DNA of 64,000 bases from Actinomycetes bacterium. GTDB lineage: Bacteria > Actinomycetota > Actinomycetes > Mycobacteriales > Mycobacteriaceae. The DNA lies in contig JAKOYE010000101.1 of the NCBI GenBank assembly GCA_029780675.1, positions 22,173 to 86,172 on the forward strand. Direction: 5' to 3'. This document shows positions 1-64,000 of this stretch, one piece after another. The notes below the pieces were generated by a model. It did not search any database. It saw nothing but the letters and a program-made list of their open reading frames with translations, and was not told the origin of the DNA. Position numbers and translations under genes: made by a program. Position 1 is the stretch's first letter. Each line of letters opens with the position of its first letter.

Positions 1-30
1 CGACCATCCTGTCAGGTTCGGGCAGAATCG

Positions 31-648
31 GTGAGCGTGAGTGTCGGCAATCATCGTCTGGTCCTGCTCCGGCACGGTGAGACCGAATGGTCGCGGGACC
101 GCAAACACACCAGCCACACCGACCTCGACCTCACCGACCGCGGCCGCGAGCAGGCCCGGCTGGCCGCGCAGACCCTCGAACGCCTGAACCTGGACAACCC
201 CCTGGTGGTCAGCAGCCCGCGGCGGCGCGCGATCGCCACCGCGGAACTGGCCGGGCTGAGCGTCGACGAGATCTCCCCGCTGCTGGCCGAATGGGACTAC
301 GGCGACTACGAGGGCCTGACCACCCACGAAATCCGCACCGGCACCCCCGGCTGGCTGCTGTGGACCTACGGCTGCCCGGGCGGCGAGAGCGTCGACCAGG
401 TCAGCATGCGCGCCGACCAGGCGGTGGCCTACGCGATGGACCAGATGGCCGAGCGCGATGTGGTGTTCGTCAGCCACGGACACTTCTCCCGGTCGGTGAT
501 CACCCGATGGGTGGAGCAACCGCTGCGCGAAGGGGCCCGGTACGGGTTCGGCACCGCCGCGGTATCGGTGTGCGGCTTCGAATACGGCCTGCGCCAACTG
601 TCGGCCCTCGGCCTGACCAGCCACCGTGAAGCGGTCGCCGGAACGTGA
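31..648 (+). CDS. gpm2: histidine phosphatase family (phosphoglycerate mutase-like acid phosphatase, Rv3214-like)
   Basis: LVLLRHGETEWS RHG motif near N-terminus and VFVSHGHFSR; followed by entC with GTGA overlap. Confidence 0.85.
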   Translation: MSVSVGNHRLVLLRHGETEWSRDRKHTSHTDLDLTDRGREQARLAAQTLERLNLDNPLVVSSPRRRAIATAELAGLSVDEISPLLAEWDYGDYEGLTTHEIRTGTPGWLLWTYGCPGGESVDQVSMRADQAVAYAMDQMAERDVVFVSHGHFSRSVITRWVEQPLREGARYGFGTAAVSVCGFEYGLRQLSALGLTSHREAVAGT

Positions 649-1730
649 TCGCCCCCACGTTCGTCCTCAGTGGGCCCACCGGGACCGTCGTCGCCGACGG
701 CGCCCGCGCCGCGTACCGGGATCCCGCCGAGGCCGCCCGCGCGCTGCGCGACGGTTCGGCCGAATTGATCGTGGGCGCATTGCCATTCGACCTCCGTGGC
801 CCCGCCGCGCTGCTGACCCCGGATCGCGTCCATGACCGGCTGCCGCCGCTATCCGACACGCTGCCCGGGGTCCGGATCGCCCAGATGTTGCCCTCCGCCG
901 ACGAGCACCGCGCCCGGGTGCAGGCCGCGCTGCGGCGACTCCGCGACCCGGCCGACCCGCTGGAGAAGGTGGTGCTGGCCCGGGCGCTGCTCCTCGCTTC
1001 GGACGGGGCTCTGGAGCCGACGGCGATCCTGGGCCGGCTGACCGCGGCCGACCCCGACGCCACCGGCTATCTCGCCGACCTCTCCCCCGCCGGTGACGGG
1101 TACGCCGGGGCCATGCTGGTAGGTGCCAGCCCGGAGTTGCTGGTGGCCCGGTTCGGCGACCGGGTGAGTTGCCAGCCGTTCGCCGGGTCCGCCCCGCGCT
1201 GCGCCGACCCCGGCGAGGACGCCGCGAGTGCGGCGTCGCTGGCCGCGTCGGCCAAGGACCGTCACGAACATCGCCTGGTCGTCGAGACCATGCGCGACGC
1301 CCTGGCACCGCTGTGCTCCCGGCTGGACATCGCCGACGAACCCCAACTCAGCAGCACCGGAGCACTCTGGCACCTGGCCACGCCGATCCGCGGCGTACTG
1401 CGGGGGAAGTCCACCACCGCACTGGATCTCGCGCTGGCACTGCACCCCACCCCCGCCGTCGGCGGAGTGCCCACCGCCGACGCCGTGGATCTGGTGGCCG
1501 AACTCGAGGGTGGTCGCCGCTTCTACGCCGGTGCGGTCGGTTGGTGCGACGCCCGCGGCGACGGCCGCTGGGTGGTGGCCATCCGGGGCGCCGAGGTGTC
1601 CGCCGACCGGCGCAGTGCGCTGGCCCTGGCCGGCGGCGGCATCGTGGCCGAGTCCGACCCGGACGCCGAGGTTGCCGAGACCACGACGAAGTTCCGGACC
1701 ATCCTGCGCGCGTTGGGAGCGACCGAGTGA
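645..1730 (+). CDS. entC: isochorismate synthase / chorismate-binding enzyme
   Basis: Chorismate-binding C-terminal motifs (LEKVVLARAL, HPTPAVGGVP, FYAGAVGW); GTG start overlaps gpm2 stop. Confidence 0.88.
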   Translation: MIAPTFVLSGPTGTVVADGARAAYRDPAEAARALRDGSAELIVGALPFDLRGPAALLTPDRVHDRLPPLSDTLPGVRIAQMLPSADEHRARVQAALRRLRDPADPLEKVVLARALLLASDGALEPTAILGRLTAADPDATGYLADLSPAGDGYAGAMLVGASPELLVARFGDRVSCQPFAGSAPRCADPGEDAASAASLAASAKDRHEHRLVVETMRDALAPLCSRLDIADEPQLSSTGALWHLATPIRGVLRGKSTTALDLALALHPTPAVGGVPTADAVDLVAELEGGRRFYAGAVGWCDARGDGRWVVAIRGAEVSADRRSALALAGGGIVAESDPDAEVAETTTKFRTILRALGATE

Positions 1731-1743
1731 GTGTGTGTATCCG

Positions 1744-2229
1744 ATGACTGTGCATATCCGCCCAGCCCGAGCGGGTGACGAGGTGGAGATCGTCGCGATG
1801 ATCCGTGAACTGGCGGAATTCGAGCAGGCGGCTGATCAATGCTTGGTAACTCAGGCACAGATCACCACAGCACTGTTCGGCGAGGACCCGACCGCCCGCT
1901 GCCTCATCGCCGAGGAGGACGACCGGGTGGCGGCGGTGGCATTGTGGTTCCGGACCTTCTCCACCTGGGACGGGGTGGCCGGGATTCACCTCGAGGACCT
2001 ATTCGTCCGCCCGGACTTCCGCCGCCGCGGTCTGGCGCGCGCCTTGCTCGCCAGGCTGGCCCGGGAGTGCGTGGACAACGGGTACAGCCGACTCGGTTGG
2101 GCGGTGCTGGACTGGAACGTCGACGCGATCGCCCTCTATGACGCCGTCGGCGGGAAACAACTCGCGGAGTGGATCGGCTACCGGGTGTCCGGGCCGGAAT
2201 TGTCCGCACTGGCGGCCGAAGCGGACTAG
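1744..2229 (+). CDS. GNAT family N-acetyltransferase
   Basis: IRPARAGDEVEI...LEDLFVRPDFRRRGLARALLARLA acetyl-CoA binding motif; start chosen at ATG 1744. Confidence 0.85.
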   Translation: MTVHIRPARAGDEVEIVAMIRELAEFEQAADQCLVTQAQITTALFGEDPTARCLIAEEDDRVAAVALWFRTFSTWDGVAGIHLEDLFVRPDFRRRGLARALLARLARECVDNGYSRLGWAVLDWNVDAIALYDAVGGKQLAEWIGYRVSGPELSALAAEAD

Positions 2230-2642
2230 GGAGAGCCTGACTGACCCGAATCCGTCTGGCCGGCAATCCATTTCAACGTACTCGGACTGAACAGCAGCAC
2301 CAGCACGGCGATCGACACCGCGGCGATCGGTACGGCATAGCCCCAACGATGCGAGCCCACCCCGGCGTACCAGGTCGCCGGCAGGATCAGCATCTGCGCG
2401 AACACCGCCAGTCCGCGCCCCCACCGCCGGCCGGTCCACAGCGCCCAGGCGGCGGCCAGGACGCCCCCGCCGACCACGGCGAACCACATCGCGTTGCCGT
2501 AGCCGTCGACGATGTGCCGGTCCGCCCCGGCCAGGCCACGGACGACGAACACCACGGCCGCCACCGCGCCGATCGCCCCCTGCAGTCCGACCAGGACCGC
2601 CGCACGCCGAACGGTCACCGGGGGCAGCGATGTCATGCGCAC
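2226..2642 (-). CDS. small integral membrane protein (Rv3217c-like)
   Basis: Several hydrophobic helices; syntenic position; start could be ATG 2636. Confidence 0.7.
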   Translation of the reverse strand: MRMTSLPPVTVRRAAVLVGLQGAIGAVAAVVFVVRGLAGADRHIVDGYGNAMWFAVVGGGVLAAAWALWTGRRWGRGLAVFAQMLILPATWYAGVGSHRWGYAVPIAAVSIAVLVLLFSPSTLKWIAGQTDSGQSGSP

Positions 2643-2667
2643 AGACTAGAACGACCCGAGAAAAGGG

Positions 2668-2703
2668 GGGACGGTCACCACTCCAGCAAGCGGTGACCGT
2701 CCC
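2668..2703. repeat. perfect 12-bp inverted repeat (GGGACGGTCACC / GGTGACCGTCCC, 12-nt loop) in divergent intergenic region
   Basis: Read directly from sequence between the Rv3217c-like gene and the diacylglycerol kinase-like gene. Confidence 0.8.
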
Positions 2704-2852
2704 GTCGCCTCACACCACACCAGGGGGGTCGGTGGCGGTGGAGACTTGTCCCCATCCTGCTGACTGAACCGCTCCGGGGCCAGTCACCCGCCGAACTCCC
2801 AGCAACATCACAGGGCGTCATCCCGATGCGGATCCCGATAGGGTGAGAGTCC

Positions 2853-3806
2853 GTGCGCGCCGTGCTGATCGTGAATCCCAACGCCACCTCCACCACCCCG
2901 GCTGGGCGGGATCTGCTGGCGCACGCCCTGGAGAGCCGCGTGCGCCTCACCGTCGCCCATACCGACCATCGCGGCCACGCCATCGAGATCGCCGAGCAGG
3001 CCAACGCCGACGGGGTGGACGTGATCATCGTGCACGGCGGGGACGGCACCGTGAACGAAGTGGTGAACGGACTGCTGGGCAAGCCCGGCGGCGCACTGCC
3101 CGACCCGGCCGTGTTGCCCGCCGTCGCGGTGGTACCGGGCGGCTCCGCCAACGTCTTCGCCCGCGCTCTGGGCATCAGCTCCGACCCCACCGAGGCCACC
3201 AACCAGCTGATCGACCTGCTCGGCGTGCACCGCGCCGGGGATCCGTGGCGGCGTATCGGCCTGATGGACTGCGGCGAACGCTGGGCGGTGTTCACCGCAG
3301 GCATGGGTGTGGACGGGGACGTGGTGGCGGCAGTCGAGGCCCAGCGCGCCAAGGGTCGCAAGGTCACCGCCGGCCGCTATATCCGCATCGCGTTGCGCGA
3401 GATGCTGTCCAACGCCCGCTCCGAGCCCGCACTCACCGTGCACCTGCCGGACCGCGAGCCGGTGGCCGGGGTGCATTTCGCGTTCGTCTCCAACGCCAGC
3501 CCGTGGACCTATGCCAACGCCCGCCCGGTGTGGACCAACCCGGACACCACCTTCGAGACCGGCCTGGGTCTTTTCGCCGTCAACAGCATGAACGTGGTCG
3601 CAAACCTGCTGCTGGTCCGCCGGATGCTGTCGAAGAAGGCCGTGATCACGGCGCGCCACCTCCTGCGGGAGGACGACCTGACCTGGGTCCGGATCACCGC
3701 CGCACGACCGGTATCGTGCCAGGTAGACGGGGATTTCCTGGGACTGCGCGAGGAAATGACGTTCACGTCGGCGCCGCACGCGCTGGCCGTCGTCGCGCCG
3801 GACTGA
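2853..3806 (+). CDS. diacylglycerol kinase family lipid kinase
   Basis: VLIVNPNATSTT, VIIVHGGDGTVNEVVNG, VVPGGSANVFARALG; GTG start. Confidence 0.88.
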   Translation: MRAVLIVNPNATSTTPAGRDLLAHALESRVRLTVAHTDHRGHAIEIAEQANADGVDVIIVHGGDGTVNEVVNGLLGKPGGALPDPAVLPAVAVVPGGSANVFARALGISSDPTEATNQLIDLLGVHRAGDPWRRIGLMDCGERWAVFTAGMGVDGDVVAAVEAQRAKGRKVTAGRYIRIALREMLSNARSEPALTVHLPDREPVAGVHFAFVSNASPWTYANARPVWTNPDTTFETGLGLFAVNSMNVVANLLLVRRMLSKKAVITARHLLREDDLTWVRITAARPVSCQVDGDFLGLREEMTFTSAPHALAVVAPD

Positions 3807-4013
3807 ACCCGAGAAATCCGCCGAATGCAACAAAGAGTGACGTTGCCCACGGTTTAAGAAAGTTCTGTTGACATATAACGAGGCTGTGACAGCATCAATG
3901 CAACAGCACAACACAGTTTGTGTGCGAGCTCTCGGAGCCCTCTCTCGGAGCCCAGGGTCATAAGGTACCCCTTAGCCCTGCGCGCGCACACACCAGGTAA
4001 GGAGTAGCGGAAA

Positions 4014-4268
4014 ATGGATTGGCGCCACAAGGCGGTCTGTCGCGACGAGGATCCGGAACTGTTCTTCCCGGTGGGGAACAGCGGCCCGGCTCTGGCCCAG
4101 ATCGCGGAGGCGAAGCTGGTCTGCAACCGGTGCCCGGTGACCACCGAGTGCCTGAGCTGGGCGCTTGATTCCGGTCAGGACGCCGGCGTCTGGGGTGCCA
4201 TGAGCGAGGACGAGCGTCGCGCGCTCAAGCGTCGCAACGCCCGCACCCGGGCCCGCACCAGCGTCTGA
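4014..4268 (+). CDS. whiB1: WhiB1 Fe-S transcriptional regulator
   Basis: WRHKAVCRDEDPELFFPVG, CNRCPVTTEC, GVWGAMSEDERRALKRR. Confidence 0.95.
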   Translation: MDWRHKAVCRDEDPELFFPVGNSGPALAQIAEAKLVCNRCPVTTECLSWALDSGQDAGVWGAMSEDERRALKRRNARTRARTSV

Positions 4269-4291
4269 GCCTCTCTCCCGTAAGCAACCGG

Positions 4292-4326
4292 CCGCGGCCC
4301 CGAGAAATCGGGGGCCGCGGTTTTTT
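4292..4326 (+). terminator. intrinsic terminator after whiB1
   Basis: CCGCGGCCCC-GAGAAATCG-GGGGCCGCGG followed by TTTTTT. Confidence 0.92.
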
Positions 4327-4369
4327 CTGCGGCATTCTTTCGGGGAGTCCCGGCGCGGCCAGTGCGGCG

Positions 4370-5776
4370 TCAGTGCGCCCGGCCCCGCCGTCCGATCGGT
4401 ACCCGCAGCACCACGTCGGTGCCGCCGTCCGCGCCGGGGCACATGGTCAGTGAGCCGTCGAGTTCCGCCGATACCAGGGTTCGCACGATCTGCAACCCGA
4501 GCCGATCTGAGGTTTCCAGGTCGAACTCCGGCGGCAGCCCCCGGCCGTCGTCGTGAACCACGACGTCGAGCCAGCGAGCGGAACGCTCGGCCCGGATCAG
4601 CACGCTGCCCTGGCGTTCGGCCCGCTCGAATCCGTGCTGGACGGCGTTCTGCACCAGTTCGGTGACCACCAGCACCAGTGCGGTCGCGCGGGCGGCATCA
4701 AGCACGCCCATCGCGCCCTCCCGGCGGATCCGGATCGGGGTGTCGACCCGGGCGACGTCGTTCATGATCGGCAGAATCCGGTCGATCACCTCGTCGAGGT
4801 TGACCTCCTCGTCCACCGACATCGACAACGCCTCGTGCACCTGGGAGATCGCGGCGACCCGCCGGACCGACTCCATCAGCGCCTCACGGGCCTCGCCGTT
4901 GTTGGTGCGCCGGGCCTGTAACCGCAGCAGTGCTGCCACGGTCTGCAGGTTGTTCTTCACCCGGTGGTGAATCTCCCGGATCGTGGCGTCCTTGGACAGC
5001 AGCGCCCGATCCCGGCGCTTGACCTCGGTGACGTCGCGGACCAGTACCGCCGCCCCCGCGGACTGCCCCGCCACCACCAGTGGCAGCGTGCGCAACAGCA
5101 CCGTCGCGCCACCGGCGTCGATCTCCAGTCGCATCCCCGCACCGCCGGCCACCGACGCGCCGACATGCTCGGCGAGTTCCCGGGCTTCGAAGGGGTCGGA
5201 GATCAGCGGACGGGTCACCGCGACGAGGTTGTGGCCCTCCAGTTCGGACGCCAGGCCCATCCGGTGATAGGCCGACAGCGCGTTGGGGCTTGCGTAACCG
5301 ACCACACCGTCGACATCGAGGCGGATGAACCCATCGCCGACCCGGGGGCTGGACCGGGAGATCGCCAGGTCGGCGATATTGGGGAAGCTTCCCTCCCCCA
5401 CCATCGCCAGCAGGTGGTCCGCGCAGTCCAGGTAGGCGGTTTCCAGCGGTGACGAGCTGTCCGCCCCGTTCCCGGCGCTCTGCCGGGTGAGCACCGCCAC
5501 CTCGCTCCCGCGGTAGCGCACCGGCACCGGGGAGTGCAGGTCCCCCTCGGCGACGACGGTGCCGACCGCGTCGGTGACCACCAGGGTGGGCGCGGTGTTC
5601 GGGCGACATTGCGCCACACAGACCAGGGTGCCGTCATCGCGGCGAACCCACATCAGATAGTCGGCGAACGACAGGTCCGCCAGCAACTGCCACTCGCCGA
5701 CCACCGCGTGCAGGTGGTCGACGGCCCCGCCGGGGAGCACGGTGTGCTCGGCCAGCAGGTCGCCGAGGGTGCTCAC
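4370..5776 (-). CDS. pdtaS: two-component sensor histidine kinase (PdtaS-like, HisKA_2)
   Basis: IREIHHRVKNNLQTVAALLRLQARR H-box; C-terminal HATPase. Confidence 0.9.
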   Translation of the reverse strand: MSTLGDLLAEHTVLPGGAVDHLHAVVGEWQLLADLSFADYLMWVRRDDGTLVCVAQCRPNTAPTLVVTDAVGTVVAEGDLHSPVPVRYRGSEVAVLTRQSAGNGADSSSPLETAYLDCADHLLAMVGEGSFPNIADLAISRSSPRVGDGFIRLDVDGVVGYASPNALSAYHRMGLASELEGHNLVAVTRPLISDPFEARELAEHVGASVAGGAGMRLEIDAGGATVLLRTLPLVVAGQSAGAAVLVRDVTEVKRRDRALLSKDATIREIHHRVKNNLQTVAALLRLQARRTNNGEAREALMESVRRVAAISQVHEALSMSVDEEVNLDEVIDRILPIMNDVARVDTPIRIRREGAMGVLDAARATALVLVVTELVQNAVQHGFERAERQGSVLIRAERSARWLDVVVHDDGRGLPPEFDLETSDRLGLQIVRTLVSAELDGSLTMCPGADGGTDVVLRVPIGRRGRAH

Positions 5777-5988
5777 TCGATGATGGCGATCAAATCCCCG
5801 GCCTGGATGACGTCGCCGACGGAGACACTCACCTCGGTGACGGTGCCGGCGTTCTCGGCGAGCACCGGGATTTCCATTTTCATCGACTCCAGCAGCACCA
5901 GGGTGTCGCCGGCTCCGATCCGGTCGCCCTTGCGAACGACGACTTCAAGCACACTGGCCACGATCTCAGCGCGCACATCCTCGGCCAT
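5773..5988 (-). CDS. biotinylated protein TB7.3-like (biotin/lipoyl attachment domain)
   Basis: LVLLESMKMEIPV biotinylation motif; ATGA overlap with pdtaS. Confidence 0.9.
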   Translation of the reverse strand: MAEDVRAEIVASVLEVVVRKGDRIGAGDTLVLLESMKMEIPVLAENAGTVTEVSVSVGDVIQAGDLIAIIE

Positions 5989-6053
5989 GCCCCTATCGAA
6001 CCACACCACTCCGGTGCCCGGCAGGTCATGACACCGTGAGAGACTAAAGAAAC

Positions 6054-6086
6054 GTAGCGAAGACGCAGCGAAGAAGTAGCGAGAAC
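6054..6086 (+). repeat. 11-bp x3 degenerate tandem repeat (gtagcgaagac / gcagcgaagaa / gtagcgagaac) upstream of bL37
   Basis: Read directly. Confidence 0.7.
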
Positions 6087-6127
6087 CCGCGGCGGCAGTC
6101 CGCGACAGTCACAACGGAGGTATCACC

Positions 6128-6202
6128 ATGGCCAAGCGAGGCCGGAAGAAGCGCGCGCGTAAGCACAGCAAGGCCAATCACGGCAATCGGCCGAACGCCT
6201 GA
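6128..6202 (+). CDS. 24-aa mycobacterial ribosomal protein bL37
   Basis: ATG...TGA encodes MAKRGRKKRARKHSKANHGNRPNA; GGAGG Shine-Dalgarno 8 nt upstream; not in the supplied ORF track (too short). Confidence 0.88.
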   Translation: MAKRGRKKRARKHSKANHGNRPNA

Positions 6203-6227
6203 TCTGCAGGCCCAGCGCTACAAAGCC

Positions 6228-6269
6228 AGAGAAGCCGGCGTCACACTCATTGGTGACGCCGGCTTCTCT
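6228..6269. terminator. 17-bp perfect hairpin terminator between bL37 and rshA
   Basis: AGAGAAGCCGGCGTCAC-actcattg-GTGACGCCGGCTTCTCT; no U-tract, likely bidirectional between convergent genes. Confidence 0.8.
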
Positions 6270-6318
6270 GTACCTGCGTAGCTTCTCGGCCTGCGTATTT
6301 TCTCGTCCTGCCGGGAAC

Positions 6319-6603
6319 CTAGGTATGCCGGATGATCGTGGTGCGGCTGATCTGCATCCGAACCCGCTCCACCAGGTAGGACGGTGCGCGTTCGCCACTG
6401 CACTTGGCGGCGATCAGCGCCTTGATCCGCTCCTCGACCCCGTAATGCCGCAGACAGGCCGGGCACTGCTCAAGGTGGTGCCGTAACCGATCGCGGGTGT
6501 CGTCAGTGACTTCCCCGTCCAGCAGGGTCCAGACCTCGGCGATGACCAGCGCACAGTCGCTGTGCCCCGGATCGGGGTCGGACCGGATGTCACTGGTGGT
6601 CAT
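6319..6603 (-). CDS. rshA: zinc-binding anti-sigma factor (RshA/RsrA family)
   Basis: [22 protein letters not shown] (HxxxCxxC); overlaps sigH. Confidence 0.88.
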
Positions 6604-7238
6604 GACGACACCTCCTCGCCGGCGTCCACACCCTGGTCGCCGCGCAGCATGCCGCGGTCACGGGCGACGTCGGCGAGGAGCCCGCGCAATTGGCGTCGCC
6701 CACGGTGCAGGCGCGACATCACGGTCCCGATCGGCGTCTCCATAATGTCCGCGATCTCCTTGTAGGGGAAACCTTCCACGTCGGCCAGATACACAGCCAG
6801 CCTGAACTCTTCTGGTAACGCCTGGAGCGCCCGTTTGATTTCACTATCGGGAAGTTTTTCCAGCGCCTCCACCTCCGCCGAGCGCAGACCGGTCGAGGAA
6901 TGCTCGGCGTTCGCGGCCAGTTGCCAGTCGGTGATCTCGTCGGTGGGGTACTCCGCGGGCTGGCGCTGCTTCTTGCGGTAGGTGTTGATGTAGCTGTTCG
7001 TCAGGATCCGGTACAGCCACGCTTTGAGGTTGGTGCCCTCCTTGAAGGACCGGAACGCGGCGTAGGCCTTGATCATGGTCTCCTGAACCAGATCCTCGGC
7101 ATCGGAGGGATTGCGGGTCATCCGCAGCGCGCCGCCGTAGAGCTGATCCATCAGTGGAATGGCATCCCGCTCGAACCGGGCCGTCAGCTCGGCGTCGGTC
7201 TCCTCGTGGGATGCGAGCGCGTCGGAGTCAGGAGTCAT
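6600..7238 (-). CDS. sigH: ECF RNA polymerase sigma factor SigH
   Basis: [50 protein letters not shown]; ...[29 protein letters not shown]. Confidence 0.93.
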
Positions 7239-7320
7239 ATCACCAGCATCGTAGGGAACTCCGAATCACCGTTCGTACCGCCACCCCATCGGCAGCGCCG
7301 CGTGAAATATTGGTTACGCC

Positions 7321-7989
7321 ATGGGAATGTCCACCGCTGTCGTCACCGCCCTCATCGCAATCGCCACCGTCGTGGTGGCGGCCTCCATAGCCGTGTGGCA
7401 GGTGCGGCGGCGTGCCGTGTTCCGTGCCGCCCTCGCGAGCCGGGGTTTGCAGATCAGCCGGAGTGGCAACGACACCATCGTCAAACCGGATGTCGGCGAC
7501 TGGTCGGTCACCATGACTCGCGCGTTCGTTTCGCAGATGTCCCCGCCAGGCACCCACATCGTGGTCAGCACCTGGACGAGTCCCACCCCACGCACGACGG
7601 GTGCCGTCCTCGTCGTAGGGCCCGCCCCACCCCCGGAACTGCGGGAGCTGACCATCGCACTGTTGGGTTCTGCAACCCCGGCCATGACCGGATGGCTGGG
7701 TATCGACCGGGTCAGCGGTGGACGCCCACTCGAGCCGGTGCCTTCGGTGGACCACCGACTGTTGGCTTTCGCCACAGCCGGCTATCCGTCCCGTGGCGAA
7801 CTATCGGGTGTCGCCAGTGCGGTGACTGAGTGGTGTTCGCGTTACGGAACGGAGCGGGAACAGCCCGCAATCACGTTCGATGAGACCGGGGTGCGCGTTC
7901 GGGTGCGCGCGGACGTCCTGAGGTCGCTGGATCAGGTCGAGGCGTTCATTGAGCTCGGCACGCGGTGCCGCGACGCCATCGGTTTCTGA
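7321..7989 (+). CDS. hypothetical protein, N-terminal transmembrane helix
   Basis: Intact ORF, N-terminal hydrophobic segment TAVVTALIAIATVVVAASIAVW; TGATG junction with next ORF. Confidence 0.65.
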   Translation: MGMSTAVVTALIAIATVVVAASIAVWQVRRRAVFRAALASRGLQISRSGNDTIVKPDVGDWSVTMTRAFVSQMSPPGTHIVVSTWTSPTPRTTGAVLVVGPAPPPELRELTIALLGSATPAMTGWLGIDRVSGGRPLEPVPSVDHRLLAFATAGYPSRGELSGVASAVTEWCSRYGTEREQPAITFDETGVRVRVRADVLRSLDQVEAFIELGTRCRDAIGF

Positions 7990-8945
7990 TGCTGGCCGCG
8001 ACATGGTCGGCGATCGGTCTGCTTGCCGGCGCGCTCGGTTACCGCTGGCGCCATCACACTCTTCGGTTGTGCGCCGTAGTGGTGCTGACCGTCGTCGCGC
8101 TCCTCGTTGCCCTGGCGACGACCGGAGACGTCGCGCCGGTACTGGTCGGGGATGCGACGAAAATCCTCGTCGGGACTGTGCTGCTGTCGCTGGTTGCGGT
8201 GCTGCTGACCGTCCGCGCACTGCCTCGGCTTAGCAGCCGTCGCGACCGTGGCAGCGTCACCTTTGTCTGCTGCGCACTGGCAGGCGGCTACCTGGTGGTC
8301 GCGATGTTCTTGACGACTGCCGCAGACGAGCATCTGCGCGTAGGCCAACTGCCCCAGCTGCGCACCCGCGATGAGTTCCTCGCCCGCCGTGACGGCCCGG
8401 AGCAGTTGGGGGGCGTTCTTATGGAGGCAACCCTCAGTGATCGGAATCCCGGACCCGAAAACGTCGTCGCGTCGATCTCTTGCCCAACGATCGGCGGTGT
8501 TCGGATTCCCGGAACCGCCGCACGACTGCCAGACCGCTACCTCCTGGAGTTTCCCGGCGGACCACCGGTCATCGCGGCAGGGATCACCTCACCTCTTCAG
8601 GCCTGGCGGTGGCCCCTGGATCACGACACCGGCTCCGCTGAGTGCGTGCTGCGGCATTCCGCTCCGGTTGTCGTCTGGGGGGACATCCGGAAGGGGATGG
8701 GTGGCGACACGTCGACATCACAGACCGGACTGGCCGATACCCAGTTGATCGCGGCCGGAGACATCGCCTCCTTCGTGCGGGACTACGTCCCCGCTTCCCA
8801 GCGGACCGGGCGGGCAGTCCAGGCCCTCGCCGTCCTCAACGTAGGACTCGGAGCCCTGATGATCGCGGTGGGCGTCGCTACGTGGCGCAGGCTCACCCGG
8901 TACGGCCTGGACACTCCACCGAGAATCATGTGGCGATCCGGGTGA
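7989..8945 (+). CDS. hypothetical multi-spanning membrane protein
   Basis: Three N-terminal TM segments, central non-TM domain, C-terminal TM; ATG 7989 overlaps preceding stop. Confidence 0.65.
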   Translation: MLAATWSAIGLLAGALGYRWRHHTLRLCAVVVLTVVALLVALATTGDVAPVLVGDATKILVGTVLLSLVAVLLTVRALPRLSSRRDRGSVTFVCCALAGGYLVVAMFLTTAADEHLRVGQLPQLRTRDEFLARRDGPEQLGGVLMEATLSDRNPGPENVVASISCPTIGGVRIPGTAARLPDRYLLEFPGGPPVIAAGITSPLQAWRWPLDHDTGSAECVLRHSAPVVVWGDIRKGMGGDTSTSQTGLADTQLIAAGDIASFVRDYVPASQRTGRAVQALAVLNVGLGALMIAVGVATWRRLTRYGLDTPPRIMWRSG

Positions 8946-9005
8946 CCCCGTACGGCCAGTTGGGCCGTGCGGGCTCTCGTGATTCGTGGTCGCTAGGGTG
9001 ACGCC

Positions 9006-9857
9006 ATGGGCACCTTCTCCGGCAAAACCATGTTCATCTCCGGCGCCAGCCGCGGTATCGGTCTGGCGATCGCCAAGCGAGTGGCCGCCGACGGCGCCAA
9101 CATCGCGCTGGTGGCCAAGACCACCGAGCCGCATCCGAAGCTGCCCGGCACCATCTACACCGCAGCCAAGGAGATCGAGGAGGCCGGCGGACAGGCCCTG
9201 CCGATCGTCGGCGACGTCCGTGACGGAGATTCGGTGGCCGCAGCCGTCGCTCGGACGGTCGAGCAGTTCGGCGGGATCGACATGTGCGTCAACAACGCCA
9301 GCGCCATCAACCTCGGGTCCATCGAACAGGTGCCGCTCAAGCGTTTCGACCTGATGAACGGTATCGAGGTGCGCGGCACCTATGCGGTCTCCCAGGCCTG
9401 CATCCCGCACATGAAGGGCCGGGAGAACCCGCACATCCTGACCCTGTCCCCGCCGATCCGGCTCGAACCCAAGTGGCTGCGGCCCGCCCCGTACATGATG
9501 GCCAAGTACGGGATGACGTTGTGCGCGTTGGGTATTGCCGAAGAACTCAAGGACGCCGGGATCGCCTCGAACACGCTGTGGCCACGCACCATGATCGCCA
9601 CCGCGGCGGTGCAGAACCTGCTCGGCGGCGATGAGTCGATGGCCCGCTCCCGCAAGCCCGAGGTGTACGCCGACTCCGCCTACGCGGTGCTGAGCCGGCC
9701 CGCGCGCGAGTACACCGGACATTCCCTGCTGTGCGAGGACGTGTTGCTGGAGTCCGGCATCACCGACCTGTCGGTCTACGACTGCGTCCCGGGCTCGGAG
9801 TTGGGCGTGGACCTGTGGGTGGACAGCCCGAATCCGCCGGGGTACGCCCAGCCCTAG
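9006..9857 (+). CDS. SDR family oxidoreductase (Rv3224-like)
   Basis: FISGASRGIGLAIAKRVA, NNASAI, MMAKYGMT. Confidence 0.9.
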   Translation: MGTFSGKTMFISGASRGIGLAIAKRVAADGANIALVAKTTEPHPKLPGTIYTAAKEIEEAGGQALPIVGDVRDGDSVAAAVARTVEQFGGIDMCVNNASAINLGSIEQVPLKRFDLMNGIEVRGTYAVSQACIPHMKGRENPHILTLSPPIRLEPKWLRPAPYMMAKYGMTLCALGIAEELKDAGIASNTLWPRTMIATAAVQNLLGGDESMARSRKPEVYADSAYAVLSRPAREYTGHSLLCEDVLLESGITDLSVYDCVPGSELGVDLWVDSPNPPGYAQP

Positions 9858-9905
9858 GGATGCGCCCACGCGGCGCGGATTTTTGTCGGGCTGCCTCGAT
9901 AGAAT

Positions 9906-9921
9906 TCGAACATGCATTCGA
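9906..9921. promoter_or_regulatory. LexA-like SOS box TCGAACATGCATTCGA
   Basis: 11/12 arm positions match mycobacterial consensus TCGAAC-N4-GTTCGA; overlaps ATG of the DUF222/HNH gene. Confidence 0.6.
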
Positions 9922-11270
9922 AGGATGTCGACGGGGCGGTCGAACAGATCGACGCCGCCATCGACGTCCTCGAATCGATCGATCTGACCGGCCTGAACGC
10001 CGGGGATCTCATCCGGCTGGCCGGTCGCTGCGAGACACTCGTCCGCCGGCAGGCGGTGGTGCGTGGCGACATCGCCCTGGAGGTCGGACGCCGGGACGTC
10101 AGCGAGGTAGGTGGGGCGCCGCACAGGGTGCTGGCCGACTGGCTGCGGATCAGCCCCGCCGAGGCGCGCCGGCGGGCGGCCATGGTGGAGCCGCTGACGG
10201 GGCGGACCGCACTGACCGGCGAGCCGCTACCCGCGCGCCAGCCCGCGACAGCACAGGCCTGGCGGGAGGGCGTGCTCGACGTCGAGCATGTGCGGGTCAT
10301 CCAGCGGTTTCTGGCCGACTTGCCGATCGCGGTGCCACGCGATGACCGGGAGGACGCCGAGGCGTTCCTCGCCGGACATGCCCGCACACTGCGGCCGGAT
10401 CAGCTGGCCCGACTGGCTGAGAGGTTGGCGCTGACGCTCAACCCCGATGGCGATTTCAGCGACGCCGACCGGGCGCTGCGCCGGGGATTCACCTGGAGCA
10501 GGCAGGACGCCAACGGGATGAGCACCGGGCGGCTCGTGGCCACCCCGGCACTGCGGGCCGAGTTCGACGCATGGTTTGCCAAGTTCGCCGCCCCCGGCGT
10601 GTGCAATCCGGCTGACCCGCACCCCGCCGTCGACGACCAACCCAGCCAGGACCAGATCGACGCCGACCGGCGCACCCATGCTCAGCGTCAACACGATGCC
10701 CTGTCCGCGCTCGTGCGCGGCCAACTCGGTGACCCGAAACTGGGCACCCACCGGGGACTCCCCGTCACGGTGATCATCTCAGCGAGCCTGCAAGACCTGC
10801 AGAGCCAGGCCGGGCTCGGCGTGACCGCAGGTGGCACCGTCGTCCCGATGAGCGACGTCATCCGGATGAGCAGCCACGCGTACCACTATCTGACCGTGTT
10901 CGACGAGTCGTCCGGACGCTCGCTGTGGCTGGGACGGAGCAAGCGCATCGCCTCCGCCGATCAGTGGGTGGTCCTCTATGAATCGGACAGGGGGTGCACG
11001 TTCCCCGGATGTACCGTTCCGGGCTACGGCTGCCAAGCCCATCACGCCGTCAAGGGCTGGGCGCAGGGCGGGTCCACCGACATCGACGATCTGACGCTGG
11101 CCTGCGGGCCGCACAACCGTCTGGTCGAACGGTGCGGCTGGACGACCCGCAAACGCAGCGACGGAACGACCGAATGGCTACCGCCACCTCAGCTACCGCT
11201 TGTCGGCGGAGTGAACTCCTACCACCACGCGGACAAGGTCGTCCGCCGGTTCCGAAGGGCGAAGGAGTGA
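9912..11270 (+). CDS. DUF222 / HNH endonuclease signature protein (13E12 repeat family)
   Basis: C-terminal [51 protein letters not shown]222-like N-terminal region. Confidence 0.85.
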
Positions 11271-11302
11271 GGATCGGGGGTTGGTTGTGCCCGGCTCTTG
11301 GC

Positions 11303-12835
11303 TCAGCCCTTACCGATCCCGAAACGGCGAAGCCCGTGGCCGGCGAAAGCCCGCATGGCCGCCAGCGCCAGCTTGACCTGGCTCTTCGACGAGGAGTACC
11401 AGAGCAGCTCGGACTTCTGGGTCGGGATCCGCGGGGCGGTGATGGCCTGCTGCCGGCAGAACTTGATCAGTCCCGCCGCTCCGCCCGCCCGGTATCCGAT
11501 ACCGGATTCCTTCCAGCCGCCCATCGGCAGGCCGGGGCAGAACACGTTGGTCAGCGCGTCGTTGACGTTGACCGCGCCGCACTCCAGCCGCCGGGCCACC
11601 CGCTCGCCGCGGGCGTTGTCCCCGGTCCACACGGTGGCGGACAACCCGTACTTGGAATCGTTGGCCAGCCGCACGGCCTCGTCCTCATCGGCGACCTTGA
11701 CCACCGGCAGGGTGGGCCCGAAGGTCTCCTCGGCGATGCAGGTCATCTCCGGGGTGACGTCGGCGAGCACGGTCGGCTGGAAGAAGGTGCCCCGCCCTGC
11801 GGGCTTGCCGCCTGCCAGCACCCGGGCGCCGGCCTCGGTGGCCTCATCGACGTGACGGGCGACGATATCCCGCTGGGCGGCGGTGGCCATCGCGCCGACG
11901 TCGAAGGTCAGACCCGGCGCGGATTCGCTCCCCTGCTGAAGTTTGCGGACGTTCTCGGTCAGCCGGGCGACGAACTCGTCGTACACCGGAGCCTCGACAT
12001 AGACCCGCTCCACCGAAACGCACACCTGCCCGGAATTGAACATCCCGCCCCAGGCGATGCCGTTGGCGGCGCGCTCGACATCGGCGTCGGCCAGCACGAT
12101 CGCCGGGTCCTTACCGCCGAGTTCCAGGCTGAACGGCTTGAGCTGCTCGGCGCAGGCCACCCCGACCTTGCGGCCGGTGGCCGTCGACCCGGTGAAGTGG
12201 ACGTAATCGGACACGTCGATCACCGATGCGCCGGTGGCGCCATAGCCGGTGGCCAGCGCCAGCACCGGCGGAGCACCGACCTCGTTCCAGCCGCGGACGA
12301 ACTCGACGGCCGAAAGCGGAGTCACCTCAGAGGGTTTCAGCAAGACCGCCGCCCCGGCGGCCAGCGCGGGCACCACGTCCAGTGCCAGCATCGCCAGGGG
12401 GAAATTCCACGGCTCGATGATCCCCACCACCGGGTAGGGCCGGTAGACCGTGGTGAGCTTCTTGACGCGGTAGAGCAGGCTGTGCGGGGTCGGGTGCTTG
12501 TCGGCGAGGAACTCCTCGGCGTGGCCGGCCCAATAGTTGATCGAGTCGGCCAGGGCGACCGCCTCGACGCTGGCGTCGCCGCGGGACTTGCCGGTCTCCG
12601 ACATCAACACGTCGGTGAGATGGCCGGTGTTGTCCAGGACCCACTCCTGCCAGCGCATCATCCAGGTCTTGCGACCGCGCGGGCCGATGGCCTCCCACTC
12701 GGCCTGTGCGGCGCGCAGTTGACGGGCTTTCTCGGCGACAACCTCGGGGCTGTCGACGGGCACCGAACCGACGACGCTGCCGTCGGCCGGGTTGTGCACG
12801 GTGATGGTGTCTGTGCTGGTCTGAACCGCAGTCAT
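11303..12835 (-). CDS. NAD(P)+-dependent aldehyde / succinate-semialdehyde dehydrogenase
   Basis: [64 protein letters not shown]. Confidence 0.88.
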
Positions 12836-12844
12836 GCTGCGAGC

Positions 12845-13660
12845 TTAGAACAAACCCACCGGTTGGTTGCCCGGCCCTGCCGGTTCGATGAGCTCAGGAC
12901 CGTTGTTGGCGACGTTGTTGACCATTGTCGACACCTCCCGCATTGCCATCGGGGCGGTGTCCGGCGGGCCGACGAGCAGATCCTGTGGCGCGGGGGCCTC
13001 CGGATCGAGCCAGCGGTCCCAGTCGGATTCGGCGAGCACCAGGGGCATCCGGTCATGCACCCGGGCGAAACCGCCGACCGCATCGGTGGTGATGACGGTG
13101 CAGGTCAGCATGGGTTCAGCCGCTGGGTCCGGACCGGGGCGCCACACCGACCACAGCCCGGCCACCAGCAGCGGTTTGCCGTCCGGCCGGAAGAAGTAGA
13201 ACGGAGTCTTGCGGCCCCGCCTCGGATGAGTTCCGGCGCCCTCCGCGTGGGGTTCGTTGGGCTGCCACTCGTAGTAACCGTCCATCGGGATCAGGCAGCG
13301 CTTACGGGCCGCGGCGGACCGGAACGCCGGCGAGGTGGTGACGGTTTCGGCGCGGGCGTTGATCAGTTGCGGGCCACGGGTGGGCGGGCCACCGTCGGGG
13401 CCGGGTTTCACCCAGGACGGCAGCAGTCCCCAACGCATCAGCCGGATGCGACGGTGGTCCTCGCGGTCGACGACGGCCACGATCGGGGTGGTCGGCGCCA
13501 CGTTGTAGTTAGCGGCACCGTAGTTAGCGGCACCGTAGTTAGCGGCACCGTAGTTAGCGGCACCGTAGTTGGAGGCACCGCTCACGCCGGTCTCGTCGAT
13601 CGCATCAAGTTCCAGGGCCAGCCGAGCAGGATCGGTGGTCATTGCGAAACGCCCGCACAC
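12845..13660 (-). CDS. SRAP/HMCES (YedK) abasic-site processing protein
   Basis: [10 protein letters not shown] (initiator then catalytic Cys), [39 protein letters not shown]. Confidence 0.88.
13505..13579 (-). repeat. 5 x 15-bp in-frame tandem repeat (NYGAA) inside the SRAP gene
   Basis: gtagttagcggcacc repeated; encodes [28 protein letters not shown]. Confidence 0.95.
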
Positions 13661-13720
13661 ACCACCATTGTGACGGGCCCTTTGCCGGACCGGCGGGACG
13701 CAGCAGGGCAGGATGGAGCC

Positions 13721-15058
13721 GTGAACCTCTGGCCTGCCCCTACCGCCCCCGGACCGGTGCATGCCACGGTGGCGGTCCCGGGCTCGAAGTCGATGACGAA
13801 CCGGGCGCTCATCCTGGCCGCGCTGGCCGCCGCGCAGGGTGGCGGCCCGTCCCACCTCACCGGGGCGTTGCGCAGCCGTGACACCGACCTGATGATCGGC
13901 GCGCTGCAGACCCTCGGGTTCACCGTCGACGGTGCCGGCGCCGACCTGGTCGTCGGCGGGGGCCTGGATGCCGGAACGGACGCCCGCATCGACTGCGGCC
14001 TGGCCGGCACCGTGCTGCGCTTCGTCCCGCCCCTGGCCGCGCTCGGTTCGGCGGCGGTGACGTTCGACGGCGACGAGCAGGCTCGGGCCCGGCCGATCAC
14101 TCCCCTGCTGGATGCGCTGCGCGGACTCGGCGTCGATATCCGCACCGCTGCTCCCGACGCCGGACTGCCGTTCACCGTGCAGGGCCACGGTGCGGTGGCC
14201 GGCGGCACGGTCCGCATCGACGCCTCGGCGTCCTCGCAGTTCGTCTCCGGCCTGCTGCTGTCGGGGGCCGCGTTCACCGGGGGGCTGACCGTCGAGCACA
14301 CCGGGACCACGGTGCCCTCAGCCCCGCACATCGCGATGACGGTGGCCATGCTCGCCGAGGCCGGCATCGAGGTCGACGACACCGTGCCGAACCGCTGGCG
14401 GGTCGCCCCGGGCCGGGCGAAGGCCCACCGGTGGGCGATCGAACCGGACCTGTCCAACGCGGTTCCGTTCGCCGCCGCGGCGGCGGTGACCGGCGGGCAG
14501 GTTCGGATCACCGGGTGGCCGACCATCAGCGTCCAGCCCGCACCGATCATCCTGGCCATCCTTCGCCTGCTGGGATGCACTGTCGCCCATCAGGATTCCG
14601 CCCACGCAGATTCCGACCATGAGAATTCCGACCATAAGGATTCGGGTCTTCTGGTGACGGGACCGAACGGCTACAGCGGTTTCGACATGGACCTCAACGA
14701 AGTCGGCGAGCTGACTCCGTCGATGGCGGTGCTGGCCGCGCTGGCCGAGCCGGGCTCGGTGTCGCGGCTCACCGGGATCGCGCATCTGCGCGGTCACGAG
14801 ACCGATCGGCTCTCCGCCCTGAGCACTGAGATCAACCGGCTCGGCGGGGACTGCGTCGAAGAACCCGACGCCCTGGTGATCACCGCCCGGCCGCTGCACG
14901 GCGGCGTCTGGCACTCCTACGCCGACCACCGGATGGCGATGGCCGGTGCGATCGTCGGGCTGCGGGTGCCCGGCGTTCAGGTCGAGAACATCGCCACGAC
15001 CGCCAAGACCCTGCCGGAGTTCCCCGCGCTGTGGGCGGCGCTGCTGGGGTCGGTTTGA
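13721..15058 (+). CDS. aroA: 3-phosphoshikimate 1-carboxyvinyltransferase (EPSP synthase)
   Basis: [36 protein letters not shown] start; the longer ORF from 10994 is an in-frame antisense extension. Confidence 0.92.
14588..14647 (+). repeat. 4 x 15-bp in-frame degenerate tandem repeat in aroA ([20 protein letters not shown])
   Basis: Read directly. Confidence 0.88.
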
Positions 15059-16080
15059 TCGCACGCGAGTACGACGAGTCCGATGTGCACGTCCGCGCCG
15101 GACGCCGCGGCTCCCGTCCGCGCACCAAGACCCGACCCGAGCACGCCGACGCCGAATCGGCCATGGTCGTGACGGTGGATCGGGGCCGGTGGGGATGCGT
15201 CCTGAGCGATCCGCACCGCCGGGTGACCGCCATGCGGGCCCGCGAACTGGGCCGCACCCCGATCGTCGTCGGCGACCAGGTGGACGTGGTCGGCGATCTG
15301 TCCGGGCGGCCCGACACGCTGGCCCGGATCGTGCGCCGCGGTCCCCGCCGCAGCGTGCTGCGCCGCACCGCCGACGACACCGACCCGACCGAACGGGTGG
15401 TGGTCGCCAACGCCGACCAGATGATGGTGGTGGTGGCACTGGCCGACCCGCCTCCGCGCACCGGATTGGTGGACCGGGCCTTGATCGCCGCCTACACCGG
15501 GGGCCTTCGGCCCATCCTGTGCCTGACCAAGACCGACCTCGCCCCGGCGGAGCCCTTCGCCGAGCAGTTTGCCGATCTGGACCTGACCGTGGTGACCGCC
15601 GGACGCGACCAACCGCTGGAACCGGTGCACCAACTCCTGGACGGCCATACCACGGTGCTCCTCGGCCATTCCGGCGTCGGTAAATCCACCCTGGTGAATC
15701 GGCTTGTGCCGCAGGCAGATCGGGCCACGGGCGACGTGTCGGGGGTGGGCAAGGGCCGGCACACCTCCACCCAGTCGGTGGCGCTGCCGTTGGCCGCCGG
15801 AGGGTGGGTGATCGACACCCCCGGGCTGCGGTCGTTCGGGCTGGCCCATATCGCCCCCGACGACGTCGTCACCGCGTTCTCCGATCTGGCCGCGGCGGTG
15901 GCGGACTGCCCCCGCGGCTGCGGGCATCTCGGCCCGCCCGCCGACCCGGAGTGCGCGCTGGACGCGCTCGAGGGCGCTCCGGCCCGGCGGGTGGCCGCCG
16001 CCCGCCGACTGCTGACCGTGCTTCACCAACAGCGTGCTTCACCAACAGGAGGAGAGACAGACAGGATGAGAGATCAATGA
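15055..16080 (+). CDS. rsgA: ribosome small subunit-dependent GTPase RsgA
   Basis: [18 protein letters not shown], circularly permuted GTPase motifs, C-terminal Cys cluster; TTG start overlapping aroA stop. Confidence 0.88.
16018..16049 (+). repeat. 16-bp direct duplication (gtgcttcaccaacagc) at the 3' end of rsgA
   Basis: Two copies at 16018 and 16034. Confidence 0.85.
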
Positions 16081-16934
16081 GCACCACCGTGGGCGGCGTC
16101 CCGCTCATCACCCTGAACGACGGCCATCAGATCCCGCAGTTGGGGTTCGGGGTGTACCAGGTTCCCCCGGAAGAGACCGCAACGACCGTTCGCACGGCGG
16201 TGGAGATCGGCTACCGGCACATCGACACCGCTCAGATGTACGGCAACGAGAAAGGCGTCGGTCAGGGGATCCGGGATGCGGGTGTCGACCGTGGCCACGT
16301 GTTCATCACCAGCAAGCTCAACAACGGTTTTCACCGCCCGGATGACGCCCGCCGGGCCTTCGACCAGACGCTGGCGGATCTGGGCACCGACTACGTCGAC
16401 CTGTTCCTCATCCACTGGCCGCTGCCCACCCGCTACGACGGCGACTTCGTCTCCACCTGGAAGACGTTGGAGGAGTTCAAGGCCGACGGCCGGGCCCGCA
16501 GCATTGGGGTGTCCAACTTCGAGATCCATCACCTCGAGGAACTCGCCCGCGAGACGCAGACGGTGCCCGCGGTCAACCAGATCGAGGTGCATCCGTATCT
16601 CACCAACGACGCGGTCCGGGCCTACGGCGTCGAGCACAACATCGTCACCGAGGGATGGTCGCCGATCGCCCGTGGCAACGTACTGACCGACCCGGTGGTG
16701 TTGCGGATCGCGCGGGCCACCGGGGCGCACCCGGCCCAGGTGGTGCTGCGCTGGCATATCGAACGGGGCGATGTGGTGTTCCCCAAGTCGATGCACCCAC
16801 AGCGGATCAAGGAGAACTTCGAGATCTTCGACTTCGAGATCAACGACGAGGAGATCGAGGCGCTCACCGCACTCGACCGCGGTGAGAAGGGGCGCCAGGG
16901 GCCGCACCCGGACGTGTTCGACTGGATCGGCTGA
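16077..16934 (+). CDS. aldo/keto reductase
   Basis: GFGVYQVPPEET, RHIDTAQMYGNEKGVGQGI, LFLIHWPLPT, GVSNFEIHHL; ATGA overlap with rsgA. Confidence 0.92.
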   Translation: MSTTVGGVPLITLNDGHQIPQLGFGVYQVPPEETATTVRTAVEIGYRHIDTAQMYGNEKGVGQGIRDAGVDRGHVFITSKLNNGFHRPDDARRAFDQTLADLGTDYVDLFLIHWPLPTRYDGDFVSTWKTLEEFKADGRARSIGVSNFEIHHLEELARETQTVPAVNQIEVHPYLTNDAVRAYGVEHNIVTEGWSPIARGNVLTDPVVLRIARATGAHPAQVVLRWHIERGDVVFPKSMHPQRIKENFEIFDFEINDEEIEALTALDRGEKGRQGPHPDVFDWIG

Positions 16935-16966
16935 TCCGGTCTCAGCGCCCTGTTCGGGTTCAGCGC

Positions 16967-18277
16967 TCAGCGCAAGCGCGAGGCCCGGGAGCGCACCTCG
17001 GCGATCGCCGTCCGCAGACCGCGACGGTGTTCGGCGGGTGCCAGCGCGTCGAACATCCGCTCGCTGCGGGTCTCCGGCGCGTTGTCGGCGCTGTCGCGCA
17101 GGAACCGGTTGGGCAGCGACAGCTTGGCGATGGTGCGCCAGGTCTTGGCATACTGCACCGGCAGCGGGCCACTGGTGTAGGGCAGGTCGTACTTGGCGCA
17201 CAGGGCGCGCACCCGGACCGCGATCCCGGGCAGTCGGTGGCTGGGCAGGTTCGGGTACAGGTGGTGCTCGATCTGGTAGGCCAGGTTGCCGGTGAGGAAC
17301 CCCAGCGCCGGGCCGGCATCGATATTGGCGCTGCCCAGGAGCTGACGCAGGTACCACTGGCCGCGGGTCTCCCCCGCCATATCGGTGAGGCTGAACTTCT
17401 CCGCCCCGTCGGGGAAGTGTCCGCAGAAGATCACCGCATTGGCCCACAGGTTGCGGAGGAGGTTGGCGGTGGCGTTCGCCACCGCCGTCGAGGCGAATCC
17501 GACCCAAGCCGTCGAGGCGAATCCGGCACGAGCCCGCGCGGCGAAGCCGACCCGAGCACCCGAGGCGAAGCCGACCCGGGAGCCGTCCCCCTTCACGACC
17601 CGAACCAGCGCCGTCAGCGCCGGGAAGGCAACGTAGTCCTTGGCCAGCTGGCGGCCCGCCTTGGCACCGAACTCCCGCAGCCGGACCACGGTGGCCGGCC
17701 GGGTCTCGGGGTCGGCGAGCTTGCCGATCTCCAAGTGCTGCAGCGCGATTCCCCACTCGAACCCGATGGCGAGCATCGCGTTGAACGGCACGTTCAGCAG
17801 GTTGCGCGGTCGCCACGGGTCGTCGCGGGTGACCCGCAACAGTCCGTACCCGACATCGTCGTCCATGCCGAGGATGTTGGTGTACTTGTGGTGGGCGACG
17901 TTATGGGTGATCCGCCAGTGTTTGGAGACACCGGCCATATCCCACTCCCAGGTACTGGAGTGGATCTCCGGGTCGTTCATCCAATCCCACTGGCCGTGCA
18001 TGACGTTGTGGCCGATCTCCATGTTCTCGATCACCTTGGCCAGCGCCAGGGTCAAGGTGCCGGCCCACCACGTCCGGCGCCGCGAACCGACGGCCAGCAG
18101 CACCCGGCCGGTGACCTCCAGCCCACGCTGAACGGCGATGGCGCGCCGGATGTAGCGGGCGTCGGCGGCACCCAGCGACTCCTCCACGTCGCGGCGGATG
18201 GCGTCCAGTTCGGTTCCCAGCGCCTCGATGTCGGCCTCGGTGAGGTGCGCGAATGCTTCGATATCGGTGATTGCCAT
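16967..18277 (-). CDS. desA3: fatty acid (stearoyl-CoA) delta-9 desaturase, DesA3-like
   Basis: HNVMHGQWDW, HNVAHHKYTN, QIEHHLYPNLPSHR histidine boxes. Confidence 0.92.
   Translation of the reverse strand: MAITDIEAFAHLTEADIEALGTELDAIRRDVEESLGAADARYIRRAIAVQRGLEVTGRVLLAVGSRRRTWWAGTLTLALAKVIENMEIGHNVMHGQWDWMNDPEIHSSTWEWDMAGVSKHWRITHNVAHHKYTNILGMDDDVGYGLLRVTRDDPWRPRNLLNVPFNAMLAIGFEWGIALQHLEIGKLADPETRPATVVRLREFGAKAGRQLAKDYVAFPALTALVRVVKGDGSRVGFASGARVGFAARARAGFASTAWVGFASTAVANATANLLRNLWANAVIFCGHFPDGAEKFSLTDMAGETRGQWYLRQLLGSANIDAGPALGFLTGNLAYQIEHHLYPNLPSHRLPGIAVRVRALCAKYDLPYTSGPLPVQYAKTWRTIAKLSLPNRFLRDSADNAPETRSERMFDALAPAEHRRGLRTAIAEVRSRASRLR
17484..17579 (-). repeat. 4 x 24-bp in-frame tandem repeat in desA3 (R/W-V/A-GFA-S/A-x-A)
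   Basis: Encodes RVGFASGA RVGFAARA RAGFASTA WVGFASTA. Confidence 0.93.
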
Positions 18278-19413
18278 CAGATGTCCACCACACAGTCTCC
18301 CGCCGGAGCAGTCACGCAGGTCTGCACCCGGTTTCCTGGTTCGTACTCGGTGCCGGTCCGCAGGTCTCGCGCCCGGCCGTCGACCAATGTCACCACGCAG
18401 GTGTGGCAAATGCCCATCCGGCAACCGAACGGTGGCAGAACACCCGCCTGCTCGCCGGCTTCCAGCAGGGTGGTCGCCCCGTCGGCCCGCACCTGCCGCC
18501 CGCTGCCGGCGAAGGTGACCATGCCTCCCGCGCCGGCGTCGCGCGCCACCGGGGCGGCGAACCGCTCGGTGTGCAACCGCTCAGCCAGGTCGGCTCCCGC
18601 CCAGTGCCGTTCGGCGTCGTCGAGAAGTCCACTCGGCCCACAGGCCCAGGTCTGCCGCTCACGCCAGTCCGGCACCAGGTCGCCGATCCGGGCCACGTCC
18701 AGCCTGCCCTCGCTGCGGGTGGTCCGCACCGTCAATCGGTAGCCCGGGCAGGTCCGGCTCAGCTCGGCCAGTTCCGCCCCGAACAGCACATCCTCGGCGG
18801 ACGGGGCGGAATGCACGTGCACGATATCGACCCCACCGAGCGCACCGCCCCCACCGAGCGCACTGCCACCGCCTGCACCACCCGGACCGATCTGGTTGCG
18901 CCGCTTCATGGTTCGCAGCATCGCCAGCACCGGGGTGAGACCGGATCCCGCAGTCAGGAACAGGATCGACGCCGGCGGCGGTTCGGGCAGCACGAAGTCC
19001 CCGCGCGGGGCGGCCAACCGGACCACCGTGCCGGGGGCGAGCCCGGAGACCAGGTGGCTGGACAGGAAGCCCTCCGGCATCGCCTTGACCGTGACGGTCA
19101 CGATGCGCGAACCGGCCCGGGGCACCGAGGTCAGCGAATACGACCGCCAGCGCCACCGGCCGTCGACCAGGACCCCGATGCCGATGTACTGCCCGGCCCG
19201 GTAGTCGTGACCGAAGCCGCGGCCGGGCCGGATCACCAGAGTGGCCGAGTCCCGGGTCTCGGGGCACACCTCGAGAATTCGGCCCCGCAGCTCACGCGCC
19301 GACCACAGCGGATTGAGGAGGCTGAGGTAGTCGTCGGGCAGCAGCGGCGTGGTGAGCAGGCCGGGCAGCGCACCGACGGCGGTGCCGACAGCCCGACGCA
19401 GCAGGCCGGTCAC
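18277..19413 (-). CDS. ferredoxin reductase with C-terminal 2Fe-2S domain (Rv3230c-like, DesA3 electron donor)
   Basis: [50 protein letters not shown] overlap with desA3. Confidence 0.92.
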
Positions 19414-19898
19414 AGCAAGTCGATCAGGAATGGCAACTCGCTCCGGTCGTACCAGGCCAGGTCGTGATCCTGGGCATCGCCGACGGTCAGTTCGGCGTCC
19501 TCGTCGCCGAGATCCGCCTCGTCGATCACCGCGATCGCGGCCTGCACCGCCGGTTCGGCCGCGGCGTTGTCGACGTAGGCCGCCGCCACCTGGTCCAGTC
19601 CGACCGGACCGTCGATCCGCACCACGGCGTCATCGAGATCAGGGCGCGGGTTCGCCTCGGCGTCGGCGATGAGCACCGCCCGTCGCGGACGGGCGCCCGG
19701 CTCGGCGGCGAGCAACCGCAGGGAGGCCAGCGCCGCCTCGCCGATCGCCACTTCGCCGAGTTCCTCGTCGTCGCCGTGCGCGTAGGACTCCCGCAGCGCG
19801 GGCGTCACCGCAAAGGCTGTTCCGCTGAGCGGCTGGATGGACCCGTCATCGACGAGCCGCTCCAGCATGGACAGCGTCGCTGGAATGTAGACCCGCAT
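19410..19898 (-). CDS. conserved hypothetical protein (Rv3231c-like)
   Basis: Intact ORF, syntenic between reductase and ppk2. Confidence 0.75.
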
Positions 19899-19918
19899 CG
19901 GTTCCAGGCTACCTGCGG

Positions 19919-20794
19919 CTACTTGTCGGCTTCAGGATCCCCGGTGAGGGTGGCGGCGAAGTCGGGAACATAGGTCGACAGGTCACGCGGGGGCCGGCGG
20001 TAGTTGCCGACCTGCGGGCGCTTGGGCAGCACGACCTTCTCGATCTCGACCTCGTGGTACGGGATGGTCGACAGCAGGTGGGAGATCATGTTCAGCCGGG
20101 CGTTCTTCTTGATGGCCGACTCCACCACGAACCAGGGGCTGGCCGGGGTGTCGGTGTGCACCATCATGTCGTCCTTGGCCCGGGAGTAGTCCTCCCAGCG
20201 GTAGACGGACTCCAGATCCATCGGGCTGAGCTTCCAATGCCGCAGCGGGTCGTTCATCCGGGACTTGAACCGGCGCAGCTGCTCCTCCTCGGAGACCGAG
20301 AACCAGTACTTGCGCAGCAGGATGCCGTCGTCGATGAGCATCTGCTCGAAGATCGGGCACTGCCGCAGGAACAGCGCCTCCTCCTGCGGGGTGCAGAACC
20401 CCATCACCCGCTCCACTCCGGCACGGTTGTACCAGGAGCGGTCGAATAGCACGATCTCGCCCTTGGAGGGCAGGTGCTCGATGTAGCGCTGGAAGTACCA
20501 CTGTCCCCGCTCCCGTTCGGTGGGAGCCGGCAGGGCTGCGATGCGCACGCTGCGCGGGCTGAGGTACTCGGTGATCCGCTTGATGGTGCCACCCTTGCCG
20601 GCGGCGTCACGGCCCTCGAACAGGATGACGATCCGGGCGCCGGTGGCCTTGGCCCAGTTCTGCACCTTCACCAGCTCGGTCTGCAGCCGGTACAACTCGG
20701 CTTCGTAGACCTTGTTGGGAACCTTGCGGGTCTTCTCCGTGGCGGTCTTCTGGGCCTTATGCCCGGCGCCGTCCTTGCCCTGCGACTTGCTCAC
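19919..20794 (-). CDS. ppk2: polyphosphate kinase 2
   Basis: VILFEGRDAAGKGGTIKRITEYLSPR, IVLFDRSWYNRAGVERVMGF. Confidence 0.93.
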   Translation of the reverse strand: MSKSQGKDGAGHKAQKTATEKTRKVPNKVYEAELYRLQTELVKVQNWAKATGARIVILFEGRDAAGKGGTIKRITEYLSPRSVRIAALPAPTERERGQWYFQRYIEHLPSKGEIVLFDRSWYNRAGVERVMGFCTPQEEALFLRQCPIFEQMLIDDGILLRKYWFSVSEEEQLRRFKSRMNDPLRHWKLSPMDLESVYRWEDYSRAKDDMMVHTDTPASPWFVVESAIKKNARLNMISHLLSTIPYHEVEIEKVVLPKRPQVGNYRRPPRDLSTYVPDFAATLTGDPEADK

Positions 20795-20880
20795 CGCGGC
20801 ATCGTACGACCCCGCGCCCCCGCGCGACTAAACTTTTCGCCGTCTTCCCACCCGTGCCGGATCTCAGGGAGTTGCACCCG

Positions 20881-21627
20881 ATGGCCGTTTACGTCGCCAC
20901 CCACAAGCGCGTCGCACTGCCCCGCAGCGACTGGCTGACCCCGATCGGGCTGAACGGCTACCGCGACGAGAACGTGCACATCTGCGACGCCGACGGCGCG
21001 GACAACATCTCCCATCTCAACCGCAGCTACGGCGAACTGACCGGGTTGTACTGGCTGCTCAAGCATTGCCGCGACGACTACGTCGGGTTGTGTCACTACC
21101 GGCGCCTGTTCACGTTCAAACCCCTGCCGGCCCCGGACATCCACTATCCGGCGGTGTGGACGATGGACACCTCCGACGACACGTTCGCCTACTTGGCCTC
21201 CGATGAGCAGAAGCACCGGATGCTGGCCCTGCTGGACACCTACGACTTCATCGTGCCCCGCCCGATCATCTACGCGGAGACGGTCGCGACGTCATTCGTC
21301 AACGCCCACGGCGAGCTGTTCTGGGACCATTTCCTCCGGTCATGTCAGCGTGAGTTCGGTTATGACGTCAGCTATTTCGACCAGGAGACCCGGTTCTACT
21401 GCGGCAACATGTTCGTCACCACCGCCGAGCGGTTCCGCAGGTTCGCCGAGTCACTGTTCCGGGTGGTCGATCACGTGCACGACCAGCTCGGTGAGATCGA
21501 GGACATGCCGGAGGTCCGGTACGCACCGCACCGCTATCCGGGTTACATCGCCGAACGGTTCATGGGTATCTACATCCACAAGATGGGGCTGCGGATCTTC
21601 GAGACCCCGATGGTGTGGCTGAACTGA
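20881..21627 (+). CDS. DUF4422 domain protein (capsular-type glycosyltransferase-like)
   Basis: VYVATHKRV... NISHLNRSYGELTGLYWLLKH..DYVGLCHYRRLF. Confidence 0.75.
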   Translation: MAVYVATHKRVALPRSDWLTPIGLNGYRDENVHICDADGADNISHLNRSYGELTGLYWLLKHCRDDYVGLCHYRRLFTFKPLPAPDIHYPAVWTMDTSDDTFAYLASDEQKHRMLALLDTYDFIVPRPIIYAETVATSFVNAHGELFWDHFLRSCQREFGYDVSYFDQETRFYCGNMFVTTAERFRRFAESLFRVVDHVHDQLGEIEDMPEVRYAPHRYPGYIAERFMGIYIHKMGLRIFETPMVWLN

Positions 21628-21637
21628 GCCGGCCTGT

Positions 21638-23041
21638 TCACTGGGCCGCGTCGATCAACTCCTCGAGGGACTGGGCGAGCAGCTCGCGAAACACCTCCAC
21701 ATCGCTCATCGCGTCCCGGTCGGCGTTGATGCCGAAGTAGAGCATCCCGCAGTAGGACGTCACCCCGATCGCCAGCACCTGGTCGTGCAGCAACGGCGGC
21801 ACCGTGTAGGTCTCCAGCAGTTTCGCCCCGGCGACGTACATCTGGCTCTGCGGCCCCGGCACATTGGTGATCAGCAGGTTGAACTGCCGCGCCGGGAACT
21901 GGGTGGCGACCCGGGTACCCATGGCGTGCAGGGTGGGCGGCGGGAACCCCGACAGCGTGACGATCGTGCGCGCGTCGACCAGTTTGGCCGCCGCCGAGTA
22001 CGACTCGGTGGCATGGGCGATCTGGGACAGCCGGACCACCGGGTTGGCCTCCCCGACCGGGAGGTCGATCAGGAACGGCGCCACCTCGCTGATCGCCTGG
22101 CCGGGCCCTGACGGCAACTCGGCTTCGGGATAGACCGACGTGGGCGCCATCGCCCTGATCGCGGCGGTCGCGGTGACCGGTTCGGCCCGGGAGAGCAGCC
22201 AATTGCGCAACGCCCCGGCGATCACCGTCAGCACGACGTCGTTGACATCGCAGTCGTACCGGGCGCGGATCATCCGGTAGTCGGCCAGCCTGGCTGAGGC
22301 CACGGTAAACCGCCGCTGCCGCGACACCTTGGTGTTCAGCGGACTGCTGGGAGCGCTGCCCCGCACCAGGGTGCGGGCCGTGCCGCCAACAACGGCGAGC
22401 TCGGCGAGCTCGCCGTTGTTGGCGGCCACCCCGGCCACCGTCGAACGCAGCGCCATCAGTTGCTGACCCGGACGGGCCAGCCAGTCCCCCACCGCCTCGA
22501 CCATCAGTCGGCCCGCGGTGGGCTCGCGTCCCGGCATCCAGATGTCCTCCGCGGCGGCCGCCGGGCGGCGGCTGCGGTCGGCGATGACGTGGCCGATCTC
22601 GCAGGCGGTCATCCCGTTGACCAGGGCCTGGTGGGATTTGATGAACAGTGCCAGCCGATTGTTGGCCAAGCCCTCGATCAGGTACATCTCCCACAGCGGG
22701 CGGGTGCGGTCCAGCGGCCTGCCGGCCAGCCGGGAGACCAGTTCGTGCAGTTGGGTGTCGCTACCCGGCGCGGGCAACGCCGAGCGTCGCACGTGATAGG
22801 TGATGTCGAAGTCGGGGTCGTCGACCCAGACCGGCCGGGCGATGCCCAAGGTCACCTCGCGGACCTTCTGACGGTAACGCGGGATCTGCGGCAGCTGACG
22901 CTCGACGGTCTCCAGTAGCCGCTCGTAGCTCAGCCCGCCGCGGGGCCGGCGCAGAATCGACAGCGAACCCACGTACATCGGCGTCGCGGTGTTCTCCCGC
23001 TGGTAGAACGCCGCGTCCGAGGGAGACAGCCGTGTTACCAC
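21638..23041 (-). CDS. wax ester/triacylglycerol synthase (WS/DGAT) family O-acyltransferase (Rv3233c/Rv3234c-like)
   Basis: RLSPSDAAFYQRENTATPMYVGSL, NVPGP motif region LLITNVPGPQSQMYVAG; degenerate active-site motif SHQALVNG. Confidence 0.87.
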   Translation of the reverse strand: MVTRLSPSDAAFYQRENTATPMYVGSLSILRRPRGGLSYERLLETVERQLPQIPRYRQKVREVTLGIARPVWVDDPDFDITYHVRRSALPAPGSDTQLHELVSRLAGRPLDRTRPLWEMYLIEGLANNRLALFIKSHQALVNGMTACEIGHVIADRSRRPAAAAEDIWMPGREPTAGRLMVEAVGDWLARPGQQLMALRSTVAGVAANNGELAELAVVGGTARTLVRGSAPSSPLNTKVSRQRRFTVASARLADYRMIRARYDCDVNDVVLTVIAGALRNWLLSRAEPVTATAAIRAMAPTSVYPEAELPSGPGQAISEVAPFLIDLPVGEANPVVRLSQIAHATESYSAAAKLVDARTIVTLSGFPPPTLHAMGTRVATQFPARQFNLLITNVPGPQSQMYVAGAKLLETYTVPPLLHDQVLAIGVTSYCGMLYFGINADRDAMSDVEVFRELLAQSLEELIDAAQ

Positions 23042-23091
23042 CTGGTCACCGTATCCGAGCGGCTTTCAGTATCTCAGGGGCTCTCGGTGTC

Positions 23092-25200
23092 TCAGTGCGT
23101 CTCGCTGGCCGAAGGACCCTCGCGGCCCGAGTCACTCTCTGCGTCTGCGGGGCCGTCTCCGTCTTCTGCGGGACCGTCGCTGTCTTCTGCGGGGCTGTCG
23201 CTGTCCTCTGAGGGGCTCGCCGTGTCGGGGCGCGACGTGGTGCGCCGCGCCCGCAGCAGGATCAGCACCGCTCCGACGGCGGCCACGGCTGCCATGCCGC
23301 CGACCGCCAACCAGAACCAGCTCTCGCCCGACCCCTTGCCCTGGTTCGCCTCCGGCTCGAGCGAGTACTCCGACGCGGGGTTCGGAACGGTGATCGGATC
23401 GGTGCCAGGCACGGAGATGATCGCGCGGCCCTCCAAGCCGGGCCACCTGCCCGGCTGTGCGGCGAGGAAGCGCAGCAGCTCGTCGAGCTGCTGGGGAGCT
23501 CCGGTGGAGGTGGCGACCAGCAATGTGCGGTCCCCGTCGAACACCGCCTGCAGCGAGCCGAACGGTGGCGCCGGATCCAGATTCAGCGAGACCGACTGCC
23601 CCTGGGGGTCGAGACCGGTCACGGTGAGACGGCCCTGCTCCGCGGTGAACGGCAGCGGAGCGTCCGCGTTGTTCCAGCCGCCGGACGAGATCAGGACCGC
23701 CGATTCGGGGGCCGCGATGACCTCCCGGAGCGGCTTGACATCCGCCAGCAGCGGTACCGCGCTCGCCAACTGCAGGCCGACCATGATCTGCGCCGCGCGG
23801 ACCGTGTCGGCGAAGGCGTCATCGGTGATCCCGATCGCGATCCGCGGCATCGCGGCCTGCGGGAGCGACTGGAACCCCTGCGGCAGCGGCGGATTCACCT
23901 CCCTGGTCTGGACCGTCGAGTCACTGTCGAGTTGGAGCAGGATCGGAAGATGATCGCCACAGTGACCGGGGTCGCCGGTGGTCCGCACCATCACCTCCAC
24001 GGTGGTGCCGCGCTTGAGAAGTTTGTTCGGCACCACCACCGTCCGGTCGATGGTGCCGCTGGGCTCGGCCGGCCAGCGCTCGATGATCTCGCCATCCACC
24101 GCAACCAACACCTGACCGCCGAAGGCGGTGTCGATGGGCGTGTAGGAACCTTTCAGATGCACCGCGACACCGCCGATTGGATGGCCCCAGCGGGTCTGGT
24201 TGATCTCGAACCTCACCGTGGGCCACATATCCTCGTTCTTGAGGTTCGTGATCTTCAGCTGCTCCAGGGAAGCCGTATCGGTGGCTAGTTCCTGCTCGGG
24301 GAGGGTCTCGGCGGCCGAATTCTCGCTCACCGCAAAACGCAATGCGTCGTCGTTGAACAATCGCGCCTGGCCGACCAGTTCGTCGCCGGGGCCGGCGACC
24401 CGCAGCGCCGGCACGCCCGGTCCGCCTTGCAGGACAAGACCCTTCTTCGGGCCTTCCTTGACGATGATCTGCCGCTCCAGCGGCCCGGACGGAGCAGGCA
24501 GGGTCTCCGCCCCGTTCGGAAGTGGCACCACCACCACATCGGGTTGTTGGCCGTTGCGGTTCGCCACCGCGGCGGCGACCTGGACGGCCGCGGTGGACTC
24601 GGCGCGCGAGGGTTTGTCCGGCACTGCGATGGTGACCCTGCGAAGCACCTGCGGCAGGAACTCCGCAACGGTACTCGGGGGGATTTCGGTTCCGGCAAAG
24701 ACGATGCTGCCGTTGACGAACCGGATCGGGAACATCGGGTCCCAGCAGTATCCCTCAATGGGAACAGCGTTCACGGAGACATCGAAACTGGTCCATCCGC
24801 CGAAGACCTCCGCGCCGGCCAGCGGAATCTCCATCTCCGGCCGGTCGAGTGGCGGCAGTGGCAGCCGGCTGATGGTTCGCCCGTTCTGGCTGACGGTCAC
24901 GATCCCGGACCGCAGGTTGACGGGTATTTCGAGGAAGGTTTTCAGCGCCACCGGACTGAGGCCCTTCGGCACCGGGAACGTCAGGCTGGTCTTCGCGACG
25001 TCGCGGTTCACCACGAACGACAACGTGCCCCCGGCCCCAATGTCGGCCAACGGAAGCGTCGGTGCGTCGATGACCGCCCCGCCGGCCGCTGTTGGGCCTG
25101 GCGGTTCGGGCTGCTCGGGCGGTTCGGCGGCAGCACTCGGCGCTGAACAGACCAGCACCGCAATGACTGCGGCAACGGCTCCGTACCGACGCATGATCAC
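23092..25200 (-). CDS. secreted, C-terminally membrane-anchored BcsB-like (cellulose synthase regulatory subunit-like) protein
   Basis: N-terminal signal peptide, long beta-rich ectodomain, C-terminal TM WFWLAVGGMAAVAAVGAVLIL and acidic repeat tail. Confidence 0.65.
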   Translation of the reverse strand: MIMRRYGAVAAVIAVLVCSAPSAAAEPPEQPEPPGPTAAGGAVIDAPTLPLADIGAGGTLSFVVNRDVAKTSLTFPVPKGLSPVALKTFLEIPVNLRSGIVTVSQNGRTISRLPLPPLDRPEMEIPLAGAEVFGGWTSFDVSVNAVPIEGYCWDPMFPIRFVNGSIVFAGTEIPPSTVAEFLPQVLRRVTIAVPDKPSRAESTAAVQVAAAVANRNGQQPDVVVVPLPNGAETLPAPSGPLERQIIVKEGPKKGLVLQGGPGVPALRVAGPGDELVGQARLFNDDALRFAVSENSAAETLPEQELATDTASLEQLKITNLKNEDMWPTVRFEINQTRWGHPIGGVAVHLKGSYTPIDTAFGGQVLVAVDGEIIERWPAEPSGTIDRTVVVPNKLLKRGTTVEVMVRTTGDPGHCGDHLPILLQLDSDSTVQTREVNPPLPQGFQSLPQAAMPRIAIGITDDAFADTVRAAQIMVGLQLASAVPLLADVKPLREVIAAPESAVLISSGGWNNADAPLPFTAEQGRLTVTGLDPQGQSVSLNLDPAPPFGSLQAVFDGDRTLLVATSTGAPQQLDELLRFLAAQPGRWPGLEGRAIISVPGTDPITVPNPASEYSLEPEANQGKGSGESWFWLAVGGMAAVAAVGAVLILLRARRTTSRPDTASPSEDSDSPAEDSDGPAEDGDGPADAESDSGREGPSASETH

Positions 25201-25261
25201 CCCTGTCTTTCACCGATGCGGATCGGCCCGCCCGCAAACACTGTGTTGCCCGAATGTGTCG

Positions 25262-26083
25262 TTACCCCGAATTTAGCGGTTCGAACGAGAACCAATCGAT
25301 GCTCATCTCCGCGGGGAATGGGGTCGAGTCGTCCGGGGGACCCGGCCAGTCACCCCCAACGGCAACGTTGATCAGCGCAAACATCGGGTTCTCGAAGACC
25401 CACCGGGAGCCATCCGGCAGCGAATCCGGGGTGAACGTGGCCAGCGTGTTGTCGTCGACTCCCACGGTGATGCTGTGTTCCCGGCGGGTCATCCAGTAGT
25501 TGTGATACTCCGCGGACATGTCCGAGATGTGCCCTTTGGCCTCGACGTCCGCACCCGGTGCGTGCAGGGCGATGTTGAACGTCGTCGGGCTGTTCACCAG
25601 TTCGATGATGTCGATCTCACCGCTCTCCGGCCAGCCGACCTGCTCGATGTTCTCGCCCAGCATCCAGAAGGCGGGCCAGAGGCCCTGCCCGGCCGGAAGC
25701 TTCATCCGTGCCGCCACGGTTCCATAGGGAAAGTTGAGCTTCCCACGGGTGACGAGGCGACCCGAGGTATATCCGTCCGGAGTTCTCTGCGCTGTGATGA
25801 CCAGGTTCCCGTGACCGTCCAACCGGATGTTCTCCGGAAAGTCGGTGTATGTCTGGAGACTGCCGCGCTCCCAGCCGTGGGTGGACGACGGCCCGATATC
25901 GGCGGTCCACAAGTCAGGATTGGGCGGCGCGCCGAACGGCCCCAGGAAGTCCTCGAATACCGGACCGGACGCGGTCGGCGCGGCGGCGGCAGAACCGATC
26001 AGACCGTCGGAGGCCGAGAGCGCGGGCGCCGAGAGCACCGGCACCAGGAACACGGAGAGGGCCCTGATCAACCCGTGCCTCAC
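25262..26083 (-). CDS. secreted glycoside hydrolase family 16 protein
   Basis: Catalytic motif SGEIDIIELV; signal peptide LIRALSVFLVPVLSAPALSA; GTG start overlaps upstream stop (GTGA). Confidence 0.88.
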   Translation of the reverse strand: MRHGLIRALSVFLVPVLSAPALSASDGLIGSAAAAPTASGPVFEDFLGPFGAPPNPDLWTADIGPSSTHGWERGSLQTYTDFPENIRLDGHGNLVITAQRTPDGYTSGRLVTRGKLNFPYGTVAARMKLPAGQGLWPAFWMLGENIEQVGWPESGEIDIIELVNSPTTFNIALHAPGADVEAKGHISDMSAEYHNYWMTRREHSITVGVDDNTLATFTPDSLPDGSRWVFENPMFALINVAVGGDWPGPPDDSTPFPAEMSIDWFSFEPLNSG

Positions 26084-27375
26084 GAGCCAGGCCCGACGAC
26101 GTCGACCGGCCCGCGGTACTCCCGCCAGACCCGTGGGCCGTAGAACAAGACCCCGATGCCGACTGCCGCCAGCCAGCCCAGGGTCAGTCCGGTGAGGCCG
26201 CCGTGCAGAGCACCGAACGCAGCGCCGGCCAACTCCAGCACGCTGAGGACACCGACCAGCACCGCCTCCCGGGCGACATTGCCGCTCACCCGCGCCAGAG
26301 TCACGTGGTGATCCTTCACGACCAGCCCCAGTCCGCCCACACACAAGATGATCAGTGCGGTGTGGGCATTCGTGGCGTAGTCGTCACCGAAGATCTTCAG
26401 AACCAGGTTCCCCAGAACCGCCATCACGAGGATCGCGGCCGCACACACCAGCAGGGAGTACTGGAGTGTCTTGCGGAACTCCATCCGGAAGGTCGCAGTA
26501 CTGCGGGCCCCGGACGCGAAGAGTGCGACGGCCAATGACAGCGGAATGAAGAACACGAACCCGGCCAGCGACCACGCCGCGTACAGATAGCCCGCCTGTT
26601 CGGAGCCCAGCGTGACGTTGGCGAGGATGGGCATGGCGAAATACGCCACCAGAAGAGACGTGTTCAGTGCGTGATGACGGAAGGCGTCGCCCTGCATGCC
26701 ACGCAGCGCCGTCGGGGTCGGGACAAGCCATCCCCTCGGGACCGAGTAGGTCTTCAGCAGCGCGGCGACGACGAACAGGATTGACACGATGTTGGCCACC
26801 AGCCAGCTGGAGAAGATGGCCAGCGACCCGTACTCAGACATGGTGAACGCGGCGGCGATCAGCAACCCGAGTTTGACGACGGATTGAATCGCGTTGCGTC
26901 GCAACTGCATTTGGCCGCCGATGATCGACAACAGCGCCTGGTCGAGCAGCAGCCCGATCGCCTGCGTGACGACCGCAGCGGCGAAGATCACCGCGATCCA
27001 GGGCTCGCTGCTGATTCCCGGCAATCCCAGGAACGTCACCGGCAGCAAAGCGGCGCAGACCAGCGACACCACTCCGGCGAACAGTCCGGTGACCACGGCG
27101 GCCGTCGAGACCAGCGTGCTGCGGTGGTCTGCCATCCGCGGCAGCTGGGCCGTCAGCATGGTCCCGAAGCCGAGCAGGGTCAGCGGCGCCAACAGGTTCA
27201 TCGCCGAGATGGCCGTTGACGATTCGCCGACGTCGGCGGCGGTGAACGACCGCGCTGCCACCGCCCAGAAGACGAACCCCAGCCCCGCGGTGATGACCGA
27301 GGTCGAAGCCAGGGCCGCCGCACTCTGCAACAAGAAACGTAGCTTGCTGCGATGCTCGGCATCTTTATTGCTCAT
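26080..27375 (-). CDS. polysaccharide/lipid-linked oligosaccharide flippase (MOP superfamily, Wzx-like)
   Basis: Multiple TM helices; VFWAVAARSFTAADVGESSTAISAMNLLAPLTLLGFG. Confidence 0.82.
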   Translation of the reverse strand: MSNKDAEHRSKLRFLLQSAAALASTSVITAGLGFVFWAVAARSFTAADVGESSTAISAMNLLAPLTLLGFGTMLTAQLPRMADHRSTLVSTAAVVTGLFAGVVSLVCAALLPVTFLGLPGISSEPWIAVIFAAAVVTQAIGLLLDQALLSIIGGQMQLRRNAIQSVVKLGLLIAAAFTMSEYGSLAIFSSWLVANIVSILFVVAALLKTYSVPRGWLVPTPTALRGMQGDAFRHHALNTSLLVAYFAMPILANVTLGSEQAGYLYAAWSLAGFVFFIPLSLAVALFASGARSTATFRMEFRKTLQYSLLVCAAAILVMAVLGNLVLKIFGDDYATNAHTALIILCVGGLGLVVKDHHVTLARVSGNVAREAVLVGVLSVLELAGAAFGALHGGLTGLTLGWLAAVGIGVLFYGPRVWREYRGPVDVVGPGS

Positions 27376-27392
27376 CGGCTCTTACTGCTCAT
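27372..27392 (-). CDS. putative hexapeptide mini-ORF MSSKSR bridging GT4 and flippase
   Basis: ATG AGC AGT AAG AGC CGA TGA; both ends are ATGA overlaps; 17-bp junction duplication. Confidence 0.35.
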   Translation of the reverse strand: MSSKSR

Positions 27393-28630
27393 CGGCTTCG
27401 GTACGCCTCGACCGCGTCGTCGTACATGGTCTCGATTCGCGAGACGACCGCGCTCACAGTGAACTCCCGGGCCCGGTCGCGGCCCGCGGCGCCGTAGGCC
27501 AGCGCCTTCTCGGGGTCGGCCAGCAGTGCCGACAGCGCATCGGCCAGGGCCGCCGCGTCGCCCGGAGGGACCAGCAGCCCGGTGGTGCCGTCGACCACCA
27601 TGTCCACGATCCCGCCCGACGCAGCCGCGGCCACCGGCCGGCCGGCCGCCATCGCCTCCAGGACCACGGTGGGACAGGGGTCCGACCACACCGAGGGCAC
27701 CACCACCACGCGGGCCGAGTTGAACAGCTCCACCACCCGGTCGTGGGTCACCTCGCCCAACCACCGCGCCCCCGGGGGGAAGTCCCAGGACTCGCCGGTG
27801 CCCATGCGGCCGGCGAGCACCAACTCCGGCGGCGACTGCAGGCGACTGTAGGCGTCGAGCAGCACCGGAATGCCCTTGTCGAAGCTGAGGTCGCCGACGA
27901 AGAGAAGTGGCGCATCCGCCGCTGTCGGGGAGATGTCATCGGCAACGATCTCATCCGGGATGAAGTTCGGGATGACCTTCGCGTGGAGAGCGGCACTATG
28001 CAGCCAGCTTCCGGCCGGGATGTCGACGGCGTGGGCGACCGCACTGCTGACCGCGGCGACGTCGGTGAGACGGCGGGCGCGGCGGTGCGCCGACCAGGCG
28101 TTGGCGGCCAGGGTGACCGGACCGTTGAGCTTGCCGTAGTGCGCCGACGCGCACGGCAGGCAGCGCTTGGGGGCCGGTCCGGGGCAGCGCTCGCGTTCGA
28201 ACTCCATCAGCCGTTTGGTCGGGCAGATGTGGCTGTAGTCGTGCAGGGTCATCACCAGGGGCACGCGGGCTCTGGCCGTTGGGCCCAGCGCGCTGTTGAC
28301 GATCCAGTTGTGTGCGTGGACCACATCGAAACCGCCGGTGGCCAGTTCCTCGCGGATCGCGCGGGCGACGATCGGGTCGGGAAGCGGCAGAGCATGAGGA
28401 CGGACCGGGTCACTGTACAGGGCCGGGAACCGGGAAGCGGCAGTCCGGACACGCACCACCCGGACGCCTTCGACGCGGGACTCCCCCGGCGGCGAATCCT
28501 GGCCGGAGGCGAAGCCCAGCAGTGTCACGTCGTGGCCGCGGCCGGCAAGCTTCCGAGCGAGATTCCAGACGTGCCGCTCCTCACCGCCGGCCAGCGGCGG
28601 GATGAACTGTGCCAGGTGCAGAATCCTCAC
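27389..28630 (-). CDS. glycosyltransferase family 4 (GT-B)
   Basis: FIPPLAGGEERHVWNLARKLAGRGHDVTLLG; VVPSVWSDPCPTVVLEAMAAGRPVAAAASGG. Confidence 0.9.
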   Translation of the reverse strand: MRILHLAQFIPPLAGGEERHVWNLARKLAGRGHDVTLLGFASGQDSPPGESRVEGVRVVRVRTAASRFPALYSDPVRPHALPLPDPIVARAIREELATGGFDVVHAHNWIVNSALGPTARARVPLVMTLHDYSHICPTKRLMEFERERCPGPAPKRCLPCASAHYGKLNGPVTLAANAWSAHRRARRLTDVAAVSSAVAHAVDIPAGSWLHSAALHAKVIPNFIPDEIVADDISPTAADAPLLFVGDLSFDKGIPVLLDAYSRLQSPPELVLAGRMGTGESWDFPPGARWLGEVTHDRVVELFNSARVVVVPSVWSDPCPTVVLEAMAAGRPVAAAASGGIVDMVVDGTTGLLVPPGDAAALADALSALLADPEKALAYGAAGRDRAREFTVSAVVSRIETMYDDAVEAYRSR

Positions 28631-29736
28631 CGGGCGACCTCCCGATACAACGCCTCCAACTGGGCGACGCAGTCGTCCCAGGTCGGAATCGGCGGCGGGG
28701 CGGTGCGGGGTTCGGCGGCCAGCTTCAGCACCGCAGCGGCGATCTCGGACGGGGAGGCGTCCAGCGGGATCGTCGTCGCCAACCCGTCCCGGCCGAGTTC
28801 ACTCAGTCCGGAGGTGTCTGCCACTAGAGCCTTGGCGCCGGTTCCCACCGCCTCCATCACCGCGACGGGGTGCGCCTCGTATTCGCTGAGCAGGCACACC
28901 ACGTCGGAGTCGGAGACGACCCGGCCAAGCCCGGCCCGCTCGGCCGGCCCGAAACCGCGAATGGCGAAGTGCTCGGTGACGCCCAATTCGCCGGCCATTT
29001 CCCGCAGCCTGGCCTCGAAGGGGCCGGCGCCGATGATCTCCAGCCGGGCACCGGGCGCCCGGCGCAGAATGTCCGGCATCGCGCGCAGAATCCGGTGATG
29101 GCCCTTGTACTCCTCAAGGCGCCCGACGGAGATCACCAGCGGATCCCCCTCGGTGGCCGGGGCGGAGTGATCCACCGGCAGCGGTTCGCATCCGTTGCGG
29201 ATCAATCGGATCGAGGACTCTGGAATACCGAGAGCCTTGGCGAAGGTCTGCCGCTCAAACTCGCACACCGCCACCAGAGCGGTCGCAGACCTCAGTAGCG
29301 GACCGATCGCGCGCCACTGCAGCGGCCGGATGAAGTTCCGCAGACCCGATGAGTTGCCGCCCGTGTGGAAGGTCAACACGGAAGGTATGCGGGACCGCAC
29401 CGCGGCCAGAGCGGTGGGCGGCACCAGGGTGTGGACACCCTGGACGTGAACCACGTCGTAGGCGGACTGCGACTCCCGCAGATGCCGGCGCAGGCCCGGA
29501 GACCAGAGGTAGTCCCGGTTACGGGGGTACGCCGGCCACCGGCGGATGTCGTAGCCGTCAACACGCTCCGACGGCGGCAGTTCGCCGGAGGTGTCGGTGG
29601 TCAATACCGTCACCTCGACCCCCAGCGCGGCCAGCCGCCGGGACACCTCGTGCACATGGGTCTCGATGCCGCCCATGTAGGGCAGCGCCCGGGCCGAGAC
29701 CATGGCGACCCGAAGGGAACCCGCTCCCGCGCTCAT
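28627..29736 (-). CDS. glycosyltransferase family 4 (GT-B)
   Basis: ALPYMGGIETHVHEVSRRLAALG; VCLLSEYEAHPVAVMEAVGTGAKALVADTSGL. Confidence 0.9.
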   Translation of the reverse strand: MSAGAGSLRVAMVSARALPYMGGIETHVHEVSRRLAALGVEVTVLTTDTSGELPPSERVDGYDIRRWPAYPRNRDYLWSPGLRRHLRESQSAYDVVHVQGVHTLVPPTALAAVRSRIPSVLTFHTGGNSSGLRNFIRPLQWRAIGPLLRSATALVAVCEFERQTFAKALGIPESSIRLIRNGCEPLPVDHSAPATEGDPLVISVGRLEEYKGHHRILRAMPDILRRAPGARLEIIGAGPFEARLREMAGELGVTEHFAIRGFGPAERAGLGRVVSDSDVVCLLSEYEAHPVAVMEAVGTGAKALVADTSGLSELGRDGLATTIPLDASPSEIAAAVLKLAAEPRTAPPPIPTWDDCVAQLEALYREVAR

Positions 29737-30686
29737 CGCGCGTGCCGCCGCTCGGACAGCCGGCGCGACACGGTGCCGACGACGTAACCCACTGTGGTGT
29801 AAGCCAATCCGATCACAATCACCGCCGCCCTTGAGAGTCCCGACCAGTCGCCCCGCAGGGCCGAGCCAAGATTACGCAGGACACCCATCGGGAGCGTCAC
29901 GGTGGAGTAGGACAACTCCGAGGACAGACCGGACTCCACCCCGGTCCGCCGTGCCATCTGCGCCTTGGACAGGCCCTCCGACCAGCAGCGCGAACGGAAG
30001 TACGCAAAGGTCTCCCGGTCCAGTGGGACGTGGTGGATCGCCACTGCCCGGTCGTCGTAGAGGAACACGCCGTTCGGCCGTTCCTCGGCGACCCGGATGC
30101 AGAACTCCGTCTCCTCACATCCCACCGGGAGCGCGACGGCGGCCGACCGGCCGACATCGGTCAGGAAGCCACCGTCGTCGAACAGCTCGCGCCGGAAGGA
30201 TGCGTTCGCTCCGATGAGGTTTCGGACGACGCCGGGCCTCTGGCCGACGTAGCTACAGCCCACCACCCAGTCGAATTCCGGCGGCCACCACGCGGGCCGC
30301 TGGGTGGTCCAGTCGGGATCGATGCGACCGCCGACACCCAGGACGTTGGGGTCGGTGTATGCACGTTTCAGGGCGGCCAACCATCCGGGCATTGCGGCCG
30401 CGTCGTCGTCGAGGAACACCACCACATCTGAGGTGGCCAGTTCGACGCCGGTGTTGCGCGCACCCGAGACGCCATTGCCCGTCTGGCTGTGGTTGGGTAC
30501 CACGCGCACATCGGGAAGCACCTCGGAGAACCGGGCCTGCAGTGCTGGGTTGTGGTCCACCACCAGGATCAGTTCCTCCGGCGGCGGCTTCTGGGCCTGG
30601 ACCGAGGCGACGGCCCGCAGTGTGACGTCCCATCGCCTTTCGGTGTAGGCGCAGATCACCACTGCACAACTTGGTTCTGAGCTCAT
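29733..30686 (-). CDS. glycosyltransferase family 2 (GT-A)
   Basis: CAVVICAYTERRWDVTLRAVASVQAQ; VVFLDDDAAAMPGWL. Confidence 0.9.
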   Translation of the reverse strand: MSSEPSCAVVICAYTERRWDVTLRAVASVQAQKPPPEELILVVDHNPALQARFSEVLPDVRVVPNHSQTGNGVSGARNTGVELATSDVVVFLDDDAAAMPGWLAALKRAYTDPNVLGVGGRIDPDWTTQRPAWWPPEFDWVVGCSYVGQRPGVVRNLIGANASFRRELFDDGGFLTDVGRSAAVALPVGCEETEFCIRVAEERPNGVFLYDDRAVAIHHVPLDRETFAYFRSRCWSEGLSKAQMARRTGVESGLSSELSYSTVTLPMGVLRNLGSALRGDWSGLSRAAVIVIGLAYTTVGYVVGTVSRRLSERRHAR

Positions 30687-33091
30687 CCGCTTGGCCCTTC
30701 CGGGGTGACGTGGATCGCTGCGGGGTCAGCGAGGATGTGACGAACCTTGACAATATCCTCAGTGCCCGCGATCCAGAGCGCCGCTGCCACGACAACGGCC
30801 ATCAGTGGGGCCAGCACCGCCGCGATGCGCATCGCCCGTCGGGGAATGCCGCCCACGGTACGCCGAACCCAGGAGACGACGGACCCGAAGTTCGCCGCGA
30901 TCAGCACCGCCGCGCCGGAGTAGATCGTCAGCGGCGTCAGCCATACCCCGAAGAGCACCAGAAACACCGACACCAGGCTCGCACTGGCCAACAACGCCGC
31001 ACCGGTCATCGCGGGATCCCATTCGGCCCGCACCCGACCGGCCGTGTCACGGATTCGGGGCCAGAGCCTGCTGCGGATCACCAGGGCGATGAACAGCCCG
31101 CACCACAGTCCGACAGCCAACTGGGTGGTCCACGCGACCTTCGGCGTGGTTCCGAACCAGCCACTTCTGAGGTCCGCGTAGCCCAGACCGTTCAGGTCGT
31201 AGATGGTCACCGGGCCGTGCCGGTAGGCGATGCTGATCCCCGGTACCTCGTCGAACTTCGTCACCTGCCGTGGGGTGAGTTGCTTGCCGTCGTTGGGTTC
31301 GCCGTTGAAGAAGTACGACCCGAAGGGCGGCTTGTGCTCGGCCATCCTGCGGTCGACGTAGATGTAGTTCAGCCGCATCGCGCCCGCGGCATCCGTCTCC
31401 GCCGTCCCCCAGGTGGTCGCCAGGTACAACGACGAGATCTCGATGTCTCGGGGTCCGTCCGCCACCGGCCACAGCCCGGCCTGGGCACCGAGCAGGACCG
31501 AGCTGACCCGGTCCGCCGCGACGCGACTGCCGGCCGGCAACGCCTCACGTGCCCACTGGGCCGCGGCCAGTGACTCGGCATCCATTGACCGGGTGTCGGC
31601 GGCCGGGATATACGGGCCGGGCAGATGAGCCCAACTGGGTCCGCTGCCCAGCACGTAGCCGCCGACAAAGGTCCCCGCAGCCAACAAAACCCCGATGATG
31701 CGGATGATCACCGCCCGCCGGTGCTCCTGGAAGCCGAAATGGTGTGGTTCACGCCACCAGTACCACGCCGCGAATCCCCCGACCGTCAGGCTGAACGGAA
31801 TGAAGAGGAAGCTGTTGGAGCGGTCGAAGAGTTCGCCCCCCTTGGGCACGACGCGCGCCGCGAGCAGAGCCGGGATGGACGCCGACAGGACGATCAGCAA
31901 GCGCAGCTGCGACTGCTGATGATGACGTTCGCGGTAGGCGGGCACCAGCATCACCAGCACGATCGCACTCAACGCGGCGGCGTAGTACAGCAACACGTAC
32001 TGGTCGAATGACCGGGACGCCGTTCCGGCGGAGTCCTTGAACAGCTCGCGGCGCTCACCTCCGACGAACTGCACCCGGACGTCGGCGATGATCGGCCCGA
32101 AATAGTCCGAGAGCAACCGCCGCTGAACGATCGCCCAGGCGAATGTCGACGCGATGCTGGCGCAGGCCCCGTAGAGAATCCACAACCGCGCCTTGCCGCC
32201 CTCGGCGCCCGCCCAGAAGAACAGCAGTCCCGCGGTGAGGAAGCTCGTCACGTGGTGGGTCACCGCCACCGCGAGCAGACAGAGGGTGGCACCCGCCAGG
32301 AGCGGCAACGGCTTGTCGGCGGATCGGGCCCGGGCGATGAAGGTGACGGCCGCCAACGCCAGCGGTAACGACATCGTCTGGTAGGCGAACTGCGAGTTGA
32401 AGAACACGAACTGCGAGGACATCGCATACACCGCGACCGCGAGTCCACCTGCGCGTTCACTCCCGGTCAACCTCTCGACGGTGTCGCACAGCACCGTCAC
32501 CAGCACCAACCGGCACACGATGACCACCACCGTCGCGGCGGCCATGGTGGGGATACCCGCCTGGTGCACCAGCAGCGCAACGGCTTCCAGACCAGGATAT
32601 CTGGGGCTGACCTCCAGCAGGGGGTTGGGCTGGAAGAGTTCGTGCGAGGAGAGAATGTCCCCGAGCGTTCGCATGTGCAGTTGCTCGTCGAAACCGGTGA
32701 ACAACATCGGGTTGGTGGCCCGCCAGAACAACGTCGGCCCCAGACCCAGACACACCACCGCGGCATTGCGCGTCGCCCGGTGCAGGTGGGAGCTGGTCAG
32801 TGCCCACAGTGCCCGGCCGTACATCGCGGCAAGGCTGATATCGGAGATGATCTCGGCGATCTCACGGTGCTCCTGCCGGGCGAGGGCGACCGCGATGACT
32901 TGCCCCGCCAGGGCGCACAGTTGCCAGATGAGAAGCTGCCGGATCTGGACGTACGCGTCCTGAGTCGGCGCCTTTCGCCGGAACCACCGCTTGCGATGCT
33001 TGGCGCGGTGGTGCGCTACGCCCGCGGGCACACGGGCGCTCTCGGTGTCGTCAACATCCCTCGCCCCGTCCTGCAGAGGCACCTCCGTCAC
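30683..33091 (-). CDS. large multi-spanning membrane protein, putative GT-C glycosyltransferase or Wzy-like polymerase
   Basis: More than 10 hydrophobic segments, acidic early loop motif TGFDEQLHMRTL, C-proximal extracytoplasmic region; GTG 33091 chosen as start (RBS-like ggcgagg), uncertain. Confidence 0.65.
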   Translation of the reverse strand: MTEVPLQDGARDVDDTESARVPAGVAHHRAKHRKRWFRRKAPTQDAYVQIRQLLIWQLCALAGQVIAVALARQEHREIAEIISDISLAAMYGRALWALTSSHLHRATRNAAVVCLGLGPTLFWRATNPMLFTGFDEQLHMRTLGDILSSHELFQPNPLLEVSPRYPGLEAVALLVHQAGIPTMAAATVVVIVCRLVLVTVLCDTVERLTGSERAGGLAVAVYAMSSQFVFFNSQFAYQTMSLPLALAAVTFIARARSADKPLPLLAGATLCLLAVAVTHHVTSFLTAGLLFFWAGAEGGKARLWILYGACASIASTFAWAIVQRRLLSDYFGPIIADVRVQFVGGERRELFKDSAGTASRSFDQYVLLYYAAALSAIVLVMLVPAYRERHHQQSQLRLLIVLSASIPALLAARVVPKGGELFDRSNSFLFIPFSLTVGGFAAWYWWREPHHFGFQEHRRAVIIRIIGVLLAAGTFVGGYVLGSGPSWAHLPGPYIPAADTRSMDAESLAAAQWAREALPAGSRVAADRVSSVLLGAQAGLWPVADGPRDIEISSLYLATTWGTAETDAAGAMRLNYIYVDRRMAEHKPPFGSYFFNGEPNDGKQLTPRQVTKFDEVPGISIAYRHGPVTIYDLNGLGYADLRSGWFGTTPKVAWTTQLAVGLWCGLFIALVIRSRLWPRIRDTAGRVRAEWDPAMTGAALLASASLVSVFLVLFGVWLTPLTIYSGAAVLIAANFGSVVSWVRRTVGGIPRRAMRIAAVLAPLMAVVVAAALWIAGTEDIVKVRHILADPAAIHVTPEGPSG

Positions 33092-33245
33092 GGCCTCGCC
33101 TGAAACCTCACCTGAAAACTCACCAGAAATATTGTACTCCTGTGGCGTGCCGTAATCAGGAAATCGTAAAGGGTGCGCCCGGTCGACACCTGTCGAGCGG
33201 CATCGACCCGGGACCTTCGGTCCGCCGACTAGACTGACCCAACCT

Positions 33246-34505
33246 ATGCTCCGCGCCGCCGTGTACCTCCTCGCCTGGCTCGCCTTGGCGCTGCGTTTCG
33301 ATCGCTCGCGCCCGGGCCCCAACCTGGACACCCAGTTGCCCGCCGTGGTGCTGTGGGCATCGCGGTTCCCGCTGCAACACGGCTGCCTGGGGGTGTATCG
33401 CAGCCTGGGCCGGGCCGGGGTCCCGGTGTACGCGGTGATCGGTGATCCGCACGCACCCGTCGCGAAATCCCGCTATGTCCGCGGAACGCTGCTATGGCAA
33501 CCGCATCTCGGCGAGGGGTACCCCGAGCTGATCGAACGCCTCATCGACTTCGGCCGCCGACTCGGCCGCCGGTCACTGATCGTGTGCACATCGGATGAGA
33601 TGGCGGTCCTCGTGGCCCGGCACCGGGCCGACCTGACGGAGCACTTCATCCTGCCGGACGTCGACCCCGAACTGCCCGCCGAACTCGCCGACAAGCGCGG
33701 CCTGGACACCCTCGGCCGCCGCCACGGCATGGCGACCCCGGCGGCGGTCGCCGTCGACACGATGACACAGCTGATCGCCCTCGACGCCGAGATGACGCCG
33801 CCACTGATCGTCAAGAGCGTCGCACTGCGCGGCCAGGTGCAAAGTGTCGAGAACACCACCCTGGTCCAGACCCGCGAGGACCTGCTCGCGATGGCCGACG
33901 CCTGGACGGAACCATTCGGCGTCGTTCTCCAGGAGTATCTGCCCGACGAGGACTGCGAGGACTGGTTCACCCACGGCTACTGCGATGCGCACAGCCGGGC
34001 CCAGGTCGTCTTCACCGGCCGGAAGGTGCGAACCTGGCCCGCACGGGGCGGCGCCACCGCCGCCGCTTACACCGCCGCCAATCCCACCTTGGCGGAGTTG
34101 GCGAGAACCTTCTGCGCGGCCGTCGGTTACCGCGGTGTCTTCGATATCGATTGGCGGTACGACCGGCGCACCGGCCGGTACAACCTGCTGGACTTCAACC
34201 CCCGGGTCGGCGCCCAGTTCAGGATCTTCGAGAACGACGCCGGGATCGATGTCGTGCGGGCGATGCACCTCGACCTGTCCGGCCGACCCGTCCCCAACGG
34301 ACATCAGATCGACGGCGAGCGATTCATCGTCGAACCTTGGGACCTGGCCAGTCTGCTCGCCACCCGCTCCCACCCGCTCGACGGGATGGGCGGTGCGGGT
34401 CGCCCCAGGGCCGCGTGGCTCGCCTTCGACGATCCCAGGCCGGTGTTCGCCGCCGCGGCAACGCAGATCCGGGACTCCATCCGCACCCGGATGCGGGGTT
34501 CTTGA
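33246..34505 (+). CDS. ATP-grasp domain carboxylate-amine ligase-like protein
   Basis: PLIVKSVALRGQ, GVVLQEYLPDEDCEDWF, YNLLDFNPRVGAQFRIF. Confidence 0.8.
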   Translation: MLRAAVYLLAWLALALRFDRSRPGPNLDTQLPAVVLWASRFPLQHGCLGVYRSLGRAGVPVYAVIGDPHAPVAKSRYVRGTLLWQPHLGEGYPELIERLIDFGRRLGRRSLIVCTSDEMAVLVARHRADLTEHFILPDVDPELPAELADKRGLDTLGRRHGMATPAAVAVDTMTQLIALDAEMTPPLIVKSVALRGQVQSVENTTLVQTREDLLAMADAWTEPFGVVLQEYLPDEDCEDWFTHGYCDAHSRAQVVFTGRKVRTWPARGGATAAAYTAANPTLAELARTFCAAVGYRGVFDIDWRYDRRTGRYNLLDFNPRVGAQFRIFENDAGIDVVRAMHLDLSGRPVPNGHQIDGERFIVEPWDLASLLATRSHPLDGMGGAGRPRAAWLAFDDPRPVFAAAATQIRDSIRTRMRGS

Positions 34506-34571
34506 TAACCTGATGCGCGTTGACATCAAGCGCCGCCTTACCTACTTCAGCACCCGAATCGAATAGAGAAT

Positions 34572-36896
34572 ATGCGGCCACATGCGGTACTGACAGGTGG
34601 CGCCGGTTTCCTGGGCTCCCACCTCGCGGAGCGATTGCTCGCTCAGGACGTGGACGTCACCGTTCTCGACAACTTCTCCACCGGAACACCGGACAATGTC
34701 GCGCACCTGCAGGGCCACAACGGTTTTCGGCTGATCAAGACCGATGTCTCCAACTACATCTCGATTCCGGGCCCGGTCGATTACGTGCTGCACTTCGCCT
34801 CGCCCGCCTCGCCGGTGGATTACGCCGAGCTGCCGATCCAGACCATGAAGGTGGGCTCGCTGGGAACGCACAACACGCTCGGCCTGGCCATGGAGAAGGG
34901 TGCCCGCTACCTGTTGGCCTCCACCTCGGAGGCCTACGGCGATCCGCTGGTCCACCCGCAACCGGAGAGCTACTGGGGCAACGTCAACCCGGTCGGGCCT
35001 CGCGGCTGCTACGACGAAGCCAAGCGTTTCGCCGAGGCCCTCACGACCGCCTACCGCACCAAGCACGGTGTCAATACCGCGATCATGCGGATCTTCAACA
35101 CCTACGGCCCCCGGATGCGGCCCAACGACGGTCGCGCGATCCCGAACTTCGTCACCCAGGCGCTCGCCGGCCGACCGCTCACGGTTCAGGGTGACGGCAG
35201 CCAGACCCGGTCGGTCTGCTACGTCGACGACCTCGTCGACGGGGCACTGCGGCTGCTGTTCTCCGACCTGGCCGGTCCGGTCAACATCGGCAACCCGAAC
35301 GAGATGACGATCCTGGAACTCGCCGAACTGATCCGCGAGCTCACCGGGACCAGTTCCCCGATCAACTTCATCGAGCGCGCCCAGGACGACCCGAGCCAAC
35401 GTCAGCCCGACATCACCCTTGCGCGCGCCGAATTGCAGTGGGAGCCAAAGGTCGACGCCCGCGACGGCCTGGTGACGACGATCGCGTGGTTCCGTGATCA
35501 CGCCGCCGGACTGCCGCACGTTCCGGCGCCCACGCCGGTCGACGTGCAGGCCGCGCCCGAACCACGCAGGCACAAGGTCGCGGTCATCGGCACCGGTTAC
35601 GTCGGTGCGGTCACCGCCACCTGTATGGCGTTCCTCGGACACTCGGTATGCGGCCTGGACATCGATCCGGTCCGCGCGGGCAAGCTTAGCCAGGGCGAGG
35701 TGCCGTTCGTCGAGCCAGGACTGCCGGAGATCCTCACCTCGACGCTGGAGTCCGGGCGGCTGAAGTTCACCGACAATCCGACCGAGGCGCTCGCCGACGC
35801 CGAGTTCGTTTTCCTGTGTGTCGGCACGCCGCCGGGTCCGGACGGGTCGCCCAACCTGGAGCAGTTGGAGAGCGCGATCCAGTCCCTGGCGCCGCACCTC
35901 CGTTCCGGGGCGGTGATCGTCAACAAATCCACGGTGCCGGTCGGATCGGGTAACTGGACTCGGACCATCCTGGAAGACGCCCTCGAGGGCCTGCGCGAGC
36001 TGTCCTTCGGGGTGGTGTCCAATCCGGAGTTCCTCCGCGAGGGTTCTGCCATCGACGACTTCCTCTATCCGGATCGGATCGTGCTCGGGGGTCCGGAAGC
36101 CGACGTGCAGCGAGTCGCCGAGCTTTACCAACCGGTCCTCGACCAGTCATTCGACGGTGGGCGCCGGGGCATCCAGCCGACCATGATCACAACGGAACTG
36201 ACGTCGGCTGAGATGATCAAGTACGCCGCTAATGCGTTCCTGGCCACCAAGATCAGCTTCTCCAACGAGATCGCGCAGATGTGCGAGCTGTTCGGGGCGG
36301 ACGTCCGTGAGGTGCTGCCGGCCATCGGTGCCGACCACCGGATCGCCAGTGCCTTCCTGAATCCCGGTGTCGGATGGGGTGGTTCGTGCTTCGGTAAGGA
36401 CGTCTCGGCGCTGATCTCTTCGAGCCAGGAGTACGGCTACACCCCCTCGATGCTGCACGCGACGGTGGAGATCAACGAAGCCCAGCGGGCCAGCGCGGTC
36501 CGCAAGCTGCAGCGTGAACTGCATTCCCTGAAGGGGCGCCGCATCGCGCTGCTCGGGTTGGCGTTCAAACCCGGGACCGACGACCTCCGTGATGCCCCGG
36601 CCCTGGACATCGCGAGACGACTGCTCGCCTCCGGCGCGGCGGTTTCGGCATTCGACCCGGTCGTCACATCGCTGCCCGCGGAGTTCGAGGACGTCCGGAT
36701 CGCTGAGGATGTCTACGCCGCGGCGCATCGAGCGGATGCGGTCGTGGTGACCACCGAGTGGCCCGAGTTTCGTCTCATCGACCCCGACGAGCTACATCGG
36801 GTCATGCGCGGCAATTTGGTCGTCGACGGCCGGAATTGCTTGTCCCAAGGCAACTTTGCCGGATCGGGATTGCGCCTTGTGGGTTTCGGGTGGTGA
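34572..36896 (+). CDS. bifunctional fusion: UDP-glucuronate decarboxylase/UDP-xylose synthase-like SDR + UDP-glucose 6-dehydrogenase
   Basis: N-half: [51 protein letters not shown] (YxxxK). C-half: [39 protein letters not shown] catalytic Cys. One uninterrupted 774-aa ORF. Confidence 0.88.
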
Positions 36897-36953
36897 CTCC
36901 CGGTCGACCGAGGGGTCCGCGGCAGTTTCGCGGCGATTAGAATCATCACAGAA

Positions 36954-37919
36954 ATGGTTCGAACCGCCATCATCCTAATCGCCTGGCTGGCCACGGTATT
37001 CGCCATTGTCGCGCTGGCAGCCAGGTACGTACCAGTAATCAATCATGCCGTTCTGATCGTCGCCGCGCTGTCGCCATACCTGGCGATCGGCGCAAGCCTG
37101 TTCGCCGCAACGATTCTGCTCGCCGCCTCACCGCGGCTCGCGGCGATTGCCCTGCTGCCAGCGCTGGTCGCGGTGGCGATCCAGGCACCACTGTTCATCG
37201 CCTCGGGCAAGCCGGTAGACGAAACCGTCGCGGTGCGGGTGGTCACCGCGAACGTCCGCGAAGGCCTTGCCAAACCGGGGCCCCTGGCGGCCCTGGCCCG
37301 TGACCACGCGGATGTCTTATTGCTACAGGAGCTCTCTCCCGAGCTGGCTTCGAACCTCGGCGGGCTAGACGCCGACTTCCCGTACCGCGCAATCGACGCG
37401 CAACCCTTCGCCTCGGGAATCGGGATCTGGAGCCGGCATCCAATCGAACGACCAGGCCGCGCCCCCGGCTATGAGCTCGGAGTGGTCACGGTCGTGGTGC
37501 ACGTTCCGGGCATATCCGCGCCCGTTCCCGTCATGGCGGCCCATCTGGCGGGTCCGGCCCCACAGCCGATCGATGATTGGAAAGAAGACATCACCGCGTT
37601 TGCGGACACCCTGGTCAGCCTGGCAAATGCCGCCGGGCCTGGAGCAGCCATCGTCGCCGGTGACCTCAATGCCAGTTCCGATATGCAGCCATTCCGCAGG
37701 CTACTCGACAGCGGCTTCCGCAATGCTGCTGAGCAAGCCGGAGCGGGATTGGTCCGCACCTTCCCGGCGCATCGGTCGTGGCCTGCGTTGATCGGTATCG
37801 ACCACATCCTCACCCTGAACAGCACGGCCACGGATGTGCAGACGGTGCCGGTGCCCGGTTCTGACCATCTCGGTGTGGTGGCGACCATTCATGTGCCGCG
37901 GCAGGTGAATACCGGCTAG
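36954..37919 (+). CDS. membrane-anchored endonuclease/exonuclease/phosphatase (EEP) family protein
   Basis: N-terminal TM helices, then VVTANVREG, VLLLQELSPE, GDLNAS, IDHILT, GSDHLGVVATI. Confidence 0.85.
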   Translation: MVRTAIILIAWLATVFAIVALAARYVPVINHAVLIVAALSPYLAIGASLFAATILLAASPRLAAIALLPALVAVAIQAPLFIASGKPVDETVAVRVVTANVREGLAKPGPLAALARDHADVLLLQELSPELASNLGGLDADFPYRAIDAQPFASGIGIWSRHPIERPGRAPGYELGVVTVVVHVPGISAPVPVMAAHLAGPAPQPIDDWKEDITAFADTLVSLANAAGPGAAIVAGDLNASSDMQPFRRLLDSGFRNAAEQAGAGLVRTFPAHRSWPALIGIDHILTLNSTATDVQTVPVPGSDHLGVVATIHVPRQVNTG

Positions 37920-37928
37920 CCCCGACCC

Positions 37929-38462
37929 ATGCCATCCTGGCGGCCTTACCGTCTCCGGGGAGTGCCTGTGTCCGTCAACGTTGTTCCGCCGCTGCCTGCC
38001 GTCACACCCGTCGTCGACTACGAGCCGCCAGCCTTCGGCGGGCCGCCCGTCCCGCCCCCTCCCACCGTGCTCAGGCCCCGGTGCGTCGCGTCCGTGCGTC
38101 CGATGAGCAGCCCGCCGGTCGAGGAGGCCCGAGTCCGCGCTGCCACCGTCGCCGCGGCGACATTCGCCGACGCCGCGCTGCGGCGGGTGCTCGAGGTGAT
38201 CGACCGCCGCCGGCCGAAGGCCCAGATCCGGCCCCTACTGGCAACCGGTCTGGTGGATTCGCTGCCTGCCGGCTCGGCCGGCGACGGTGCGGCACGGCTG
38301 CGCCGGGTGGTGGCACAGATCACCGACCCCCGGGGCTCGGCCGCAGAAGTGGCAGCGAGTTACTCCCGGGGAGCCCGGGTCGGCGCGATCGCCTGCCGGG
38401 TCGAACTGCTCGGAACACCGACCGAACCACGCTGGCAACTGGTGGCGCTGCACATCGGCTGA
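37929..38462 (+). CDS. Ala/Arg/Pro-rich conserved protein (Rv3235-like)
   Basis: Syntenic, convergent with secA1; composition and length match the Rv3235-like family from memory. Confidence 0.7.
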   Translation: MPSWRPYRLRGVPVSVNVVPPLPAVTPVVDYEPPAFGGPPVPPPPTVLRPRCVASVRPMSSPPVEEARVRAATVAAATFADAALRRVLEVIDRRRPKAQIRPLLATGLVDSLPAGSAGDGAARLRRVVAQITDPRGSAAEVAASYSRGARVGAIACRVELLGTPTEPRWQLVALHIG

Positions 38463-38491
38463 GCATCGGGTACGACGGGACCGGGATTCGA

Positions 38492-41272
<2,781 letters not shown>

Positions 41273-41393
41273 AGTGTTCGTCCCTTATGGATTGGCAGTG
41301 ATTAACGACCATCCTAGGTGACGCGGTAAAACTCGCCGGTGAGGCGAGGCGTGTCAGCGCCCCGCCTCGCCAGCGAGACGAATCAGGCCAGCC

Positions 41394-41502
41394 GAATCAA
41401 TCCACCGCCTCACCGTCAGGCGAGGCGAATCAATCCACCGCCTCGCCGTCAGGCGAGGCGAATCAATCCACCGCCTCGCCGTCAGGCGAGGCGAATCAAT
41501 CC
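41394..41502. repeat. 33-bp tandem repeat (3 copies plus 10 bp), each containing a hairpin; first copy degenerate
   Basis: gaatcaatccaccgcctcgccgtcaggcgaggc at 41394, 41427, 41460; CGCCTCGCC-gtca-GGCGAGGCG at 41439-41460 and 41472-41493. Confidence 0.95.
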
Positions 41503-42183
41503 GTAGTCGTAGGCGTGGCGCCGGTAGACCACCGACGGACGGTCGGTCTCCTTGTCGTGGAACAGGAAGAAGTCATGGCCGACCAGTTCCATCTCGTAGA
41601 GCGCGTCGTCGACGGTCATCGGCGTCGCCGGATGGTCCTTGACGCGCACGATCCGACCGGGCACGTGATCGTCCACGGCTTCCAGGCCGGTCTCCGGGCC
41701 CACCTCAGTGCGGGTGTCCGCAGGGGCCGGATTGAACGCATCGGCCAGGTCGAGACTTTCCGGGGCCGCCACGGCGGCGGCCTGATGCAGCGAGACCGGG
41801 GTCTTGTCGCCGTAATGCACCTTGCGGCGGTCCTTGCCGCGCCGCACCCTGCTTTCGAGCTTGTGCACCGCGGCCTCAAAGGCGCCGTAGAAGCTGTCCG
41901 CGCACCCCTCCCCGCGCACCACCGGACCGCGACCGTGCGCAGTGATCTCGACGTGCTGGCAGTTCTTGCGCTGCCGACGGTTCTTCTCGTGTTCCAACTC
42001 CACGTCGAAGCGACGGATCGAACCGTCGATCCGTTCGACGCGGGCCAACTTCTGCCCCACGTAGACGCGGTAGTGGTCGGGCACCTCGACGTTGCGGCCA
42101 GTCACCTGGATGTGCGCATTGACCGACTGGCTCTCCGCGGAGGCCTGGCTGTCGAGTTCGGGGTTCACGGATTGCGTTGACAT
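41482..42183 (-). CDS. hpf: long-form ribosome hibernation promoting factor (HPF/RaiA)
   Basis: IQVTGRNVEVPDHYRVYVGQKLARVER; C-terminal FFLFHDKETDRPSVVYRRHAYDYGLIRLA. Confidence 0.92.
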   Translation of the reverse strand: MSTQSVNPELDSQASAESQSVNAHIQVTGRNVEVPDHYRVYVGQKLARVERIDGSIRRFDVELEHEKNRRQRKNCQHVEITAHGRGPVVRGEGCADSFYGAFEAAVHKLESRVRRGKDRRKVHYGDKTPVSLHQAAAVAAPESLDLADAFNPAPADTRTEVGPETGLEAVDDHVPGRIVRVKDHPATPMTVDDALYEMELVGHDFFLFHDKETDRPSVVYRRHAYDYGLIRLA

Positions 42184-42430
42184 ACTTGGCAACTCATTTC
42201 TGCTACGGGATCGCACGCGGGTTCGCGCACGCGGCCTGTGAGAATTGCGCCGGCAGGCGGACCCCGGAATCAGGTGCCCTGGCCCCGCCGGCGGGAGAGG
42301 TCGATGACATCACCTCCTGCGCTGTCGGGCAAGCATGGCCTGTAGGGCCGACGGTAGTCGCAGCATCGGGGCGCCGCCACCTTATCGACACACCGTGTCC
42401 AACTTGCTGTCGCCGGGGTTCCGGCCACCA

Positions 42431-43060
42431 TCAGGCCCAAGCCAGTGTCAGCATCGCGCTCACCCGTACCCCGCCCTCCCGCAGCGTCCGGACCGCCTCC
42501 CGCGCGGTCGCACCGGTGGTCACAACGTCATCGACCACCAGCACCTCGCCGGCCGGCCGAGCGGTCAGCCGTACCCGCCCGGCGATATTGCGTTCGCGGG
42601 CGGCGGTTCCCAGCCCCACCGAGTCGCGGACCAGTGCGGCGGTGCGCAGAGCCGGAACCACGCACAGGCCGGGGGCCCGCGCGGTGGCGGCGACCGCGAT
42701 CCGGGTGACCGGGTCCCCGCCGCGCTTCCTCGCCGCGATCCGGCGGGTGGGCGCCGGGACCACCACCAGTGGGACGCCGACGATGCCCCAACCGATCAGC
42801 TGATGGATCCCCAGCGCCAGCGCGCGGGCCAGCGGGGCAACCAGGTCGCGACGGCCGTGGTCCTTCACCGCGACGACGGCGCACCGCCTGACCCCGGCGT
42901 ACCGCCCGAGCCCGAAGACCGGAACTCCCGGGTCGACGCGTGGGGTGACGACGTGCGGCTCGTCGGCCGCGACGTTCAGGGCGGCGGCACAGCGCTCACA
43001 CCACCGCATGCCGGGTGCACCGCAACCACCGCACTCCAACGGCAGGACGAGGTCGAGCAT
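42431..43060 (-). CDS. ComF family phosphoribosyltransferase-like protein
   Basis: CGGCGAPGMRWCERCAAAL zinc-finger; EVLVVDDVVTTGATAREA. Confidence 0.88.
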   Translation of the reverse strand: MLDLVLPLECGGCGAPGMRWCERCAAALNVAADEPHVVTPRVDPGVPVFGLGRYAGVRRCAVVAVKDHGRRDLVAPLARALALGIHQLIGWGIVGVPLVVVPAPTRRIAARKRGGDPVTRIAVAATARAPGLCVVPALRTAALVRDSVGLGTAARERNIAGRVRLTARPAGEVLVVDDVVTTGATAREAVRTLREGGVRVSAMLTLAWA

Positions 43061-43102
43061 GGGGTCATCCTGAACCAGGAGTCCGACATACCCGCCGGGC
43101 TG

Positions 43103-44872
43103 CTACCCCGGCAGCACCGGCACCGTTCCCGGCACCATGAACGGGCGCACCTCAGACCAGGCCTGGCCGTTCTCCGCACTGGTCGCCAGCAGCTGCAACA
43201 CCCCGCGGGCGTCGGCGACGTAGACCGCCGACGGGTTCGCCGCGACCGCCCTGACGGGCATCACCAGGTTGTTGGCCGGCCCGTCGGAGTTGACCCCGTC
43301 CAGATTCACGTACGACACCGGGTGCGCGGGGTCCTTGCGGGTGACCACCATGTCGTCGCCGGTCCGCCAGGACAGCGACACCACCGAGTCCCCCAGCCCG
43401 AAGCCGATCCGCCGCGGGTACGTCAGTGCGAACTCGCCACCGGAGGTCTGTTCCACCGCCGCCAGCACCACCCGGCTCTCGATCACCATCGCCGCCCGGG
43501 TGCTGTCCCGGGACAGCTGAAGTTCGGTGATCGTCCCCGGGTAGGCCGCCGTCACCGCCGCGGTGTCCACCGGAATCCGGGCGGGCTGCCCGGTGGACTC
43601 CTCACGGATCACCCGCACCACGCTGTTGCCGTCGACCACCACCCAGGCCGCGTCGTCCAGACCCCAGGAGGGACGCGACAACGTCCGGCCGTCGGTCGCG
43701 CGCACCGCGGTGCCGCCGTTGGGACCGATCCACAGCGCCGCGCCCTCCTTCGGCCCGGCACTGGTGACCGATGCGACGTCACGGCCGGTCCGGGAGAACG
43801 CCGCCGCCCGCTGATCGGTCATCGCGCCGAACGACCCGGCCACCTTGTCCGCACTCTGCCCGTCGAGTGCGACCATCGCCCCGCCCATCAGCGCATGCAC
43901 GCCGGCGGTGGCACCGTCCGCCGCCCCTGGGTCGGTGGCGGCGACATCGGTGGTCTTCCAGCCGTCGACGAACCGGTCGTCGAGCGGAGCGCCATCGGCG
44001 TTGATCAGGTAGGGCCCCTTGATATCGGACCGGGCCATCGTCCAGATCAGCTGCGCGGCCAGCAGTGTGCGACTGGCCGGGTCGGTGGTGGTCAGATTCT
44101 CCAAATCGACCCTGGCGCCGCCATACCCACGCCCGACACCCGTCTTCCCGCCGTCGGCCCGGGTCACCGGGCCCAGCATCTTCAGCGGCGCCCCGACCAG
44201 GTTGCGCACCGAATTGGCCAACTCCGGGCGCGGGCCCGCAATCAACTTGTTGACCAGTTCGGTGGCGAGCAGTTCCGGATCGGACACCGCCACATAGCGC
44301 GGATCGGGCACCACCGTCGTGCCGGTGGGATCCACGAAGTACAGCGTGTTGCGCTTATAGGTGGACTGGAACTGCTGCCAATCCAGGAACACCCCGTTGG
44401 GCAACCGGTTGATCCGCCAGCCCTGCGGGGTCTGCACCAGTTCGATCGGTCCCGGGTCGGGGAGTTCGCCCTCACCGGTCTCGAACACCCCGATATCGGA
44501 CAGCGAACCGAGGATGTCGGCCTTCATCGTCACCGAAACCTTGTCCAGCGACCGGGTTTGGGTGAACAGCACCTTGTCGATCAGCAGCGCGCTGCCCTGG
44601 TCGTCCCAGGAGTCGGAGGCGGACTGGGTGAGGAACTGCCGCGCCGCGAGGTGGCGGTTGGCCGGGTCGGAGGTCGCCTTGAGGAACTCCCGCAGCAACT
44701 GGTCGGGGTCCATGCTGGGGTTCGGCTCGGGCAGTCGCTTCGGGGCGGGGCGCTCCACTGTGCCGATCGCTTGCGGCGCAGACGAATTCGGCACTCCCGC
44801 GCATCCGGGCAGTAGGCCGACCGCAGCGGCCACAGCAATAGTCAGGCCGGCCGCCGGCCAACGACTCCTCAC
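43103..44872 (-). CDS. lpqB: lipoprotein LpqB
   Basis: Lipobox LLPGCAG, GerMN-like domain, directly after mtrB with GTGA overlap. Confidence 0.92.
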
Positions 44873-46533
44873 ACCCGCTCCCCCGCGGCTTCCCGCTGCC
44901 GCAACGCCCGAAGCTGGTCGGTCTGCGGGTCGCGTCGCTCCGCGGCGACCGGCCGCAGCGGCAAGGGACTGGTGGTCACCTTGTGCCCGCGCACCAGCGG
45001 CAGCGTCAGCCGGAAACAGGCGCCCTTGCCCGGCTCCCCCCACGCCTCCAGCCGGCCCTGGTGCAGGCGGGCGTCCTCGATGCTGATGGCCAGGCCCAGC
45101 CCGGTGCCGCCGGAACGTCGCACCCGGGAGGGATCCGAACGCCAGAACCGGCTGAACACCAACTTCTCCTCACCGGGACGCAGACCAACACCGAAGTCGC
45201 GGACGGTGACCGCGACGGTGTCCTCGTCGGCACCCATCTTGATGCGCACCGGCTTGTGCTCGGCGTGGTCGATGGCGTTCGCGATGAGGTTGCGCAGGAT
45301 GCGCTCCACCCGGCGGGGGTCCACCTCGGCGATGATCTCGTGATCGGGCATGTCGACGAGCAGGTCGATGCCGGCGTCCTTGGCCAGGTGGCCGACCTTC
45401 TTGAGCGCGTTGCCGACGGTGCTGCGCAGGTCGACCGCCTCCACCGACAGCTCCGCCACCCCCGCGTCGTGCCGGGAGATCTCGAGCAGATCGTTGAGCA
45501 ACGCCTCGAACCGGTCGAGTTCGCCGACCAGCAGTTCGGTGGACCGGCGCAGTGCCGGATCGAGGTCCTCGGCGTGGTCGTAGATCAGATCGGCCGCCAT
45601 CCGGACCGTGGTCAGCGGCGTCCGCAGCTCGTGGCTGACGTCGGAGGTGAAGCGGCGCTGCAGGTTTCCGAACTCCTCCAGGTTGGTGATCTGGCGCTGC
45701 AGGCTTTCGGCCATATCGTTGAACGACACCGCCAGCCGCGCCATATCGTCCTCGCCGCGCACCGGCATCCGCTCGGAGAGATGGCCTTCGGCGAACCGTT
45801 CGGCGATCCGCGATGCCGACCGCACCGGCAGCACCACCTGACGCGAGACCAGCATGGCGATACCGGCGAGCAGAACCAACAGCACCAATCCGCCGGTGAC
45901 CATGGTCCCGCGCACCAGGGTGATGGTGTTCTCCTCGCTGGTGAGCGGGAAGATCAGGTACAGCTCGAGATTCGTCACCCGGGACGGTGCCGGCGTGCCG
46001 ACCAGCAGGGCCGGCCCGGCGAACGTCTCGGTGCGCACGGTTTCGTACTGGTAGCTGACCTGGCCGGCCTTGACGAACTCGCGCAGCGAGCGCGGAATCT
46101 GGTCGACCGGGCCCGCCGACGTCGCCTCCCGCGGACCGTCGCCGGGCACCATCAGCACCGCGTCGAAGGTGCCGGCCAGGCCCGCACCGGAGGTCTGCCC
46201 CGTTTTGGAGATCAGGGTGTTGCGGGCCAGTTGCAGGCTGGAGTCCAGCGACCGAGCCTCCTCGCCGCTGACGATCCCGCTGACGGTGGCGCGCGCCCGG
46301 GCGATCTCCTCGGTGGCGGCCTTCACCTTCACTTCAAGGACCCGATTGGTGATCTGGCTGGTAAGCACGAAGCCGAGCGCCAGAATGACGACGGCCGACA
46401 GCCCGAGGGTCAGGACCACCACCCGCAATTGCAACGAGCGCCGCCAGATCTGGGCCATCGAGCGACTGACGGCGCTGGTGATCCGGACCAGCGGTCCCGA
46501 GCGGCCCCACGGGCCCCGAACGCGGGTTCTCAT
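44869..46533 (-). CDS. mtrB: two-component sensor histidine kinase MtrB
   Basis: [27 protein letters not shown], HATPase [18 protein letters not shown]. Confidence 0.95.
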
Positions 46534-46602
46534 GCGCGGGTTCTCATGCCATGGGTTCTCATGCCATGGGAACGATCGACGAGGGTCCGATCAACGGGGC
46601 CA

Positions 46603-47289
46603 TTAGGGCGGGCCGGCCTTGTATCCCACTCCTCGAACGGTCAGCACCACCTGCGGGTTCTCCGGATCCCTCTCGACCTTGGCCCGCAACCGCTGAACGT
46701 GCACGTTGACCAGACGGGTGTCGGCCGGATGCCGGTAACCCCACACCTGTTCGAGCAGCACATCTCGAGTAAACACCTGGCGGGGTTTGCGCGCCAACGC
46801 CACCAGCAGGTCGAACTCCAGCGGGGTCAGCGAGATCTGCTCGCCCTCACGGGTCACCTTGTGGGCGGGCACGTCGATCTCGATATCGCCGATGGAGAGC
46901 ATCTCGGCCGGTTCGTCCTCGTTGCGGCGCAACCGGGCACGCACCCGGGCCACCAACTCCTTGGGCTTGAACGGCTTCATGACGTAGTCGTCGGCCCCCG
47001 ACTCCAACCCGAGCACCACGTCGACGGTGTCGGTCTTGGCGGTCAGCATGACGATCGGGACCCCGGAGTCCGCCCGCAGCACTCGGCACACGTCGATACC
47101 GTTCATCCCCGGCAGCATCAGATCCAGCAGGACCAGATCGGGCCGCAGTTCGCGAACCGCCGTCAGCGCCTGGGACCCGTCACCGACGACCGCCGTGTCG
47201 AAACCCTCGTTGCGCAGCACGATGGTGAGCATCTCCGCCAGCGAGGGATCGTCGTCGACCACCAGAATCCGTTGCCTCATGCTGACCAT
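46603..47289 (-). CDS. mtrA: two-component response regulator MtrA
   Basis: RQRILVVDDDPSLAEMLTIVLRNEGFDTAVVGDG...GYKAGPP; start ATG 47289 or 47280. Confidence 0.95.
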   Translation of the reverse strand: MVSMRQRILVVDDDPSLAEMLTIVLRNEGFDTAVVGDGSQALTAVRELRPDLVLLDLMLPGMNGIDVCRVLRADSGVPIVMLTAKTDTVDVVLGLESGADDYVMKPFKPKELVARVRARLRRNEDEPAEMLSIGDIEIDVPAHKVTREGEQISLTPLEFDLLVALARKPRQVFTRDVLLEQVWGYRHPADTRLVNVHVQRLRAKVERDPENPQVVLTVRGVGYKAGPP

Positions 47290-47317
47290 GGTGTCATCGA
47301 ACCGGGACTGTTCCCTG

Positions 47318-47941
47318 CTAGAACACGCGGGCGAGTTGCACCGCGTCCACATCGGCACCGGCCACCGTCCACCGACCATGCCACTGCCGTTCGGCCAGCC
47401 CGGCGTACACCGCGGCGGTGCGCTGTTGCAGAGCCGCGTCGCGTTCGTAGGCGTCGCGGGCCCGTTCGGCTTCTTCGTCGGCCCGGCGCCGGGCGCGTTC
47501 GGCGGCCAGTTCCACCGAGACGCCGAGCAGAATCTGGTGGTCCGGTTCGGGCAGGCCCAGTCGGCCATACTCCAGATCAGCCACCCAGGCGACCATCTCC
47601 CCGTCGGCATCCTGGTGCAGTCGGGCAGCGCAGTAGGCCGCGTTCGAGGCGACGTAGCGGTCCAGGAGGACGACGTCATGCGCGCCCAGCAGATCGGCGA
47701 CGTGCTCCTTGGCCGCGGCCCGGTCCAGCGCGAACAGCACCGCCATCGCGTACACCGACGACGCCAGGTCACCATGGGCGCCGTGTAGCGCCTCCGAGGC
47801 CAGATCCGCGGTGATCGACTGCCCGTAGCGCGGGAAGGCGCACGTCGCCACCGATCGGCCCGCCGCCTCGAACGCGGACCGCAGGCCCGCGGTCAGGGTG
47901 CGCTTTCCGGCGCCGTCCAGACCCTCCAGAACGATTAACAC
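47318..47941 (-). CDS. tmk: thymidylate kinase
   Basis: LIVLEGLDGAGKRTLTAGL; VVLLDRYVASNAAYCAARL. Confidence 0.9.
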   Translation of the reverse strand: MLIVLEGLDGAGKRTLTAGLRSAFEAAGRSVATCAFPRYGQSITADLASEALHGAHGDLASSVYAMAVLFALDRAAAKEHVADLLGAHDVVLLDRYVASNAAYCAARLHQDADGEMVAWVADLEYGRLGLPEPDHQILLGVSVELAAERARRRADEEAERARDAYERDAALQQRTAAVYAGLAERQWHGRWTVAGADVDAVQLARVF

Positions 47942-47963
47942 GCGACGATCAGCACTGGCCGGG

Positions 47964-49421
<1,458 letters not shown>

Positions 49422-49437
49422 GGGCAGTAGGTTATCT

Positions 49438-49509
49438 GGCGACTCCGTCGCGCGGTTAACTGGCGACTTCGCCGTGCGGTTAACCGGCGACTCGGGTGCC
49501 CGGTTACCC
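49438..49509. repeat. 3 x 24-bp degenerate tandem repeat spanning the 3' end of the TetR gene
   Basis: ggcgactccgtcgcgcggttaact / ggcgacttcgccgtgcggttaacc / ggcgactcgggtgcccggttaccc. Confidence 0.88.
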
Positions 49510-50118
49510 GGCGCCGTAGCGCTCGGCGAACGGCGTCATCAGCCGGGCCAGGTCGGTGGCGGCGTCATGGTCACCTGCCGAGTCGCTGTCGACCGGCATC
49601 GACACGTAACTCATCGCCAGTCGGACGGTCGCCCGGGCCAGCACGCCGGCGTCCTCCTCGCTGGGCTGAACCCAGCTCTGCAGGAAAGCCTCCTGCAACC
49701 GGGCCGAGCAGTGCGCGATGATCGGCCCGGAGTCGGTGGTGACGAGCTGCAACAGGTCGGGCTTGACCTCCCCGGACAGTAGCGAGATGACCAGCGGGTC
49801 GGCGGCCGAGGCCGCGAAGAAGGCCCGGAATCCGGCCAGGAAGGCGCCGTAGACGTCACCGACGTGGGCGTTGATCGCCCCGTCGATATCGTCGACCAGT
49901 CGGTCGGCCAGTCGCAGCGCGTAGGCCTGGGCCAGGCCCAGCCGGGAGCCGAACTCGTTGTAGATGGTCTGACGGCTGACCCCGGCGGCCCGGGCAACGT
50001 GGGTGAGGGTGATCGCCGACCAGTCCTTGGCCAGCAGTTCGGAGCGCATCCCGTCCAGCACGGTGTCCCGCAGCAGCGCCCGCGACGCCTCGGCGTAGGG
50101 GACCCGACGGGATGTCAC
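49504..50118 (-). CDS. TetR family regulator of the alkB cluster (AlkX/Rv3249c-like)
   Basis: [39 protein letters not shown] start. Confidence 0.87.
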
Positions 50119-50135
50119 AGCCGCGAGGTTAGCCG

Positions 50136-50258
50136 TCAACCGCTGTCGCGCGGGCCAAGGGGTTCGAAGTCGATCTTCTCCCGCACACCGCAATCCGGGC
50201 AGCGGTAGGCGCTCACGCCCCCGTTCACACTGCCCCCGTTCACGCTGCCCCCGCTCAT
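50136..50258 (-). CDS. truncated (half) rubredoxin-like ORF, 40 aa; possible decayed rubA
   Basis: MSGGSVNGGSVNGGVSAYRCPDCGVREKIDFEPLGPRDSG; only one CxxC; ATGA overlap with alkB. Confidence 0.6.
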   Translation of the reverse strand: MSGGSVNGGSVNGGVSAYRCPDCGVREKIDFEPLGPRDSG

Positions 50259-51505
50259 GATGTCTGCGCCGGGCTGCCGTACCGGGCCAGGATCTTCTCC
50301 CGGCGCCGCGGGTCGACGTTGACCTTGGTGATGTCGCCGTTGTAGTGCTCGAGCAGCCGGTGGTCCATCATCTTCCGCCACAGCGGCGGGAAGTAGGTCA
50401 CGCCGATCAGGGTCGCGTAGCCGCTCGGCAATTCCGGGGCCTGGCTCATCGAGCGCAGGATCTGGTAGCGCCGGGTGGGGTTGGCGTGGTGGTCGCTGTG
50501 CCGCTGCAGGTGATAGAGGAACAGGTTGGTCACCAGGTGATCGGAGTTCCAGCTGTGCTCGGGGCGGACCCGCTCATAGCGGCCGCTGGGGTTCTTCTGT
50601 CGCAGCAGGCCGTAGTGCTCGAGGTAGTTCACCGATTCCAGCATGGAGAAACCGAACACCGCCGAAATGACCATGTAGGGCAGCACGCCCCAGCCGAAGA
50701 CCGCGGTCAGGGCGCCCCACAGCACCACCGACATCGCCCAGGCGTTGAGCACGTCATTGCCCGGCCAGGTCCGGGGATCCCACGGGCTGCGGCCCTGTCG
50801 ACGGATGCGGGCGGCCTCCAACTTCACCGCCGAACGGACGCTGCCGATCACGCTGCGCGGCAGGAACTCCCAGAACGTCTCCCCGAAGCGCGCCGAGGCG
50901 GGGTCCTCCGGGGTGGCGACACGGACGTGATGGCCACGGTTGTGCTCGATGTAGAAGTGCCCGTACCAGGTCTGGGCCAGCGTGATCTTGGACAGCCAGC
51001 GTTCCAGCGCGTCGCGCTTGTGGCCGAGTTCGTGGGCGGTGTTGATCCCGGTCCCGCCGAGCACACCGACGCTGAGCGCCAGTCCGATCTTGGCGAACCA
51101 GCTCAGACCGCCCTCGTAACCCAGCCAGGACAGGTCGGTCGCGGTGAAGGCGTAGGCGCCGAAGATCACCGAGGCGAACTGGAACGGGATGAAGGCGTAG
51201 GTGCAGTACCGGTAGTACCTGTCGTTCTCCAGGTACTCCATCACCTCGTCGGGCGGGTTCTGGCCGTCGCGGCCGAAGCGGATGTCCAGCACCGGCAGCA
51301 GTACGTAGATCAGGAACGGGCCCACCCAGAACAGCACCTGGGAGGCCGTGGTCCAGCCGGCGTGGTTGAGCGCCCACACCACCGGCAGCACGACGAACAA
51401 CGCGGTCGGCGCCACCAGGCCGAACAACCACAGGTAGCGCTTCTTATCCCGCCAGGGCGCAGCGGCTCCGGCCGCCTCGACATTGGTATCCAGCTGAGAG
51501 GTCAT
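50255..51505 (-). CDS. alkB: alkane 1-monooxygenase AlkB
   Basis: NTAHELGHK, HFYIEHNRGHHVRVATPEDPASAR, LQRHSDHHANPTRRYQ histidine boxes. Confidence 0.95.
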   Translation of the reverse strand: MTSQLDTNVEAAGAAAPWRDKKRYLWLFGLVAPTALFVVLPVVWALNHAGWTTASQVLFWVGPFLIYVLLPVLDIRFGRDGQNPPDEVMEYLENDRYYRYCTYAFIPFQFASVIFGAYAFTATDLSWLGYEGGLSWFAKIGLALSVGVLGGTGINTAHELGHKRDALERWLSKITLAQTWYGHFYIEHNRGHHVRVATPEDPASARFGETFWEFLPRSVIGSVRSAVKLEAARIRRQGRSPWDPRTWPGNDVLNAWAMSVVLWGALTAVFGWGVLPYMVISAVFGFSMLESVNYLEHYGLLRQKNPSGRYERVRPEHSWNSDHLVTNLFLYHLQRHSDHHANPTRRYQILRSMSQAPELPSGYATLIGVTYFPPLWRKMMDHRLLEHYNGDITKVNVDPRRREKILARYGSPAQTS

Positions 51506-51565
51506 GTCGTTGACTATATGACCGATTTTGTCGGCTGTCTAGACAAAGAAGCATATTTTGTAAAG

Positions 51566-53062
51566 TCACTTCTCGCTGGGTGCTCCCACTGCCGCGGCGG
51601 CCTGCCGGCGGCCGAGCACGGAGTGGCGACGGCCGTAGAGGACGTAGATCACCACCCCCAGCGCCATCCACACCACGAATCGGATCCAGGTCAGCGCGGT
51701 CAGGTTGAGCATCAGCCAGAGGCAGGCCGCGATCGACAGGATCGGCAGCGCCGGGACGAACGGCGCGGAGAACCCACGCTTCAGGTCGGGCCGGGTGCGC
51801 CGCAGCACCATCACGCCGGCGGAGACCAGCACGAAGGCGAAGAGCGTGCCGACGTTGACCATCTCCTCCAGCTTGGACATCGGGAACGCGGTGGCGGCCA
51901 CGGCAACCAGCACCGCGACGATGACGGTGATCCGCACCGGCTTGTCCTGGGAGTTGGTGGTGGCCAACCCGCGCGGCAGCAGTCCATCGCGGGACATCGC
52001 GAACATCACCCGGGACAACCCCAGGACCAGCACCATCACCACGGTGGTCAAACCGGCCAGCGCGCCGACCGAGATCACGGTGGCCGCCCAGTCCACGCCG
52101 TTGATGGCGAACGCGGTGGCGAGGTTGGCCTTGCCGTCGCCCTTCTCCCGCAGCTCGCTGTAGCTGACCATGCCGGACAGCACGACCGATACCGCGACGT
52201 AGAGCACCGTGACGATGGCCAGCGACGCCAGGATGCCGCGGGCGACATCACGCTGCGGGTTCTTGGTCTCCTCCGCGGTGGTCGCGACGACGTCGAACCC
52301 GATGAAGGCGAAGAACACGATGGACGCGCCGGCCAGCACGCCGTACCAGCCGTAGTGGCTGCCGCCTCCCCCGGTCAGCAGGGAGAACACCGACTGGTCG
52401 ACGCCGGTGCCGGCGGCGCCCTTGCCGGTCTCGGTGGGCGGGATATAGGGCGAGTAGTTGGCGGCCTTGACGTAGAAGGCACCCACCGCGACGACGAACA
52501 GCACCACCGCCACCTTGATCGCGGTGATCGCGGCCGAAACGTTGGAGGACAACTTGGTGCCCAGGGCGAGCAGGGTGGCGACGGCGGCGATGATGAGCAG
52601 CGCCCCCCAGTCCAGATCCATCGGGCCGATCCGGACGGTGCCGCCGGCGAAGCCGAACACCGTGCCCAGGTAGCTCGACCAGCCCTTGGCCACCACCGCG
52701 GCGCCGACGGCGAACTCCAGAATCAGGTCCCAGCCGATGATCCAGGCCACGAACTCACCGAAGGTCGCGTAGGAGAACGTGTAGGCGCTGCCCGCCACCG
52801 GCAGGACCGAGGCGAACTCGGCGTAGCACAGCGCGGCCAGCCCGCAGGTGACCGCGGCGATGACGAACGACAGCGACAGAGCCGGACCGGTGATGTTGCC
52901 GAACGTCGTCGCGGTGACGGTGAAGATACCGGCGCCGACGACCACCGACACCCCGAAGACGGTCAGGTCCCACCAGGTGAGTTCCTTGCGCAGCCGGGTG
53001 GCGGGCTCGTCGGTGTCGCGGATGGATTGCTCCACCGATTTGATGCGCGCCGTTCGGGTCAT
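51566..53062 (-). CDS. APC family amino acid permease (Rv3253c-like)
   Basis: LTVFGVSVVVGAGIFTVTATTFGNITGPALSLSFVIAAVTCGLAALCYAEFASVLPVAGSAY. Confidence 0.92.
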   Translation of the reverse strand: MTRTARIKSVEQSIRDTDEPATRLRKELTWWDLTVFGVSVVVGAGIFTVTATTFGNITGPALSLSFVIAAVTCGLAALCYAEFASVLPVAGSAYTFSYATFGEFVAWIIGWDLILEFAVGAAVVAKGWSSYLGTVFGFAGGTVRIGPMDLDWGALLIIAAVATLLALGTKLSSNVSAAITAIKVAVVLFVVAVGAFYVKAANYSPYIPPTETGKGAAGTGVDQSVFSLLTGGGGSHYGWYGVLAGASIVFFAFIGFDVVATTAEETKNPQRDVARGILASLAIVTVLYVAVSVVLSGMVSYSELREKGDGKANLATAFAINGVDWAATVISVGALAGLTTVVMVLVLGLSRVMFAMSRDGLLPRGLATTNSQDKPVRITVIVAVLVAVAATAFPMSKLEEMVNVGTLFAFVLVSAGVMVLRRTRPDLKRGFSAPFVPALPILSIAACLWLMLNLTALTWIRFVVWMALGVVIYVLYGRRHSVLGRRQAAAAVGAPSEK

Positions 53063-53082
53063 GCGCGCAGAGGCTACCGGCT

Positions 53083-54303
53083 CTAGAGGCCCACCGTGGC
53101 GCGGAATACCGCACTGGGTTCGTCGGCCCGCAGCCGGATCGGCCCGTCGTCGGCGGCGACCCAGGCCGCCGCCCCCCGATGCAGGTGCACCTGTCCGGAC
53201 GTCGCCCGTACGGTGACCGCGCCCCGGGTGCAAACCAGGATCTGCGGGCCGGCGTGCCGGGACGGCGCGTCGACCTCATGACCGAGATGCCCACCGTCCA
53301 GGCTCAGCACCGATGCGGCGAACTCCGCGGTCGGGGTCTGGTACAGCGTTTCGGGTCCCTCGCTTCGGGTGACCACCCGAACGTCGCTGACCGGCGCGAA
53401 GTCCAGGACTCGCAGCAGTTCGGGAACGTCGACGTGTTTGGGGGTGAGCCCGCCGCGCAGCACGTTGTCGGAGTTGGCCATCACCTCCATGCCCACGCCG
53501 TTCAGGTAGGCGTGCAGGTTGCCGGCCGGCAGGAAGATGGCCTGCCCCGGCGACAGGCTCACCCGGTTGAGCAGCATGGCGGCCAGCACCCCGGCATCCC
53601 CGGGATAGCGCTCCCCCAGTTCGAGCACCGTGCGGGCTTCGGCGGTGAACTCTCCGCCGCCGGATCGGATGTAGGCCACCGCGGCTTCCAGCACCGCGGG
53701 GATCAGCACGTCCAGATCGGGCTGCGGCAGCGTGATCCAGGTGGTGAAGACCACGCGCAGGCCGTCGGCGTCGGAGGTCTCGGCGAGCAGCGCGATGTAG
53801 GGCTCCAGGGCGGGGACGGCGAGCGCCCGCATCAGCGCCACCGACCGGGCGGCCGGCCGGAACCCGGCCAGCGCGTGGAAATCGGTCAGTGCCATCAGCA
53901 GTTCGGGCTTGTGGTTGGGGTCGCGGTAGTTGCGGACCGGCGAGTTGATCGGGACGCCGCGCTGGTCCTCGTGGCGGAATCCGTCCGCGGCCTGCTGAGC
54001 GCTCGGGTGGGCCTGCAGGGACAGCGGTTCGTCGGCGGCCAGCACTTTGACCAGGAACGGCAACACGTCCCCGAACTCGGCGCGAACGACGGGGCCGAGC
54101 TGGCCCTCGGGGTCGGCGGCGATCGCCTGCAGCAGCGAGACGCCCCCCGAGGGGGTGTCGAGCATCGCCGGATCACCCGGGTGGGCACCGAACCACAGCT
54201 CGGCCTCCGGGTGCGCCGCCGGCACCGGTCGGCCGGTGAACTCGGGAATCGCGGTGCGCGATCCCCAGGCGTAGGTGCGGATCGCTCCTCGTAGCAGTTC
54301 CAC
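53083..54303 (-). CDS. manA: mannose-6-phosphate isomerase, class I
   Basis: IRTYAWGSRTAIPEFTG, AELWFGAHPGDPA, LSLQAHPSAQQA, NYRDPNHKPELLMAL. Confidence 0.93.
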   Translation of the reverse strand: MELLRGAIRTYAWGSRTAIPEFTGRPVPAAHPEAELWFGAHPGDPAMLDTPSGGVSLLQAIAADPEGQLGPVVRAEFGDVLPFLVKVLAADEPLSLQAHPSAQQAADGFRHEDQRGVPINSPVRNYRDPNHKPELLMALTDFHALAGFRPAARSVALMRALAVPALEPYIALLAETSDADGLRVVFTTWITLPQPDLDVLIPAVLEAAVAYIRSGGGEFTAEARTVLELGERYPGDAGVLAAMLLNRVSLSPGQAIFLPAGNLHAYLNGVGMEVMANSDNVLRGGLTPKHVDVPELLRVLDFAPVSDVRVVTRSEGPETLYQTPTAEFAASVLSLDGGHLGHEVDAPSRHAGPQILVCTRGAVTVRATSGQVHLHRGAAAWVAADDGPIRLRADEPSAVFRATVGL

Positions 54304-54310
54304 GGCCGCG

Positions 54311-55420
54311 CTATCCCCCCGCCAATCGCAGGTACACCGCCGCCATTTCGAGGCGCAGTGCGAGTATCGCCACCTGGTGAGCCGGTCCGGCCGGAGTCCC
54401 GGGGGCCACCGGGACCGTCCCGGCGTCACCGACGTCCTGGTAGCCCAGCAGGTCGACGGCGTCGAGGCCGGCCGTCCGGGAGGCGATGAGCTCCCGTTCC
54501 CCGGACAGCGCCAGAGCCAGCACCCGTGGCCGGCCCGGGAGCGGTCCGTCGATCTCCTCGTCGTGGAACAGTGCCGCGACGGTGTCGGGCGCCCGGGCGG
54601 CCAGCACTCCGCTGCGCAGCGCGGCGATGACATCGGCCAGTCCCACCCCGGCCGCCGACCGGCCGGCGACCCGGAGCAGCACCGCCGCGGCATGCCGGGC
54701 CAGCGCCAGGGTGGCCGGGCTGTCGGCGGCCACCACGATCTGACGGTCCGACATCCGGCCGGCCAGCGACTTCGCCGGATTGGTGAACAGTTCCCGGGCG
54801 GCGCCGTCGCGCAGGGCCTCGGCGTCGAGGTCGTCGGCCAGGACGGACAGGTCGGCGCGCAGCGCTGCAGCCAGGGCAGGATCCACGGCGGCGGCGACGG
54901 CCAGGCCGACCGCCAGGTAGCGGCACAGCCCGAACACGTCGGGCACCCACACCCGCGGCGCCAGCACCGCGGCGCGGCCGGCGGTCGCCTCCCGCAACGG
55001 GCCGTCGTACGGGGCGGCCACCACCACCCGGGCCCCGCGGCGCGCGGCGGTCGCCGCCCCGGTGACCAGTGCCGGGTCGGCGGAGTCGTCGCCGGCCACG
55101 ACGAGCACGTCGAGCGGTCCGATCCACGACGGGCAGACCCCGGTGACCAGCACCGGTTGGCTGCCCGGGCCGGCGGCGACGGCGGCGAGCACGGAGCCGG
55201 CGACCTCGGCGGTGCCGCGGCCGGCCAGCCAGATCACCGTCCGCGGCCGGGATCCGTCGGCGATCCCCTCCAGCGCCCCCTCCTCGACGGTCGCCGCGGT
55301 CGCGCGCACCTGGGCGCCCGCGCTGGCCGCGGCCCGCAGCAGGCCGTCGTGATCGGCCTCCAGCAGGGCCGCCGTGTCGTCGAGGTCGACACAGGCAGGG
55401 GTCGGACATCCCTGGCTCAT
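54311..55420 (-). CDS. SIS-domain / TobH-like protein (Rv3256c-like)
   Basis: Position between manA and manB; Rossmann/SIS-like hydrophobic pattern. Confidence 0.75.
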   Translation of the reverse strand: MSQGCPTPACVDLDDTAALLEADHDGLLRAAASAGAQVRATAATVEEGALEGIADGSRPRTVIWLAGRGTAEVAGSVLAAVAAGPGSQPVLVTGVCPSWIGPLDVLVVAGDDSADPALVTGAATAARRGARVVVAAPYDGPLREATAGRAAVLAPRVWVPDVFGLCRYLAVGLAVAAAVDPALAAALRADLSVLADDLDAEALRDGAARELFTNPAKSLAGRMSDRQIVVAADSPATLALARHAAAVLLRVAGRSAAGVGLADVIAALRSGVLAARAPDTVAALFHDEEIDGPLPGRPRVLALALSGERELIASRTAGLDAVDLLGYQDVGDAGTVPVAPGTPAGPAHQVAILALRLEMAAVYLRLAGG

Positions 55421-55427
55421 TCCCGAC

Positions 55428-56840
55428 TCATCCGCCGGTCCCGTTGCGGGCGCCGATCTCCTCGGCGACCCGGTCGACGATCCGCTTCACCGCGTCGGCG
55501 CCGCGTGCCTCGACGTTGAGCCGCAACAGCGGTTCGGTATTCGACGTCCGCAGGTTGAACCAGGCGCCGTCGCCGAGGTCCACCGTCACCCCGTCCAGAT
55601 GGTCCAGCGAAACCGTCTGCGCGGCAAACGCTTTCAGCACCGCGTCGACACAGGCCGGGGCGTCGTCGACGCGGAAGTTGATCTCTCCGGAGGCCGCGTA
55701 GCGCTGGTAATCGCTGATGAGCTCCGACAGCGGCCGGTCCTGCCCGCCCAGGGCCGCAAGCACGTGCAGGGCGGCCAGCATGCCGGAGTCGGCACCCCAG
55801 AAGTCGCGGAAGTAGTAGTGCGCCGAATGCTCTCCGCCGAAGATGGCGCCGCTGTCGGCCATCAGCGACTTGATATAGGAGTGGCCCACCCGGGAGCGCA
55901 CCGGGTGCCCGCCGAGTTCGACGATCAGCTCGGGCACCACCCGGGAGGTGATCAGGTTGTGAATCACACTCGCACCGGGTTCGCGGGCCAGTTCGCGGGC
56001 CGCCACCAGAGCGGTGACCGCCGACGGGGACACCGGTTCGCCGCGTTCGTCGACCACGAAACAGCGGTCGGCGTCACCGTCGAAGGCCAACCCGATGTCG
56101 GCCCCGCTGTCGCGGACGAAATTCTGCAGGTCCACCAGGTTGGCCGGCTCGAGCGGGTTGGCCTCGTGGTTGGGGAAAGAACCGTCCAGGTCGAAGTACA
56201 ACGGCAGCACCGTGATACCCGGTATCGGTCCCAGCACGGCGGGGGTGGTGTGGCCGGCCATCCCGTTGCCGGCGTCGACGGCCACCCGCATCGGGCGCAG
56301 CCGGTCGACCGCAACCAGGGAACGCAGGAAGGCGCCGTAGTCGGCCAGCACGTCGCGGTCGGTGACGGTGCCGTGCGGCCCGTCGTAACCGGGCACACCC
56401 GCGATGATCTCGTCGCGGATCACCGCGAGTCCGGTGTCCTCGCCGACCGGTTTGGCCGCCGCGCGGCACATCTTGATGCCGTTGTAGGACGCCGGATTGT
56501 GGCTGGCGGTGAACATCGCCCCCGGGCAGTCCAACAGGCCGGAGGCGAAGTACAGCTCGTCGGTGGAGGCCAGCCCGATGCGCACCACGTCAAGGCCCTG
56601 GGCGGTGACCCCGGCGGCGAAGGCGGCGGCCAGCCCCGGCGAGCTCTCCCGCATGTCGTAGCCGATGACCACCTGGCCGGCGGAGCCTCGAGTTCCTTCG
56701 GTGCCGCCCTCGGACCGGATCAGCCGGGCGAACGCGGCACCGACGTCGGCGACGAACGCCTCGTCGATCTCCGAACCGACCAGGCCACGAACGTCGTAAG
56801 CCTTGATGACACGGCGCACCAGCGCTTCGGGCCTGGACAT
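55428..56840 (-). CDS. manB: phosphomannomutase/phosphoglucomutase
   Basis: FTASHNPASYNGIKMC, FDGDADRCFVVDERG, GGEHSAHYYFRDFWGADSGML. Confidence 0.95.
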   Translation of the reverse strand: MSRPEALVRRVIKAYDVRGLVGSEIDEAFVADVGAAFARLIRSEGGTEGTRGSAGQVVIGYDMRESSPGLAAAFAAGVTAQGLDVVRIGLASTDELYFASGLLDCPGAMFTASHNPASYNGIKMCRAAAKPVGEDTGLAVIRDEIIAGVPGYDGPHGTVTDRDVLADYGAFLRSLVAVDRLRPMRVAVDAGNGMAGHTTPAVLGPIPGITVLPLYFDLDGSFPNHEANPLEPANLVDLQNFVRDSGADIGLAFDGDADRCFVVDERGEPVSPSAVTALVAARELAREPGASVIHNLITSRVVPELIVELGGHPVRSRVGHSYIKSLMADSGAIFGGEHSAHYYFRDFWGADSGMLAALHVLAALGGQDRPLSELISDYQRYAASGEINFRVDDAPACVDAVLKAFAAQTVSLDHLDGVTVDLGDGAWFNLRTSNTEPLLRLNVEARGADAVKRIVDRVAEEIGARNGTGG

Positions 56841-56877
56841 GGCTGTCAGCGTAGTCGGTGGCCTGAACCCGGTCTGC

Positions 56878-56913
56878 GACTCACTCGGGGACTCACTCGG
56901 GGACTCACTCGGC
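56878..56913. repeat. 3 x 12-bp tandem repeat at the 3' end of the DUF3499 gene (gactcactcggg)
   Basis: Minus strand GAGTGAGTCCCC repeats include the TGA stop. Confidence 0.88.
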
Positions 56914-57303
56914 CGGGTCGGGCAGCACCCGGAGATGGCCCCGGCGGCGGCCGTTGACGGCGGGCGGCCGCTGCGGCGCCAGCGCGTGCGCGGCGCCGGT
57001 CGGGTCGGAGAAGCCGGGCAGCGGCGGAGTCGCGGCGACCCGGCCCTCCCGGACCGCGTCGGCCAGCGCGACCAGGTCGTCCTCGTCGGGATGAACGGGC
57101 AGCGGCGCCGCGTGCCGAACCAGTTCCCACCCGCGCGGGGCGGTGATCCTGCTGGCGTGCCCGAGGCACAGATCCCAGGTGTGCGGTTCGCGGACGGTTG
57201 CCAGCGGACCCACTACCGCGGTGGAATCCTGATAGACATACGTCAGCGTCGCCACCGCGAAATGGGGGCACCCGGGCCTGCTGCAGCGACGGGGAACATT
57301 CAC
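56905..57303 (-). CDS. DUF3499 family protein (Rv3258c-like)
   Basis: VPRRCSRPGCPHFAVATLTYVYQDSTAVVGPLATVREPHTWDLCLGHASRITAPRGWELVRH. Confidence 0.87.
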   Translation of the reverse strand: MNVPRRCSRPGCPHFAVATLTYVYQDSTAVVGPLATVREPHTWDLCLGHASRITAPRGWELVRHAAPLPVHPDEDDLVALADAVREGRVAATPPLPGFSDPTGAAHALAPQRPPAVNGRRRGHLRVLPDPAE

Positions 57304-57395
57304 GTCCGTGAGGTTATCGCGGGCAAATACGCGTGACGCGCCGGACACGCGCAGCCCGACGGCCGCCGATTCCCAACCGTTACGATCGGCTTCCT

Positions 57396-57884
57396 ATGGC
57401 CGATTCCCGCAGTTCCCGGCGCGGCGGCCGCTCGCAGGGCGGCTCGCGGCGCGGCCGCGAGATGCGCGGGCCACTGCTGCCACCGACCGTTCCGGCCTGG
57501 CGCAGCCGGGCCGAACGGTTCGACATGGCGGTGCTGGAGGCCTACGAACCGATCGAACGCCGATGGGAACAGCGGCTCACCGAACTGGATGTCGCGGTCG
57601 ACGAGATCCCGCGGATCGCCCCCAAAGACCCCGACAGTGTGCAGTGGCCACCGGAAGTGGTCGCCGATGGACCGATCGCGCTGGCGCGGCTGATCCCGGC
57701 GGGCGTCGATGTTCGCGGCCAGGCCACTCGGGCGCGAATCGTGTTGTTCCGCAAGCCGATTGAGCGGCGGGCAAAGGACTCTTTGGACCTCACCGACCTG
57801 CTGCACGAGATTCTGGTGGCTCAGGTGGCCACCTACCTCGGTGTCGAACCCTCGGTGATCGACCCGTCCATCGAAGAGGACTAG
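57396..57884 (+). CDS. metallopeptidase family protein (Rv3259-like)
   Basis: ARIVLFRKPIERRAKDSLDLTDLLHEILVAQVATYLGVEPSVIDP; divergent from DUF3499. Confidence 0.8.
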   Translation: MADSRSSRRGGRSQGGSRRGREMRGPLLPPTVPAWRSRAERFDMAVLEAYEPIERRWEQRLTELDVAVDEIPRIAPKDPDSVQWPPEVVADGPIALARLIPAGVDVRGQATRARIVLFRKPIERRAKDSLDLTDLLHEILVAQVATYLGVEPSVIDPSIEED

Positions 57885-57924
57885 GGCTGGGCAGATCCGG
57901 AAGACCGGATGCAGGAGACCGGAC

Positions 57925-58311
57925 CTAGACGATGCCGCGCTTGAGGCGCCGGCGTTCCCGCTCGGACAGACCGCCCCAGATGCCGAAGCGCTCGTCGTTG
58001 GCCAGGGCGTACTCCAGGCATTCATCGCGGACCTCGCAGCCCAGGCAGATACGCTTGGCCTCGCGGGTGGATCCACCCTTCTCCGGGAAGAACGCCTCGG
58101 GATCGGTCTGCGCGCACAACGCCCGTTCCTGCCACGAATCGTCGGCGGGTTCCACCAGGTCGATCGGGTCGGCCGACAGACTCAATTCGGGAACCAGGCT
58201 CAAACGGGGCCTTGCCGACCCTAGTGCCGACTCGGGAATCCCCGGCAGGTTCTCCGACTGGGTCTCAGTACGCGGTCCGGCGATTGCGCCGAGAAAGAAC
58301 TCGTAGGACAT
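57925..58311 (-). CDS. whiB2: WhiB2 (WhmD) Fe-S regulator
   Basis: WQERALCAQTDPEAFFPEKGGSTREAKRICLGCEVRDECLEYALANDERFGIWGGLSERERRRLKRG; start uncertain. Confidence 0.93.
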   Translation of the reverse strand: MSYEFFLGAIAGPRTETQSENLPGIPESALGSARPRLSLVPELSLSADPIDLVEPADDSWQERALCAQTDPEAFFPEKGGSTREAKRICLGCEVRDECLEYALANDERFGIWGGLSERERRRLKRGIV

Positions 58312-58367
58312 CTCCGCCTCCTAACCTTCGGTTTCGCTGCGTGGCCATCACGGACTCGGTTACATGT

Positions 58368-58383
58368 TCGAACATATGGTCGA
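58368..58383. promoter_or_regulatory. LexA-like SOS box TCGAACATATGGTCGA upstream of whiB2
   Basis: 11/12 arm positions match TCGAAC-N4-GTTCGA; overlaps perfect palindrome ATGTTCGAACAT (58364-58375). Confidence 0.45.
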
Positions 58384-58612
58384 AACACGGTCTGCGACAC
58401 CGAAACCGGCAGGTCGACCGGGAATGACACTGCTGTGATTAGACATTGCTGAGAGTTCAGGGTCAAGCCGTTGACCGGTATTCATTACCACTTCGCTATC
58501 GAAATACGGCGTGTCGCAATTGCGGCGTCGCTCACTGGTGACCGCGACGTGACCGCCGCCGGGCCCCAGCCGGGGTGACCCCGTGCTGCCGGGCAGCCTA
58601 GGGTCGGGCACT

Positions 58613-59647
58613 GTGAAGATCACCGTCCTGGTGGGCGGAGTCGGCGGCGCCCGGTTCCTGCTCGGCGTTCAGCGACTGCTCGGCTTGGGCCAATTCAGCG
58701 AGGGACAATTCGCCGACGGGGCGGCGGGTGACGGCGAGCACCAGCTGACCGCGGTCGTCAACATCGGCGACGACGCCTGGATGTTCGGCGTGCGGATCTG
58801 TCCGGACCTCGACACCTGTATGTACACCCTGGGCGGCGGTATCGACCCGGACCGTGGCTGGGGGCACCGTGACGAAACCTGGCACGCCAAAGAGGAACTC
58901 GCCGCCTACGGTGTCGCGCCGGACTGGTTCGGTCTGGGTGACCGCGACCTGGCCACCCACCTGGTGCGCAGCCAGATGCTGCGGGCGGGCTATCCGCTGT
59001 CACTCGTCACCGAGGCACTCTGCGACCGCTGGTCCCCCGGGGCGACCCTGTTGCCGGCCAGCGACGACCGCTGTGAAACCCATGTCGTCATCACCGATCC
59101 GGCGACCGGGGAACAGCGGGCGATCCACTTCCAGGAGTGGTGGGTGCGCTACCGCGCCAAGGTTCCCACCCACAGTTTCGCGTTCGTCGGCGCGGACAAG
59201 GCGACCGCCGCGCCGGGCGTCGTCGAGGCGATCACCGAGGCCGACGTCGTGCTGCTGGCACCGTCCAACCCGGTGGTCAGCATCGGCGCCATCCTCGCTG
59301 TCGGCGGCATCCGGGCGGCGCTGCGCTCCACCGCCGCCCCGGTGATCGGCTACTCCCCCATCATCGGCGGAAAGCCGTTGCGCGGCATGGCCGACGAGTG
59401 TCTGCGGGTGATCGGGGTGCCGGCCAGTTCCGAAGCCGTCGGAGCGCATTACGGCGCGCGCACGGGGACCGGCCTGCTGGACTACTGGATGGTGCACGAG
59501 GGCGATCACGCGGGTGACGACGCCGCGATTCCCGGCGTCACGGTCGCACCGATCCCCCTGCTGATGTCCGATCCCGATGCCACCGCCGCGATGGTGCGCG
59601 CCGGGATGGAACTCGCCGGCATCGCACCGAACGGCGGCCGGCGGTGA
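58613..59647 (+). CDS. fbiA: 2-phospho-L-lactate (phosphoenolpyruvate) transferase, F420 biosynthesis
   Basis: [54 protein letters not shown]. Confidence 0.94.
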
Positions 59648-61005
59648 CCGAGCACAGGACGGCGGCAAAAGTCGAGATCCTGCCGGTTGCCGGACTTCCC
59701 GAGTTCCGCCCCGGGGACGATCTCGCCGCCGCCGTCGCCGGCGCTGCGCCGTGGCTGCGCGATGACGACATCGTGGTGGTCACCAGCAAGGTGGTCTCGA
59801 AGTGCGAGGGCCGGATCGTCGCCGCCCCCGCGGATGCCGAGGCCCGTGATGCCCTGCGCCGCAGGCTGATCGACGACGAGGCGGTGCGGGTACTGGCCCG
59901 CAAGGGCCGAACGCTGATCACCGAGAACCGGCACGGTCTGGTGCAGGCCGCCGCCGGGGTGGACGGGTCCAACGTCGCGACGACCGAACTCGCGCTGCTG
60001 CCGACAGATCCGGACGCCAGCGCCCGCGCACTGCGCGCCGAACTGCTGACGCGACTGGGCGTGCGGGTCGGGGTACTGATCACCGACACGATGGGCCGCG
60101 CCTGGCGCAACGGGCAGATCGACGCCGCGATCGGCGCCGCCGGCGTGCCGGTGCTGCACGGCTATGCCGGGGCCCACGATCGGCACGGCAACGAACTCCT
60201 GGTCACCGAGATCGCCGTCGCCGACGAGATCGCCGCCGCCGCGGATCTGGTCAAGGGGAAGCTGACCGCGGTCCCGGTCGCGGTGGTCCGCGGTCTGTCG
60301 CTGGCCGACGACGGATCCACCGCGACAGACCTGCTGCGCGGCGGCGAGGACGACCTGTTCTGGCTCGGCACCGCCGAGGCGATCGAACTGGGCCGCCGGC
60401 AGGCGCTGCTGATGAGACGGTCGGTGCGCCGTTTCGCCGACCGGGCGGTCGAACCGGAGCTGATCGAGGGCGCCGTCGCCGAGGCGCTGACCGCCCCGGC
60501 CCCGCATCACACCCGACCGGTCCGGTTCGTCTGGACCACCGACCGCGACCGGCGCCGCGAACTGCTGGACCGGATGGCGGACGCCTGGCGGGGCGATCTC
60601 ATCGCCGACGGTCTGACCGCCGACGCCGTCGAACGCCGGGTGGCCCGCGGCCGGATTCTCTACGACGCGCCCGAGATGCTGATCCCGTTCGTGGTCGCCA
60701 ACGAGTCCACCGGTGCGCACCACTATCCCGATCCGGTGCGCACCGCCGCCGAGCACACCATGTTCACGGTCGCCGTCGGCGCAGCGGTGCAGGCGCTGCT
60801 GGTCGCGCTCGCGGTCCGTGGCATCGGCAGTTGCTGGGTCGGGTCGACGATCTTCGCCCCCGCCGTGGTGCGTTCAGCGCTGGAACTGCCCTCGGATTGG
60901 GAACCGTTGGGCGCCATCGCCATCGGGTATCCGGGCGAGGACGGTTGCGGTCTCGGGACCCCGCGCGAAGCACGACCGCCGGGCGACCTTCTGGTGCGCC
61001 GGTGA
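59644..61005 (+). CDS. fbiB: bifunctional F420-0:gamma-glutamyl ligase / nitroreductase-domain FbiB
   Basis: [38 protein letters not shown]-terminal nitroreductase [13 protein letters not shown]. Confidence 0.94.
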
Positions 61006-61571
61006 ACGCCCCGGTGCGCGACTCGGCGATCGCGACACTGGCCGGATGGCAACCGCCCGACCCCGGGCAGGACGCCCTGCGGCACGCCGTGCTGGCCTTC
61101 CTGCACGCCCGGCCGGACAGCTGTCAACGGTCCTGCGAACCCGGCCACATCACCGCCTCGACCCTGGTGGTCGACGACACCGCGGGCCGGATCCTGCTGA
61201 CCCTTCATCCCCGGTTGGGCCGCTGGGTGCAACTGGGCGGTCACTGCGAGGACGGCGACACCGATATCGTCGCCGCCGCCCTACGGGAGGCCACCGAGGA
61301 ATCCGGGATCGCGGGCCTGCGCGTCGACCCGGTACTGGCCGCCATCCACGTCCACCCGGTCACCTGCTCACTCGGTGTACCGACCCGGCACCTCGACCTG
61401 CACTTCATCGCCGTCGCCCCGGCAGGCGCCGAGGCCGTCATCAGCGAGGAATCACTGGATCTCCGGTGGTTCGGCGTCGACGCCCTGCCCGACGGCGTCG
61501 ACGCCGGCCTGCGCCAGTTGGTGACAGCCGCTAGATATCGCTGGAGTAGCGGATCCCGCAGTCCGGAATGA
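61002..61571 (+). CDS. NUDIX hydrolase
   Basis: [26 protein letters not shown] Nudix box; GTGA overlap with fbiB. Confidence 0.88.
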
Positions 61572-62622
61572 AGACGCCCGGCCAGACCCGGGCCCCGCGA
61601 AGAAGTTCGCAGCGCGCGCCGATATCGGCGCCGTCCCCGATCACGGCATCACGGATTCGCGCCCGCAGACCGACGCGCGCACCGGAACCGATGATCGAGC
61701 GCTCGACGGCCGCCCCCGCCTCGATCCGGGCCCCGTCGAAGATCACCGCACCGTCCAGACGCACCCCGGGGCCTATCTCGGCGCCGCGGCCCACCACGGT
61801 GCCACCGAGCAGGACCGCACCCGGGGCCACCGAGGCGCCGTCGTGCACCAGGCTCTCGCCCCGTCGGGAGCCGAGTGCCGGGGACGGCGCGACACCGCGC
61901 ACCAGGTCGGCGGACCCGTGTACGAAGTCGTCCGGCGTCCCCATATCGCGCCAGTAACTGGAATCGACGAAGCCGCACACCTTCGCCCCGGAGGCGAGCA
62001 GTCCGGGGAAGACCTCGCGCTCCACCGAGACCTCCCGGCCGCGCGGGATGCGGTCGATGATCTCCCGCTTGAACACGTAGGTGCCGGCGTTGATCTGGTC
62101 GGTCGGCGGATCCTCGGTCTTCTCCAGGAAGGCCAGCACATTGCCGTCGGCATCGGTGGGCACCGAACCGAAGGCGCGGGCATCGTGAACCCGCACCAGG
62201 TGCAGCGTCACGTCGGCTTCATGATCGCCGTGCGTCTCCAGCAGATGCTGCAGGTTCATCCCGGAGAGCACGTCACCGTTGAACACCATCACGGTGTCGT
62301 GGCGCAGCTTGGGGGCGACGTTGGCGATCCCGCCGCCGGTCCCCAGCGGCTCTTCCTCCGTCACGTAGTCGATCTGCAGACCGAGATCGGAGCCGTCACC
62401 GAACTCGTCCTCGAAGGTCTGCGCCTTGTACGACGTGCCCAGCACGACATGCTCGATACCGGCGTCGGCGATCCGGGAGAGCAGGTGGGTCAGGAACGGC
62501 ACCCCGGCGGTCGGCAGCAACGGCTTCGGGGTGGCGATGGTCAGGGGCCGCAGTCGGGTGCCCTTCCCGCCGACCAGCACAACGGCGTCGACCCGCGCCG
62601 GATCGATGTGGTGTCCGGTCAT
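61531..62622 (-). CDS. mannose-1-phosphate guanylyltransferase (nucleotidyltransferase + left-handed beta-helix)
   Basis: AVVLVGGKGTRLRPLTIATPKPLLPTAGVPF; hexapeptide repeats; short 3' overlap with NUDIX gene. Confidence 0.92.
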   Translation of the reverse strand: MTGHHIDPARVDAVVLVGGKGTRLRPLTIATPKPLLPTAGVPFLTHLLSRIADAGIEHVVLGTSYKAQTFEDEFGDGSDLGLQIDYVTEEEPLGTGGGIANVAPKLRHDTVMVFNGDVLSGMNLQHLLETHGDHEADVTLHLVRVHDARAFGSVPTDADGNVLAFLEKTEDPPTDQINAGTYVFKREIIDRIPRGREVSVEREVFPGLLASGAKVCGFVDSSYWRDMGTPDDFVHGSADLVRGVAPSPALGSRRGESLVHDGASVAPGAVLLGGTVVGRGAEIGPGVRLDGAVIFDGARIEAGAAVERSIIGSGARVGLRARIRDAVIGDGADIGARCELLRGARVWPGVFIPDCGIRYSSDI

Positions 62623-63500
62623 CTTGTTCCCTTCGCCAGTTCGCGGCGCGACTTGCGCACGGCGGCAGCCGCCCGAAGTGCCAACGCGCCCTTGATCGTC
62701 CACCGAAGCGGTGCCTGCCACCAGGCAGGATGCCGATCGGCCAGGTAAGTGTAGGTGCTGATGTGGTGCGCGCGAAGGTTGCGGGACGGATCGCGTCCGG
62801 TCGAGTGACCCTTGTCGTGCAGGATCTCCGAACCGGGAATGTAGACGTTGAGCCAGCCCGCCCGTCCCAGCCGGTCACCGAGGTCGACGTCCTCCATGTA
62901 CATGAAGTAGCGCTCGTCGAACCCGCCGACCTGGTCGAACGCCGCGCGGCGCAACAGCAGGCAGGAACCGGAGAGCCAGCCCACCGGCCGCTCACTGGGT
63001 TCGATGTGTTCCTGGCGGTAGGACCTGGTCCACGGGTTGGCCTTCCAGGCGAACCCGACGACCGCGTGCATGCCGCCGCGCACCAGGCTCGGCAGATGCC
63101 GCGCCGACGGGTACACCGAGCCATCGGGATCCCGGATCAGCGGCCCGAGGCTGCCAGCCCGTGGCCACCGGCCGGCCGCCTCCAGCAGTGCGTCGATGCT
63201 GCCGGGTCCCCACACCACATCCGGATTGGCGACCAGCACGAACTCCTCGTCGGGGGAGACCCGAGACACCGCGCGGTTGACGGCGGTGCCGTAGCCGAGG
63301 TTGGCGCCGGTGCGCAGCAGTTCGGTGCCCGGGTAGCGCTCCACCGCTTCCTCGGGCGCGCCGTCGACCGATCCGTTGTCGGCGAGGATCATCCGCAGCG
63401 GCCGGTCGGTGGCCACCGTCAACGAGGACAGGAACCTGTCGAGGTGCGATCCCGGCGAAAAGGTCACCGTCACAACGGTCAGACCCGGTTCGCCACTCAC
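62619..63500 (-). CDS. wbbL: N-acetylglucosaminyl-diphospho-decaprenol L-rhamnosyltransferase
   Basis: GT2 TVVTVTFSPGSHLDRFLSSL; NLGYGTAVNRA; FMYMEDVDLGDRLGRAGW. Confidence 0.9.
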   Translation of the reverse strand: MSGEPGLTVVTVTFSPGSHLDRFLSSLTVATDRPLRMILADNGSVDGAPEEAVERYPGTELLRTGANLGYGTAVNRAVSRVSPDEEFVLVANPDVVWGPGSIDALLEAAGRWPRAGSLGPLIRDPDGSVYPSARHLPSLVRGGMHAVVGFAWKANPWTRSYRQEHIEPSERPVGWLSGSCLLLRRAAFDQVGGFDERYFMYMEDVDLGDRLGRAGWLNVYIPGSEILHDKGHSTGRDPSRNLRAHHISTYTYLADRHPAWWQAPLRWTIKGALALRAAAAVRKSRRELAKGTR

Positions 63501-64000
63501 GGCGTTGAGGGTATCGGTCCGCCGTCGAGGGGCATCGCGACCGCCTCCGCCAATGCCTCCCGCCACGGCCGCAGCGGGGTCAGGCCGGCCCGGACGGAGG
63601 CCGCCATCGACAGCGCCGAGCACACCGGGCGGCGGGCCGGACGCGGGACGGCATCGGTGCCGACCGGGCGTACCCGCTCCGGGTCCTGCCCAAGCTCGGC
63701 GAACACCGCGCGGGCCTGCTCGTAGCGGCTCACCGCGCCCGCGTTGGCGACGTGCAGGATCGGGCCCCGGACACCACCCGCGGCGATCTCCAGCAGGGCC
63801 GAGACCAGGTCCCGGGCGTAGGTCGGTGAGCCGGTCTGGTCGTCGACCACGTCGAGCACACGATCTGTGGTGGTCGCCAGCCGGCGCATCACCGCCACGA
63901 AGTCGCTGCCGTCACCGCCGGTGTACACCCAGGAGGTGCGCACCACGTACACCTCGCGGGAATCCCGCATCGCCGCGAGAACCGCCTGTTCACCGGCGAG
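63497..64000 (-). CDS. rmlD: dTDP-4-dehydrorhamnose reductase (partial; runs off window end)
   Basis: VYVVRTSWVYTGGDGSDFVAVMRRL; DDQTGSPTYARDL; ATGA/GTGA overlap with wbbL. Confidence 0.87.
   Translation of the reverse strand, partial: LAGEQAVLAAMRDSREVYVVRTSWVYTGGDGSDFVAVMRRLATTTDRVLDVVDDQTGSPTYARDLVSALLEIAAGGVRGPILHVANAGAVSRYEQARAVFAELGQDPERVRPVGTDAVPRPARRPVCSALSMAASVRAGLTPLRPWREALAEAVAMPLDGGPIPSTP

Follow-up and report, generated by a model that had tools for sequence, protein, structure and literature searches.

The window, that is, the whole 64,000-nt stretch of DNA analyzed, comes from an uncultured mycobacterium (genome labelled G000, 93 per cent complete) and raises the question of whether a short open reading frame (ORF) after the alkane 1-monooxygenase gene alkB, which contains half of a rubredoxin, is a working gene or what is left of one. 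A preliminary description of this DNA had left both readings standing, as a decayed gene or a homodimeric mini-rubredoxin.

A single-knuckle ORF between alkB and alkX

The ORF encodes 40 amino acids (MSGGSVNGGSVNGGVSAYRCPDCGVREKIDFEPLGPRDSG; positions 50136..50258, minus strand), starts at an ATGA overlap with the alkB stop codon, and stops 17 nt ahead of a TetR-family gene that starts with GTG and sits in the position of alkX. The preliminary description gave its coordinates, strand, translation, and coupling to alkB exactly, and its claim that only two cysteines remain also holds: C20 and C23, in the stretch ...SAYRCPDCGVREKIDFEPLG..., are the sole cysteines of the translation. The beginning of the first rubredoxin motif, SAYRCP, is fused to the second motif, CPDCGVREKIDFE.

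Homology to the intact RubA proteins of relatives and the position after alkB identify the ancestor of the ORF as an AlkG1-type rubredoxin (RubA). Rubredoxins of this type are defined by a CXXCX plus CXXCG pattern (PMC8918992) and are reported not to be required for AlkB activity, the active electron donor being the AlkG2-type (RubB) (PMC8918992, PMC9430723). Most close relatives (e.g. ENV421 and G136) have CPVCD or CPICD followed by CPDCG and thus show the AlkG1-type pattern; in UBA39, CPVCD is present and the second motif is cut by the contig end, and ZLKRG26 is an exception with CPVCG. Like mycobacterial RubA (Rv3251c type, gene order alkB-rubA-rubB-alkX), the ORF lies directly after alkB with overlapping codons and carries SAYRCP and the second-motif segment. 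Unlike RubA, it lacks 33 residues, retains two of the four cysteines, and has an additional N-terminal repeat of approximately 14 residues.

This repeat is encoded by a 15-bp tandem array (50217..50257, minus strand; 2.7 copies, 92 per cent matches), which reiterates an overlap of the alkB-stop/rubA-start type (xTGA) and yields the SVNGG repeats as well as additional GTG start codons in frame. No such array is found at the corresponding site in UBA39, in agreement with the earlier view that the repeat was gained. The GTG that matches the rubA start position of relatives (GTGAGCGCCTACCGC) is located at 50214..50216 (minus strand), and a product initiated there would have 26 amino acids.

The PF00301 rubredoxin family is characterized by two CxxC knuckles with four cysteine ligands per chain, and the ORF has one knuckle. 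It has no PF00301 match by hmmscan at E <= 1, and neither Pfam nor NCBIfam gives a rubredoxin match. An AlphaFold2 model of the ORF product has a mean pLDDT of 56.6, a pTM of 0.19, and two short strands, and at this low confidence it says little about the compact fold of 45–55 residues expected of a rubredoxin. One knuckle cannot complete an Fe(Cys)4 site within a monomer, and, judging from its sequence, the product is most likely non-working as a rubredoxin.

A 99-bp deletion between the two cysteine motifs

Among genomes that do not carry the deletion haplotype, the closest relative is the metagenome-assembled genome (MAG) HKST-UBA39, whose AlkB is 96 per cent identical to that of the window. 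In the AlkB tree, built on neighbors collected from whole genomes and GTDB contigs, UBA39 and the genomes with the deletion form a supported clade, which ZLKRG26 adjoins in a position that the tree does not resolve. The rubA gene of UBA39 reads MSAYRCPVCDFVYDEAKGAGREGFPAGTPWSEVPDDWCCP as far as the contig end. In both UBA39 and the MAG ZLKRG26, the sequence GCTGyCCGG is present at each of the two CPxC motifs, with a spacing of exactly 99 bp; G136 has the shorter TGCCCGG, likewise with a 99-bp spacing. The window has a single remaining GCTGCCCGG (50195..50203, minus strand; junction sequence GCCTACCGCTGCCCGGATTGCGG), with the rubA start (GTGAGCGCCTACC) to its left and the second knuckle to its right. 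Because the near-identical repeats of the relatives lie exactly 99 bp apart and one copy is left in the window, the rubA gene has undergone a clean in-frame deletion of 33 codons, as the preliminary description had proposed from the microhomology at the CPxC motifs. A deletion running from rubA into rubB was ruled out, as the tail of the ORF product, REKIDFE, is of the RubA type and RubB ends in GAAKSDFE.

The UBA39 contig (L075; JAGQTS010000254.1) terminates at position 6380, which is the last base of its second GCTGCCCGG copy. The coincidence of this contig end with the deletion breakpoint of the window may be due either to chance or to strain heterogeneity.

Probable decay of rubA at an apparently maintained alkB locus

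The preliminary description noted no second rubredoxin before the tetR gene, and indeed rubB is absent between the rubA remnant and alkX. The search for other rubredoxins that it called for, carried out as a six-frame profile search, gave no PF00301 match elsewhere in the approximately 93 per cent complete G000 assembly. A second genome with the same ORF (G032, also approximately 93 per cent complete) has no rubredoxin by profile search, and candidates elsewhere in the two genomes were weak chance matches only. A rubredoxin may reside in the approximately 7 per cent of the G000 genome that was not assembled. For a reductase with a Rubredoxin_C domain, only matches below the cut-off were obtained in G000, G032, UBA39, ZLKRG26, and G136; this absence is not decisive, because the M. 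tuberculosis reductase is likewise unidentified (PMC9430723).

The rest of the locus looks maintained. The alkB gene (50255..51505, minus strand) encodes a full-length AlkB of 416 amino acids with intact histidine motifs, and it is under strong purifying selection (dN/dS of approximately 0.06 in comparison with UBA39; 0.0229/0.369). Its promoter, TAGACA-17-TATAGT (51513..51541, minus strand), is conserved in relatives, and the start codon 7 nt past the -10 element suggests a leaderless alkB mRNA. An inverted repeat, TTTGTCTAGACAgCCGACAAA (TTTGTCTAGACA..CGACAAA; 51527..51547, minus strand), overlaps the alkB -35 region, is also conserved in relatives, and is probably the AlkX operator. The next gene after the remnant, on the other side of the place normally occupied by rubB, is intact and encodes an alkX-type TetR regulator of 204 amino acids (49504..50118, minus strand), its position being comparable to that of alkX in the M. 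tuberculosis gene order (PMC9430723). Since AlkB, promoter, inverted repeat, and alkX are all intact or conserved, AlkB was preserved into the recent past and is perhaps preserved to this day. A separate gene of the fatty-acid-desaturase family (PF00487) is located elsewhere in the window (~17171-18073, minus strand).

In most relatives, the gene order is alkB-rubA-rubB-alkX. ZLKRG26 and G136 have alkB-rubA-alkX, with rubB absent and one rubredoxin per assembly. Loci of alkB with rubA only were found at L138, L142, L089 (ZLKRG26), and in G136, and rubB-only loci at L101, L105, and L114. UBA39 is uninformative on rubB, as its contig breaks off within rubA and the genome yielded no close alkX. 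Among individual loci, L089, L073, L138, and L142 have the AlkG1-type RubA and lack RubB next to alkB, and L113 has an apparent further rubA remnant (VSCRCPEPVVADVNSATRHAGKASC...; ~6230-6340) between alkB and an intact rubB. Like these other decayed mycobacterial alkB loci (the L113 remnant, the rubB-only loci, and the rubA-only loci), the window has a lost or degraded rubredoxin gene next to a retained alkB; unlike them, it has both rubredoxin genes affected and no intact rubredoxin in the assembly.

Ordinary gene decay is, in our judgment, most likely what happened to rubA, plausibly with rubB lost first and the repeat-mediated 99-bp deletion following. The loss of rubB, plausible in light of the related MAG loci, would have produced an alkB-rubA-alkX order. 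Replication slippage or recombination between the GCTGyCCGG stretches of the two CPxC knuckles would then have removed 99 bp (33 codons) and left a frame-preserving remnant that could not form an Fe(Cys)4 site in a single chain, and the 15-bp array also grew at the alkB/rubA junction. AlkB would now be without a dedicated donor, borrowing another one, or itself heading for loss. Counting against decay, the frame of the remnant and its added repeat is open, without a stop or frameshift, the retained half has the conserved second-knuckle residues, and alkB, its promoter, and alkX look maintained; we nevertheless infer that the remnant has lost its function. Because RubA is of the AlkG1 type, which is reported to be dispensable for AlkB, the decay of rubA may have been of little consequence; the missing rubB poses the greater difficulty. 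If rubA is indeed decaying, the locus provides a clear case of repeat-mediated gene loss and raises a usable question, namely, how an apparently conserved AlkB persists in a genome without a detectable rubredoxin, its usual electron carrier. Together with the RubA-only relatives, it offers natural cases in which to study the role of AlkG1-type rubredoxins and alternative AlkB donors.

Other readings of the remnant and a second genome

The remnant could instead be a translated spacer, in which coupled reading feeds ribosomes to alkX or protects the transcript and the peptide itself is inert. The overlap with alkB, the stop 17 nt before the alkX start, and the several in-frame starts in the array are consistent with this role, and M. 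tuberculosis has a transcription start of alkX within its rubA (PMC9430723). That start, however, is 205 nt upstream of alkX, and its equivalent here would be within alkB; moreover, the spacer differs in both length and sequence in ZLKRG26 and G136. We consider a spacer function unlikely.

Among 397 genomes of the genus, the fused half-rubredoxin form occurs only in G000 and G032, the latter being a river MAG (JAUPLT010000234) that encodes an identical 40-aa ORF. Among 399 genomes of the order, no fused form was found besides that of G000; the weaker matches, when read, were full-length (G459 was left out), and a Nocardia farcinica match was rejected for the same reason. Plasmid searches returned ordinary alkB and rubredoxin genes only, and no natural half-rubredoxin was found in the open-access papers searched. 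Upstream of ~51150, a position inside alkB, the window and the G032 contig (C210; L071) mostly diverge by ~8–13 per cent, whereas from ~51150 to the end of the G032 contig at 45131 the divergence is ~0.15 per cent. The shared segment of ~6 kb (~99.9 per cent identical) includes the 3' part of alkB, alkX, sahH, and mtrA; other compared regions of the two genomes are at most 92 per cent identical. Correspondingly, dS in alkB is 0.23 over the first 130 codons and 0.02 over the remaining ones. The abrupt drop in divergence within alkB, from ~11 to ~0.15 per cent, reflects either a chimeric MAG contig or a recent recombination event between species that spanned at least 6 kb. Since the G032 copy lies on a shared, near-identical haplotype, it does not amount to independent evolutionary conservation and is silent on selection on the remnant; the two copies have zero differences, so the pair yields no dN/dS.

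The second reading of the preliminary description was a functional homodimeric mini-rubredoxin, in which two peptides, each with one CPDC knuckle, would share one iron and feed AlkB. Such a protein would be a natural counterpart of the METP proteins, designed miniaturized rubredoxins that, like the remnant, have a single CxxC hairpin from the rubredoxin knuckle (PMC8434281, PMC10130062). The two CxxC turns of rubredoxin are related by pseudo-C2 symmetry, and the METP undecapeptide, itself derived from rubredoxin, forms dimers around iron whose spectra resemble those of rubredoxin (PMC8434281, PMC10130062); the remnant retains the strand ahead of the knuckle and the whole second-motif segment, and alkB is still intact. 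METP, however, was designed and shown to dimerize around metal, whereas the remnant is natural and known here from its sequence, and metal binding by the METP dimer is weaker than that by the single-chain form (PMC8434281). The remnant also lacks the aromatic core and middle loop and no longer matches the rubredoxin profile, its structure model is of low confidence, the fused form is confined to one haplotype in the genus and order surveys, and the parental RubA type is not the donor of AlkB (PMC8918992, PMC9430723). Of the two readings, decay thus gains from the lack of a Pfam or NCBIfam match, the single shared haplotype, and the low-confidence fold, and the homodimer, for which the METP precedent speaks, appears very improbable. 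Should the peptide prove active, nature would have produced a rubredoxin-like electron carrier of exceptionally small size, with implications for the origin of the pseudo-symmetric fold.

An assembly artefact, in which reads from a complete chromosomal rubA were collapsed or misjoined, is hardly to be expected: G032 is a MAG and the genome of the window resembles one, the G032 breakpoint in alkB could reflect chimerism, and the UBA39 contig end coincides exactly with the repeat, but the same deletion in a second assembly makes a private assembly error unlikely, the 9-bp repeat is far shorter than assembly k-mers, and the separate 15-bp array is common to both assemblies.
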